Virus record (IMG/VR): IMGVR_UViG_3300034375_002671
Location: 1 to 33,354 of that record
Reading direction: 5' to 3' (one strand)
Source of the DNA: a virus
DNA length: 33,354 nucleotides
In this document: one piece after another, positions 1 to 33,354 of the stretch
How positions within the stretch are numbered: position 1 is the first letter of the stretch
Layout of the letters: each line of letters starts with the position of its first letter
Position numbers and translations under genes: made by a program
Notes under the pieces: generated by a model
What the model was told of the DNA's origin: nothing
Databases searched by the model: none
What the model saw: only the letters and a program-made list of their open reading frames with translations

Positions 1-102
1 AGATCCATCATTGTAAACAACCTCTTTAGCAAAACGTATTTGCTTAGGTGTTAGATGCTTGTCGTTCTTTCCTGATATATTTCCTGATGTTCCTTTTGGC
101 AT
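1..102 (-). CDS. terS: Terminase small subunit, N-terminal 34 residues (cut by the window edge)
   Basis: An ATG at 102 on the minus strand opens a frame of 34 codons that runs off the left edge. Residues 17-34 read HLTPKQIRFAKEVVYNDG, the N-terminal helix signature (LTPKQ..F..EY..D) of phage terminase small subunits of the Terminase_2 type. These bind the packaging site on phage DNA and recruit the large-subunit motor. The rest of the gene, and probably terL, lie outside the window to the left. It follows about 530 bp of non-coding repeat-rich DNA and a terminator, so it probably has its own promoter. No strong ribosome-binding site is visible. The family call rests on a short stretch, hence moderate confidence. 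Confidence 0.6.
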   Translation of the reverse strand, partial: MPKGTSGNISGKNDKHLTPKQIRFAKEVVYNDGS

Positions 103-143
103 CTGCGAAGTATATACCAAGGTAATAAAAAGTAACAAGTTCT

Positions 144-149
144 ATTATA
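144..149 (-). promoter_or_regulatory. Candidate -10 box for the terminase gene
   Basis: A perfect TATAAT lies on the minus strand about 42 nt upstream of the terS ATG. The hexamers at 16-18 nt spacing (AGTTAT, GTTATG, AAGTTA) are poor -35 matches. If this is a promoter it may rely on an activator, perhaps through the neighbouring CTAACCT elements. The surrounding DNA is AT-rich, so a chance match is quite possible. Confidence 0.25.
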
Positions 150-178
150 TATAAGACAGATAATACATAACTTCTACC

Positions 179-497
179 AGGTTAGCTCTAAACCCGCATT
201 CTTTCAACATTCTCAGCACTTTCTAACCTGACCTAACTTATGCAAAGTTAGACGGAAACCCTTATAGGACTTATATTTCTACCACTTCTAACCTGAAAAA
301 TATATTTTCTAGCTTTTTAGCGTATTCATGAAATCTTTTAGATATATTACAGGTGAGGTTAGGTTTTGTTATATAGGAATCAAAACATTGTTAATAAAAT
401 CAATAGCTTACGATCTAACCTTGCCAAAGTTAGAAGATTTTATTATTCAACATAATCAATAACATAGAGCTAACCTTTGATTCTTGTTTCAGGTTAG
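179..497. repeat. Array of CTAACCT heptamers in both orientations (iteron-like)
   Basis: Seven exact copies of CTAACCT or its complement AGGTTAG occur: plus orientation at 223-229, 288-294, 415-421 and 470-476; minus orientation at 179-185, 356-362 and 491-497. Three one-base variants (CTAACTT) occur at 233-239 (+), 245-251 (-) and 427-433 (-). Several pair into dyads: CTAACTT(233-239)/AAGTTAG(245-251) with a 5-nt spacer, and an imperfect 21-nt hairpin at 414-434. The 12-mer CTTTCTAACCTG at 219-230 recurs inverted at 490-501. Such density in 320 bp suggests binding sites for a phage protein. Confidence 0.75.
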
Positions 498-515
498 AAA
501 GTCCTTGGTCCATCG

Positions 516-630
516 TCTTTTGACGTTTTTTCTTCCTCTTTTAACGTCTTTTCTTTCTCTTTTAACCCTATTTTCTTCCTCTTTTAACGTCTTTTTTCAT
601 CTTTTGACGTCTTTTCTTAGTCTTTTGTCC
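516..630. repeat. Six phased pyrimidine-rich direct repeats, 20-22 bp period
   Basis: The decamer TCTTTTRACG or a close variant starts at 516, 537, 558, 580, 600 and 621, giving spacings of 21, 21, 22, 20 and 21 bp, about two helical turns. The intervening DNA is almost all pyrimidine on the plus strand (C/T runs such as TTTTCTTCC). The copies at 558 (TCTTTTAACC) and 621 (TCTTTTGTCC) have drifted. Spacing is not always a multiple of three and stops interrupt the frames, so this is not a coding repeat. The array starts right after the transcription terminator and precedes the CTAACCT array. Confidence 0.8.
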
Positions 631-632
631 AC

Positions 633-670
633 AAAAAAAGGGAAGATAACGTTAACTTAATCTTCCCTTT
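633..670 (-). terminator. Rho-independent terminator of the left minus-strand block
   Basis: AAAGGGAAGAT at 637-647 pairs perfectly with ATCTTCCCTTT at 660-670 across a 12-nt loop. On the minus strand the stem is followed by seven T (complement of the A run at 633-639). This is an intrinsic terminator for transcription arriving from the 43-aa gene at 760-891 and everything upstream of it. Two smaller inverted repeats lie just before it, CACACT/AGTGTG at 698-703/713-718 and TAAGTA/TACTTA at 731-736/741-746. Confidence 0.85.
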
Positions 671-759
671 CCTTTATTAACCCGCCTTTCTTTTAGCCAC
701 ACTAGGCAGAACAGTGTGTTTATTTTAACATAAGTAAGGATACTTACATATAAGATGTA

Positions 760-891
760 TTATACATGATCTTTACCCGACAGGCTACCGCTTATTGGTT
801 TTTTACGTCGATTGAATATCTTATCCCAGTTATCGCTGAACTTATCAGCAGATACCGAGAGAGGTCTTGGCTTTGATCCTTTACCCGCCAC
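760..891 (-). CDS. Small conserved phage protein (43 aa), GTG start
   Basis: A frame starting at GTG 891 (or the adjacent GTG at 894) encodes 43 residues beginning MAGKGSKPRPLSV and containing the core SDNWDKIF. From memory, short proteins with this GKGS.PRP...F.DNWD.IF pattern recur in cyanophages and other marine podoviruses; their function is not known to me. An AGGA lies just upstream of the two GTG codons. The gene overlaps the last 11 nt of the glycine-rich gene at 881-1735 in another frame, so translational coupling is likely. It is the last gene before the terminator at 633-670. Sequence pattern and position make it a real gene despite its length. Confidence 0.75.
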   Translation of the reverse strand: MAGKGSKPRPLSVSADKFSDNWDKIFNRRKKPISGSLSGKDHV

Positions 892-1735
892 CACCAGGTC
901 CTAATGCACCAGAAACTTTTTGTTGAGCTCCACGTTGAGCCATCTGCAAAGCTGCAGCTGCCGCGTAAACACCGTTCATACCGCCAGATTGATAAGCAGA
1001 CTTGAATATAGAAGGAGCTGCACTTCTAAAAGCAGCAGAAGTACCAAGACTTCCTAATGTTTGGCCAAGGTTTTGTTTGCCTTGGGCCATATTCATAAGA
1101 CCGCCTATACCTTGTTTCTGTACTCCAGATAAACCAAGGTTGCCGCCTACCTTTCTCATAGCAAGTTGGCCCATCACGCCCTTAACAAATTCTTGTGGGT
1201 TTTCTGCGTTTTGCAATCCTTTTACAAAATCAAGAGCAAATGCTGCGTTACGCGTTGCGGGATGTATTCTTGCTAACTTGCCTAGAAAACCTTTTATACT
1301 GTCTTTAGCCTTTTGCCCAAAGGTTTTTTCCTGTTGAAACTGAGGTAATGTAGGATCTAAACCACCTGTAGGATCAAAATTACCTACGCCAAGGCCACCA
1401 AAGTCAGAGCCGACAAAGTCTCCAGTAAGCGTAGTCAAACCGCCAGGGCCAAAACGGTCTCCTGCGCTTGGCATTTTACCTACTGCCTCTACTACACTAG
1501 CACCAGCGTAGTCGTTTCTTAGGTTTGAAGGCATACCGTTTGGTGTAAATCCACCAGAATCAAGAGATTCATAAGCATCAAACTCTTGAGCAGAAAGTCC
1601 TTCTGGTGTGACCGTTGTGGTAAGTTTGTCAAAAGCGCTACGCGGTACTCTTATTCCACCGCCTGAGCTACCCGCTAAAGTTCCTAATCCACCTTCTAAT
1701 TGTAAGGCTTCTTTTTCCGCATCTGATTTAGACAT
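881..1735 (-). CDS. Glycine/alanine-rich protein, probably virion-associated (284 aa)
   Basis: I do not recognise a family. The first 140 residues are rich in Gly, Asp, Pro and Thr and look disordered. Residues 140-175 form a basic and hydrophobic stretch (KAKDSIKGFLGKLARIHP). The C-terminal third is Ala/Gly/Gln-rich and ends GGGG. There is no signal peptide or clear transmembrane helix. The low-complexity composition resembles minor virion proteins encoded elsewhere in this window. It sits 4 nt after the GNAT-like gene and overlaps the 43-aa gene. The upstream ribosome-binding site is weak (AAAG), so translation probably depends on the preceding gene. Confidence 0.6.
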   Translation of the reverse strand: MSKSDAEKEALQLEGGLGTLAGSSGGGIRVPRSAFDKLTTTVTPEGLSAQEFDAYESLDSGGFTPNGMPSNLRNDYAGASVVEAVGKMPSAGDRFGPGGLTTLTGDFVGSDFGGLGVGNFDPTGGLDPTLPQFQQEKTFGQKAKDSIKGFLGKLARIHPATRNAAFALDFVKGLQNAENPQEFVKGVMGQLAMRKVGGNLGLSGVQKQGIGGLMNMAQGKQNLGQTLGSLGTSAAFRSAAPSIFKSAYQSGGMNGVYAAAAALQMAQRGAQQKVSGALGPGGGG

Positions 1736-1739
1736 ATCT

Positions 1740-2153
1740 TTATAAATTTTTACTTACTATAACAAATTCTTCTTTCCAGTCATAGGATTGTAGTTTTCTC
1801 ACCCAGCCTTTCCTACCTGTAACTTGCATAGCGTCGCACTCATGTCGAATTGCAGTCTGTTCCATTGCGCTAAGCACTTCATCAATACAATCATCCAGGC
1901 CATCCCCAGCTGCGTAGTTAATACAAAAGACTTTCTTTTGTGGAAATATCTGTAGATCAGTTAGTAAAATGCCCAGAATCTTTTCATCGTCATCAACGAC
2001 TGTCCATAGGCTTTCTTTGTTTAGTAAAAGACTGTTGTATAAATCTACATCATCGTAACGACCGTTGGTCGTAGGAGCTAAACGAGATAGGAAAGGTATG
2101 ATGTCATGATACATCCCTGCTACAAACCCAGGAGGGATTAAACAGACTTTCAT
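1740..2153 (-). CDS. GNAT-like N-acetyltransferase-fold protein (137 aa)
   Basis: The order of segments fits a small GNAT fold: a first strand (MKVCLIPPG), a central hairpin (WTVVDDDEKILGILLTDL, then QKKVFCINYAAG) and a final strand after a Trp-rich turn (GWVRKLQSYDWKEEFVIVSK). The canonical acetyl-CoA loop (Q/RxxGxG/A) is not clear. Proteins of this size and pattern are common in phage late regions, and whether they acetylate anything is generally unknown. It follows the nuclease gene by 4 nt and precedes the glycine-rich gene by 4 nt, so the three form one unit. Confidence 0.55.
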   Translation of the reverse strand: MKVCLIPPGFVAGMYHDIIPFLSRLAPTTNGRYDDVDLYNSLLLNKESLWTVVDDDEKILGILLTDLQIFPQKKVFCINYAAGDGLDDCIDEVLSAMEQTAIRHECDAMQVTGRKGWVRKLQSYDWKEEFVIVSKNL

Positions 2154-2157
2154 ATTG

Positions 2158-2577
2158 TTATACTGGTGTGTGTAAGCCGTTCTCGATAAGGATGTCCCTG
2201 TTGCGCATGTGCTCAGCTTCTACATCATCTTTAGACTGCCCGTGATAGGCTACCGCCAGGTGGCACTTGATCATGGCCTGGTTAATATTTTTACCATCCA
2301 CAACAACGTCACCAAGAACTCTGCCGTACTTACCTTTGGAGTCCTTGAGCTTTGTTTGTATGACTACTTTTTCTCCTTCCTCTACCGCTTCGGTTAAGAA
2401 AGCCCCAGCCATTTTTCCTCTAGCCTTTTCATCCAGGTCACGAGTACGTGACTCGGGAGTATCAATACCATATAACCTAACACGAGACTTATACATAATA
2501 TCGAAACCGAGATGTAAAACAACATCGATAGTATCTCCATCGACCACCCTTTCCACTGTGCAATTGTATTCATACAT
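2158..2577 (-). CDS. Staphylococcal-nuclease-like (thermonuclease) endonuclease (139 aa)
   Basis: All catalytic residues of the SNase family are present at spacing almost identical to the S. aureus enzyme: D15 (VDGDTID), R34, D39, T40 and E42 (RVRLYGIDTPE), and R86 (YGRVLG). The family makes Ca2+-dependent cuts in single- and double-stranded nucleic acid. No signal peptide is seen, so it probably acts in the cytoplasm or travels in the virion. Start and preceding stop overlap as TAATG with the 1047-aa virion gene. Possible roles are host DNA breakdown, replication clean-up or action on entry; this is inference. Family call is firm. Confidence 0.9.
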   Translation of the reverse strand: MYEYNCTVERVVDGDTIDVVLHLGFDIMYKSRVRLYGIDTPESRTRDLDEKARGKMAGAFLTEAVEEGEKVVIQTKLKDSKGKYGRVLGDVVVDGKNINQAMIKCHLAVAYHGQSKDDVEAEHMRNRDILIENGLHTPV

Positions 2578-5500
2578 TAAATATAACTCCTTCCATAATC
2601 ACCATAATTCATAACTAAACCACCTTCTTTGTAACCCTTGAAACCTTTAAACACTTTTGCTTTTATCAACTGTCTTAACGGCCTTATGTCTAGTGAGAAA
2701 TAAGGGCCCCCAGGTGTGTCTGCTGAATTTGGTAGCATTGTAAATAAATCATCTGCTTTTAAATCAGATCTATAACTAGCTATTGCCTCTGCTAGGCCTT
2801 CGGCTTCTTTTCTTTGAGCTCTGTACACAGACTTAGGAGCTCCTCCAGATCCTGCACTACCTATAAAAACAAAGTTATTACCCTGGTCTAAAGCCAACGT
2901 AACTGTTTTCCTTAAATTCATTGCAGGATAGTTGTTTTTAAACGGATAGTCAGGGAATACTTTTTTGTTCGTATCCCTCATCCTAGCTTCGTACTGTTCT
3001 AACTCTCTCATTTCCCCAGCAGTAGGATAGTTGTCTGATGCTGCAATCAAATTGGTAAAAGTGCTGTATTTGTCAGCAAATTTAGGACTGTAATCCAGTA
3101 TAAGTTCTACTCTGTCTGAGGTGTGTTTGTTACTTAACTGTCCGTCAGGCGTTTCGGCTAAACCGCGTATTCTGTCGTTGATTGGTTTAAAAGTTCTTTG
3201 GTCATAATTCCTATTGGTTACTGACTCAAGTCTAAGGTTATAACCATGATTCAAAAGAACGTATTCGTTAAATCTTTTTCTTCTTTGCGATCCGAACGTA
3301 TCAAACAGAGCTAAAGCCTGTGCGGGTTGATCCATAAATTCTTGAAAACTGTTTTGATCTATTGTTATTCCTAAATTTCCAAGAGGCTGAGATTCAACAA
3401 TGGCTTCTACAAAAGCATCGTTACTTTCTTTAACTTGTCTTTCTTTTAAAAGTTTATTTTCTTTTGCAAACGTATCAGATATTGAACCTAACTCTTTTTC
3501 TATAGGATTAATGACAAAATCTCTGTAAGCACCATACTGACTGGGTTCTTCTAAAAGAAGATCTGCAATAGCATTGGCATTCTTGATATCTTTTAGTCCT
3601 TTTACTAAATCATTTTTATCACTTTCAGCAATATTTTTATTTGCACTTTCATCTTTAAAATTATTTAAAGCCGTTTCATAATTGTCTTGTCTTTTCTTTA
3701 TATCGTCAAACTGAGATGTATCTTCTTCGATACCCGTTGAAGAAAAATACATTTCGCTAGGTTTACCTGGATCTTGTGAATGTCCATGCAGTTTAGATTG
3801 GTTCTCTGCAAGCAATGTCCCTGGTCCTAATCCGTCTGGATGTTCTACTTGAAAACCACGTGTCCACATAAGCGCACCATCGCCGTGAGGATTATGAAGG
3901 CTATCATTGCCATCGCGATTAAAGAAAGGACTGTTTTCTAAAACAGAATTCCCTGGTATTAAAGCGTCGTAATGATTCCATAATTCAAAATACCTGTCTG
4001 GTTCTGCAATCTCAGGGAACAAATTCTGTAGTCCTTGTTCCTTAAACGTATAACCACCTTCATGTCGAGTTTCGCTCCCTGTTGTAAGAAAACTTTTATG
4101 TCGGTTTAAAGAATCGTAGAATATATTTTCTATTTCCGCACGTGTAACTTTCTCTCCTGCATCTCTTTTAGCTTTTAAAAATGGAGCTATCTCTGTGTTT
4201 ACAAGTTCACTAACAACTTTTTTGTTTCCTCTCTTTGAGGTCTCAAACCAATTTTTATCGGTTTCTTTTATGCCTAGTTCTTGCAATAAACTTTGAGGAT
4301 TTACAGGTTTATTAGGGTCCTTAGGTAAACGTTGGTCTAATATGCCGTCTTGCATCAGGACTGATTGAGTTAAGAAATTAGGATCAATACCTGATTCTAA
4401 AGAGGTTATGCCTTGTCTTTCGTCAATAAAAGGATCGTATGTTTCTGGTTTTGCAGCGTATAACTCTTCTTTAGCGTTAAGATCTATATTCATAGACTGT
4501 GGCCCAACATAACGTGGATCTACGCCCGCTTCAATCTTTTCTAGGTTAGCTGCATCTAAAAAGGCTCCTGCTTCTTGGGTCACAGTATTAGCTATCTGCC
4601 TCAATGCATCTCGTGGCGAAACATCTGTTCGAGGATCAAAGAATTCAAAGTGACTTCTTATGTACTCCTGTACGTTTACAAATAATTGAAATCGTTCATC
4701 GCTAGTTAATTGATCCCCAAATTGGGTTTCGATTTGATTTTCTGTAAATTGATCGTTAGTTGTTAAAAACTCTTGAATGACATTTTCATCAGTAAAAGCT
4801 CCTGGATCATCAGGGTCATACTGATCGGCTTCTTGTTCAAACTGTTCTATATTTGCTACAGTTTGTTCCGTTAACATTAATTGTTCTCCCATTTCTTCTA
4901 CAGCCTGGTCAGGTGTAGCTTGGTCAAACATTGTATTTGTTATGCTATCGCCAACTATGTCTTGTCTAAGGTTTTCTAAAGATTGCTCTGTTGATATCGC
5001 AGAAGAAGGTACTTGTGCAGACGCTCCTGTAGAACCGCCTATAAATCCCTCACCTATAACTTGTTTAGGATCTATCTGTAGCCCAGCTTCTGTTAGTCCT
5101 GTGCTCCCTATTTGTTCTGTTGCTCCTTGTAACCCTTCCGTTACACCTTCACGAAGAGCTGATCCAGCTATTGTCGAGTTAAGTTTTCCTACGCCTTGTA
5201 CACCTACGGCGTTTAGAGCTCCTGAAAATGCAGCTGTACCTAGTGCTCCTGACCAATCTTCCCAGTTAGGTTCTTCTCTACCATTGTTTCGAGCTCTTTC
5301 TAATGCTACTGGTCCTGCTATTTGCACCGCTTCAAACAATCCTGGTCCGAGCAGAGCTCCGACAGGTCCTGCTAATGCAAAACCTCCAGCTCTAGACGCC
5401 ATAGATCCGCCCAGTTGTCCTATCTGTTCTACTACAGCTAAAGGTAAATCTTTGTAGCTAAAATCTAAAAGTCCTTCTCCTTCTGGATTCATAAACTTAG

Positions 5501-5720
5501 CTGCTGCTGATTCATAGTTTTCAGGTGCATCTATTAGACCGCTTAACGAATCTGCTTGTGTGTCAAATCCTAAAGCTTTTAAAGTAGTAGCAACGTTCTC
5601 GGTAGGTTGATCTAAACCAAATCGCAAAGCTTTACTAACAGCTGATTTTTCTTTTTCAGAACCTTGTAAATTGCCCACAGCTAAATCTGCTGCTGTAATG
5701 TCTTTACCGAATATTGCCAT
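2577..5720 (-). CDS. Large virion or DNA-ejection-type protein (1047 aa)
   Basis: Size, composition and context suggest an internal virion protein. Residues 93-140 and 158-225 are Gly/Ala-rich and hydrophobic, similar to the N-terminal part of the 1794-aa protein in this window. Such segments could line a channel during DNA entry (inference). The centre is acidic and Gln/Glu-rich. A motif around GALMWTRGF followed by LLAENQSKLHG resembles a segment I associate with large marine-phage polyproteins and ejection proteins. The last residues are KEGGLVMNYGDYGRSYI, a C-terminal pattern recurrent in such phages. No protease, lysozyme or polymerase motif is evident. It begins 17 nt after the cyclase gene and is coupled (TAATG) to the nuclease. 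Confidence 0.6.
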   Translation of the reverse strand: MAIFGKDITAADLAVGNLQGSEKEKSAVSKALRFGLDQPTENVATTLKALGFDTQADSLSGLIDAPENYESAAAKFMNPEGEGLLDFSYKDLPLAVVEQIGQLGGSMASRAGGFALAGPVGALLGPGLFEAVQIAGPVALERARNNGREEPNWEDWSGALGTAAFSGALNAVGVQGVGKLNSTIAGSALREGVTEGLQGATEQIGSTGLTEAGLQIDPKQVIGEGFIGGSTGASAQVPSSAISTEQSLENLRQDIVGDSITNTMFDQATPDQAVEEMGEQLMLTEQTVANIEQFEQEADQYDPDDPGAFTDENVIQEFLTTNDQFTENQIETQFGDQLTSDERFQLFVNVQEYIRSHFEFFDPRTDVSPRDALRQIANTVTQEAGAFLDAANLEKIEAGVDPRYVGPQSMNIDLNAKEELYAAKPETYDPFIDERQGITSLESGIDPNFLTQSVLMQDGILDQRLPKDPNKPVNPQSLLQELGIKETDKNWFETSKRGNKKVVSELVNTEIAPFLKAKRDAGEKVTRAEIENIFYDSLNRHKSFLTTGSETRHEGGYTFKEQGLQNLFPEIAEPDRYFELWNHYDALIPGNSVLENSPFFNRDGNDSLHNPHGDGALMWTRGFQVEHPDGLGPGTLLAENQSKLHGHSQDPGKPSEMYFSSTGIEEDTSQFDDIKKRQDNYETALNNFKDESANKNIAESDKNDLVKGLKDIKNANAIADLLLEEPSQYGAYRDFVINPIEKELGSISDTFAKENKLLKERQVKESNDAFVEAIVESQPLGNLGITIDQNSFQEFMDQPAQALALFDTFGSQRRKRFNEYVLLNHGYNLRLESVTNRNYDQRTFKPINDRIRGLAETPDGQLSNKHTSDRVELILDYSPKFADKYSTFTNLIAASDNYPTAGEMRELEQYEARMRDTNKKVFPDYPFKNNYPAMNLRKTVTLALDQGNNFVFIGSAGSGGAPKSVYRAQRKEAEGLAEAIASYRSDLKADDLFTMLPNSADTPGGPYFSLDIRPLRQLIKAKVFKGFKGYKEGGLVMNYGDYGRSYI

Positions 5721-5737
5721 TGACTTAGTTTATATGA

Positions 5738-7483
5738 TTAGGGCATCAAGGTGAATATGTTTATCCTGTCCTGTTTACCTTTAACAGTGATCGAAGGTAG
5801 TACCGCTAGAGGGAAAGAACATGCTTTTGCTGTGGACTCTCCAATAACTATATCTTTACCTACCTCTTTGGTGCTGGATTCTAACCTGGCTGCTAAATTT
5901 ACCGTGTCACCTATAGCTGTGTAGTCAAACCTGGTTTCAGACCCCATGTTACCGACCACAGCTGGGCCTGTGTTTACGCCAATGCCAATCTCCACAGAAA
6001 TTTTTGAAGATTTAAACTGGTCTTGTATCTCTTTTGCGCACAACACAGCAGCTTCTTCGTGGTTCTCTAAGTCCAAGGGCGCATTAAATATCGCCATCAT
6101 TGCATCACCAATATACTTATCCACCATGCCATCGTACTTCTTAACTGTGTCTGATTGTATAGTCAGAGCTTCGTTCATAATCTTTGTTACTTCTTCTGGT
6201 TCCATAGTCTCACTCATAGCAGTAAAACCACGTACATCTGTAAACAAAAACGTACAATTCCGTCGTTCTCCGCCCAACTTCAATAGACTGGGATCAGACT
6301 GCAAAGCCTTTACCTGCCTCGGATCTAAGTAATGTTCGAATTGTTTTTTTATAAGCTGCCGTAGTTTGTATTGTTCTCTAAACCTTAAATAAAAGGTAAT
6401 GGTTGCTGTTATAAACTCAGCCATAAATGTCCAAGTTACATCGATCAATACACCTTGTTGTACTATGCTGTAGCCACCAAATAAAGTTAAGGCCATGGTA
6501 GACACAGCTAAACTTATCCCCAACGTTATCCCCAGAAAACTAATGAATGCCCACATCATGACTACACCTACTATTAGAGTTGCCAACTCCACAGCTAGGG
6601 AATAGTCAGGTATGTATGGGCTGTCTTGTATCAGTATGCTTTCTGCTAAAGCTGCTTGTATCTTGTGCGGTTCGAGTAGCCCTGCTGGTGTAGATAGTTG
6701 CGGCATCACCCCGTTAGCTGTCACTCCTACAATTACAAACTTATCTGCCACATCCATCTCTTGTAATGTGGTCGAAGGGGTATTCACGAAACTTATCCAC
6801 TTACGTCCTAAACTGTCTGTTTTGACTGGTGGAAGCCCTTTTACCCTGATTTCCTGTATACCATTATCATTCGTATTTATAACGTAGGTGTCAGCACCCG
6901 CTAATACTTTTAATACTTGTGTGCCAAATGCAGGAACCCAACCATCAGGAGTACGCATCAACAAAGGTAGTCTTCTGGTCAAACCATCTACATCAATCGG
7001 TGCAGAAGATATACCCTGGTAAGCACTGTTCCGTAATATTTCTACATTCTGTGTAGCCCCTTGCAGCATTACCCCACCGATATCATCACCCAGTATCACA
7101 GTCCCCGTTGTAGGTGGGTACTGTTGATTGTCTGTTTCAAACATAGCCAAGATACTTGGGTGCATACTTAGACTATTGGCAAACACTTCATCACCACCAA
7201 AACGATCTGGTTCGCTAAATGCTATAACGTATCCTACTCCCATAGCTCCGCGTTCTAGTAGCTGCATGTGTATCTCAGCCAGTCTTTCTCTAGGAAAAGG
7301 CCACCCACCTTCGTCCCTCACGTCTTCTTCTGTAATGTTTAGTATCGTAAAGTAACCAGAAGGCCCTTGGTCCTTGATCCATGAATCGAATACCTTGAGC
7401 TTTAGTATTTCTAAAGGTGTGAGCTGTAGCACCAAAGGTAAGCCGAGCAAAGCTATCAAACCAAGGAGTTGTAGTTTTTTCAT
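5738..7483 (-). CDS. CHASE2-domain class III adenylate cyclase, membrane sensor (581 aa)
   Basis: This enzyme should make cAMP from ATP in response to a periplasmic signal. An N-terminal membrane segment (5-25) precedes an extracytoplasmic CHASE2 domain (about 30-285), three membrane helices (about 295-370) and a cytoplasmic cyclase domain (405-580). Catalytic residues are complete: metal-binding D416 (FTDVRGFT) and D460 (YIGDAMMA), adenine-specifying K456 and T522 (FDYTAIGD), transition-state N529 and R533 (NLAAR). The Lys/Thr pair is the class IIIb adenylate type. Length and architecture match full bacterial CHASE2 cyclases. The start overlaps the FecR gene by 4 nt (ATGA). FecR-domain proteins beside CHASE2 cyclases also occur in bacteria. 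It appears intact. Confidence 0.93.
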   Translation of the reverse strand: MKKLQLLGLIALLGLPLVLQLTPLEILKLKVFDSWIKDQGPSGYFTILNITEEDVRDEGGWPFPRERLAEIHMQLLERGAMGVGYVIAFSEPDRFGGDEVFANSLSMHPSILAMFETDNQQYPPTTGTVILGDDIGGVMLQGATQNVEILRNSAYQGISSAPIDVDGLTRRLPLLMRTPDGWVPAFGTQVLKVLAGADTYVINTNDNGIQEIRVKGLPPVKTDSLGRKWISFVNTPSTTLQEMDVADKFVIVGVTANGVMPQLSTPAGLLEPHKIQAALAESILIQDSPYIPDYSLAVELATLIVGVVMMWAFISFLGITLGISLAVSTMALTLFGGYSIVQQGVLIDVTWTFMAEFITATITFYLRFREQYKLRQLIKKQFEHYLDPRQVKALQSDPSLLKLGGERRNCTFLFTDVRGFTAMSETMEPEEVTKIMNEALTIQSDTVKKYDGMVDKYIGDAMMAIFNAPLDLENHEEAAVLCAKEIQDQFKSSKISVEIGIGVNTGPAVVGNMGSETRFDYTAIGDTVNLAARLESSTKEVGKDIVIGESTAKACSFPLAVLPSITVKGKQDRINIFTLMP

Positions 7484-8595
7484 CCTGAACTTTGTTTAAT
7501 TGTTATTGTTGTAGAAGATCCACCGTTGATCTTAACCGTGTTAGATACACCATCCTGTATCAAGATAACAGTGTAGCTGTCCGATCCATCCAGGTTTAAC
7601 TTAGCGCTTTGACTAACTGTCCTGGTCAAACTAATAATTTGCCCCGATACGATAGTTGTTATCTGTGTGTCTTTGTCCTGACCTATCTCTGTCCCAGCTA
7701 TACGTATGCCTACTCCTCCTTGTTTGAGAGCATCTTCTTCTTTAGATAGTGCTAAGGCATCTAATACATTAAGTAGATCCTCTAAAAAGTTTACATCTAA
7801 ATAGTTAATGTCTAGCTCAGTAAACTCTAGCTCTGCTTCTGCATCAAGAAAGTCTTCGTTAAGGAAGTCTATGTCTAGGTCGTTAAAGTCCAGGTAGTCA
7901 GCAGAGGCTTGTGTCTGTGATTGCTCTAACGATTCTTGTGTTTGCTCAGGAGGATTTACAATGAGCATGTTGTCGATTAGATCCAATGTAATATCTAGTT
8001 CAACAGGTGCAGTAGGATTACTTTCGAATACAGATACAGTAGTTGCCTGGTAGGGTTTGTTTAACGTCACACTACCCATTCCTGTAGATACTATAATCTC
8101 ACCACTAGATATGCCATTCTCGTCTGGTAACAGTATGACAAGAGATCTACCCAGCTCGTCTACGGTACAGGTGAAATCCGTCCCTCTTATCGCTATGTTA
8201 GCTGTCGGTGTGCGTATTGATATGTTGTTCTTGTTGTTAAATTTACCTGTAATAAATCGCGCTGTGCCACTAGCAAACTTCAGGGCCATTTTAGATTTTG
8301 ACGGGTCAGGATCGTAAATGTATTCGTCTATGACTAACTTAGAATGTTCTGTTAGTTTGACTGTGGAGTCGTCTGAAAAGGTTATAGCAACTCTGCCAGC
8401 TTCTGTGCGGACATCATCCATTTGTTGTATATCAAATTGCAACTCAGCGCCGTAAGCCTTATCTCTAAGAACTTGTGCGTTGCCTCTAACTTCTGAAATA
8501 GAGCCTATCTCAACAGACGAATGAAGTCGTTGCGTCTGACTGAGTAACACAGACAGTACCGCTAGAGCCAACAGATGTAATTTTAAGCCAGTCAT
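7480..8595 (-). CDS. Exported FecR-domain protein with a curlin-like C-terminal repeat (371 aa)
   Basis: Residues 1-25 form a signal peptide (LHLLALAVLSVLL). A FecR domain spans about 60-150, with the typical core V.T..G...ITFSDDSTVKL and RTPTANIAIRGTDF. A very acidic Asp/Leu-rich linker follows (233-280). The last 30 residues contain ILIQDGVSNTVKI, a match to the curlin pattern QxGxxN. FecR domains are periplasmic sensor or structural modules; this protein is not next to a sigma factor, so iron-citrate regulation is unlikely. It overlaps the curlin-like gene by 86 nt and the cyclase by 4 nt. I infer a partner for the cyclase's CHASE2 domain or a fibre-associated subunit. Confidence 0.85.
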   Translation of the reverse strand: MTGLKLHLLALAVLSVLLSQTQRLHSSVEIGSISEVRGNAQVLRDKAYGAELQFDIQQMDDVRTEAGRVAITFSDDSTVKLTEHSKLVIDEYIYDPDPSKSKMALKFASGTARFITGKFNNKNNISIRTPTANIAIRGTDFTCTVDELGRSLVILLPDENGISSGEIIVSTGMGSVTLNKPYQATTVSVFESNPTAPVELDITLDLIDNMLIVNPPEQTQESLEQSQTQASADYLDFNDLDIDFLNEDFLDAEAELEFTELDINYLDVNFLEDLLNVLDALALSKEEDALKQGGVGIRIAGTEIGQDKDTQITTIVSGQIISLTRTVSQSAKLNLDGSDSYTVILIQDGVSNTVKINGGSSTTITIKQSSG

Positions 8596-9226
8596 TATCT
8601 GATGTAGACTCCTGATCTATGTTAAATGTTCTACTGCTTCCTGTTTGGTCTAGCCAAAAGTAGCCTCCTGCGTATCCGTCTCCATCGTAGGTGACAACAT
8701 TATCGTCTCCATCAATGTCCATGTAATTAGTGGCACCATCTACATCTATAGATGCAGTAATGTTATTACCACCACCTTGCACAGTCCAATCTAAATCTAA
8801 GCTTGCTGCTAGTGCAGTCATGGCATGATTCAAAGTCATGGTGTTGGTATTGCCTGTGACTTGTACGTTTACATTAGAACCATCAGCTCCAGTAGCGTTG
8901 GTCTCATCTGTACTCATATTGAACGTATTTGTGTCGCCAATAAATGAGAAGTAACCTGTGTAGTTATCTGCCCAGATGTCTCCTAAGAATTTATTGGTAT
9001 TACCTTTTTGTAATATATCTAAGGTCATAGTTGCACCATCGATATCTAATGCAGTCATAGAACCAGCAGCTGCGTCAGCTCCACCAATGATGTTGCCACT
9101 ACCCCCAACTTGTTCGATATCTAAATTAGATGTAGCACCTGACTGATCTATAAATATCTCGTTGTCAGCTGCATAAAAAGGTGTTGCTATTAAAAGCAAC
9201 AATATAAGTAGTCTATTTGTTCTCAC
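8510..9226 (-). CDS. Curlin-like (CsgA/CsgB-type) secreted amyloid repeat protein (238 aa)
   Basis: A signal peptide (RLLILLLLIATPFYA, cleavage near residue 19-20) precedes a protein low in charge and rich in Asn, Gly, Thr, Asp and Ile. Curlin-type turns recur: DQSGATSN (27-34), QVGGSGN (39-45), QKGNTN (73-78), GNTNT (125-129), QGGGNN (150-155) and QTGSS (194-198). The turn glycines from 75 onward (75, 97, 125, 151, 173, 196, 220) are 22-28 residues apart, as in a beta-solenoid. Two cysteines lie near the C-terminus (226, 238), which is unusual for curlin. It overlaps csgG by 14 nt and the FecR gene by 86 nt. No separate CsgA/CsgB pair is seen. Substrate of the CsgG pore is the likely role. 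Confidence 0.82.
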   Translation of the reverse strand: MRTNRLLILLLLIATPFYAADNEIFIDQSGATSNLDIEQVGGSGNIIGGADAAAGSMTALDIDGATMTLDILQKGNTNKFLGDIWADNYTGYFSFIGDTNTFNMSTDETNATGADGSNVNVQVTGNTNTMTLNHAMTALAASLDLDWTVQGGGNNITASIDVDGATNYMDIDGDDNVVTYDGDGYAGGYFWLDQTGSSRTFNIDQESTSDNDWLKITSVGSSGTVCVTQSDATTSFVC

Positions 9227-10025
9227 TTCTTTGCTCCCAATACCCTAGTTCTAACCCTTCGAGTATTGTTTCTAAGACCGCTGTTTCCACAGCAGCCTGT
9301 AATGCTATATTTACTGATTCATTTTCTACTATCCCGCTCTCAATTTCAACTAATTCAGTGTTGTTACTGTAGAACTTAAATACGTCTTGTGATATAGAAG
9401 CACTCAATACACTCTTGGTTACTAATACTTCTAACAAAACTTTACCTGTGCTCACTGAAACAGTGCGTAAGGAAACAGTAATACTGTCCTGCCTGTATTC
9501 TTTTGATGCACCTATACCAAGATACCTGGCCCCAGCTCCGCCACTCTTAACATTAGTTTCATAACCTATAACTCCACCTTGCATAAGAAGCCCTGCAAAC
9601 AATAAAGGTTTAAGCTTTTGTTTTTCTTCGAAATTTTCTCTGGTTGTACGTATGAGCTGTCGTTCTTTAGTCAGATCGTCTAGGCCTTTGCGCTCTACTA
9701 CATCAAAGAAGTTTGAATGTTTAAGCGCTCTTATTAAATAAGCATCGGGAGAGGAAGTAATAGCTGTACTAAAACTAGCGTACTGACTATTAGATCTACG
9801 TTGGCCTGTATTATCTTGAAAACTTTTTGCATAAACGGCAACGATAGGTTTTTTGACAGGGGGTCCAATGTCTTTAAGTCCTTGTACAATTAAAGAACTT
9901 ACTTCTGCAGGTTCAATGTCCCGCATTGGAGGTATACCATTGTCTAATGGGTCTACAATTAAAGCACAGCTAGAAACTAAAAGAACCGAGAGGAACAGTA
10001 ATTTCCGTTGTATTGCCTTCTTCAT
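9213..10025 (-). CDS. csgG: CsgG curli secretion pore lipoprotein (270 aa)
   Basis: A lipoprotein signal peptide ends in the lipobox LLVSSC with Cys20. The body aligns along its length with E. coli CsgG (277 aa): VAVY...QDNTGQ, SFSTAITSSP, ERKGLDDLTKER, and the hallmark GYETNVKSGGAGARYLGIGA, almost the same as the E. coli segment. In the family, nine subunits form an outer-membrane channel that exports unfolded curlin subunits. In the constriction loop the conserved Phe is kept (SF), but the E. coli Asn before it is Ser, the loop is one residue longer, and the Tyr is not obvious. The gene is nested between csgF (56-nt overlap) and the curlin-like gene (14-nt overlap). It is complete. Confidence 0.96.
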   Translation of the reverse strand: MKKAIQRKLLFLSVLLVSSCALIVDPLDNGIPPMRDIEPAEVSSLIVQGLKDIGPPVKKPIVAVYAKSFQDNTGQRRSNSQYASFSTAITSSPDAYLIRALKHSNFFDVVERKGLDDLTKERQLIRTTRENFEEKQKLKPLLFAGLLMQGGVIGYETNVKSGGAGARYLGIGASKEYRQDSITVSLRTVSVSTGKVLLEVLVTKSVLSASISQDVFKFYSNNTELVEIESGIVENESVNIALQAAVETAVLETILEGLELGYWEQRSENK

Positions 10026-10440
10026 CTGTAATTATTAAAGTTACCTTATCGTCTTCTACCCTATATTCTATGGTATTACCTTCTAATTCTAAAACACCAA
10101 AATCAGATGAGGACTCACCAAATAAATTATCTACCAGCTGTCTACTGAGCTGTGCATATATTCTACTCTCTAGGTTACGTATGAACCTAGCTAATGTTGT
10201 GTTCTCTGCTTCTCTTTCTAAGTCTTCTTGATAGGCTCTAATCTCTTCTCGTACAGCTTCTATCCTGTTGAACTCTTGATTTTCTATAGTTAGATAGTGA
10301 CTAGATGTATTCTGCCCTGAGAAACTAGGGCTTTTAAACTTGTGCGTCATTTCATCAGCTTGAACTGATAAAACAATAAACATAGTAAGTATGATAAAAG
10401 ATATAAACAATATTTCGTCAGGTCGTTTAGGAGCCATCAA
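9970..10440 (-). CDS. csgF: CsgF curli assembly factor (156 aa)
   Basis: A signal peptide (ILFISFIILTMFIVLSVQA) is predicted to be cut before D29. The mature N-terminus MTHKFKSPSFSG parallels E. coli MTFQFRNPNFGG, the part of CsgF known to sit inside the CsgG channel as a second constriction. A helix (ARFIRNLESRIYAQLSRQLV) and a C-terminal strand pair (TIEYRVEDDKVTLIITDEEG) follow, as in the family. At 156 residues it is slightly longer than E. coli CsgF because of an inserted charged helix (about 58-80). Start and upstream stop share ATGA; the 3' end overlaps csgG by 56 nt. Together with csgG this gives a complete pore pair. Confidence 0.92.
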   Translation of the reverse strand: MMAPKRPDEILFISFIILTMFIVLSVQADEMTHKFKSPSFSGQNTSSHYLTIENQEFNRIEAVREEIRAYQEDLEREAENTTLARFIRNLESRIYAQLSRQLVDNLFGESSSDFGVLELEGNTIEYRVEDDKVTLIITDEEGNTTEITVPLGSFSF

Positions 10441-10787
10441 TCTTTCCTTTGATCGTCTCTGTCAGCTTTAGCGATCTTATCTATATCTATAAGATTAGGA
10501 ACTCCTAAGATTGTTTTAATCATAGTGTCTTGTCTAATGATTTCATTATCAAGTGATCTGATCCTATCTATCAATGCCACTAGTATTCCATGTTGAGAGT
10601 CTAGCTTGCCTCCTAACCTTTCTTCCATTGCTGCTATTTGTACTGCAACTTTTTCATCTAAGACGTCTAGCTTTGTTTCCATGCCATCAATAATTCTATT
10701 GATAAGTTTCCATATAAAGAAACCTAAACCTAGTGCCGCCGCTATAGGGAAGCCTACTTCATTAATAAATGTAACTGTCTGTTCCAT
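10437..10787 (-). CDS. Small membrane protein with coiled coil, holin-like (116 aa)
   Basis: Residues 10-30 (VGFPIAAALGLGFFIWKLI) are one membrane helix. The rest is a charged heptad-like helix (about 33-95) with the cytoplasmic-type end DRDDQRKD. This one-helix plus coiled-coil layout resembles small phage holin-like proteins of the BhlA or XhlA kind, but I see no decisive signature. It is locked into the curli unit by a 4-nt overlap with csgF and lies 21 nt after the SNF2 gene. It may be a lysis or anti-lysis component, or an inner-membrane partner of the curli module. A separate 3-TM holin candidate exists at 28692-29171. Confidence 0.55.
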   Translation of the reverse strand: MEQTVTFINEVGFPIAAALGLGFFIWKLINRIIDGMETKLDVLDEKVAVQIAAMEERLGGKLDSQHGILVALIDRIRSLDNEIIRQDTMIKTILGVPNLIDIDKIAKADRDDQRKD

Positions 10788-10808
10788 ATTCTTTTGTAAA
10801 TTATACTC

Positions 10809-12257
10809 TTATTGGAACCATCTGCGAACTTCTCCAAGAACTTCGTTGCTGATCTTAACTTTACTCAATAGATTTTTAAGTATCTGTTCGTCAACTGTAC
10901 CTTGTGATACTAAGTCTACATAGGTACAACTGCGTTCTTGACCAATCCTATGTATGCGGTCCTCTGCTTGTACCCTAAGTTCTAGGTCATAAGAGTTAGA
11001 GTAAAATATCATAGTGCTGGCTTCTGTTAATGTAATACCTCTACCACCTGTTTGTGGGTTAGATACAAAATATCTAAGTTCACTGTCAGGATCCTGGAAC
11101 TTTTCTATAATATTTTGTCGTTCGTCCTGAGGTGTTTTGCCGTAGTAAGATGCTACAGAGCCTTGACCAAACTTCTCAGTAATAGCTCTTTCTAATTCTT
11201 GTATATCTGTCTGGAAGACGGCAAAGATTACAACCTTACCTGACGTTTCTTCTAATAGATCTAATACTGCTTGCACTCTGTTGTTCTTTAATATGATTGT
11301 CTCGCCATCCTCATTACGTAAGCTACCTGCTACTACTTGTTGTAGTCGCATAAGCTGAGTAAGTACGTTCATAGTCGAAAACAATTCATCATCTAATACC
11401 ATTAATGCTTCACGTTTCATCGTGCTGTATGCTTTGCTTTGCTCCTCTGTAAGTTCTACATGCCTTCTTACATAAACTTTCTCAGGTAAGTCCAAACACT
11501 CATCTTTTATCTTACGTATAGAAAAATCCCTAATCGATTGTTGTAGTTCTTCTAACTTTTGAAAACCTACTATCTGTTGAAAGGCATGTTGCCCCATTTG
11601 TTTACGTTGAGTTATGGCATACCTGGCTTGAAAGGCATAGAAACTACTGAAGCCTAATAGGTTTGGTGATAAAAAATAACATTGTGAATACAGATCAAGA
11701 GGTGCTTTTGTTATAGGAAATCCTGTAAGTATTCTTCTGTAGTCGGCTAATGGTGCTAACTTAATAAGATGTTGTGTGCGTTTGGCTTTTGGATTCTTAA
11801 TCGTAGTCGATTCATCTACGGCCATCATTACATCATGCGTAACCATAAACTCCTCTACAAATTTACATGCCTTGACTGTAGCAAAAGCTTCTACATTGAC
11901 TAAAAAAATATTAAGTGTGCCTTCACTAGGTTCGTTAACCATCGTCTTAAAATCATGTAACCATTTTTGTGTGTGGTTTGGTTGCCAAACTAATACGTTA
12001 CGTTCTATGCGATCAGGTAAATGTTTATTTACCTCGTTAATATCCCAATTACGTAAATTACCTTTAGGCGACACAATCAATAGCCCTGATATTTTACCTT
12101 CTTCAAATAAAATGCCTGCGTTGTCTAGGAGAATTTTTGATTTGCCTAAGCCCATTTCCAAAAACAATGCAAATAGGTTACGATGATAGCTCTCTTGGAG
12201 AGTTTCTAACTGATGTTGATATGGTTCGCTCTTGAATTCGTAGTTTGTTATTTCCAT
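10809..12257 (-). CDS. SNF2-family (SF2) helicase/translocase (482 aa)
   Basis: SNF2-type ATPase motifs run in order: Q-loop and motif I EMGLGKS (34-40), Ia (LLIVSPKGNLRNW), motif II DEST (148-151, replacing the usual DEAH/DEGH), III (RRILTGFPI), V (TGGRGITLTEAS) and VI (AEDRIHRIGQ). Such enzymes move along double-stranded DNA and remodel protein-DNA complexes or replication intermediates. At 482 residues it is a minimal version with no accessory domains. It is the first gene of the left minus-strand block, behind a near-consensus promoter, with AAGGA upstream of its ATG. Phage homologues usually sit among replication genes; here it diverges from them and leads the curli cluster. Confidence 0.9.
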   Translation of the reverse strand: MEITNYEFKSEPYQHQLETLQESYHRNLFALFLEMGLGKSKILLDNAGILFEEGKISGLLIVSPKGNLRNWDINEVNKHLPDRIERNVLVWQPNHTQKWLHDFKTMVNEPSEGTLNIFLVNVEAFATVKACKFVEEFMVTHDVMMAVDESTTIKNPKAKRTQHLIKLAPLADYRRILTGFPITKAPLDLYSQCYFLSPNLLGFSSFYAFQARYAITQRKQMGQHAFQQIVGFQKLEELQQSIRDFSIRKIKDECLDLPEKVYVRRHVELTEEQSKAYSTMKREALMVLDDELFSTMNVLTQLMRLQQVVAGSLRNEDGETIILKNNRVQAVLDLLEETSGKVVIFAVFQTDIQELERAITEKFGQGSVASYYGKTPQDERQNIIEKFQDPDSELRYFVSNPQTGGRGITLTEASTMIFYSNSYDLELRVQAEDRIHRIGQERSCTYVDLVSQGTVDEQILKNLLSKVKISNEVLGEVRRWFQ

Positions 12258-12306
12258 AAGTCCCGTCCTTTATTCTTCGTTATATATTCAAACACATCTT
12301 AAAGTG

Positions 12307-12334
12307 TTGCAATGTATTATATAGATGGTATAGT
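12307..12334 (+). promoter_or_regulatory. Promoter of the replication block (sigma70-like)
   Basis: TTGCAA at 12307-12312 (-35) and TATAGT at 12329-12334 (-10) are separated by 16 nt. Transcription would start near 12341, giving a 40-nt leader with the ribosome-binding site GAAGGAG (12368-12374) before the ATG at 12381. The -35 match is moderate (4 of 6) and the -10 is good (5 of 6). Confidence 0.5.
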
Positions 12335-12344
12335 GCATTGGCAA
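12316..12344 (-). promoter_or_regulatory. Promoter of the SNF2-curli block (near-consensus sigma70)
   Basis: On the minus strand TTGCCA (12339-12344) and a perfect TATAAT (12316-12321) lie 17 nt apart, 11 of 12 consensus bases with ideal spacing. Transcription would start near 12309 and reach the SNF2 ATG at 12257 after about 50 nt. It overlaps the plus-strand promoter completely, so the two probably compete for RNA polymerase. Confidence 0.65.
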
Positions 12345-12380
12345 CTTTAAGTTGATAACGAAATAAAGAAGGAGTGAACA

Positions 12381-12953
12381 ATGACAAATATCAAAGATCT
12401 TTTTGAGAAAAGCACAACAAAAGCAGTAGAGGAAATATCAGAAGACTCTATCAAAGACCTCAGTGAATTATGCCAGAAACTATTAAGAGTAGAAGCAGAG
12501 GTTGGTAACACAGAAGAAAGACTAAAACGTTTGAAAGACCAACAAAGGGAACTTTCAGAACAACTCATACCTGACAGACTGACACAACTAGGTGTGTCGG
12601 ACCTTAAACTAAATGACGGTTCACGTATATCAGCTGAACCATTTTACAGTGCCAGAATATCTGTAGCGAATCTAGAAGAAGCGCACAACTGGTTACGAGA
12701 TAACGGACACGGAGACATTATCAAAAACACTATGACACTTTCGTTTGGTCAAGGTGAAGATAGTCTCGCAAAAGAATTGGTGGCATTGTGTAAATCTGAG
12801 GGTTTTGTACCTACAGAAAAAGAAGCAGTGCATCCAAGCACCCTGAAGGCATTTGTTAAAGAACAAATAGAATCAGGTAACGGTGAGTTTGACCAAGAGA
12901 TACAGAAAAAGTTTTCTGTGTACCTCGGCAAGCGCACTAAAATTAATCGTTGA
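12381..12953 (+). CDS. Conserved phage protein with N-terminal coiled coil (190 aa), function unknown
   Basis: This is the first gene of the replication block and has a strong ribosome-binding site (GAAGGAG, 6 nt before ATG). The N-terminal 75 residues are a charged coiled coil (LCQKLLRVEAEVGNTEERLK and on). The C-terminal part carries HNWLRDNGHGDIIKN, EGFVPTEKEAVHPSTLKAFV and a final FSVYLGKRTKI. I have seen this C-terminal pattern in phage early regions just upstream of DNA-binding proteins, but I know no assigned function. It is followed after 22 nt by the SSB-like gene, and both end at the terminator at 13772-13813. It may assist the SSB-like protein or act as an early host-interaction factor. 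Confidence 0.7.
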   Translation: MTNIKDLFEKSTTKAVEEISEDSIKDLSELCQKLLRVEAEVGNTEERLKRLKDQQRELSEQLIPDRLTQLGVSDLKLNDGSRISAEPFYSARISVANLEEAHNWLRDNGHGDIIKNTMTLSFGQGEDSLAKELVALCKSEGFVPTEKEAVHPSTLKAFVKEQIESGNGEFDQEIQKKFSVYLGKRTKINR

Positions 12954-12975
12954 ACGAAGAAAGAAGGAGAAAAAA

Positions 12976-13764
12976 ATGGCAACGAAGAAAGAAGGAGAGG
13001 GGACAGCCTTAACGTCCCTATTTGAAAACATCGAAGAGAAAGGTTTCGGAGATGTAGGTGCGGAAGACCTCAAGACTCCGCGTATCAGCATAGTGCAAGC
13101 AATGTCTCCGCAAAGACAAAAAGCCAGCGCAGATTATGTTGCAGACGCAGAGGAAGGAGATATCTTCTATTCAGGAAACAGTACCTGTGTAAATGGAGAC
13201 AAAGGTCTTTCATTTTTACCTGTCTACTATAACAAAACTTTAGTCGAGTGGCGTTTGCGTGAGAAAGGTGGAGGTCTTGTAACCGTGCATCCTGCAGATT
13301 CAGATCTATTGAATCGATGCCAACGTGATAGCCAAGGTAGATTAGTTACGCCAAGTGGGGAAACCCAGCTGACGACAACTGCTAATCATTATGGTTACGC
13401 GCTTATTGATGATACACCCCAAAGGTGTGTTATTAATATGACTGGTTCACAACTTAAACACTCGCGTAGTTGGAATACCCTGATACAGGGAACCAAACTG
13501 CAAGGTGCAAAAGGAGCTTATACTCCACCTGCATACTCGCATTGGTATCTTCTAAAGACTCAAGTGGAATCCAATGATCGTGGGTCGTGGTATAGCTATA
13601 ATATTACGCAGGAACGGGTATTGGCCGAGAAAGAAATCGACCTCTTTAAAGAGGCAGAAGAATTCTCTAAGTTTTGTTCCGATGGAGGAATGGACCAGTT
13701 ACCTGGTCAGAAGACCTCCACAATAGAAGATAAGTCTGGGTCCAAACAGGATTGGGAAGACTAA
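12976..13764 (+). CDS. Single-stranded-DNA-binding-like protein (262 aa)
   Basis: The start chosen is ATG 12976, with AAGGAG (12964-12969) 6 nt upstream; a longer in-frame start at 12883 would overlap the previous gene by 71 nt and adds an out-of-frame-looking leader. The core (TPRISIVQAMSPQ..., then GLSFLPVYYNKTLVEW) and the very acidic C-terminus (KQDWED) fit phage proteins often treated as ssDNA-binding proteins, whose acidic tails recruit replication partners. There is no classic OB-fold signature that I can point to. Position among primase, helicase and polymerase genes, and a terminator right after it that would favour high expression, support an SSB role. This is inference. Confidence 0.55.
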   Translation: MATKKEGEGTALTSLFENIEEKGFGDVGAEDLKTPRISIVQAMSPQRQKASADYVADAEEGDIFYSGNSTCVNGDKGLSFLPVYYNKTLVEWRLREKGGGLVTVHPADSDLLNRCQRDSQGRLVTPSGETQLTTTANHYGYALIDDTPQRCVINMTGSQLKHSRSWNTLIQGTKLQGAKGAYTPPAYSHWYLLKTQVESNDRGSWYSYNITQERVLAEKEIDLFKEAEEFSKFCSDGGMDQLPGQKTSTIEDKSGSKQDWED

Positions 13765-13771
13765 CTTCATT

Positions 13772-13813
13772 AAGCTCCAGCATTCACTCACTCAATGCTG
13801 GAGCTTTCTTTTT
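13772..13813 (+). terminator. Rho-independent terminator after the SSB-like gene
   Basis: AAGCTCCAGCATT (13772-13784) pairs perfectly with AATGCTGGAGCTT (13794-13806) across a 9-nt loop and is followed by TCTTTTT. The 13-bp stem and T-run make a strong intrinsic terminator. The primase ATG lies only 8 nt beyond it, so primase and downstream genes must be reached by read-through or antitermination. This would favour the two upstream genes. Confidence 0.92.
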
Positions 13814-13821
13814 GAGTACGC

Positions 13822-15411
13822 ATGGAAGAAATCGCAAATAAATTTAAGCAAGTATTCTCAGGATTAGAGAGAGCTCACGGTATATATGAAATCACGGGAC
13901 AAAAGAACACCGCGAAAGGTGTTAAGAAAGACGGCAGAGGACGGACACTACAAGAGCCTTTGACGGTAGATCTTTGGGAGAGACATTTAAAAGGAGACCT
14001 GTCTATTGGTGTAATACCATTGACTGATGATGAGACTTGCAAATGGGGTTGTATAGACGTTGACGAATACCCCATAGATACAAATGAAATACTGCAAAGG
14101 ATAGAAGAAATGAATCTACCTTTGTTGCCGTGCATGACTAAATCAGGCGGAGTACATTTGTTTTTATTTACCAAGGAACCGATATCAGCGTTTAAGTTCC
14201 AATCTAAACTAGAGGAGATAGCAGCAGCTATGGGAAGAACAGGAGACGAGATCTTTCCTAAGCAATACGAGTGGTCTAAACAACTACCGAAAGAAAACCA
14301 GACAGGCAACTGGTTAAACATGCCTTACTTTGCAGGAGAAGACACAACAAGATACGCACTAAAACCTGATGGGGAAGCTGCGGACATAGAAGAATTTTTT
14401 GATTTAGTAGATAAAGTATCTATAACCGAAAGACAGTTAGATAGTTTTATAGCTGTAAAGAAAAGCAGAAAGAAACAGATTACTAAGCAAGGCAGTATGT
14501 GGGATGAGGCCCCACCTTGTTTAATACACATGAAACTTAACGGAATACCTGAGGGTATGCGTAACAATGCCTTACTTAATTATGGTGTGCTCTTACGCAA
14601 AGTGCATCCTGAAGGAGAGGAATGGAAAGACAAACTCCAGGAGATAAACAAAACAGTTTGCACAAAGGCTCTGTCTCACAGTGAGCTTAATACAATTATA
14701 CAAAGCTTAGAAAAATCAGAGTATAGATACCAATGCGGTAAACAACCTTTGGTAGATTTTTGTCAGAGTGGTATCTGCGTAACTAGAAGATATGGCATTG
14801 ATGCATCTGAGCGTGATCCTAACTTTGGTGGCTTGCGTAAGTATCTAACTGATCCACCGCTTTGGCATTTAGATGTAGACGGTAGAACAATTGTTTTAGA
14901 TACAAAGCAACTGCATAACTTCTCTATGTATCAACAAAGATGTATGGAGGTTCTTAATATATGTCCACCTGATGTAAAGAAAACAGATTGGGTAGCCAAG
15001 TTAAATGCTTTGCTACAAGACGTACAAGAAGTAGAAGTCCCTGCTGATATGACAAAGCAAGGGTTACTACAAGAAGCTATCTATGAATTCTGCAGACTGT
15101 CTGAGTCTTCTTCTAGATTATCTATCGCATCTAATGGTGTGTTTAGATACGAAGAGGACAAGACTAAGCAGTGGTGGTTTACAGGTAGAGATGCAGTGAT
15201 CTTTATCCAAGAGTTTAAGAAGATGCGACACATAAAAGAAGCAGAGGTATTTACTGAGCTTAAAAACATGGGAGCTACAAACATAGCTAAATACATCGAC
15301 AGGACTGTTGGTAACAAAAAGATTTGGATGCTAGACATATACGAGATAGATGAAGATGCTGTTGACTCTAGTGACTTTAAATCACAAAAGGAGCCTTTGG
15401 CATGGGAATAA
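13822..15411 (+). CDS. Archaeo-eukaryotic-type primase (AEP, TOTE-like) (529 aa)
   Basis: The N-terminal half has the AEP active-site motifs: CIDVDEYP with the metal-binding D79 and D81, MTKSGGVHLFLF with H112, and the later GNWLNMPYF strand. These fit primases of the TOTE/prim-pol group, which lay primers for the replicative polymerase. A middle segment (230-325) looks like a PriCT-type domain and carries C305, C314 and C319 in a C-x8-C-x4-C pattern followed by TRRYGI, a probable metal or Fe-S site. The C-terminal 200 residues may be a winged-helix or helicase-contact region. No Walker A motif is seen, so helicase activity comes from the separate UvrD-like gene. The ribosome-binding site is weak. 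Confidence 0.82.
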   Translation: MEEIANKFKQVFSGLERAHGIYEITGQKNTAKGVKKDGRGRTLQEPLTVDLWERHLKGDLSIGVIPLTDDETCKWGCIDVDEYPIDTNEILQRIEEMNLPLLPCMTKSGGVHLFLFTKEPISAFKFQSKLEEIAAAMGRTGDEIFPKQYEWSKQLPKENQTGNWLNMPYFAGEDTTRYALKPDGEAADIEEFFDLVDKVSITERQLDSFIAVKKSRKKQITKQGSMWDEAPPCLIHMKLNGIPEGMRNNALLNYGVLLRKVHPEGEEWKDKLQEINKTVCTKALSHSELNTIIQSLEKSEYRYQCGKQPLVDFCQSGICVTRRYGIDASERDPNFGGLRKYLTDPPLWHLDVDGRTIVLDTKQLHNFSMYQQRCMEVLNICPPDVKKTDWVAKLNALLQDVQEVEVPADMTKQGLLQEAIYEFCRLSESSSRLSIASNGVFRYEEDKTKQWWFTGRDAVIFIQEFKKMRHIKEAEVFTELKNMGATNIAKYIDRTVGNKKIWMLDIYEIDEDAVDSSDFKSQKEPLAWE

Positions 15412-15680
15412 GTAGAGAAGAAATTTCTGGGTACGTAGAAGAATTAGGTATAGATGGCATTTTGTTAGCAGATGGATTAGAGGATGCTTTTATAGGTGTG
15501 TCGTGTGGTTTTGGTCCGAGTAAAGCTGTGTATGACTGGGATAAATGCGTAGAAATATTTATGACTAGAGACAAAATGACCTACGAAGAAGCTGTTGAGT
15601 GGATAGACTTTAATGTAACAGGTGCTTATGTTGGAGAGCAAACACCAGAATTTATATTTTTATATGACAAACGTAACTAA
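15402..15680 (+). CDS. Small conserved protein (92 aa), function unknown
   Basis: The protein has an acidic N-terminal half (EEISGYVEELGIDGILLADG) and a C-terminal pattern MTYEEAVEWIDFNVTGAYVG that I recognise from small proteins in many phages and some bacterial islands, without a known role. It overlaps the primase by 10 nt and the helicase start by 17 nt, so it is part of the replication operon. There is no membrane segment, signal peptide or catalytic motif. It may be an accessory to primase or helicase; this is inference from position only. Confidence 0.7.
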   Translation: MGISREEISGYVEELGIDGILLADGLEDAFIGVSCGFGPSKAVYDWDKCVEIFMTRDKMTYEEAVEWIDFNVTGAYVGEQTPEFIFLYDKRN

Positions 15681-17211
15681 ATACTTTGGGCCTCCTGGAA
15701 CAGGAAAGACTACAACTCTTATGAACATTATAGAGAAGAGTCTTGATGAAGGCGTTGCACCTGAGAGGATAGCGTTTATATCTTTTTCTGTAAAAGCAGC
15801 TGAGGAAGGAAAGAACAGAGCGAATATACGATTGGGTCTGGGCTTTGATGAGATGCCTTACTTCTGTACGAGCCATGCTTTCTGCAAAAGAATTATGGGT
15901 ATATCACAAGTCATGGGTGGTAGAGATGTATTTGATTTCTTAGAAGATTATGAGTTTAACCTTACTAAGAAGTATGGAACAAATGCGAGAGGCCTGAGGT
16001 CCGTGGTCCAAGATCCCTACTTCGATATCATAGAACGTGCGAAGGCTAACTGTTGCACATTAAAAGAAGAGCGATTGTCTTTAGAGAAAGAACAACGTAA
16101 AGGAGTTGTAGTCCACATGCTAGAACCTATAGCAGAAGCTTGGGAGTCGTTTAGACTTTCTAGAGTACCTGTTGTCTATTCGTTTGCTGACATGATAAAC
16201 AAATTCCTAGACGATGGTACGGCTCCTGAATTAGATCTATTAATTGTTGATGAAGCTCAAGACTTAGCAGAACTAAACTGGAGGCTTGTAGAAAAGTTAG
16301 CTTTGAATGCTAAAAAGACTTACATAGCTGGAGACGATGATCAGGCTATTTACGAATGGAATGGAGCAAAGCCACAGCGTTTTGTAAATTACGTAGGCGA
16401 AAGCATTGTGTTAGATCAGTCCTATCGTATACCTGGCAAAGTACATCCTATAGCTGAGCGTATATCTAAGCGCATAATTTCTAGAGAACCTAAGACTTAT
16501 AAACCTAGAGAAGAATCAGGCACAGTCAGTAAGGTCAGTTCAGTAGAACTATTGCCTTTGCGGGAGGGTAACTGGCTCGTGCTTGCTTCTTGTGACTATA
16601 TGTTGACGGATGCATCTAAGGGATACAACGTCAGAAAGTATTTGATAGACAATGGTTTTGCTTTTGCTCACAACAACTTTCGTTATATACCTAGAAAGAT
16701 GAGCATGGCTATACAGATTTGGGAGAGACTAAACAATAAAGAAGAGATCACGTTATCAGAGCTTGATGATCTTTATGGGTATTTAGGTAAGACAGGAGTG
16801 AAGAGAGGATTCATCACACAGGTTTCACAGGCTCCGAACCAAGGGCAGTCGTTATCACTGCAACAGATTATAGATAACTATGGACTCAAACCAGAATGTC
16901 TTGGCCAAGAATGGCAGACTGTGTTTGATAAAACGATAGACGTAGAAAGAAGAAGTTTTATAGAGAAAGCATTAAAGAACAAAGAAGATTTATTAGGAGA
17001 ACCACGCATTGTCATTTCGACTATACATCAGGCAAAAGGTGGAGAAGCGGAGAACGTAGCTGTGTACTTAGACTTATCTAAATCACAGAAGCGGACTTCT
17101 ATGTTACAACCCGATGGGCTACACAGACAGTTCTATGTTGCGATTACACGTACAATAGAAAACCTATATCTGATACAGGCCCAAGATGATTATTACAGGT
17201 ACGTTATATGA
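15664..17211 (+). CDS. UvrD/Rep-like superfamily 1 DNA helicase (515 aa)
   Basis: SF1A motifs are complete: Walker A GPPGTGKTT (9-17), Walker B IVDEAQD (194-200), motif III GDDDQAIYEWNGA (223-235), motif IV DQSYRIPG (251-258), motif V ISTIHQAKGGEAENV (451-465) and motif VI FYVAITR (490-496). The start at ATG 15664 places the Walker A loop at the usual distance from the N-terminus; an upstream ATG at 15622 would add 14 residues that read through the preceding gene. At 515 residues it is compact compared with about 670-720 for UvrD or Rep. It probably unwinds DNA for the family A polymerase; no DnaB-type helicase is seen in this window. The stop overlaps the polymerase start (ATGA). Confidence 0.93.
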   Translation: MTNVTKYFGPPGTGKTTTLMNIIEKSLDEGVAPERIAFISFSVKAAEEGKNRANIRLGLGFDEMPYFCTSHAFCKRIMGISQVMGGRDVFDFLEDYEFNLTKKYGTNARGLRSVVQDPYFDIIERAKANCCTLKEERLSLEKEQRKGVVVHMLEPIAEAWESFRLSRVPVVYSFADMINKFLDDGTAPELDLLIVDEAQDLAELNWRLVEKLALNAKKTYIAGDDDQAIYEWNGAKPQRFVNYVGESIVLDQSYRIPGKVHPIAERISKRIISREPKTYKPREESGTVSKVSSVELLPLREGNWLVLASCDYMLTDASKGYNVRKYLIDNGFAFAHNNFRYIPRKMSMAIQIWERLNNKEEITLSELDDLYGYLGKTGVKRGFITQVSQAPNQGQSLSLQQIIDNYGLKPECLGQEWQTVFDKTIDVERRSFIEKALKNKEDLLGEPRIVISTIHQAKGGEAENVAVYLDLSKSQKRTSMLQPDGLHRQFYVAITRTIENLYLIQAQDDYYRYVI

Positions 17212-19076
17212 GTTTTGTTTACAAGCCCCCAACGGAGTGGATACCACCCGATAGTTTTCCAACAGAGAAATTATGTCAGGCAACAGAGATTGCCATTGAC
17301 CTTGAGACTAGAGATCCAAGTTTAAAAGAACTAGGACCAGGTTACATTAGAGGTGATGGCGAGGTCGTCGGTATTTCTTTTGCAATAGACGGTTACGAAG
17401 ATTACTTTCCGTTTGCACATGAGCAAGGATTTAACTTTTCTAAAAAGAAAGTTATAGAGTTTACTAAAAAGATCTGCGCTACAGATAGTGACAAGATATT
17501 TCACAACTCTAGTTATGATGTTGGTTGGTTGACACGAGAAGGTGTGCCTATCAATGGCAGGATTATCGATACGATGGTCGTTGCTCCTTTGATTGACGAG
17601 AACCAATACTGGTATTCATTGAATGCATTGGGTCGCGAATACATAAATGAAGGCAAGACTGAGGGAGAGCTAAATGCTGCTGCGGAGGAGTGGGGACTGG
17701 ATCCTAAGGCTGAGATGTGGCGGTTACCGTCAGCTTATGTGGGTACTTATGCAACACAGGACGCCGCCCTCACGCTTAAATTATGGAATCACTTTAAGAT
17801 TTTATTAGAAGAACAAAACCTATGGAACGTGTTTGATTTAGAAATGCGAGTGCTTCCTGTCATTCTTGCGATGAAACAAAAGGGTGTTCGTGTTGATACA
17901 GACAGAGCTCAGTCATTAAAGAAGCAGCTCATTAAAAGAGAGAAAGATATCGTTCAACAAATTAAGGATGAGTCAGGTGTTCCAGAACTACAACTGTGGG
18001 CAGCCAACTCATTAGCAAAAGTATTTGATGCAATGAACCTTACGTATCTTAGGACACCAACAGGAATGCCTAGTTTTACAAAAGCTTTCCTGGAGAACCA
18101 CTCTCATCCTATAGCTAATTTGATACGCGAAGCTAGAGAAGTAAACAAGACACACAGCACGTTTATTGATTCCATACTAAAACATGCACATAACGGAAGG
18201 ATACATGCAGAGATACGTCAGCTCAAAGGTGAGTCAGGCGGTACAGTCACAGGTCGGTTGTCCATGAGCAATCCGAACTTACAACAAGTGCCTGCACGTA
18301 ATAAAGAGATTGGCCCTTTGATTAGATCTTTGTTCTTACCAGAAGAAGGAGAGCTGTGGTGCTCTGCTGACTTCTCACAACAAGAACCTAGAATACTGAC
18401 ACACTATGCTAGTAGATCTAAGTACGACGGAGCAGATGCTATTGCTGAGGCGTACCATGCTGGTGATGCAGACTTTCATCAAGAGGTAGCTAACTTGGTA
18501 GATATTGACAGGAAGACAGCAAAGACAATAGGACTTGGCATCATGTATGGCATGGGCAAAGGTAAGTTAGCAGATCAGCTAGGCGTTACTGTAGACGAGG
18601 CATCAGAGATCTTAGCTAAGTTTAATACCTATGCACCGTTTGTCAGGCAGTTAGCTGACTCGGTTATGCGTAGTGCAAACTCAAAAGGTTACATCAAAAC
18701 GATACTAGGGAGGCGCTGTCACTTTGATATGTGGGAGCCTTTGAAGTATGGAACAGGTAGACCGATGAAACACAAAGAAGCCGTGCATGAATATAACGGC
18801 GAGATCAAAAGAGCGTTTGTCTACAAAGCGTTAAATAAACTAATTCAAGGTTCAGCAGCAGATATGACTAAGCAGGCCATGGTCCATTGTTATGAGGCGG
18901 GTTACCTTCCGCTTTTGCAAGTCCATGACGAGCTGGTGTTCTCTATAAAGTCTGACGAAGATGTAGAAAACATCTGTCGTTTAATGGAGGAAGCTGTAGC
19001 TTTGGATGTCCCAAACAAAGTTGATGCTGAGATTGGAAAGAATTGGGGCGACTCAATGGAAGCTAAGAATAATTGA
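17208..19076 (+). CDS. Family A DNA polymerase with 3'-5' exonuclease (622 aa)
   Basis: The replicative polymerase. The exonuclease domain holds D31/E33 (AIDLETRD), N100/D104 (HNSSYD) and Y181/D185 (YATQD). The polymerase domain has motif A with D388 (CSADFSQQEPR), motif B RKTAKTIGLGIMYG (435-448) and motif C VHDELV with D574. The position equal to E. coli Pol I F762 is Leu (L443), a type frequent in environmental phage polymerases and proposed by others to relate to phage lifestyle. There is no 5'-3' exonuclease domain, and the length fits phage PolA enzymes. The start overlaps the helicase stop by 4 nt. The protein looks intact. Confidence 0.96.
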   Translation: MSFVYKPPTEWIPPDSFPTEKLCQATEIAIDLETRDPSLKELGPGYIRGDGEVVGISFAIDGYEDYFPFAHEQGFNFSKKKVIEFTKKICATDSDKIFHNSSYDVGWLTREGVPINGRIIDTMVVAPLIDENQYWYSLNALGREYINEGKTEGELNAAAEEWGLDPKAEMWRLPSAYVGTYATQDAALTLKLWNHFKILLEEQNLWNVFDLEMRVLPVILAMKQKGVRVDTDRAQSLKKQLIKREKDIVQQIKDESGVPELQLWAANSLAKVFDAMNLTYLRTPTGMPSFTKAFLENHSHPIANLIREAREVNKTHSTFIDSILKHAHNGRIHAEIRQLKGESGGTVTGRLSMSNPNLQQVPARNKEIGPLIRSLFLPEEGELWCSADFSQQEPRILTHYASRSKYDGADAIAEAYHAGDADFHQEVANLVDIDRKTAKTIGLGIMYGMGKGKLADQLGVTVDEASEILAKFNTYAPFVRQLADSVMRSANSKGYIKTILGRRCHFDMWEPLKYGTGRPMKHKEAVHEYNGEIKRAFVYKALNKLIQGSAADMTKQAMVHCYEAGYLPLLQVHDELVFSIKSDEDVENICRLMEEAVALDVPNKVDAEIGKNWGDSMEAKNN

Positions 19077-19103
19077 GATATATCTTAGATTGTAATGTAT
19101 AAT
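19073..19103 (+). promoter_or_regulatory. Candidate promoter before the small RHH-like gene
   Basis: A perfect TATAAT lies at 19098-19103, with TTGAGA at 19073-19078 as a possible -35 at a long 19-nt spacing. It lies in the only gap between the polymerase and the next gene, about 20 nt before the chosen ATG at 19123. The -35 is only partly outside the polymerase gene. It might give separate expression of the small regulator-like gene and the nuclease. Confidence 0.3.
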
Positions 19104-19122
19104 GTTATCTACAGGAGTAAAA

Positions 19123-19293
19123 ATGGATACAACTAAATGGAAAAGCGTAGCGATACGTAAAGAGATTGTGGAAGCGGCTGCTATTATCGGTGAAAAAACT
19201 GAAAGGCCCACCAGTAATGTGTTTGCGTATGCGGTAAAAAGATTACAAGATGATCTTGAAAGCGGACGCTTGAACGACGTACCTAAGGTTTAA
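19123..19293 (+). CDS. Small protein, possible ribbon-helix-helix DNA binder (56 aa)
   Basis: The start chosen is ATG 19123, preceded by AGGAG (19113-19117) at 5 nt; an upstream ATG at 19102 would include this site in the coding part. The pattern KWKSVAIRKEIVEAAAIIGE, with a short strand then two helices (RPTSNVFAYAVKRLQDDL), resembles ribbon-helix-helix proteins such as Arc-type repressors and antitoxins. No toxin gene is adjacent. It may regulate a phage promoter, for instance the symmetric site at 12298-12351, but that is conjecture. The gene lies 2 nt before the nuclease gene. Confidence 0.55.
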   Translation: MDTTKWKSVAIRKEIVEAAAIIGEKTERPTSNVFAYAVKRLQDDLESGRLNDVPKV

Positions 19294-19295
19294 TC

Positions 19296-20012
19296 ATGAA
19301 ACATGAAATACTGTACGAGTCTCCGTACGAGTACGGTGTGTTCTCCAGCGAAGATAGACGCAGCGGTCGGTTCTACGACTGCAACGGAGTAAAGCTCCCG
19401 TCTGTTACTACTATATTATCTGGCACTAAAGAAGGTGACTTCTTGAAGAAGTGGATAGATAAAGTAGGTGAGGAAGAAGCTGAGCGTATCAGAACAGAAG
19501 CTGCAACTAGGGGATCGTACATGCACGACATCCTGGAGAAGCAGCTAGTTAACGGTGGCATCTGGGATTTTGTACCTAGAAACGCAGAAGAGAAACGTGC
19601 TTACAAAATGGCTTGTACTATCATGGACCAAGGGCTACCTAACGTATCACAAGTGTATGGTTGTGAGATATCTTTGTACTACCCTGATCGCTATGCAGGT
19701 AAAGCTGACGTGATTGGTGTACACAATGATGATCTGTCTATCATGGACTTTAAACAAACCAACAAACCTAAACGCAGACAATGGGTGTGGGACTACTTCC
19801 AACAGTTAGCTGCTTACGCACTTGCACACAACGAGCTGTACGGCACAGACATACAGAAAGGTGTAATCATGATGTGTTCTGTAGACTGCCTATACCAGGA
19901 GTTTATTCTTGAAGGTGACGAGTTTAAGAAAGCTGCCGAAGCTTGGATGGAACGCGTAGAAAAGTTTAGTCTTCCAGATCTAGAATCCCAAGATTCTCTT
20001 CAAGATTCCTAG
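19296..20012 (+). CDS. PD-(D/E)XK (RecB/Cas4-like) exonuclease (238 aa)
   Basis: Nuclease motifs are complete: H77 in RGSYMHDILE, E124 (YGCEISL), D138 in YAGKADVIG, D151-x-K153 in IMDFKQTNK, and the Q170xxxY174 helix (FQQLAAYA). These define the RecB/Cas4-like branch of PD-(D/E)XK nucleases; phage members process DNA ends in recombination or replication. At 238 residues it is a single-domain enzyme. It is the last gene of the plus-strand replication block. Its final 47 nt overlap, tail to tail, the end of the 1794-aa virion gene on the other strand; the nuclease motifs are all upstream of that overlap. Confidence 0.85.
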   Translation: MKHEILYESPYEYGVFSSEDRRSGRFYDCNGVKLPSVTTILSGTKEGDFLKKWIDKVGEEEAERIRTEAATRGSYMHDILEKQLVNGGIWDFVPRNAEEKRAYKMACTIMDQGLPNVSQVYGCEISLYYPDRYAGKADVIGVHNDDLSIMDFKQTNKPKRRQWVWDYFQQLAAYALAHNELYGTDIQKGVIMMCSVDCLYQEFILEGDEFKKAAEAWMERVEKFSLPDLESQDSLQDS

Positions 20013-23000
20013 ATAACTCTGGGTTTCCTGTAAGAGAAACTTTTTGTCTTTCAATCAGATCGTACTTACGATCAAGTTCTGATTCAGGCCATCTTCTAGA
20101 AAGTCTAAAGTCTTCTGCTTTTTTCTCAAAGTTTTTAACTGTACTTTTTGGAACAGGCCAAGCAGTAAAGATACCTCTTTCAATATTATCGTAAAAGTCT
20201 TTTCCTGCTCCTGTCCTTTGCACAAAACTTTTTAGTCTATCTTCGTATACGTTTTGGTTTACATCCCATGTTTTTAAAGCTTGCAGCTCAAAATATAAAC
20301 CTTGTTGTATTTGGAACCAAGAACGTTGTGCATCTTCCCAATCCTTTATAACATCTTCTTCGGTTAACTGTTCAGCTGATGCGTATTCTCGGTTTAAGTT
20401 TTGTTTAGTATATTGATTAAATTCTTTTACTCTATTAGATATAATAAAAGGCATTGATACATCAGGGTTTACTTCTGAATTTGAGAATCCCATTAATTTT
20501 GCTGCAGCTCTTACAAATGGCATAGTTTTACCATAACGATTTAAAGCTGCATCTCCCTCTTGCAAAGACCATATTACATCATTAACTTGCCTATAAGCTC
20601 CAGGTCCAGCTTTGTTAAACGCATACTCTAACCCTGTAGTAAATTGATCTGAAAAATCATCTTGTTCGTTCCAAATAGGTTTTATATTTAAAGGATTATC
20701 ATCGTTTTGGTTGTTTATTAAATCTAAAGCTAACTTAGCAGAAATACTTTCTTGCATGTACGTTTCGGTGTACTCAGCAATAAATTGACCCATAGCTTTT
20801 CTTATAGCTGCTGGGTCTCCTTTGCCACGAGTTTCTCTTAAAGTGCCTCCTATAACGTTATAGAATTTACCTATTGCTTCGTAAGGGAAAAAATAATTTG
20901 TGTTTAAGTAAGGAGTTTCTTTTCCTTTTGGACCCAACCAAATTATTCTATCTCTATCTTGATAAGGTGCTATAAGCTCATTCGCAGCATAAGTATCATC
21001 ATCGTCTACATTAAAGATTGTCTGACTTGCTTTAGCTAACGCTGCAACTAATCCATGTGTTGCTACGTATCCACCAATTGCTCGTTCTTGAGCACGTTGT
21101 AAAAATGGATTAGATGGCAGCTCTATGCCTTGAGCAGCAGCTATAGCTTGTATTTCTGGATTAGGTGAGTAAGTTCCCATTCTGTAAACTAATTGAGCAG
21201 AGTTAGCAGTCGTTCTAGCTATTTCTGTAGGGAAAGCTATAAAGTTACCAATTGGGAGATTTGCGTAATACTCTCTAAATTTACCTACATAATCATAGTT
21301 AGGCATAGTATTTCTAACCATGTAAGCTGATACATGATCTATGTATTTATCTAAGTCCGTAACATTTCTTAAAACTGTTCCTTGGTCTTGAACATAGTTA
21401 GAAAGTTTTTCTGTAATACCACTTTTTGTTTTTAAACTTTTAGAAAAGTCTCTTAGCACTCTAAGTTTTAAATCGTCAGAACCTCCTATGTTATCTACCA
21501 TATCTTTAAATTTTCGTCTTTCAGATAAGAACGCAAGTATTTTAAAGAAATCATCTGATGCAGCATACGCTCGTCTAGCTCCTCTATTTAAACTTAACAC
21601 GTAATTATCAAATGCTTTACCTGGACCTGTTTGGCCTAAGCCATATAAAAGATTACTTATTTGTTCAATAGATTTAAAATTTGTAGGAGAGTTTGCTACA
21701 CGAGTAAATACACCTAAAGCATCGTTCGCCCTAACTTCTGTGTTAACAATTCCAAGTTGTTGCATGTATCCCCAAGCTGAATTGTATTCATCAACGTTAC
21801 CTGAAATTTCTCCTGTTTCAGGGTTGTATTGCACATTGCCGAATAAATCATTACCAATTAACTGTATTGCGTTTTGTATTTCACCTTCTTTACCAAACAT
21901 TCCTCTAAAATGTCCGTTGAAACCATACATAATTCCAGCTCCATACAGGTTTCTCATTTGTGTACCAGGACTCAATACAATAATTCCGTATTGAGTTATA
22001 GCTTTTGCTGTGCCAAACGTATTTGCAAGGGCGTTAAGGATTGCGTCTTCTCCTCTTATAGTTCCCCCTGACAAAGCTTCAGCCATAGTTTTTGTAGTGT
22101 AAAATCCTTCTAAAGGATTAAACTCATCTCCTGTTTCTATCTTAATAGGGTATTCTTTGGTAGCCACTGGAGAAAACCATTGCTCTCCTGGTAATTCACT
22201 AAGTCTTTTAACCTCTTGAAAAAACGTAGCATTCTCTACAGTTCTAGCCATTCGTGCAAAAGAAGTTGCAGCAATCAGTTCAGGTTCTTTTATCTCTCCC
22301 AACAATTGTCTTACAGCGTAAGGTATTTCGCCACGTTGAGTTAACAACTTGTTGATTTTAATATCTGCTTTTTCGCCTTTATTTTTTCCTTTTAATAAAG
22401 CAGCCATTTTTGAAACGTCTGTTGCACTTTCGTACAAAGATCTATCTATCCATTCGTTTACTGCTTCTTCGGCTCTTTCTTTTCTTATTTCAAGAGCACG
22501 ACTTTCTACTTGTTCATTAGTTGCAACTGAGCCTAACTCACGTCTTGCATCAGATCTATAATCAGGCATTCTAGATCTAAACTTATACTCCATAGAAATT
22601 ACTGCTTTATTATACAAATCTGTCATTGTCCTATTAGGCACAGTAGTTTTAGCTCCTACTTTTTCTGCAACTTTAAAAGGCAAGTTTTGTATAGATTCAA
22701 CCATCATCTGGCCTTTTGGATTCCAGCCTAAATTTGGAGAAAAGAATTTATATGATCTTGTTACATAAGTGTTTAAATTATGTTCTACCACAGCGCTTAA
22801 ATTTGGATCTAAACTTTCTGGAGGTATTTCTTTTAAAAGTCTTCCACTAATAGCATCAATACCTTTTCTAATTTTAAGTGCGGGTTTTCTTAATGAATCA
22901 GGCAATTGCCTTGCAGCTACTTTAGTTGTTTGTATGTCTTGCAATTGTCCTTCTATAAATTCTATTTCATCGTTTATAGAATCTACTTCATTTTGCGACA

Positions 23001-25350
23001 ATTCGTCTCGTCCCTCTACTTTTTGAGTTTCAAGATCAGCTAAGTTTTTTTCAGCTACTTTTCGTTCTTCGGCTGTAAGTTCTATACGCGCGCCTGTTTG
23101 TTGTAGAAAAGCCATAATTAATTTATCAGCTTCTGCTTTAGTTTTGATATCGCCTCGTCTAACTGCTTCCGCTATAGCTTGCTCTACTTCTAAACCTAAG
23201 TTCTGCGCTTTTGTTTCTAGTGCTCTAATGTTTGTTATTCTTTGACGAGACCTACTGCCAATTAACAAACCTGTAGGCATTAACGGTCTTATGTAAGAAC
23301 TAAAAATCCTAGACAAAGCGTTTCCTTGAAATTGCGGTGCAGTGCCTAATGGCATTTCAAGAGAAATTAATCTTGGGCTTGAATACACACTATCTATTTG
23401 GCTGCCTTCAAAAACTTCGTCTATAGTTTTATTTGCAAAAGGACTATCTGGAGATACCTCAACACCATCTACTTTAAATACAGAAAGCTCAGCACCACGT
23501 TTAGTTGTTTGCTCAGCTAAACTCATACCTTCTTCTATACCTTGTCTTTGAAAACCTATTGTTTTTACGCTACCGTCTGGCTGCTCAACCATCATTTCTG
23601 CTCTTAGTGCAGTTCCTTCTGGTCTTATAACATCTATGTATTGTGGTGTTAATACAAAAGGAACAGGATTACCGTCTTCATCAAACGATACTTGTGTTAA
23701 ATCTATATTTCTACTTCTATTTGCTCTGTCTCGAACTTGTCTTTGTAAATCAACAACAGCTTGTTGTTCTGCTAGTTTGTTAGCTAGTTCAGATTTAGAC
23801 ATACGTTTAGTCATTTCTGAATTTGCAGTAGGAACAGCTTCTGCTACCGCTATTCTTAACTCTTCTATTGTATAAGTTTGTTCAATATCACTTACATAAT
23901 CTCTAAACTCGTTGATACCTAATTTCCATGCAGGGCCTTGTCGTTCTCTTAACAAAATATTTGCACTCGCATTTGCTAAAGCTACACGATCTTCTTGCCT
24001 AGTTTCTGTAGTACCAGGTGTAAAACTTAATTCGCCTTGTCTGTTTGCCCATATTGAATATGCTTCTTGTGTACCAAATTCTTCTAAAATGTAAGCGTCT
24101 AATTCTTCATCCGTCATTTGATCTAAAGTAGCTTTCTGCTCATCAAAAACTTTTTCGGGATTATAGTTAGAAAGTACATTGTCTATCATGTAGTCTCTAA
24201 TAACTTTTTCTTGGTTTTTAGCTCTTACCGCTTCTACAAGTTTATTACGTAAAGACTCTCTACTTTCTCCTGGTATCACTACACCTAGTTCTAAATCAGG
24301 ACTATTAACTATTATTTCTCTAAGTTCGTTAGCATCTAATTCATCTAAGTCTGGTGCAAGAGAATTAAGTTCTGCTTGTGTTAAGGCTTCTGTTTTTTCA
24401 TCATTTACATTACGTTCTTCTTCGGTAAGTTCTTTTTGAAATTTAGTGAACTTAGGAGTAGACATTCTTCCTGCTGTAGCAAAAATAGTTCCTTCGCCAA
24501 TAGCTTCACCCATTACACTTTTTGCTAAACCTGTACTTACATCTAAGTTAGGATCAATATTATTTTTGACCATTAAGTTTTGTGTGACTGTATCTACTCC
24601 CCCTATGCCACCTTGTAAAATAGCCTGTGTTATATAGTGCTTTAATATCGGTTGGTTTAAACCCACCAACCCAGCAGGGACACTAGCTGCATTTATAATT
24701 GCACTTATCCCTGATTTTTTTAATGCGTACTTATCTGCTCCTGCTTCATCATCAGGATTTTTTTCGAGATACTCGTAGTAAGCGTCTCCGTAAGTTTGAG
24801 CAAAAACAACAGAACCACCGCCTACAGCTGCTGCTGCTAATGCAGCGTAAGGATTACCTGTAGCCATAAGTGTAGCTCCACCTGCCGCCCCTGCCCCTGC
24901 TAGAAAAGGAGCTGAGCCAGGTATTACTTCACCTATAGTTGCTGCCCACCATTCTGGTTCAGCTATGTTTTTAAATTGTTCTAGTCCTTCTTCGCCATAC
25001 TTAGCTTCGTACGCATATTCACTAGCTTGTTGTTCGTTTATGTCGGCCCTTTGTCGTAACTCTTTAGCATAGTCGTCATGGCCTCTACCCTCTTGTGCTA
25101 CAGCTCTAGTTTCTTGCCAATCTCCTATACTCGCTTGTGTACTGCCGTACAAACTGTCATAAAACCTTTCTGCAAGTAAAGCTGTTTTAGCAGCTAAAGG
25201 TAAAGGTAGTTCGTCTGCAACGTCAAAAAGAGTCTTTTGTCTTGGTTGATCGTCTTGATCTATTTTTTCAATTTCAGAAACTTCTTCAGGAGTAATCTCT
25301 AGAAGCTCAAGTCTTGTTTTCTCTTCTTCTGTAAGTGGACGCAAAGCCAT
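19966..25350 (-). CDS. Giant internal virion or DNA-ejection-type protein (1794 aa)
   Basis: The largest gene here. Residues 1-130 are charged and helical. Residues 136-186 and 212-260 are Gly/Ala-rich hydrophobic segments that could insert in membranes. The rest is a long, mostly helical body (SF.RMARTVENATFFQEV near the middle; PIGNFIAFPTEIARTTANSA and QRAQERAIGGYVATHG later). This matches giant internal proteins of marine podoviruses, analogous in role to T7 gp16, which enter the host with the DNA. No lytic transglycosylase or RNA-polymerase signature is evident. It follows the 426-aa protein gene by 3 nt and is last in the right block. Its 3' end overlaps the nuclease gene by 47 nt. Function by analogy. 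Confidence 0.65.
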   Translation of the reverse strand: MALRPLTEEEKTRLELLEITPEEVSEIEKIDQDDQPRQKTLFDVADELPLPLAAKTALLAERFYDSLYGSTQASIGDWQETRAVAQEGRGHDDYAKELRQRADINEQQASEYAYEAKYGEEGLEQFKNIAEPEWWAATIGEVIPGSAPFLAGAGAAGGATLMATGNPYAALAAAAVGGGSVVFAQTYGDAYYEYLEKNPDDEAGADKYALKKSGISAIINAASVPAGLVGLNQPILKHYITQAILQGGIGGVDTVTQNLMVKNNIDPNLDVSTGLAKSVMGEAIGEGTIFATAGRMSTPKFTKFQKELTEEERNVNDEKTEALTQAELNSLAPDLDELDANELREIIVNSPDLELGVVIPGESRESLRNKLVEAVRAKNQEKVIRDYMIDNVLSNYNPEKVFDEQKATLDQMTDEELDAYILEEFGTQEAYSIWANRQGELSFTPGTTETRQEDRVALANASANILLRERQGPAWKLGINEFRDYVSDIEQTYTIEELRIAVAEAVPTANSEMTKRMSKSELANKLAEQQAVVDLQRQVRDRANRSRNIDLTQVSFDEDGNPVPFVLTPQYIDVIRPEGTALRAEMMVEQPDGSVKTIGFQRQGIEEGMSLAEQTTKRGAELSVFKVDGVEVSPDSPFANKTIDEVFEGSQIDSVYSSPRLISLEMPLGTAPQFQGNALSRIFSSYIRPLMPTGLLIGSRSRQRITNIRALETKAQNLGLEVEQAIAEAVRRGDIKTKAEADKLIMAFLQQTGARIELTAEERKVAEKNLADLETQKVEGRDELSQNEVDSINDEIEFIEGQLQDIQTTKVAARQLPDSLRKPALKIRKGIDAISGRLLKEIPPESLDPNLSAVVEHNLNTYVTRSYKFFSPNLGWNPKGQMMVESIQNLPFKVAEKVGAKTTVPNRTMTDLYNKAVISMEYKFRSRMPDYRSDARRELGSVATNEQVESRALEIRKERAEEAVNEWIDRSLYESATDVSKMAALLKGKNKGEKADIKINKLLTQRGEIPYAVRQLLGEIKEPELIAATSFARMARTVENATFFQEVKRLSELPGEQWFSPVATKEYPIKIETGDEFNPLEGFYTTKTMAEALSGGTIRGEDAILNALANTFGTAKAITQYGIIVLSPGTQMRNLYGAGIMYGFNGHFRGMFGKEGEIQNAIQLIGNDLFGNVQYNPETGEISGNVDEYNSAWGYMQQLGIVNTEVRANDALGVFTRVANSPTNFKSIEQISNLLYGLGQTGPGKAFDNYVLSLNRGARRAYAASDDFFKILAFLSERRKFKDMVDNIGGSDDLKLRVLRDFSKSLKTKSGITEKLSNYVQDQGTVLRNVTDLDKYIDHVSAYMVRNTMPNYDYVGKFREYYANLPIGNFIAFPTEIARTTANSAQLVYRMGTYSPNPEIQAIAAAQGIELPSNPFLQRAQERAIGGYVATHGLVAALAKASQTIFNVDDDDTYAANELIAPYQDRDRIIWLGPKGKETPYLNTNYFFPYEAIGKFYNVIGGTLRETRGKGDPAAIRKAMGQFIAEYTETYMQESISAKLALDLINNQNDDNPLNIKPIWNEQDDFSDQFTTGLEYAFNKAGPGAYRQVNDVIWSLQEGDAALNRYGKTMPFVRAAAKLMGFSNSEVNPDVSMPFIISNRVKEFNQYTKQNLNREYASAEQLTEEDVIKDWEDAQRSWFQIQQGLYFELQALKTWDVNQNVYEDRLKSFVQRTGAGKDFYDNIERGIFTAWPVPKSTVKNFEKKAEDFRLSRRWPESELDRKYDLIERQKVSLTGNPELSRNLEENLGILDLED

Positions 25351-25353
25351 AAC

Positions 25354-26634
25354 TTATACTACTGGAAATGTAATCCATTTATTAAGTTCGTCTGGTAAAT
25401 AAAATGACTTGTCATTGGCTTCTCTAGCTTCTTTTTCTTTTCCAAGAAGAATTTTATAGTAGTCTAATAAGTTTCCTGCTCCACCTGTACCAGGAATAGC
25501 TCTTTCTTGATCTTGGTATGCAGGAGGAAGTTTGCCACCTGTTTGATTTATAAAAAGTTGTAGAGCTTTACCAAACTTTCCGTCTTGAGCTTTAACTGCT
25601 TCATCCCATTGGTTTTGTAAAAGTTCTCTTTCTTCTTTTTGTTTTGTTATTTCTTGTAAAGAAAAGGCTTCTGATTCTTTAGCTGTCAAGTCAAAGTCTA
25701 ACTCTCCACTTGTAGTGCCTGCTCTTGCTTGTGCATTAAGTATTGCTTTTTGTATATCTATTTCCCCTACTAAAGCTTTGTCTAATGCTGCTGTCTCTGC
25801 TTGTTTTCCTGCTGTTAATCCAGCAAGGTATCTACCAGAAGGTGATCCAACTGTCGCTACACCTGCACGAGCTGCTGCTCCTATTTGAGGAGCTAATGTT
25901 CTTCTTTCTGCTTGCAATTCTTCAAGTTTAGATAAGTCTATTTGCGAACCAGCTGTAGCTTGATCTTGTTCTAGTTTGGCTATTCGAGCTCTTCTCATAA
26001 AAAATTCTTGTATGTCTGGACTATATTTATTCCATTCCTCTAAAGGAAATCTACCTTCTCCAAAAAACTCATCTAGTTGTTCTTGAGTTAATACGACTCC
26101 GCCACTTTGCATGCCAGGAACGTCTGTCATAAACTCAGCAAGAAACTGTTCAGTAAACAGTTGGTCCTCAGGATCTACTTTGTCTACTTTAAATTGTTTG
26201 CGTAAATTGTTTAGTTGATTGTTATAGGCTACGCTCATGCTTTTTAAATACTTGCCAATATTTTCTACACCCGCTTTTGATATGTAATTATCTATCTCAG
26301 ATTTAAAGGTTGCTTTTAAATCATCTACGGCCATTCTAAAACCATCAGGTCCTTGGTCCATCGTTGCTTCTTCTTTGACCTCTACCTTTTCGTCCATCAT
26401 AGGCATTGGCATATCAGGGACATCTGGATTACTAACAGAAGCCATCATGTTTAATGACGCGTTTAATTCATTATCACCTTCTTCAAATAACTGTGTTTGG
26501 GGGACGACACCGCCTGTTTCCATACCAGGGTAAGGTACAGAACCGCCAGCCATCATAGGTACAGGATCAAGGCCAGACATGATACCTTGCTCTCTATTAG
26601 AGAACATTTTTCTTTTCTTCCACTGCTCGTGCAT
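25354..26634 (-). CDS. Virion-associated protein (426 aa)
   Basis: I recognise no named family. The N-terminal 100 residues are Met-, Pro- and Gly-rich with repeated GG-hydrophobic motifs (MMAGGSVPYPG, METGGVVPQTQ); another (MQSGGVVLTQEQLDEFFGEG) occurs near residue 175. Similar GG motifs occur in other virion proteins of this window. The middle is a long helical, Ala/Gln/Glu-rich region (RIAKLEQDQATAG, LEELQAERRTLA). Its first ATG overlaps the stop of the upstream gene (TAATG). Position between two other internal-protein candidates suggests a minor or internal virion component. Confidence 0.6.
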   Translation of the reverse strand: MHEQWKKRKMFSNREQGIMSGLDPVPMMAGGSVPYPGMETGGVVPQTQLFEEGDNELNASLNMMASVSNPDVPDMPMPMMDEKVEVKEEATMDQGPDGFRMAVDDLKATFKSEIDNYISKAGVENIGKYLKSMSVAYNNQLNNLRKQFKVDKVDPEDQLFTEQFLAEFMTDVPGMQSGGVVLTQEQLDEFFGEGRFPLEEWNKYSPDIQEFFMRRARIAKLEQDQATAGSQIDLSKLEELQAERRTLAPQIGAAARAGVATVGSPSGRYLAGLTAGKQAETAALDKALVGEIDIQKAILNAQARAGTTSGELDFDLTAKESEAFSLQEITKQKEERELLQNQWDEAVKAQDGKFGKALQLFINQTGGKLPPAYQDQERAIPGTGGAGNLLDYYKILLGKEKEAREANDKSFYLPDELNKWITFPVV

Positions 26635-27839
26635 TAACCCATGCCTCCGAATAGTTGAAGAAGACTAGCTAATCCAGCTAACTGATTAGATTGTCCAGCA
26701 GGTTGTGTAGAAACACCTGTTTGATCTACGCCTGGTAAATTAATATTTCCTCCGCCAAGAAGATCCATAATACCTTGCATAGGATCGTAGGTATTGGCAA
26801 TAGGATTAAATGTAGTAGTAGATCTAGTGGTAGGTAACAGTCCTAACATGCTTTGTAAATTTTTCAAACGTTGCGTAGGTTCTGCCGATAATCTATTAGC
26901 CGCATCAAACTGTGCTCCATACATTTGATTTTGTATGCCTCTGCCTGTTCTGCCTAATCCTTCAAAAGCGTTAATTTGTTTTAGTAAATTACTTTGACCA
27001 GTTGTTCCTAGATTAGCAAAACCTGTTCCTAGCCCAGCAATACCTGTTCCTAAGTTACCGTATTGACCAGCTACGTTAGAAAGTCCTGAACCAAATTGTC
27101 CAAGTTGTCCGCCTAGTTGTCCTAGTCCTGAACCAAACGATCCAAGCTGTCCGCCTAGTTGTCCTAGTCCTTGACCTGCTGTCATTGCAGCACTTCTTGC
27201 ACCTTCAAAACCTCTTGAACGTATGCCACCAATCGCTTCCGCTGCGCCTCGACCAAATGCTCTTTCCCTTTCTTGTTCCATTAACCTGCCACGAGAGCCG
27301 CCAAATGCGCCTCTACTTACAGCTTGTGATCTGTCTGCAACACCTTGTTTAGCACTTCGTTCTTGTAAGTCTGACAGTGTCTGCTGGACAACATCTTGTT
27401 CATAAGGATTGTAAAAAGAACTAGCGGCTCCTGGTCTATAATAATCAGAAGCTTGTCCAGTTAACTGTGTGCCTAGTCCATATAGTCCTGTGCCTTGTCC
27501 TACTAATCCTGTTCCTTGTCCATACATGTCTTGTGCTCCAGCCAGAGCTCCTTGTCCTTGACGTGCAACGCCTAACCCTTCTTGCATCATTTGTCCGCCT
27601 TGTTGTATGTATGGGGTAAACCCACCAAGGCCACCAGCTAATTGTCTGGCTTGCATTTCAAACGGATCCAATCCTGCGTATTGTTGTACAGCTACAGGTG
27701 TTGGTGTTCTAGCTAAACCAAACGCGGATTCTAAAAATCCACGGCGCATGGCCTGAGCAGATGGCTCTTCATACGTAGCAGTAGTTGAAGGACCTTGACC
27801 TCTTGCTGTACCTGTAAAATAACTTTGATTAACTGCCAT
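26634..27839 (-). CDS. Glycine-rich internal virion protein (401 aa)
   Basis: The central region holds YNPYEQDVVQQTLSDLQ followed by SRGAFGGSRGRLMEQE, a signature I associate with a widespread podovirus virion protein found near the ejection proteins. Around it are glycine repeats: G.GL.G.GTQL in residues about 85-130 and four LGQLGGQLG..GSGL-type units at about 220-270. The low-complexity part may be a flexible linker or channel lining. Start and stop are coupled by TAATG to both neighbours. The tail-to-ejection role is inferred from context. Confidence 0.65.
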   Translation of the reverse strand: MAVNQSYFTGTARGQGPSTTATYEEPSAQAMRRGFLESAFGLARTPTPVAVQQYAGLDPFEMQARQLAGGLGGFTPYIQQGGQMMQEGLGVARQGQGALAGAQDMYGQGTGLVGQGTGLYGLGTQLTGQASDYYRPGAASSFYNPYEQDVVQQTLSDLQERSAKQGVADRSQAVSRGAFGGSRGRLMEQERERAFGRGAAEAIGGIRSRGFEGARSAAMTAGQGLGQLGGQLGSFGSGLGQLGGQLGQFGSGLSNVAGQYGNLGTGIAGLGTGFANLGTTGQSNLLKQINAFEGLGRTGRGIQNQMYGAQFDAANRLSAEPTQRLKNLQSMLGLLPTTRSTTTFNPIANTYDPMQGIMDLLGGGNINLPGVDQTGVSTQPAGQSNQLAGLASLLQLFGGMG

Positions 27840-28666
27840 TAGCTCATCCTCTCTGCTTGTTTCATTAGACTGTATAAGTTTTTAGCGCCTATATTATCAG
27901 TAGCTTTTCTTGTCATAACAAACTCACCTGGTTCTAGTCTTGCTAGTGTTATGTCTCCAGGTCCTTCGTTCATAGATGCTAAACCACCCTGTTTCATTTC
28001 AGGTGGTGGTGCATTAGCGTAACCTACACCTGGCATTAGTGCAGGTTGTAAGTTAAAAATTCTGTAGTCAGGCATACTGCCTAATCCTTGATCACCATAA
28101 GCTTCTTGTCCAATTGGTACTTTTATATCGTCTTTTCTTTGTTCTTTCAGCTGGTTATACAAAAGCAATTGTCCTATAGGTGAGTTAGCAAAGTCTGTAA
28201 TGCCTCCGCCTACTGAACTCATAATTCCTTGAGCTTTGTTTTTGCCTTTTTTACCGCCAACAAGACCTAGAATAGTATCTAGTAAAGTACTGGATGTGTC
28301 CGCATTTGCTATTAGATCTTGTGTAGAGTCCATAAACAAATCGGGATAAAGTTCTTTTACAGTATCGTCATAGTTTGTATTCTCATTAAATAAATTATCA
28401 TAAACATCGCTAAAATCTACGCCAGGTTTATAGTCAAAATCTAAATTAGCTATGCCATCATCATCGCTACCAAACAAATAACTGTAATCATCGTCGCCAA
28501 ACAAACTTGAAACATCAAAGTCCAAAGAAGTTATACCAGAGTTGCTAGGATCATAATCAAAATTTAAATTAACTGCACCATCACCAGAATCGTCAAACAG
28601 GTAGCTGTAATCTGTTGTATCGTCGTCTTTAAAAAGATCGTCTAAAAAATCAAAATTGTATGACAT
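27839..28666 (-). CDS. Acidic repeat virion protein with EPGEFVMTRKA tail motif (275 aa)
   Basis: The start chosen is ATG 28666 (AGG upstream), giving MSYNFDFLDDLF; a longer frame to 28744 would run into the holin gene. Residues 1-95 hold two copies of a roughly 45-residue acidic unit containing DYSYLF and (N/L)LDFDY-type strands. The C-terminal third holds KQGGLASMNEGPGD, then LEPGEFVMTRKATDNIG, a motif common in marine-phage virion proteins. Calcium binding by the Asp-rich repeats is conceivable. The gene lies 25 nt after the holin candidate and is TAATG-coupled to the next gene. Confidence 0.6.
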   Translation of the reverse strand: MSYNFDFLDDLFKDDDTTDYSYLFDDSGDGAVNLNFDYDPSNSGITSLDFDVSSLFGDDDYSYLFGSDDDGIANLDFDYKPGVDFSDVYDNLFNENTNYDDTVKELYPDLFMDSTQDLIANADTSSTLLDTILGLVGGKKGKNKAQGIMSSVGGGITDFANSPIGQLLLYNQLKEQRKDDIKVPIGQEAYGDQGLGSMPDYRIFNLQPALMPGVGYANAPPPEMKQGGLASMNEGPGDITLARLEPGEFVMTRKATDNIGAKNLYSLMKQAERMS

Positions 28667-28691
28667 AACATTACCTATATTATCGTTTTTT

Positions 28692-29171
28692 CTATTCGTT
28701 GTCTTGTTTGTTAGAAGCCCCAAAGTAAAAAGATATGATAGCACTTGCTAAACCACCAAGGTATCCGAGCACTAAGTTAACCAAAGCCTCTGAGTTGGCT
28801 TCTGGGGGCATAAGGGTGATAAGAAATATATACCCTAAAAAACCACCTAATGTAGCAATACCTATAATTTTTGCTGTCCAATCTTTACCAAACTTAGTTC
28901 TTGCGTCTTGTACATCTGCTGTTTCCAATGCAAATAGATCTATATCTAGCTTTTTCATCTGGACTTCAAAATCAGCTTCTACTTTCTTTAACTGCGCTAG
29001 TTGCTCAGGAGTAGCTGTCTCCATGGCCTTTTGTATTTTCTTTGGCTCAGGATCGCATCCTAATACTTCGGAAATCATATTTGCAGCCATACCGCCCATA
29101 GGCCCACCTAATGCGGTTCCTATTGTTGGAGCTACTGTACCTACTAACGTTTTTAATAATCCTAGTTTCAT
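28692..29171 (-). CDS. Holin-like membrane protein, GTA 3-TM holin type (159 aa)
   Basis: The start chosen is ATG 29171, overlapping the previous stop (TAATG) with GGTGG upstream; a GTG at 29183 would add four residues. An N-terminal Gly/Ala amphipathic or membrane segment (10-45) is followed by a charged helix with ETADVQDARTKFGKDW, a signature of GTA-type holins. Two clear membrane helices follow (IIGIATLGGFLGYIFLITLM and LVLGYLGGLASAIISFYFG). Holins open the inner membrane to release the lysozyme. The lysozyme gene lies about 700 nt upstream in the same operon, with small basic proteins between them. Confidence 0.75.
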   Translation of the reverse strand: MKLGLLKTLVGTVAPTIGTALGGPMGGMAANMISEVLGCDPEPKKIQKAMETATPEQLAQLKKVEADFEVQMKKLDIDLFALETADVQDARTKFGKDWTAKIIGIATLGGFLGYIFLITLMPPEANSEALVNLVLGYLGGLASAIISFYFGASNKQDNE

Positions 29172-29467
29172 TAACACTTCCACCTTCTGCGCGCTTGCCT
29201 AATCCTTGAATTAGGGTTGTTTCTAGTTTTAGCAGAGCTCTTTTTGAGCTGGCCCGCAGATCTTGCGCAATAAGATTTACGTCGTTTGGCTGCCTTACTA
29301 CCTTTCTTTACTTTACCTGTTACCGCAGTTTTTAACTTTGATCCAGGGTTGGCTTTCCTATAGGCTTTTACACCTTTCTTAGTCATGCCAGCGCCAGACT
29401 TAGTAGGACGGTAGTTACCGCCTTTACCAGTCGTTTTGCGTATTGGCTTAGCTTTTCTTGCCGCCAC
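29171..29467 (-). CDS. Lys/Arg-rich conserved marine-phage protein (98 aa)
   Basis: The pattern GMTKKGVKAYRKANPGSKLKTAVT followed after a gap by KGSKAAKRRKSYCAR is a signature I recognise from a small protein family (I believe DUF6321) conserved in cyanophages and other marine phages; its role is not known to me. The protein is extremely basic and ends RRRWKC. The charge suggests nucleic-acid binding, perhaps DNA packing in the head or takeover of host nucleoid. It overlaps the 38-aa gene by 20 nt at its start and the holin ATG by 1 nt at its end. Confidence 0.8.
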   Translation of the reverse strand: MAARKAKPIRKTTGKGGNYRPTKSGAGMTKKGVKAYRKANPGSKLKTAVTGKVKKGSKAAKRRKSYCARSAGQLKKSSAKTRNNPNSRIRQARRRWKC

Positions 29468-29564
29468 GTTTCTTTAATTTCTTAAAGTCCGCACCTGTAA
29501 TTTTATTACGAGGTTTAGCAACTCTAGCTAGTTTCTTTTGTTTTGAGGATAACTTCTTAGCCAT
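29448..29564 (-). CDS. Small basic conserved marine-phage protein (38 aa)
   Basis: ATG 29564, preceded by AGGA, opens 38 codons: it begins MAKKLSSKQKKLARVAKP and continues RNKITGADFKKLKKRGGKKS. I recognise this pattern (KQ.K.ARVA.PRNKITGADF..L) as a very small protein repeatedly found beside the other basic proteins of marine podoviruses. About a third of the residues are Lys or Arg. It lies between the 81-aa gene (8-nt gap) and the 98-aa gene (20-nt overlap). Function unknown; nucleic-acid binding is likely from charge alone. Confidence 0.8.
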   Translation of the reverse strand: MAKKLSSKQKKLARVAKPRNKITGADFKKLKKRGGKKS

Positions 29565-29572
29565 TATTTTTC

Positions 29573-29818
29573 CTATAGTAATTTAGTTTTTTTCCTGCGA
29601 TCGTTTGCTACTGCACCACAACCTTTACTTTGCACTGCGGTTGCACTCGGCATAAAAACACCGCCGTCTTTCATTTTTTTAGCTGTTTTTGCTGCATCTG
29701 TAAAGTCCTGAGCACTTGGAGCACCTTTAGCTCCTGGTTTTCTCATCTTTTCTCCTGAGCCTGCTGCTATACGTTTCTTTTTTGCATGTATATTTGCATA
29801 CAATCCTGGTTTAGCCAT
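29573..29818 (-). CDS. Small basic conserved marine-phage protein (81 aa)
   Basis: The start MAKPGLYANIHAKKKRIAAG followed by SGEKMRKPGAKGAPSAQDF is a conserved pattern in small proteins of cyanophages and related marine phages; no function is known to me. Its ribosome-binding site AAGGAG (29825-29830 on the complement) is one of the strongest in the block, 6 nt before the ATG, and lies inside the 22-codon frame upstream. The start overlaps that frame's stop as TAATG. The C-terminal part has two Cys-free turns and a final basic RRKKTKLL. Confidence 0.8.
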   Translation of the reverse strand: MAKPGLYANIHAKKKRIAAGSGEKMRKPGAKGAPSAQDFTDAAKTAKKMKDGGVFMPSATAVQSKGCGAVANDRRKKTKLL

Positions 29819-29886
29819 TATGGTCTCCTTAATGATTTCTTATAGTTTGACACAGTTTGTGTTTTCTTCTTAGTTTTTTTAGCCAT
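29818..29886 (-). CDS. Possible 22-aa basic peptide or coupling leader
   Basis: ATG 29886, with GGGAG 10 nt upstream, opens 22 codons: MAKKTKKKTQTVSNYKKSLR then RP and a stop that overlaps the next ATG (TAATG). It overlaps the end of the lysozyme gene by 8 nt. Composition matches the neighbouring Lys-rich proteins. It may encode a real peptide or mainly serve to carry ribosomes from the lysozyme gene to the 81-aa gene. Confidence 0.4.
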   Translation of the reverse strand: MAKKTKKKTQTVSNYKKSLRRP

Positions 29887-30322
29887 TCAACATTTTCTCC
29901 CTAAGCCTTACAGCTCGGTCTCCAACCTGGGTTGCCCATTTGCTGTCCATCATTTCATCAGCAGCTGTTTCCCAATCTTCGTTTCTTGCAGCGGCTAAAA
30001 ACTTTTTAAATTTGCTTAATCTAGGATAACCTAGATTAAAACACATGTTAGCTAGTACGCGCTGTCTTGTATCGTTAAGACCGCGCCACCACTGCATGTT
30101 TTTATCCAGTTCTTTGCATACGATGTCTACGTCTGCATTTAAACAATCCTTAACTCTTTCTTCTGATACAGGTGTTCCTAAAGGTTGGTCGTGTTCTTTG
30201 TCTCTTTCTGTAATTAAATGGCCTACACCAAATGTAGCGTATCCAAGATGATCATTATAAATCTCATGAATAACACCTTCATCTAACATAAGCTCTTCTA
30301 ATAATCTAACTCTGTCCATCAT
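29879..30322 (-). CDS. GH24 (T4-type) lysozyme, endolysin (147 aa)
   Basis: This enzyme should cut the MurNAc-GlcNAc bond of peptidoglycan during lysis. With the start at ATG 30322 the catalytic triad is E15, D24 and T30 in LDEGVIHEIYNDHLGYATFG, with the same spacing (9 and 6) as E11, D20 and T26 of T4 lysozyme. GVGHLI and the C-terminal helix with SKWATQVGDRAVRLREKML match the family. A longer reading (to 30421) adds 33 residues that only mirror the upstream gene, so the short start is preferred; ATG 30319 is also possible. There is no signal peptide, so release needs a holin. It overlaps the upstream gene by 4 nt. Confidence 0.93.
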   Translation of the reverse strand: MMDRVRLLEELMLDEGVIHEIYNDHLGYATFGVGHLITERDKEHDQPLGTPVSEERVKDCLNADVDIVCKELDKNMQWWRGLNDTRQRVLANMCFNLGYPRLSKFKKFLAAARNEDWETAADEMMDSKWATQVGDRAVRLREKMLNG

Positions 30323-30642
30323 ATCGTTATTGTTGTAGCTCCACCCGTTGACACTGTTATTTTGCCTAAAGAAGCAACGCCTTCTACCCCGAACTGTTCT
30401 CCCTCGTATAGTGTTATCCATTGTTCACCATTCCATAGTTGTAGTTCTTGCGCTGTTAAATTCCATATAATGTCGCCTTGTTGGAATTTGTTTTCATTAC
30501 GCTGTGTTTCATTAACCGAAAGAGTAGCGTCTAAATCTACCTTATTAAGGCTAAGTTCTAATACTCTAACTAACCTGTTAAATGTATCAGGAGATATTTC
30601 GCCTATGGCTATTGGAAGTCTTGTTTCTAGAATTTTAGCCAT
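30319..30642 (-). CDS. Small conserved virion-region protein (107 aa)
   Basis: I recognise the general pattern (NRLVRVLELSLNKVD... FQQGDIIWNLTAQELQLWNG) from small proteins placed between tail proteins and lysozyme in marine phages, but know no function. The N-terminal half is helical, followed by a beta-rich half ending in GGATTITI. The LWNGEQWITL segment looks like a small beta domain of the sort found at the head of tail fibres. Both ends are coupled: TAATG with the 629-aa gene and a 4-nt overlap with lysozyme. Confidence 0.6.
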   Translation of the reverse strand: MAKILETRLPIAIGEISPDTFNRLVRVLELSLNKVDLDATLSVNETQRNENKFQQGDIIWNLTAQELQLWNGEQWITLYEGEQFGVEGVASLGKITVSTGGATTITI

Positions 30643-32531
30643 TATCTTCTACCATTTACTTTGAGGTCCATACGAGTAGCTCCAACTCTAAAACCAACTC
30701 CTAATCTTGCTCCTAGACTATTATCATCGTCAGACTCAATCCTAAGTGCTGCTTGTCTGGCCCTAAGTCTAGTATCTATTTTTGTAGTAGTTGCTGTGCA
30801 AGTGTTTGTCGAGTCGGTAGCTAAGCTTTCGCCTGGATAGTTTCTTTGTTTCAATACAAAGTTAATTGTCTGGCCTGAACCACCGTCGCCTGTAAATTTA
30901 ACATCAGGAATAATTTTGTTAATTGATTGAAACTGCTCTCCGTTTCCTAATGCAAAGTCGCTGGATTCTATAAACACATTATCCATTGGAGAACCATCAT
31001 CATCGTTACCTGTTTCATGATTATATAAATATCCTACATCGTTTGTGCTGTACGTAGCCATAGGAGTATTAAATATACCTTCGTCCAACCATGAGCTTCT
31101 TGTAAGTTGTCCTATGCTCCAGGCTCCATCCTCATAGTTATATACAACATACCTATTAATAACTTCAGAATCAGCTGAGCAATAAAACCATCCTACTTCA
31201 TCAAACTCTTTGTTTACAAAACCAAATACCTGAAAAGCTTGTCCTTGGTTAAAATCGCTAAAGACATAATTTTGAACAGTACAAGAAATATCTTGAACAG
31301 CACCTGAATAAGTATAAAAACCTTTTTTATCCATCCAAAATATACCTTTGGGTGTATTGACAGCTCCATTTGGAGAAATTAATCCAACACCTTCATTAAC
31401 TAAATTTATACCAAATGTAAAAGGCTGACCGATAAAAGACATTGAATACAAAGCGGTATCTGTCCAAATTAAAGTTTCTTGTCTTGCTCTAATAGCTCCG
31501 ATAATTTGTGATCCTGCAGAAAGTCTAAAAGATCCTGCGGTATTGGTAGCTAAAGGTTCCCAAACGGCTGCGTTTTCTTGGTCGCTCCAAGCAACCAACA
31601 TAGGGTCTAAAGCTCCTGATCGCGAGCTTCCTGATATTGGATCAGCGCCTAAACAAACAACGTGTCTATCAATGTCACTGACTAACACTTGCAAGGCTAA
31701 AGTAGGAGTTAAGTTTGCTCCTGACAGACTTGTTAAAGGTATTGCTCTAGTCGTTCCTAATGTAGCTGCGCTAGTGTCAAAATAATATATGCCACCTGCT
31801 CGTACATTCATGATTAGATCTTCACCAAAATTATCATGAGACCATAGACGTAATTGATTAGCACTTGTTAAGGCTGTTGTTGAGCCCCAAGTTCCTGCAC
31901 CCCAAGTTCCTGCACCCCATCCTGAAGACTCTACATAAGTATCTAGTCCTACGTTAATTTGATACGCTCCTACAACAGAACTTCCGCCGTTACCACTATC
32001 ACTACCGTTAGCTGTTACTGTTGCGCCAGAAGTATCTTTAGCTGTAATCGTATAAGTGTTTGTTCCTGTAACTAAAAGTATTTGGTATTCTTGATTCAAA
32101 ACTGTAGCGGTTACAGTCCCACCTAAACTAGCAGCACCACTGAACGTGACAAAATCATCCGTTACTGCGCCATGGTTTGTGTCGGTAATTGTAATAGTTG
32201 AACTACCGTTAGTTGCTGCAAAGGTTACATCGCCTGCAGATGTGGTTTCTCGAAGAGGAGTAATATCATAAAAGTTATCTCCTTCTTTTATGTAATACTT
32301 CCATGTAGCACCTAAACCTAAATATCTTGTTAAAGATAGATCTACCCAAGCATGAAGAGCTCTAACTGTAGATTGATATGTGCTTAAAGTAGCCTTAGCC
32401 CATCCACCAATTTTTTCTGGAAGGCCTTTGCGAAATCGAACAAGATTAGCGTCAAACCATCCGCCATCATTAGAATAGTCTGTTCCTTCGCGATTTATTC
32501 CTGGTCGAAATATAAATTTTTCTAATGCCAT
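30642..32531 (-). CDS. Tail-junction-type virion protein, P22 gp10-like stabilization family (629 aa)
   Basis: The opening (FIFRPGINREGTDYSNDGGWFDANLVRFRKG, residues 6-36, key FRPGINRE and VRFRKG) and the middle LRLWSHDNFGEDLIMNVRAGG are typical of a large beta-rich protein in marine podovirus contigs that I associate with phage stabilization proteins closing the head-tail junction. Residues 98-190 form an inserted Thr/Ser/Val-rich, immunoglobulin-like domain. A short tandem repeat, GAGTW GAGTW G, lies at about 209-219. Later segments (IFWMDKKGFYTYSG; WFYCSADSEVINRYVVYNYED) look like beta-propeller blades. The start is 7 nt after the 60-aa gene. Confidence 0.6.
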   Translation of the reverse strand: MALEKFIFRPGINREGTDYSNDGGWFDANLVRFRKGLPEKIGGWAKATLSTYQSTVRALHAWVDLSLTRYLGLGATWKYYIKEGDNFYDITPLRETTSAGDVTFAATNGSSTITITDTNHGAVTDDFVTFSGAASLGGTVTATVLNQEYQILLVTGTNTYTITAKDTSGATVTANGSDSGNGGSSVVGAYQINVGLDTYVESSGWGAGTWGAGTWGSTTALTSANQLRLWSHDNFGEDLIMNVRAGGIYYFDTSAATLGTTRAIPLTSLSGANLTPTLALQVLVSDIDRHVVCLGADPISGSSRSGALDPMLVAWSDQENAAVWEPLATNTAGSFRLSAGSQIIGAIRARQETLIWTDTALYSMSFIGQPFTFGINLVNEGVGLISPNGAVNTPKGIFWMDKKGFYTYSGAVQDISCTVQNYVFSDFNQGQAFQVFGFVNKEFDEVGWFYCSADSEVINRYVVYNYEDGAWSIGQLTRSSWLDEGIFNTPMATYSTNDVGYLYNHETGNDDDGSPMDNVFIESSDFALGNGEQFQSINKIIPDVKFTGDGGSGQTINFVLKQRNYPGESLATDSTNTCTATTTKIDTRLRARQAALRIESDDDNSLGARLGVGFRVGATRMDLKVNGRR

Positions 32532-32538
32532 CTTTCAT

Positions 32539-32721
32539 TTATATTAATTTGTCTATACCTAAAGAAGCAGCTGTTAGGCCATACAAGCCCCACATAATAT
32601 ACTCAAGTCTTCTAAACTTAGCAGATCCTTCGTCTAATCTTTTCTCTATGTTTTCATAGCGAATAGCGCACTCTTTTTCATGTGTGCTAATTTGATGTAT
32701 TGCGTCTTTAGCTGTAGCCAT
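32539..32721 (-). CDS. Small protein with C-terminal membrane helix, XhlA-like (60 aa)
   Basis: An N-terminal charged helix (HEKECAIRYENIEKRLDEG) is followed by one membrane segment (EYIMWGLYGLTAASLGID). This layout is that of haemolysin XhlA-type or similar phage lysis accessory proteins, though the match is to layout and not to a firm signature. The start and preceding stop overlap (TAATG). Being placed next to virion genes it may also be a minor structural or membrane-docking protein. Confidence 0.5.
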   Translation of the reverse strand: MATAKDAIHQISTHEKECAIRYENIEKRLDEGSAKFRRLEYIMWGLYGLTAASLGIDKLI

Positions 32722-32924
32722 TATTTTTTCTTTTTAGGTCTTCCTCTTTTTTTCTTTTTTACTTGTACTGTTGTGTAAGCTTCATTAACGTCTGGAGTAG
32801 ATTTATCATCTGCAACAAACTTTCCTTCGTCTGTTCTAGCTCTTACAGTTTCTTCTTCAACACCTCTGACTTTTAGCCAAAAGTTTTTCATAGTGTCGTA
32901 GTACGTTTTTGGAAGCCAGTTCAT
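32721..32924 (-). CDS. Small protein with AT-hook-like basic tail (67 aa)
   Basis: The N-terminus (MNWLPKTYYDTMKNFWLKV) is aromatic-rich and possibly amphipathic. The C-terminus ends KKKKRGRPKKKK, in which RGRPKK is an AT-hook core that binds the minor groove of AT-rich DNA. Small proteins with such tails are common in marine-phage structural regions. The gene is TAATG-coupled on both sides. It may contact packaged DNA; function unproven. Confidence 0.6.
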   Translation of the reverse strand: MNWLPKTYYDTMKNFWLKVRGVEEETVRARTDEGKFVADDKSTPDVNEAYTTVQVKKKKRGRPKKKK

Positions 32925-33136
32925 TATTGCACCTCTTCAGGTTCTTCTATCACTTCTAAAGTACTTTGATAACCAACTAAAGCTGTAACTCTAATATCTA
33001 ATTGATATTGTAGTTGAGCCATTTGCTCTCTAAGATTTTGAATCTCTTGTTGCAAAGTTTCTGTATAAGCAATTCTTTGTTGTAATTGAGGGTCTACAGG
33101 TTGTTCTGTAGTTTCAGTTGTTACTTCTTCAGTCAT
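32924..33136 (-). CDS. Small acidic coiled-coil protein (70 aa)
   Basis: The protein is acidic at both ends, with a central coiled coil (QQRIAYTETLQQEIQNLREQ). Its ATG has AAGGA upstream. No family is recognised. It lies 9 nt after the partial gene at the right edge and is TAATG-coupled to the AT-hook gene. The coiled coil suggests an oligomeric scaffold or structural accessory; that is conjecture. Confidence 0.5.
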   Translation of the reverse strand: MTEEVTTETTEQPVDPQLQQRIAYTETLQQEIQNLREQMAQLQYQLDIRVTALVGYQSTLEVIEEPEEVQ

Positions 33137-33145
33137 TTTTTATCC

Positions 33146-33354
33146 TTATGAATTAGCTGATATATAAGCTTTACCAGTTGTAACTCCGCCACTACAAGTG
33201 GTTTTTTTACTTGAAGATGATCCTACTACGTTAGGTGTATCATCTGCTGCGTCAACAGGTTCATAAGCTAAGATAGTTTCTAAGTGGTCAACATTACGTT
33301 GTACCATTTCATTTATCTCGGCTTGTGTCATAGTTGTCGTATCTGCTTCTGCTG
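33146..33354 (-). CDS. C-terminal part of a small structural-region protein (cut by the window edge)
   Basis: An ATG at 33331 gives 61 residues (MTQAEINEMVQRNVDHLETI and on, ending GKAYISANS). The frame stays open for seven more codons to the window edge (AEADTTT), so the true start may lie outside. The final pattern (TTGKAYI.ANS) and the V..VDHLETIL helix resemble small proteins that occur near the neck or tail genes of marine podoviruses. No function is known to me. No ribosome-binding site is obvious before ATG 33331, which favours the longer reading. Confidence 0.5.
   Translation of the reverse strand, partial: AEADTTTMTQAEINEMVQRNVDHLETILAYEPVDAADDTPNVVGSSSSKKTTCSGGVTTGKAYISANS

Follow-up and report, generated by a model that had tools for sequence, protein, structure and literature searches.

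The window, that is, the whole stretch of DNA analysed here, is a linear IMG/VR virus record of 33,354 bp whose left end truncates terS, a gene of the minus strand (Table 1). Next to this gene lie ten exact matches to CTAACYT (seven CTAACCT and three CTAACTT) in both orientations, which start, in the direction of terS, at offsets 0+, 21-, 64+, 76-, 135+, 203-, 246+, 258-, 268- and 312+. A preliminary description of this DNA had counted seven exact and three near copies; these are the same ten elements, and all of them match CTAACYT exactly. The inverted 12-mer that it had placed at 219-230 and 490-501 is present and belongs to a 17-nt pair that is 94% complementary. The strip is indeed devoid of genes, with no ORF of at least 60 aa between the start of terS (around position 102) and an ORF at 881. 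Its GC content is about 24-36%, as against about 41-50% from position 851 onward. Clustered short repeats in AT-rich non-coding DNA, as in iteron-type origins, are therefore found here (10 copies in 319 bp).

Over the whole window, CTAACYT occurs 27 times where 14.9 matches are expected, and the 17 matches outside the array are at chance level. When the window was simulated 200 times with a Markov-1 model, the densest 319-bp stretch never held more than three matches, whereas the real array holds ten. The same picture emerges from two longer relatives (G003 and G007), in which the array window contains 10-11 matches and every other 320-bp window at most two. The genome-wide count proposed in the preliminary description thus gives a background density everywhere but in the array. 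GC skew tracks the strand of the genes and does not mark any origin. A DNA similarity search against cultivated phages gave no meaningful match. The array pattern was not found in bacterial genomes, which therefore provide no prophage, satellite or host clue.

Table 1. Positions of the array, its landmarks and the genes discussed in the text, in window coordinates
Feature	Position	Strand	Remarks
terS, N-terminal 34 codons (Terminase_2 small subunit)	1..102	-	cut by contig start
Extended -10-like TTGGTATATA	98..120	-	TTGGTATATA at 111-120; conserved; by inspection of the sequence only
Heptamer array	179..497	.	ten CTAACYT, orientation alternating
Element 10, CTAACCT	179..185	-	
Element 9, CTAACCT	223..229	+	
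Element 8, CTAACTT	233..239	+	dyad with element 7, spacer 5 bp
Element 7, CTAACTT	245..251	-	
Landmark CCTATAAGGGTTTCC	254..268	-	immediately ahead of element 7; a similar stretch is kept in all motif classes A-F
Element 6, CTAACCT	288..294	+	
Element 5, CTAACCT	356..362	-	
Second landmark CCTATATAAC	368..377	-	just before element 5
IHF consensus AATCAATAGCTTA (WATCARNNNNTTR)	398..410	+	perfect match
Element 4, CTAACCT	415..421	+	dyad with element 3, spacer 5 bp
Element 3, CTAACTT	427..433	-	
Second IHF-like site (AATCAATAACATA)	454..466	+	one mismatch in the window, perfect in most relatives
Element 2, CTAACCT	470..476	+	
Element 1, CTAACCT	491..497	-	
AEP-TOTE + PriCT_1 primase, proposed array reader	13822..15411	+	C-terminal aa ~381-515 predicted winged helix
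UvrD-like helicase	15628..17211	+	adjoins primase gene; diverges with primase in some contrasts
Family A DNA polymerase (polA)	17208..19076	+	divergence yardstick
63-aa ribbon-helix-helix (RHH)-like protein	19102..19293	+	after polA

Conservation of the array and turnover of its word

A pattern built from three adjacent elements was used to find the arrays of relatives and matched 35 viral contigs. Most of these carry the ten elements at base-pair-identical offsets, with terS next to them. The heptamer columns are 97.1% conserved, as against 88.3% for the other columns, and 87% of them are invariant, as against 51% of the others. Upstream of the array, insertions and small ORFs vary among relatives whereas the 320-bp unit is constant. 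In the longer relatives, the dyad CTAACYT-N5-ARGTTAG is confined to this array; one of them, G007 (59 kb), has ends that overlap within terS and is a near-complete genome. A lack of conservation in close relatives had been named as an observation that would speak against the element; conservation is instead extreme, which supports a functional conserved cis-element adjoining terS.

The surroundings of the unit are less constant. Five to six 21-bp direct repeats of the TCTTTTAACGTCTTTTCTTCC type adjoin the array at positions 508-642; they are present in L009 and L010 and missing from L011-L015, and, being absent from most relatives, were rejected as a part of the conserved unit. Most relatives have a low-complexity linker of the GGACCAAGGGAC type ahead of the array (e.g. 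L014:4954-5030, L104, L112, L121, L128 and L051), and it is around this linker that new ORFs have entered the interval separating the array from the upstream gene. The 84,189-bp contig G003 (L053-L057) is apparently chimeric, as its sequence beyond about 54.5 kb is that of a second related phage, which has polymerase, primase-like and helicase genes of its own.

In more distant relatives, which were gathered by a TerS search, the array is still found near terS and its word is replaced wholesale. The word is CTAACYT in class A, to which CTAAC and CTCAC elements mixed (class B), CTCACYT (class D), CGCACCTC with CACATAACC (class C), CCTCAGT (class E) and TCTAATGT (class F) can be compared. In a clade related to the pelagiphage HTVC027P, the words include TGTGGAA, GGTGACC, GTGTCGA, GTAACAC, TTGAGACA, ATTGTAG, AAGTAGAA, CTGTCA, GTTACAA and others, some G-clade words having been assigned partly by eye. 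The start of terS and the array are some 900-1200 bp apart in this HTVC027P-like clade, the array being downstream, and many members have a weak array or none. In classes A, B and D, the positions of the elements and the flanking landmarks are kept despite the word change, and the mosaic arrays of class B look like intermediates of a word switch.

The checked arrays of classes A, B and D also share a pair of IHF consensus sites, equally oriented and at a distance of 56 bp; the background in the remainder of the window is 0.09 per kb. The consensus also occurs in several arrays of the other clade and was not found in the arrays of classes C, E and F. The CCTATAAGGGTTTCC landmark may be a candidate unwinding or cleavage site. 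The sequence TTGGTATATA, about 9 bp ahead of the terS ATG, is a candidate terS promoter that would be nearly leaderless. A landmark conserved near G-clade arrays (L209, L236, L212 and others), ATACCAACG / CGTTGGTAT, resembles this TTGGTATATA sequence of the window class and could represent either the -10 of a promoter or an element of an origin.

Proteins that may read the array

The primase encoded about 13 kb from the array matches PF22548 (AEP-TOTE, the best match) and PF08708; PriCT_1 is under its cut-off in the primase of the window and above it in that of G033. An AF2 model of its tail (aa 360-529) is a confident winged helix (pLDDT around 90). VIA-align returned many winged-helix matches to this tail with Z of 6-7.5, none outstanding and the top one being an oriT-binding protein, which indicates a fold in common rather than kinship. 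With Foldseek alone, the tail had no significant match, and a PDB sequence search with the primase did not retrieve any ColE2 Rep chain. The predicted architecture, AEP, PriCT-1 and a C-terminal winged helix or HTH, is that of a ColE2-type initiator primase. According to a review, ColE2 Rep unwinds DNA by means of PriCT-1 and HTH, and origin recognition by the C-terminal WH domains of initiator primases has been proposed (PMC5862659).

For each of 12 regions, divergence was divided by polA divergence over pairs of motif classes. For primase aa 381-515, the median ratio is 1.18 for same-word pairs (n=6, maximum 1.64) and 2.39 for different-word pairs (n=11, minimum 1.52; p=0.00016), in a set that is small and post hoc, with few same-word classes and with class pairs that share genomes. 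The identity of the repeats therefore changes together with the candidate initiator, as in an origin. With the polA yardstick, the C-terminal part of the primase is the only region that diverges consistently with word change: a PDDEXK nuclease (p=0.46) and SNF2 (p=0.29) do not, gp33, gp34 and TerL have no significant link to the word, and the helicase is borderline (p=0.05). As the helicase partly varies with the primase, the two are not fully separated. Individual contrasts point the same way. G033 and G034 have primases that are 55% and helicases that are 59% identical, as against 76-95% for most other shared genes. The primase C-terminus of G041 and G057 is 55% identical to that of G049, which has another word, whereas HTVC027P and G050 share one word and have primases that are 93% identical. 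Residues that are fixed in class A and differ in class D make up 16% of the primase C-terminus, as against 6% of polA and 7% of TerS. Four copies of TGCGTAA within the primase gene were also considered and are not conserved.

The position of the array points instead to packaging. If it were a packaging-initiation site of the pac or cosB type, several copies of TerS, whose HTH is SF6- and SPP1-like, would bind the heptamers and the DNA would be bent by IHF, as it is in lambda cosB, with TerL cutting nearby, perhaps at the CCTATAAGGGTTTCC landmark. Repeats adjacent to terS are indeed what is seen, since the array lies directly 5' of the gene throughout classes A-F and is no more than about 1 kb away from it in the other clade, and the HTH model of TerS (166-167 aa where complete, in relatives) matches the DNA-binding domain of SF6 TerS, 4zc3, with a TM of 0.86 over the target. 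The pac site of SPP1, which extends over the terS promoters and the gene start, has repeats, and the SF6 domain has a weak preference for TTAGGTT (PMC4737164); in lambda cosB, R sites flank an IHF site and their phage-specific sequences are read by TerS (PMC4669245). TerS was accordingly favoured first as the reader, as HTH divergence was higher between different words when the highly conserved TerS C-terminal core served as yardstick (p=0.0035). This signal vanishes with polA (p=0.46), a yardstick adopted after counterexamples had been seen. The TerS of G033 and G034 are 97% identical and their words are GTTACAA and CGTAGAA; G041/G057 and G049 have an identical TerS HTH and the words TTGAGACA and TTGTAGCA; conversely, L212/L233 and HTVC027P/G050 keep the same word despite a diverged TerS HTH. 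Contig ends do not indicate a genome end either, as they scatter around the array without any single-base pile-up, although they are a poor guide, since conserved patches break assemblies anyway. A packaging site is the main rival of an origin and is considered clearly less likely. One observation would have no explanation if TerS is not the reader: its residue 43, with which helix 2 of the HTH ends, is Ala, Asp and Glu in the CTAAC, mixed and CTCAC classes, respectively (A, B and D; e.g. L011, L104 and L119), and is constant within all same-word pairs of that set.

Other functions are less probable still. An operator or enhancer for the promoter of terS or of a neighbouring gene, recognised by a phage regulator whose sites differ between lineages, would fit the extended -10-like sequence conserved ahead of terS and the TATA-like landmarks that are also found in G-clade arrays. 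Ten sites across 320 bp would be unusual for a single gene, though, the G-clade array precedes a different gene and no regulator that covaries with the word came to light. Apart from TerS, the RHH-like protein is the best DNA-binding candidate; it was rejected as reader because its presumed DNA-contact strand is unchanged across classes A, D, E and F. Regulation of this kind thus appears improbable. Lambda attP and P1 parS also combine short repeats with IHF sites. Among the ORFs inspected in the near-complete G007, there is no recognisable integrase, ParA or ParB, and inspection of the ORFs listed for G003 and G007 likewise revealed no integrase; an integration or partition site is very improbable. 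The same holds for a structured RNA or a cruciform, in which adjacent inverted heptamers would form hairpins, as the preliminary description had suggested. On paper, five adjacent pairs of elements are inverted and could pair. In the class B mosaic L104, however, all five pairs consist of one CTAAC and one CTCAC element, which breaks the stems instead of compensating within them, and in many class A arrays element 2 is AAGTTAG facing CTAACCT. An Rfam search (E up to 10) gave weak matches only, all far under the family cut-offs. Since potential hairpins are disrupted in mosaic arrays, the elements agree better with protein sites than with an RNA.

A putative replication origin

Packaging, an origin and a late-regulator array had all been put forward for this strip. 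Location alone favours packaging, covariation favours replication, and a late regulator is without specific support. The reading retained here, with a rough probability of 0.5, is that the array is an IHF-assisted replication origin read by the primase. The process might be viewed as follows. The strip of about 320 bp would be an iteron-type initiator-binding region, whose ten heptamers the winged-helix domain at the C-terminus of the AEP-PriCT primase would bind. Bends introduced by host IHF at its two sites, which are 56 bp apart, would bring the scattered, oppositely oriented elements together in a single complex. Opening would then take place in the AT-rich DNA that surrounds the conserved CCTATA landmarks, and the primase, the helicase and polymerase A would begin synthesis. 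A shift in the DNA specificity of the primase would entail the rewriting of all elements together. Points against such an origin include its distance from the primase gene in the window and its vicinity to terS in both clades, a placement that an origin would not require.

The candidate shares with ColE2-type plasmid origins a reader made of an AEP primase, PriCT-1 and a C-terminal winged helix or HTH, and an origin specificity proposed to sit in the C-terminus (PMC5862659). It differs from them in its many short, dispersed heptamers in both orientations, its IHF sites and its location in a 59-kb phage; moreover, the Pfam match of the candidate reader is AEP-TOTE, and its likeness to ColE2 Rep is one of domain architecture. 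In lambda cosB (R3-IHF-R2-R1), short sites likewise surround an IHF bend adjoining terS and their specificity varies between relatives (PMC4669245), but there are three of them rather than ten, whereas no cohesive end was identified here and word change is not tied to TerS. The pac sites of SPP1 and SF6 involve the same TerS family, and their repeats occupy the promoter and the start of terS (PMC4737164); SPP1, however, has few repeats, which are direct, and their binding by SF6 TerS shows little specificity. The origins of lambdoid phages and iteron plasmids carry lineage-specific repeats that change with the initiator, as here. Their iterons are longer, mostly direct and located in or near the initiator gene, unlike the 7-mers of mixed orientation found far from the primase gene.

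It is conceivable, though somewhat more doubtful than the origin itself, that these arrays represent a new type of phage origin: heptamers at fixed spacing and in both orientations, arranged around a pair of IHF bends and recognised by the winged-helix tail of an AEP-PriCT primase, with a word repeatedly rewritten in concert, faster than TerS and polymerase diverge, in a group of marine phages that is widespread and to which the cultivated HTVC027P is related. About twenty natural pairs of a DNA word and a candidate reader protein are now available. They make recognition by an initiator-primase, or by its rival, the small terminase, directly testable, as well as the switching of specificity of a whole array. 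Base recognition by the small terminase is described as unexplained in a recent review (PMC9611059). Speculatively, the rapid turnover of words might reflect conflict with satellites or the exclusion of related phages.

Elsewhere in the window, the minus strand carries at 5738-10440 a block that encodes a CHASE2-adenylate/guanylate cyclase, FecR, CsgG and CsgF (curli secretion). This is an unusual cargo for a phage, and similar ORFs were seen by inspection in G003 and G007.
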